The notes beneath the pieces were generated by a model, which was not told the DNA's origin, did no database searches, and was given only the letters and a program-made list of their open reading frames with translations. A DNA stretch of 6,195 bases, taken from assembly GCA_014383605.1 (NCBI GenBank), contig JACNHM010000622.1:1-6195 (forward strand), read 5' to 3'. The DNA comes from Chloroflexota bacterium. Lineage in GTDB: Bacteria; Chloroflexota; Anaerolineae; UBA3071. The translations under genes and the position numbers were made by a program. This document shows, piece by piece, positions 1 to 6,195 of this stretch. Numbering within the stretch: position 1 is the first letter of the stretch; every line of letters begins with the position of its first letter.

Positions 1-171
1 GTGGAACGGGTGCGGGTGCTGATCCGCTTTCTGGGCGAGGCCAACCGTGCCGAAGTGCCCGTGGCGGACCTGGAACGGGTGCCTGTGATCGAAAGGGAGT
101 GCAAACGGCCGCGGCGCACGCGAGGGCAAGGGCGGCGGATAGCGGGCAAGCCGATAGCTGATAGCCGATAG
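1..171 (+). CDS. NusG-type KOW-domain transcription factor, C-terminal tail (partial)
   Basis: The gene is cut by the left edge of the window; 56 residues and a TAG stop are visible. The first 28 residues (VERVRVLIRFLGEAN, then AEVPVADLERV) match the end of the NusG/RfaH KOW domain, which usually runs RVRVLV-hydrophobic-FGR-PVEL-acidic. NusG proteins bind RNA polymerase and modulate pausing and termination; paralogues often sit at the head of surface-polysaccharide operons and act as operon-specific antiterminators. The transporter, acyltransferase and glycosyltransferase genes downstream fit such a role, but housekeeping NusG cannot be excluded without the N-terminal domain. After the KOW fold the protein carries a basic tail whose last residues (KPIADSR) and stop codon are written in GATAGCN heptamer repeats, so the original stop was probably lost to the repeat. 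Confidence 0.6.
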   Translation: MERVRVLIRFLGEANRAEVPVADLERVPVIERECKRPRRTRGQGRRIAGKPIADSR

Positions 172-203
172 CGGATGGCAAGCCATAAGCTATCAGCCAT
201 CGG
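138..203. repeat. GATAGCN heptamer repeats with an inverted partner
   Basis: GATAGCG occurs at 138-144. A tandem run follows from 153 to 180: GATAGCT, GATAGCC, GATAGCG, GATGGCA. The same motif returns inverted at 189-203 (GCTATCAG then CCATCGG), so CTGATAGC at 158-165 can pair with GCTATCAG at 189-196. The first part lies inside the 3' end of the NusG-like gene and contains its stop codon. It resembles the short tandemly repeated heptanucleotides (STRR type) described in filamentous cyanobacteria; similarity by descent is not shown. Confidence 0.75.
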
Positions 204-266
204 CCAGACAAGGGACTTTCTGTCGTAGCCTCTGCTCCGGAAGGTCCCCCATGAGGTGCTGCGGAT

Positions 267-290
267 CCCGGCTTTTATTGTCAAGCCGGG
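267..290. other. Perfect 8-bp hairpin in the repeat-rich gap
   Basis: Arms CCCGGCTT (267-274) and AAGCCGGG (283-290) enclose an 8-nt loop. No T-tract follows on either strand, so it is not a canonical intrinsic terminator. It is the only clear stem between the NusG-like gene and the transporter remnant apart from the repeats themselves. Function unknown. Confidence 0.4.
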
Positions 291-360
291 AGGGCGGAGC
301 GCGGGCAGGAGCAGGGGGCGGAGGGGCGGGGGAGCAGAGGCGCAGGGGAGCAAGGGAGCA

Positions 361-424
361 AGGGAGCAGGAGTGCAAGGGAGCAGGAGTGCAAGGGAGCA
401 GGAGTGCAAGGGAGCAGGAGTGCA
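361..424. repeat. 16-bp tandem repeat, four perfect copies
   Basis: The unit AGGGAGCAGGAGTGCA is repeated exactly at 361-376, 377-392, 393-408 and 409-424. Just upstream (about 345-360) it decays into 8-bp AGCAAGGG units, suggesting the 16-mer grew from an 8-mer that duplicated and diverged. Short open frames on both strands here encode low-complexity peptides and are not credible genes. The identity of the copies points to recent expansion by slippage or unequal exchange. Confidence 0.95.
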
Positions 425-438
425 AGGCAGACATCTGT

Positions 439-470
439 CCCTCTCCCCTTGGGAGAGGGTAGGGTGAGGG
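439..470 (+). repeat. Palindromic repeat, solitary copy (32 nt)
   Basis: A hairpin with arms CCCTCTCCC (439-447) and GGGAGAGGG (451-459), a 3-nt loop and an asymmetric tail ending AGGGTGAGGG (461-470). The same element occurs around the DUF559 gene in both orientations. Here it ends immediately before the surviving part of the EamA-like gene, so it sits at the break point of that gene. Confidence 0.9.
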
Positions 471-629
471 TCCCGACTCGACCTGAGCTATGCCTACCTC
501 ATGCTGGCTTCCATGTACGTGCTCATCCCCCTGGTGTCGTGGCTGTTTCTCGGTGAACGCATCCCGCCCCTGTGCTGGCTGGGCATGGCCGTTGTGGTGC
601 TGGGCGTGGTGATCGTGGCCAAGAGCTGA
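471..629 (+). pseudogene. EamA/DMT (ArnE-like) small transporter, C-terminal remnant
   Basis: The frame is open from 468 (after an in-frame TGA at 465-467 inside the palindromic repeat) to the TGA at 627-629. From 471 it reads SRLDLSYAYLMLASMYVL, then [12 protein letters not shown], then a last hydrophobic helix [16 protein letters not shown]. This is the typical second half of a four-helix SMR/EamA protein such as the ArnE/ArnF flippase subunits, about 110 residues when complete. The first half is absent and no trace of it is visible upstream, where only repeats lie. ATG codons at 501 and 513 could give a stub of about 40 residues, but it would lack half the fold. The stop overlaps the start of the acyltransferase gene (TGATG), so this was once a translationally coupled operon member, presumably flipping lipid-linked sugars. 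Confidence 0.75.
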
Positions 630-1438
630 TGGCGGATAGCCATGCGGTGAGCGAGGTGATTGGACAGTCGAATGCCATGCGGCCGCCTGGCCGCATGCGA
701 GCCCCGGGCGGCACATGGGCCAACCTGCGGCTGTACATCGGCCGCCAGGCAGCCAGCCCGGCCCGCTACGTCGCCGAGCAACTCCTCTTCGCCCTGGTGG
801 GCTGGGTGCCCACAGTACTGGGCATCGGGCTGCGAGCGCTTCTCTACCGCCTGATTCTGCGCATGGACGGCGTGGCGGCCATCGAAAACGGCGTGCGGCT
901 GCGCTTTGCCAGCCATATTTGGCTGGGCCGAGGCGTGTACATAGACCATGGCGTCTATCTTCACGCCTGCCCCAATGGCATCGAGATCGGCGCGGGCACC
1001 TTCGTCATGCACGGCGCCGAGCTGCACGTCTACAACTTCCGGGGCATCCCCCATTCGGGCATCAAAATCGGTCGCCACTGTTTGATCAGCGAGTACAACG
1101 TGCTGCGCGGCCAGGGTGGCATCACCATTGGCGACAACGTCTACACCGCCCCGCTGGTACAGATGCTGGCCGTGGATCACGTCTACGACGACCCGACGCG
1201 GCCCATCATCGAACAGGGGATCACGGCCCAGGGGATCATCATCGAAGACAATGCCTGGATCGGCGCCGGGGCCATCATCCTCGACGGCGTGCGGGTAGGC
1301 AAGGGCGCCGTGGTGGGCGCCGGAGCGGTCGTCGCGGAGGACGTGCCGCCGCACACTGTGGTGGCGGGAGTGCCGGCGAAGGTGGTGAAACGAATTGAAG
1401 GGCCGGCGACATCACCACGAGGAACAGTGTACTTCTGA
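629..1438 (+). CDS. Left-handed beta-helix (hexapeptide) acyltransferase
   Basis: This 269-residue protein transfers an acyl group, probably acetyl from acetyl-CoA, to a sugar or glycan precursor at the cytoplasmic membrane face. Hexapeptide turns are plain: IEIGAG (118-123), IKIGRH (145-150), ITIGDN (165-170) and [19 protein letters not shown] (203-221), followed by the family-typical [13 protein letters not shown] ending (244-256). His184 in AVDHVYDD is the likely catalytic base, in the position seen in WbbJ/maltose O-acetyltransferase relatives. Residues 46-79 form a hydrophobic segment ([18 protein letters not shown] and on) that probably lies on the membrane. I chose ATG 629 because it overlaps the transporter stop (TGATG); only a weak GAG stands in for a ribosome site, so coupling is likely. 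M17 (677) is an alternative start, since residues 1-28 look non-conserved. Neighbours suggest surface-glycan or glycolipid decoration; the substrate is unknown. Confidence 0.85.
676..697. repeat. Perfect 9-bp inverted repeat inside the acyltransferase 5' end
   Basis: Arms CATGCGGCC (676-684) and GGCCGCATG (689-697) with a 4-nt loop. It spans the alternative start codons M17 and M23 and lies in the poorly conserved leader of the protein. As mRNA it would form a strong stem near the start codon; whether this matters for translation is not visible. Confidence 0.6.
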
Positions 1439-1470
1439 GGGAATCGAGAGAATCTTTGGGAAACACCATC

Positions 1471-1571
1471 CCCTCTCCCCCTGGCAGAGGGCCCATCCCC
1501 TCTCCCTCTGGGAGAGGGCCAGGGTGAGGGCAATCGTCCCCTCTCCCCCTGGGAGAGGGTTAGGGTGAGGG
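1471..1571 (+). repeat. Three palindromic repeats upstream of DUF559, direct orientation
   Basis: Copy 1 (1471-1491) has only the hairpin, with one stem mismatch and no tail. Copy 2 (1498-1530) and copy 3 (1539-1571) are full 33-mers: arm CCCTCTCCC, 3-nt loop, arm GGGAGAGGG, a 2-nt link and tail AGGGTGAGGG. The tails point towards the DUF559 gene. Quality improves towards the gene. The last copy runs directly into the DUF559 translation start. Confidence 0.95.
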
Positions 1572-1572
1572 G
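1562..1572 (+). promoter_or_regulatory. Repeat-supplied ribosome binding site for DUF559
   Basis: The tail of the third palindromic repeat reads AGGGTGAGGGG directly before the ATG at 1574. AGGG at 1562-1565 lies 8 nt from the ATG and is the plausible Shine-Dalgarno element. The in-frame GTG at 1565 inside the tail would be a poorer start, adding only three residues. Confidence 0.5.
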
Positions 1573-1573
1573 C

Positions 1574-2062
1574 ATGACCACCACCTACCATGGTGACCAA
1601 ACCCGGGTCACCCTCCTCGACCGCTGTCGCCAACTCCGCCAGTCAAGTACCGACGTCGAACGCTTGCTGTGGCGACTCCTGCGCAACCGGCAGGTTGCCG
1701 GAGCAAAGTTCCGTCGCCAGCATCAGCACGGACCTTACATCCTGGACTTCTACTGTCATGAGCACAAACTGGCTGTCGAAGCCGACGGAGGACAGCACAC
1801 CTCGCCAGATGCGATGGCCAGGGACACGGCCAGGACGCGATACTTGGAGTCACGAGGCATGCGCGTGTTGAGATTCACCAACTTGGAGATCCTGCAAGAG
1901 ACTGAAGGGGTGATCGCCAGGATTTGGGATGCCCTCACCCCGGCCCTCTCCCAGGGGGAGAGGGAGAATGAACTTCCCCCGGCCCTCTCCCGCGGGGAGA
2001 GGGAGAATGAGACTCAGCCCGGCCCTCCCCCAGGGGGAGCGGGGGCGGTGATGAGACGATGA
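1574..2062 (+). CDS. DUF559 domain endonuclease-like protein (Vsr/PD-(D/E)XK fold)
   Basis: This is a 162-residue protein. Residues about 14-118 are a complete DUF559 domain: helix [23 protein letters not shown] (27-49, in two overlapping stretches), then YILDFYC (55-61), AVEADGGQH (67-75) and [11 protein letters not shown] (97-107). Asp58, Glu69 and probably Asp71 and His75 form the expected nuclease centre. The family is related to the very-short-patch mismatch endonuclease Vsr; nicking activity is usually assumed and rarely tested. Residues 120-131 ([12 protein letters not shown]) and the rest of the tail are translation of inverted palindromic repeats, not domain sequence. ATG 1574 is preferred over GTG 1565. 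The stop overlaps the next gene's start (ATGA, 2059-2062). The domain has no obvious role in glycan synthesis, so the gene looks like an insertion into the operon. Confidence 0.85.
1932..2043 (-). repeat. Three palindromic repeats in the DUF559 3' end, inverted orientation
   Basis: Copy 1 (1932-1964) is a full 33-mer, the reverse complement of the upstream copies apart from two or three positions. Copy 2 (1977-2003) keeps a perfect stem but has a shortened tail. Copy 3 (2013-2043) is degenerate, with a mismatched stem. Tails again point to the DUF559 core. All three are inside the reading frame and encode the [16 protein letters not shown] C-terminal extension. Confidence 0.95.
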
Positions 2063-3330
2063 CCGAGAAGTTCGCAATCCGCAATCCGCAACCTGTGGTG
2101 AGCAAAGTCGAACCATCCGCAATCCACAATCCGGTCACGTTGTCGGTGGTGATCCCAGCCTACAACGAAGAGGACGGCATCGCCGCCATCGTGGAGCGGG
2201 TGCTGGCCGTGCGGGAGCCGCTGGCCGCCATCGGCATGGGCCTCGAGCTCATTGTGGTTGACGACGGCTCCTGCGACGGCACGGCGGCGATCACCCGCCG
2301 CTACGATAGCGTCACCCTGGTCTGCCACGAGCGGAACAGCGGCTATGGCGCGGCGCTCAAGACCGGCTTTGCCCTGGCCGGCGGCGAGTGGCTGGGCTTC
2401 CTCGACGCCGACGGCACCTACCCGCCGGAGCATTTCCCCCAACTGTGCCGGGCGGCATTGGAACAGGAAGCCGACCTGGTGATCGGCTCGCGTCGCTCGG
2501 GCGCCGAGAGCGAGATGCCCATGATGCGCCGCGTGGGCAACCTGTTGTGGTCCAGTCTGGTCACCTTACTGGGCAATCACCGCGTGGTGGACCCGGCCAG
2601 CGGCATGCGCGTGATCCGGCGGGAAACGCTCCCCCGGCTCTACCCCCTGCCCGATGGCTTGAACTTCACGCCGGTGATGAGCACGCGGGCTATCCACGAG
2701 AACCTCAAGATGGTCGAGGTGCCCATCCCCTACCGCGAGCGCGTGGGCCACTCCAAGCTGAGCGTGGTGCGCGACGGCACCCGCTTCCTCAATTCCATCA
2801 TCTGGACGGCGCTGTGCTACAACCCCGTGCGGCCCCTGGGCCTGGTGGGCCTGGGCTGCCTCGGGCTGGCCGGGCTGATCGGCCTGGCCATGCTGACCTT
2901 GCGCTTGCGGGGAGTGACCACCTTGGGGCCATGGGGGGTCGGGGCCTTCTTCGCCGCCCAGGTGCTGGCCGTCACCGGGGTGAGCATCTTCGCCCTAGGC
3001 GCAACCTTCAACTACCTGGTCTCCCTTTTCCATAAACGGCCCGTGCGCCAGGGGCTGTTTGGCCGGCCGCTGCTTGAGCCCTCCCTGGACCACCACTTCG
3101 GCTGGCTGGGGTTGCTGACCATGGCCGGCGGCGGCGTCCTGGGCCTCATCTGCATGATCCTGGGGCTCAGCGGCTGGCCGGTCTCCCGGCTGTGGCTCTA
3201 CCTGCTGGGTGGGGCCATGCTCTTCCTGGTGGGGTTGCAACTGGCCGTCTTCTGGGTCGTCATGCGCGTGCTGGAAGAGCTAAGCCAGCGCGAGGCGGAC
3301 GTACACAGGGATTTGGGAGGTGACCGCTGA
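2059..3330 (+). CDS. GT2 glycosyltransferase, polyprenyl-phosphate type, membrane-anchored
   Basis: This 423-residue enzyme probably transfers a sugar from a nucleotide donor to polyprenyl phosphate on the cytoplasmic side of the membrane. The GT-A core (about 26-250) shows [13 protein letters not shown] (28-40), VVDDGS (66-71), [11 protein letters not shown] (93-103), the metal-binding DAD at 116-118 and RVGHSK (228-233), all typical of the dolichol-phosphate mannose synthase/GtrB/ArnC group. Four hydrophobic segments follow at about 260-281, 293-315, 349-371 and 379-401. The start is ATG 2059, overlapping the DUF559 stop, with GGTGAT at 2047-2052 as ribosome site. Residues 6-25 (AIRNPQ, VVSKVEP, AIHNP) are largely encoded by CAATCCG heptamer repeats, and the fold proper begins at Val26, so the native start was probably nearer 2134. 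Sugar specificity cannot be read. Confidence 0.9.
2075..2133. repeat. CAATCCG heptamer repeats in the glycosyltransferase leader
   Basis: CAATCCG at 2075-2081 and 2082-2088, then CAACCTG (2089-2095). After a 17-nt unrelated piece come CCATCCG (2113-2119), CAATCCA (2120-2126) and CAATCCG (2127-2133). The block lies between the start codon and the first beta strand of the enzyme and stays in frame. The same heptamer recurs inside the radical SAM gene. Confidence 0.85.
3315..3323 (+). promoter_or_regulatory. Shine-Dalgarno that supports a CTG start
   Basis: GGGAGGTGA lies inside the last codons of the glycosyltransferase gene. The GGGAGG core ends at 3320, six nt before the CTG at 3327, which is ideal spacing. 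No ATG, GTG or TTG codon in the radical SAM frame lies near it; the next is GTG 3402, about 80 nt away. The site therefore decides for the CTG start. Confidence 0.65.
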
Positions 3331-4898
3331 GCACCGTTGACGTCCTTCTGGTCAACCCACCGGCGCCCGACGGCGCCATCTGGATCCGCTCCCAGCATCG
3401 CGTGGGCCGTCGCAGCCGGGAGGGCATGATCTGGCCCCAGGTGTCGCTGGCCCAGATGGCCGCGCTGCTGGCTCCCGATTATTCCGTGGAGATCGTGGAC
3501 GCCATCGCCGAGCGCATGAGCTGGCCGCAGTTCGAAACGCTGCTGCGGGAGAAGCGCCCCCGCACCTACGTCACCCAGGTGACCGCCCCCACGCTGCAGA
3601 ACGACATGTACGGCACCTTCCTGGCCCGCTCCCTCGGCGCCCGCACCATCGCTTTCGGCACCCACGTCACTCCCTTGACCCGCGAGACGATGGCCTCTTA
3701 CCCCAGCCTGGACTTCGTCCTGCGCGGCGAGCCAGAGCTGACACTGGTGGAGTTGATCGAGACGCTATCGCAAAGCGCAAAGCTCAAAGCTCAAAGTTCA
3801 AAGGGGGAAACTCAGGGGAACTCGGGGGAACTCGGGGGAACTCAGAGGTGGGAGAAACTTTTCAAGGAGGCGGACCCCGAGTGGCAGCCGGCCTGGATGC
3901 GGGAGGATACCCAATCCGCAATCCGCAATCCGCAATCCGCAATCAAAGGCCTGGCCTGGCGCAACGGCAACGAGATCGTCATCAACCCCGATCGCCCCTT
4001 CATCAAGAACCTGGACGACCTGCCCCTGCCCTGCCACGACCTGTTGCCGCTGGAGCGCTACCGGGCGCCGATGGTCAAGGGGCCCTACAGCTTCGTCGTC
4101 ACCAGCCGCGGCTGCCCGGCCAACTGCCTCTTCTGCATCAAACACGTCAGCTACGGCCGCACGGTGCGCGTCCGCTCGCCGCAGAACGTGGTCGCCGAGC
4201 TGCGGCTGCTGCGGGATCTGGGGCTGCGCGACGTGCACATGTACGCCGACTTGTTCACCGTGGACCGGAATCACGTGATGGGCATCTGCGAGCTGATGCT
4301 GCAGGAGCAGCTCGATTTCCGCTGGACCTGCAACAGCCGCGTCGATTTCGTGGACGAGGAGATGCTGCGGCTGATGGCCCGGGCCGGCTGCTGGATGATC
4401 GCCTGGGGCATCGAGTCGGCGGACGAGGGGATATTGCGCCGCGTGCGCAAGGGCTACCGGCCGGAGCGGGCGGCGCAGACGCTGGGCTGGGCCAAAGCGG
4501 CGGGGATCAGGAACTACGGTTATTTCATCGTCGGTCTGCCCGGCGAGACCGAGGAGACGGTGCGGCAGACCATCGAGTTGGCCAGGAAGCTGCCCCTCGA
4601 CCTGGCCCTGTTCCACATCGCCGCACCCTATCCGGGCACGCCTTTCTACCAGGAGGCGTTGGAACAGGGGTGGTTCCGGGCGGGGGCGCGCTGGGAAGAC
4701 GTGGACATGGACCGCTCCACCGTGCTCGACTACCCGCAGATGGAGGCGGAGCGCATCGAGTATTGGGCGCGGCGGGCCTTCCGGGAGTGGGCCTTGCGGC
4801 CGGGACCGATCTGGACCTATCTGACCAGCATGCTCAGCCCGGCCACCTTCCGCTCGGCAGTGGAGATTGGCTTGGAGAGCCTCGGCTGGGTCAGGTAG
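3327..4898 (+). CDS. B12-binding-fold radical SAM protein
   Basis: From CTG 3327 this is a 523-residue protein. Residues 1-145 form a cobalamin-binding-type Rossmann domain that opens with [13 protein letters not shown], a strand that would be lost if translation began at GTG 3402. The radical SAM core (about 255-470) has the CxxxCxxC cluster motif CPANCLFC (Cys263, Cys267, Cys270), WGIES (360-364) and FIVGLPGE (400-407). Such enzymes use a 4Fe-4S cluster, S-adenosylmethionine and often cobalamin for difficult methylations or rearrangements. The SFWYP-like start, the NPDRP linker and the overall order recall the HpnJ/BchE-type family, which acts on lipids and tetrapyrroles. With its neighbours, modification of a polyprenyl-linked sugar or lipid is a fair guess; the reaction is unknown. 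Residues 149-207 include three repeat families. The gene overlaps the glycosyltransferase stop by 4 nt (CTGA). Confidence 0.85.
3771..3805. repeat. CAAAGCT heptamer repeat in the radical SAM linker
   Basis: Five consecutive heptamers: CAAAGCG, CAAAGCT, CAAAGCT, CAAAGTT, CAAAGGG. Because 7 is not a multiple of 3, each unit is read in a different frame, giving the peptide AKLKAQSSK. It starts right after the cobalamin-domain helix LVELIETL. Confidence 0.9.
3811..3847. repeat. 10-bp CTCRGGGGAA tandem repeat in the radical SAM linker
   Basis: Copies at 3811-3820 (CTCAGGGGAA), 3821-3830 and 3831-3840 (both CTCGGGGGAA), with a partial copy at 3841-3847. It encodes [12 protein letters not shown]. 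It lies 5 nt downstream of the CAAAGCT block but is a distinct family. Confidence 0.85.
3912..3944. repeat. CAATCCG heptamer repeat in the radical SAM linker
   Basis: Four perfect CAATCCG units (3912-3939) and a partial fifth. It encodes [11 protein letters not shown] just before the conserved [17 protein letters not shown] strand pair. It is the same family as in the glycosyltransferase leader. Confidence 0.95.
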
Positions 4899-4930
4899 TC
4901 GGATGGTCAGGTGGTCCTTGGTCGGATAGT
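4891..4930. repeat. TCRGRTGG 8-bp repeats at the radical SAM stop codon
   Basis: TCAGGTAG (4891-4898), TCGGATGG, TCAGGTGG, a 7-nt TCCTTGG, then TCGGATAG (4922-4929). The first unit contains the stop codon (TAG, 4896-4898) and the last two residues. It fills most of the 44-bp gap to the convergent toxin gene; no terminator is visible in that gap. Confidence 0.75.
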
Positions 4931-4942
4931 CGGGGACCGGTA

Positions 4943-5284
4943 TCAGGGTAGATCCAAAGTGATCTTCAGGGCATGGTCAACCTGGGCCATCGTGTCTGGT
5001 TCCAACTGTCCAAGACGCTGTTGCAGACGAGACTTGGCCACAGCCCGCACCTGAAGCGTCAACACCACCGAGTCAACCTGCAGGCCGCCCTCGGGTGCTT
5101 TGACCAGCACGTCACTGGGATAGAGTCGAGTGAGAGGACGAGCACTGGTCAGAGGGCAAATGACGACCACAGGGCTGTACTGATTGATGGCCTTTCTGGA
5201 GACGATCACACCGGGTCGGGTGCCAGCTTGTTCCGAGCCTTCGATCGGGTCGAGACGAACCCGGTAAACGTCTCCCCGCTTCAT
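4943..5284 (-). CDS. mazF: MazF/PemK-type endoribonuclease toxin
   Basis: This 113-residue protein is a sequence-specific mRNA interferase. It begins MKRGDVYRVRLDP and shows the family marks GTRPGVIVS with Arg23 and CPLTS with Thr46, equivalent to the catalytic Arg/Thr pair of Bacillus MazF. The C-terminal part has GGLQVDSVVLTLQVRAVAKSRL, where relatives usually have DQIRTVDK; the fold looks intact. I start at 5284, not at the upstream ATG, because it follows a GGGGAG site and overlaps the antitoxin stop by ATGA (5281-5284). It is the second gene of an antitoxin-toxin operon, so expression depends on the promoter at 5636-5664. It converges on the radical SAM gene. Confidence 0.9.
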   Translation of the reverse strand: MKRGDVYRVRLDPIEGSEQAGTRPGVIVSRKAINQYSPVVVICPLTSARPLTRLYPSDVLVKAPEGGLQVDSVVLTLQVRAVAKSRLQQRLGQLEPDTMAQVDHALKITLDLP

Positions 5285-5580
5285 GGCTGCGTCTCCCCGG
5301 CCTGCAATGCCTGCCAATCGGCGTGGGCGAATTCGGCTACGATCTGGAGTTGGAGGGTCCGATAGTTCTCGTCCTCTGCCATCTGAGCAAACTCGGCGTC
5401 TATGCGGGTCTCCTCCAGGCGGGCCAGGTGTTCCTCCAGAGCCTGCACGATGAAGCTATTCTGACTGGAAGCAGCGCCCTGCTTGATGGCGGATTGAATG
5501 CGGTCTCGCAAGCTCGCCGGCAAGTCCAGGGTGGTTCGGATCCTCGGCTCGCGGACTGCACTGGCCGTTCTAGTCGTCAT
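5281..5580 (-). CDS. mazE: Ribbon-helix-helix antitoxin of the MazF partner
   Basis: This 99-residue protein should neutralise the MazF toxin and repress its own operon. Residues 13-57 are a CopG/Arc-like ribbon-helix-helix: strand RIRTTLDLP, helix SLRDRIQSAIKQG and helix SQNSFIVQALEEHLARL. The acidic tail (58-99: RIDAEFAQMAEDENY, then VAEFAHADWQAL) is the usual toxin-binding segment of RHH-type MazE proteins. ATG 5580 is preceded by AAGGAG (5592-5597), 11 nt upstream. It belongs to the RHH, not the AbrB, class of MazE. Confidence 0.88.
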   Translation of the reverse strand: MTTRTASAVREPRIRTTLDLPASLRDRIQSAIKQGAASSQNSFIVQALEEHLARLEETRIDAEFAQMAEDENYRTLQLQIVAEFAHADWQALQAGETQP

Positions 5581-5613
5581 GTCTTATTGCTCTCCTTGCT
5601 AGCAGTAATGACA

Positions 5614-5629
5614 GCATCTGATGCCATCA
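5614..5629. promoter_or_regulatory. Putative operator for the RHH antitoxin
   Basis: Two overlapping 11-bp palindromes: GCATC-T-GATGC (5614-5624) and TGATG-C-CATCA (5619-5629). They lie just downstream of the -10 box, over the expected transcription start and early leader, where a bound RHH dimer pair would block RNA polymerase. Autoregulation is known for this antitoxin type; binding here is inferred. Confidence 0.5.
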
Positions 5630-5635
5630 TTGTCC

Positions 5636-5664
5636 ATTGTACCATAGTCCCTTCAAGCAGTCAA
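5636..5664 (-). promoter_or_regulatory. Sigma-70-type promoter of the mazEF operon
   Basis: On the minus strand, -35 TTGACT (5664-5659) and -10 TACAAT (5641-5636) are separated by exactly 17 nt. The -10 is preceded by TG one base upstream, giving an extended -10. Transcription would start near 5629, about 49 nt before the antitoxin ATG. Confidence 0.75.
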
Positions 5665-5899
5665 GTATTGCAGCCATCGCTGCCGCTTTCAATAAGACAG
5701 GGTGCCGGAGACCTTTCACACGCTGGCCAGGGGTGATCCTTGAAGAGATTGGCTGATCGCCTGCTCAGCCTGGAGCTGGCGGGGACTGGCTTGGCGGTAC
5801 TGAGGCGGTAGAACGCGGCGGGCAGGATAGAGGGATCTGGAACACCAAAGAGCGAGGATCAGAGCAAGAGCTCTACAGGCAGCACCTTCTGCTCGTCAA
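5665..5899. other. Gap with no recognisable gene
   Basis: Between the mazEF promoter and the PIN remnant no gene, RNA or clear repeat is seen. The minus strand is open from 5895 to a TGA at 5716-5718 (59 codons, containing YPARRVLPPQYRQASPRQLQ) but has no ATG, GTG or TTG start and resembles nothing I know. It is in a different frame from the PIN fragment and shows no PIN C-terminal motifs. Confidence 0.4.
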
Positions 5900-6013
5900 C
5901 TATGCGGAAGTCATCATATGTAGACCATCCACAAGTTCCTGCCAGATTTCCAGAGCCCGTGGATGATCGTTGGCGTACGAAAGGAAGAAGCCGGTATCTG
6001 CGCCTAGAAGCAC
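5900..6013 (-). pseudogene. PIN-domain (VapC-like) toxin, broken after 37 residues
   Basis: From GTG 6013 the frame reads VLLGADTGFFLSYANDHPRA, then LEIWQELVDGLHMMTSA, and stops at TAG 5900-5902. This is the start of a PIN ribonuclease: first strand with catalytic Asp6, Thr7 in the DTGFF motif, the small-residue helix and the TSA strand. A complete PIN protein has about 130-150 residues and three more acidic catalytic residues; none is found in any frame downstream, so this is deletion as well as a stop. The GTG overlaps the antitoxin stop codon as in VapBC pairs, with GGGAG about 9 nt upstream. A toxic product is not expected. Confidence 0.65.
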
Positions 6014-6195
6014 CGATCGTGTCTCCCAGCTTCGATTTCGGACCACTCAACACCTGCCAGAGCAGTCCGAAGGAGTTGGCCAATCCGGTCCAGGCGCTCC
6101 TGACGAGACGGTTCAAGCACAAGGGTGCTCTCTCGCGCTTCAACTTTAACGGGTTGGCGAGGCGAAAGTCGTAGCGCGTGGATAAGGTCAAAAGG
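6004..6195 (-). CDS. AbrB/SpoVT-type antitoxin, C-terminal part (partial)
   Basis: The gene enters from the right edge; 63 residues and a TAG stop (6004-6006) are visible. The reading LIHALRLSPRQPVKVEARES, then TLVLEPSRQERL, matches the second half of a swapped-hairpin AbrB domain (usually LREALGL-PGD-VEV-LVLEP). The remaining 30 residues (GVEWSEIEAGRHDRCF at the end) would be the toxin-binding tail. It sits directly before, and overlaps, the PIN remnant, as vapB does with vapC. Because the toxin is broken, this may be an orphan antitoxin. The N-terminus and promoter lie outside the window. Confidence 0.65.
   Translation of the reverse strand, partial: PFDLIHALRLSPRQPVKVEARESTLVLEPSRQERLDRIGQLLRTALAGVEWSEIEAGRHDRCF

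Follow-up and report, generated by a model that had tools for sequence, protein, structure and literature searches.

Tailed palindromic repeats have been described in several forms. The TM_ECO repeats of Holder et al. 2015 (PMC4666352), formerly named BoxC and PIT, consist of a hairpin and a mirror tail with the pattern CCCTCNCCC-N3-6-GGGNGAGGG-N3-GGGNGAGGG and form an intrastrand triplex in vitro. That paper already describes inverted TM_ECO pairs, places the motifs near all kinds of genes with no particular gene class, reports that no mobility activity was found near them, and relates earlier work in which PIT elements had neither promoter nor terminator activity (PMC4666352). In REP/RAYT systems, short end-tagged palindromes in opposite-orientation pairs flank a gene, with further REP copies elsewhere and inside genes (PMC3733652). 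On the protein side, DUF559 has been placed in the EDxHD family by an intein survey (PMC9403480), and the Escherichia coli DUF559 protein YcjD, which has a BoxC copy downstream, has been tied to Vsr by profile (PMC1189080). The closest solved structure is that of another DUF559 protein, Neisseria gonorrhoeae NGO0050 (3hrl). We found no description of YcjD or NGO0050 with cognate repeats in the available portions of the open-access literature, and no paper there linking DUF559 with BoxC/PIT/TM repeats; measured against that literature, the repeat is already known and its link to a DUF559 nuclease is new.

The window, the whole 6,195-nucleotide stretch of Chloroflexota DNA analyzed here, carries a DUF559 (PF04480) nuclease gene on the plus strand at 1574 to 2062, encoding 162 amino acids from ATG 1574 (PF04480 E 5.7e-35). 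It lies between two genes of an operon, a hexapeptide acyltransferase gene (605 to 1438, plus strand; PF00132) and a family 2 glycosyltransferase gene (2059 to 3330, plus strand; PF00535). No stop interrupts the DUF559 frame between that of the acyltransferase (TGA 1436 to 1438) and TGA 2060 to 2062, which overlaps the glycosyltransferase ATG at 2059, and this open stretch (1439 to 2059, plus strand) spans six bracketing repeats. A preliminary description of the locus had placed three palindromes before the gene and three reversed ones after it, and all six cores were located between 1471 and 2043. Each core reads CCCTCTCCC-n3-GGGAGAGGG with 0 to 2 mismatches, starting at 1471, 1498, and 1539 upstream and at 1944, 1983, and 2023 downstream.

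The innermost upstream copy (1539 to 1571, plus strand), a triplex-type repeat, is CCCTCTCCC CCT GGGAGAGGG TTA GGGTGAGGG; beyond it lie a second tailed copy (1498 to 1530, plus strand) and an outer copy reduced to the core, with one arm mismatch and no tail (1471 to 1491, plus strand). The two inner upstream copies fit the published TM_ECO pattern and so have the same sequence type as BoxC/PIT/TM_ECO. The downstream repeats run in the opposite orientation: an innermost copy that is translated into the C terminus (1932 to 1964, minus strand), a second with a degenerate tail (1973 to 2003, minus strand), and an outer core with 2 mismatches (2023 to 2043, minus strand). Upstream tails (AGGGTGAGGG) come after the core, and the downstream tail (CCCTCACCC) comes before it. 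A mirror-tail scan was passed by four of the six copies (1499 to 1530 and 1540 to 1571, plus strand; 1932 to 1963 and 1973 to 2003, minus strand), and the outermost copy on either side has no intact tail. The innermost copies are thus the best preserved, as first noted; the companion claim that all tails point inward is correct wherever a tail remains and fails for the outermost copies. Tailed motifs number 5 in the window, compared with a mean of 0.11 and a maximum of 2 in 200 order-1 Markov copies; for the two flanks alone, such copies gave a mean of 0.22 and a maximum of 2 (n = 500). The downstream copies are indeed read as protein, with residues from about 123 onward encoded by repeats, and AGGG at 1562 to 1565, in the innermost upstream tail, could be the ribosome site.

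A solitary tailed copy with a 2-nt second loop, absent from the preliminary description, lies at 439 to 470 (plus strand), adjoined by an eight-base-periodic array (AGGGAGCA/GGAGTGCA) at 297 to 432. Other repeats in the window are an ATCCGCAATCCGCAATC minisatellite, translated in frame both at the start of the glycosyltransferase (2073 to 2131) and inside a radical SAM protein (3914 to 3944), and a tandem repeat with a ten-base unit (GGGGGAACTC), likewise in frame, within the radical SAM gene (3804 to 3843). A PemK/MazF-like toxin gene (4943 to 5317, minus strand; PF02452) and the small gene upstream of it (5281 to 5580, minus strand) are probably a toxin-antitoxin pair. Rfam gave no match in the window up to E 0.1, and a plasmid search returned short, repeat-sized matches and no whole element.

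To place the locus among its relatives, the surroundings of other DUF559 genes were compared. A search for homologues of the window protein found 4699, and among the 120 listed, whose end peptides were judged by letter rules, 59 carry a translated-repeat-like peptide at an end (53 at the C terminus, 13 at the N terminus), with 35 further homologues ending in ...SP. Various repeat frames are used in these termini, which implies that the DNA, and not one peptide, is conserved. A profile scan of species genomes yielded at least 590 stretches and 547 relatives, and the best 80 of the 547 loci, from 17 named phyla plus three unnamed, were analyzed. Among these 80, 59 have a BoxC-type core no more than 300 nt from the gene (upstream in 51, downstream in 46, on both sides in 38), with 138 matches in 51 kb near the gene versus 58 in 1,085 kb elsewhere, a density 50.6 times that of the rest of the same loci. 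A general motif, defined as an eight-pair hairpin, purine in one arm, plus a mirror tail, whatever the letters, lies within 300 nt in 77 of the 80 and is absent near the gene in 3; it occurs 194 times in 73.6 kb near the gene versus 95 times in 1,063 kb elsewhere (29.5 times the density), and shuffled near-gene regions gave about 1. The palindromes are therefore commoner beside DUF559 genes than elsewhere in these loci, whichever form is counted.

An independent draw was made from 121 Chloroflexota genomes by the Pfam model and not by similarity to the window, giving 73 matches in 44 genomes. The motif is present in 49 of 64 loci (46 of 61 when three loci fetched twice are removed) and absent from 15 of the 64, with 131 motifs in 57.8 kb near the gene versus 31 in 164 kb; the motif at one locus, L266, looks like chance. 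As far as sequence can tell, bracketing of the DUF559 gene by hairpins is a general layout. Here the motif differs from TM_ECO as described in that it brackets one kind of gene and spans many phyla.

Orientation was scored in 214 pooled loci, which are related and partly duplicate. The innermost upstream copies point inward in 99 cases and outward in 30, with 14 ambiguous, and the innermost downstream copies inward in 95 and outward in 35, with 7 ambiguous; outward copies thus make up 30 of the 129 unambiguous cases upstream and 35 of the 130 downstream, and orientation is nonrandom. Neighboring copies in opposite orientation are tail outward in 99 pairs and tail inward in 22. In a purine triplex, G lies on G:C, and A or T lies on A:T. 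The tail letter opposite an arm G is G in 1705 of 1775 positions, while opposite an arm A it is A in 375, T in 260, G in 35, and C in 15 (A or T in 635 of 685). These are the letters that a purine triplex would ask for, and such a triplex may form in cells. Among the arms that are not their own mirror (n = 192), the tail matches the mirror in 58 and a direct copy in 33 (at most 2 mismatches); over all 596 hairpins the figures are 238 and 209, a count that includes self-mirror arms, for which mirror and direct copies are indistinguishable. Mirror geometry of the tail is favored and is not universal.

The 119 Acinetobacter genomes examined contain two DUF559 classes, A (39 matches) and B (about 48 matches). 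A BoxC-type core lies within 300 nt in 36 of 36 class A loci and in 0 of 20 class B loci, whereas the general scan finds that 17 of the 20 class B loci (L118 to L137) have A-rich hairpin and mirror-tail repeats of their own, such as CCTCCCTTT..AAAGGGAGG-TTA-GGAGGGATT. DUF559 fragments in the genus (L138 to L151), which appear to be decayed elements, still adjoin a BoxC-type core in 5 of 14 cases. On a nuclease tree with 83 G-type, 27 A-type, and 7 unlabeled rows, repeat type changes 3 times, compared with 24.3 after shuffling, which reached so low a count in 0 of 500 trials. This tree was built from few alignment columns and leaves 56 of 114 inner branches unresolved, and Acinetobacter class B accounts for 17 of its 27 A-type rows. 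Protein identity correlates with repeat similarity (Spearman 0.402; 0 of 2000 permutations), also for pairs from different phyla (0.387; 0 of 500) and within G-type loci alone (0.278; 0 of 500), and more weakly for G-type pairs between phyla (0.247; 4 of 500). Repeat similarity is 0.27 between Acinetobacter classes A and B and 0.41 between class B and its kin in other phyla. Repeat sequence thus follows nuclease lineage rather than host, and in this BoxC/PIT/TM_ECO differs from its earlier description: it is one version among several that differ in letters, and each version goes with a nuclease lineage of its own.

The AlphaFold2 model of the window DUF559 protein has a mean pLDDT of 81.6 with a high-confidence core, and residues 121 to 162 fall in blocks of pLDDT 54 to 67. 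Foldseek matches it to 3hrl (45% identity) and to the catalytic domain of the EDxHD homing endonuclease I-Bth0305I, 3r3p, which is also matched by profile (E 0.0016), as well as to protist mitoribosome parts and, more weakly, Vsr (1vsr). For this protein, labeled "Vsr-like" in the preliminary description, the nearest structures are 3hrl and I-Bth0305I, with Vsr after them. E29, E69, D71, H75, and D84 are invariant in 26 sequences and may be functional residues. In the window gene, Pfam finds no families other than PF04480 and PF18741, and it finds no splicing domain in the window. Unlike an EDxHD homing gene, the window gene has no intron, intein, or added DNA-binding domain and is flanked by cognate repeats instead. 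Elsewhere, DUF559 lies between intein-like halves in L256, L257, and L261 (PF14890 is weak and below its cutoff), with a DNA methylase domain upstream in L256 and L261, which suggests that the family also serves as an intein homing endonuclease.

In layout the unit resembles REP/RAYT: short tagged palindromes in opposite pairs flank a gene and recur elsewhere in the genome, as found in relatives of the window, and inside genes. It differs in that DUF559 is predicted to be a PD-(D/E)XK/EDxHD-type nuclease and not a tyrosine transposase, in that a mirror purine tail (GGGTGAGGG or some other near-mirror of the arm) takes the place of a GTAG or CGTC tag, and in that DUF559 units insert in frame in essential genes. 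It is thus REP/RAYT-like in layout and homing-gene-like in predicted fold, and it departs from each on a defining point.

A closer look at the window operon shows what the locus looks like when the gene is missing. Among 400 Chloroflexota genomes, 40 matched and 12 loci were read; the acyltransferase is upstream in 9 of the 12 and adjoins the glycosyltransferase in 7 of those. In the seven, which are distant from the window at about 58 to 67% identity, the acyltransferase stop and glycosyltransferase start are separated by anything from a 4-nt overlap to 19 nt, compared with 620 nt in the window. Not all relatives therefore carry the gene at this locus.

Insertion also reaches into other proteins. 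Palindromic repeats lying in frame inside protein genes are also known from the Rickettsia palindromic elements, which differ in sequence and host and for which we know of no linked nuclease. DUF559 sits within a long open frame in 35 of the 214 loci, and in ten of these Pfam domains of one host protein are found on both sides: MetH (L006, L024, L258, L274, and L275), HrpA (L009 and L015), MetG (L012 and L059), and ValS (L007). Other long-frame loci, recognized on a single side, involve methylases, HsdM, HsdS, a Mur ligase, and GATase. Since L006 comes from an isolate, not all in-frame insertions are binning artifacts. In Gallionellaceae, with 77 HrpA genes, DUF559 is embedded in HrpA nine times, each time sharing the open frame of its host, and out-of-frame insertions numbered 0 of 9 in hrpA, the one gene considered. 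The nuclease core and invariant residues are kept in hrpA-embedded copies as well.

An alignment of 22 HrpA genes (14 of the 20 fetched having been chosen for long frames) reveals four linker sites, each with nothing, a repeat-coded stretch, or the full element. Site 1 is full in 8 of the 22, and clear doublets occur there in L015 and L314, the latter nested among full genes; L308 is a doublet by the letter rule, its 27 residues being doubtful. Fullness at site 1 marks one clade, with later losses, of which that in L314 leaves a doublet. Site 2 is full in two separate lineages, and the doublet label there, assigned by length, also takes in other, non-triplex repeats. At a spot in hsdM, the full element is present in L001 and L002, its downstream half only in L013, an in-frame doublet alone in L162, and nothing in L164, with other inserts in L159, L160, and L161. 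L002 hsdM has a second insert at about 9115 to 9390, with a 3-nt overlap of the flanking matches, that breaks the frame, so this copy is uninformative on kept function. Empty, repeat-only, and full states are thus found at the same site, and both empty and full alleles exist.

Different inserts use these linkers as well: L159 and L160 have an in-frame palindromic insert, GTAGG(T/C)TGGG...CCCA(A/G)CCTAC, at the hsdM spot, and L313 and L320 have other in-frame inserts at HrpA site 2, that of L320 being a GRNP...GLRRND-type repeat peptide. As to features of MITEs and insertion sequences, inverted repeats are present, and no target-site duplication or exact excision was seen among the compared relatives, which are too distant for base-level junctions.

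Candidate empty sites in two other groups were rejected. In E. coli, the ycjD region is found at at least 80% query coverage in 3333 of 5426 genomes, and the examined strains lacking ycjD hold eefRABCD in its place, an operon of efflux genes (PMC12817139), so the site is not clean; rows H57 and H56 carry ycjD, truncated in H57, and H80 is a short match at another locus. At Acinetobacter rpmA (L089), the upstream match ends near the element, and the downstream flank is adjacent in 0 of 8 relatives. Acinetobacter site counts were also set aside: scoring both flanks sorts the 36 class A loci into 18 sites and the 20 class B loci into 16, and the one-flank version lumps nearly all.

Repeats are not confined to the neighborhood of the gene. 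Genome-wide counts, taken from relatives of the window and not from its own genome, showed that each of the 19 genomes from which loci were drawn contains between 2 and 149 exact cores, with a reversed control pattern absent in 18 of the 19, and in a second set the core was present in 10 of 12 genomes. The Acinetobacter motif occurs in 39 of 39 genomes with class A and in 41 of 80 without it, a comparison that partly restates bracketing; more than 5 copies are found in 17 of 39 and 18 of 80, respectively. Among 48 Acinetobacter genomes without a DUF559 match at threshold, 16 still contain the motif, in up to 16 copies. Repeats can therefore remain or arrive where the gene is absent, and in some genomes they outlast or precede it.

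Taken together, enrichment near the gene, inward bias, and relatives without the gene support the selfish nuclease-repeat unit with REP/RAYT-like layout that was first suspected. Comparison shows the bracketing, the inward bias, the pairing of repeat and nuclease, insertion at many sites, some in frame, and the different states of one site. We consider it likely, short of firmly established, that DUF559 gene and hairpins form a single mobile unit whose nuclease moves its cognate repeats. Each repeat, cognate to the nuclease on this reading, is a hairpin of the BoxC/PIT/TM design, with one purine-rich arm and a mirror purine tail behind it, and two copies often form a tail-outward doublet on one or both sides of the gene. 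The EDxHD/Vsr-type nuclease would bind its repeat where single-stranded DNA, such as that of replication forks, lets the repeat extrude as a hairpin or triplex, and would nick or cut there; repair against another copy would then put either a doublet or the entire gene at a different site. Recombination between flanking doublets would lose the gene and leave a solo doublet, and an intragenic copy would survive only if its repeats can be translated in the host's frame and the insert is tolerated at that site.

The same repeats might instead be spread by other machinery, with homing-type DUF559 genes landing at repeats that are permissive or recombinogenic. Genomes that hold repeats without a DUF559 match fit this picture, as do the intein-like genes of L256 and L261, which have no close repeats of the usual kind, and the unrelated inserts in the same hsdM and HrpA linkers, which indicate that shared sites may merely be permissive. 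However, repeat letters track nuclease lineage across phyla and differ between the two classes of one genus, and chance landing would give neither this tracking nor the inward bias, so we regard hitchhiking as unlikely. A role in serving the host through repeat maintenance, which the preliminary description also raised, with a Vsr-like enzyme that removes or mends hairpins and triplexes and has the nearby repeats as its regulatory or feedback target, would suit the predicted fold and the retention of the nuclease core and invariant residues, hrpA-embedded copies included. It fits poorly with scattered insertion, essential genes among the targets, patchy presence, and gene fragments, and we hold it to be quite improbable.

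A purely local function, with the hairpins acting as terminators, attenuators, or spacers for the DUF559 transcript and having no part in movement, would account for their closeness on both sides and for their being read through as protein linkers in several frames. Against it stand the many repeats far from any DUF559 gene, the match of tail to arm, and the inactivity of PIT as promoter or terminator in the earlier work noted above, and we give it very little credence. Returning to the mobile unit, we put at about even the broader proposition that it represents a new class of mobile element crossing phyla, in which an EDxHD/Vsr-type nuclease recognizes and moves its own triplex-forming repeats, makes both the gene copies and the genome-wide BoxC/TM repeats, and lives in frame inside essential proteins.

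Since the 1990s, BoxC/PIT/TM repeats have been familiar as widespread, unstable sequences for which no agent is known. If this proposal is correct, a dedicated nuclease for each repeat version would be that missing agent, and the origin and instability of the repeats would become directly testable. It would also give a function to the large, uncharacterized family DUF559 and would describe a mobile element able to persist within essential proteins by preserving their reading frame.
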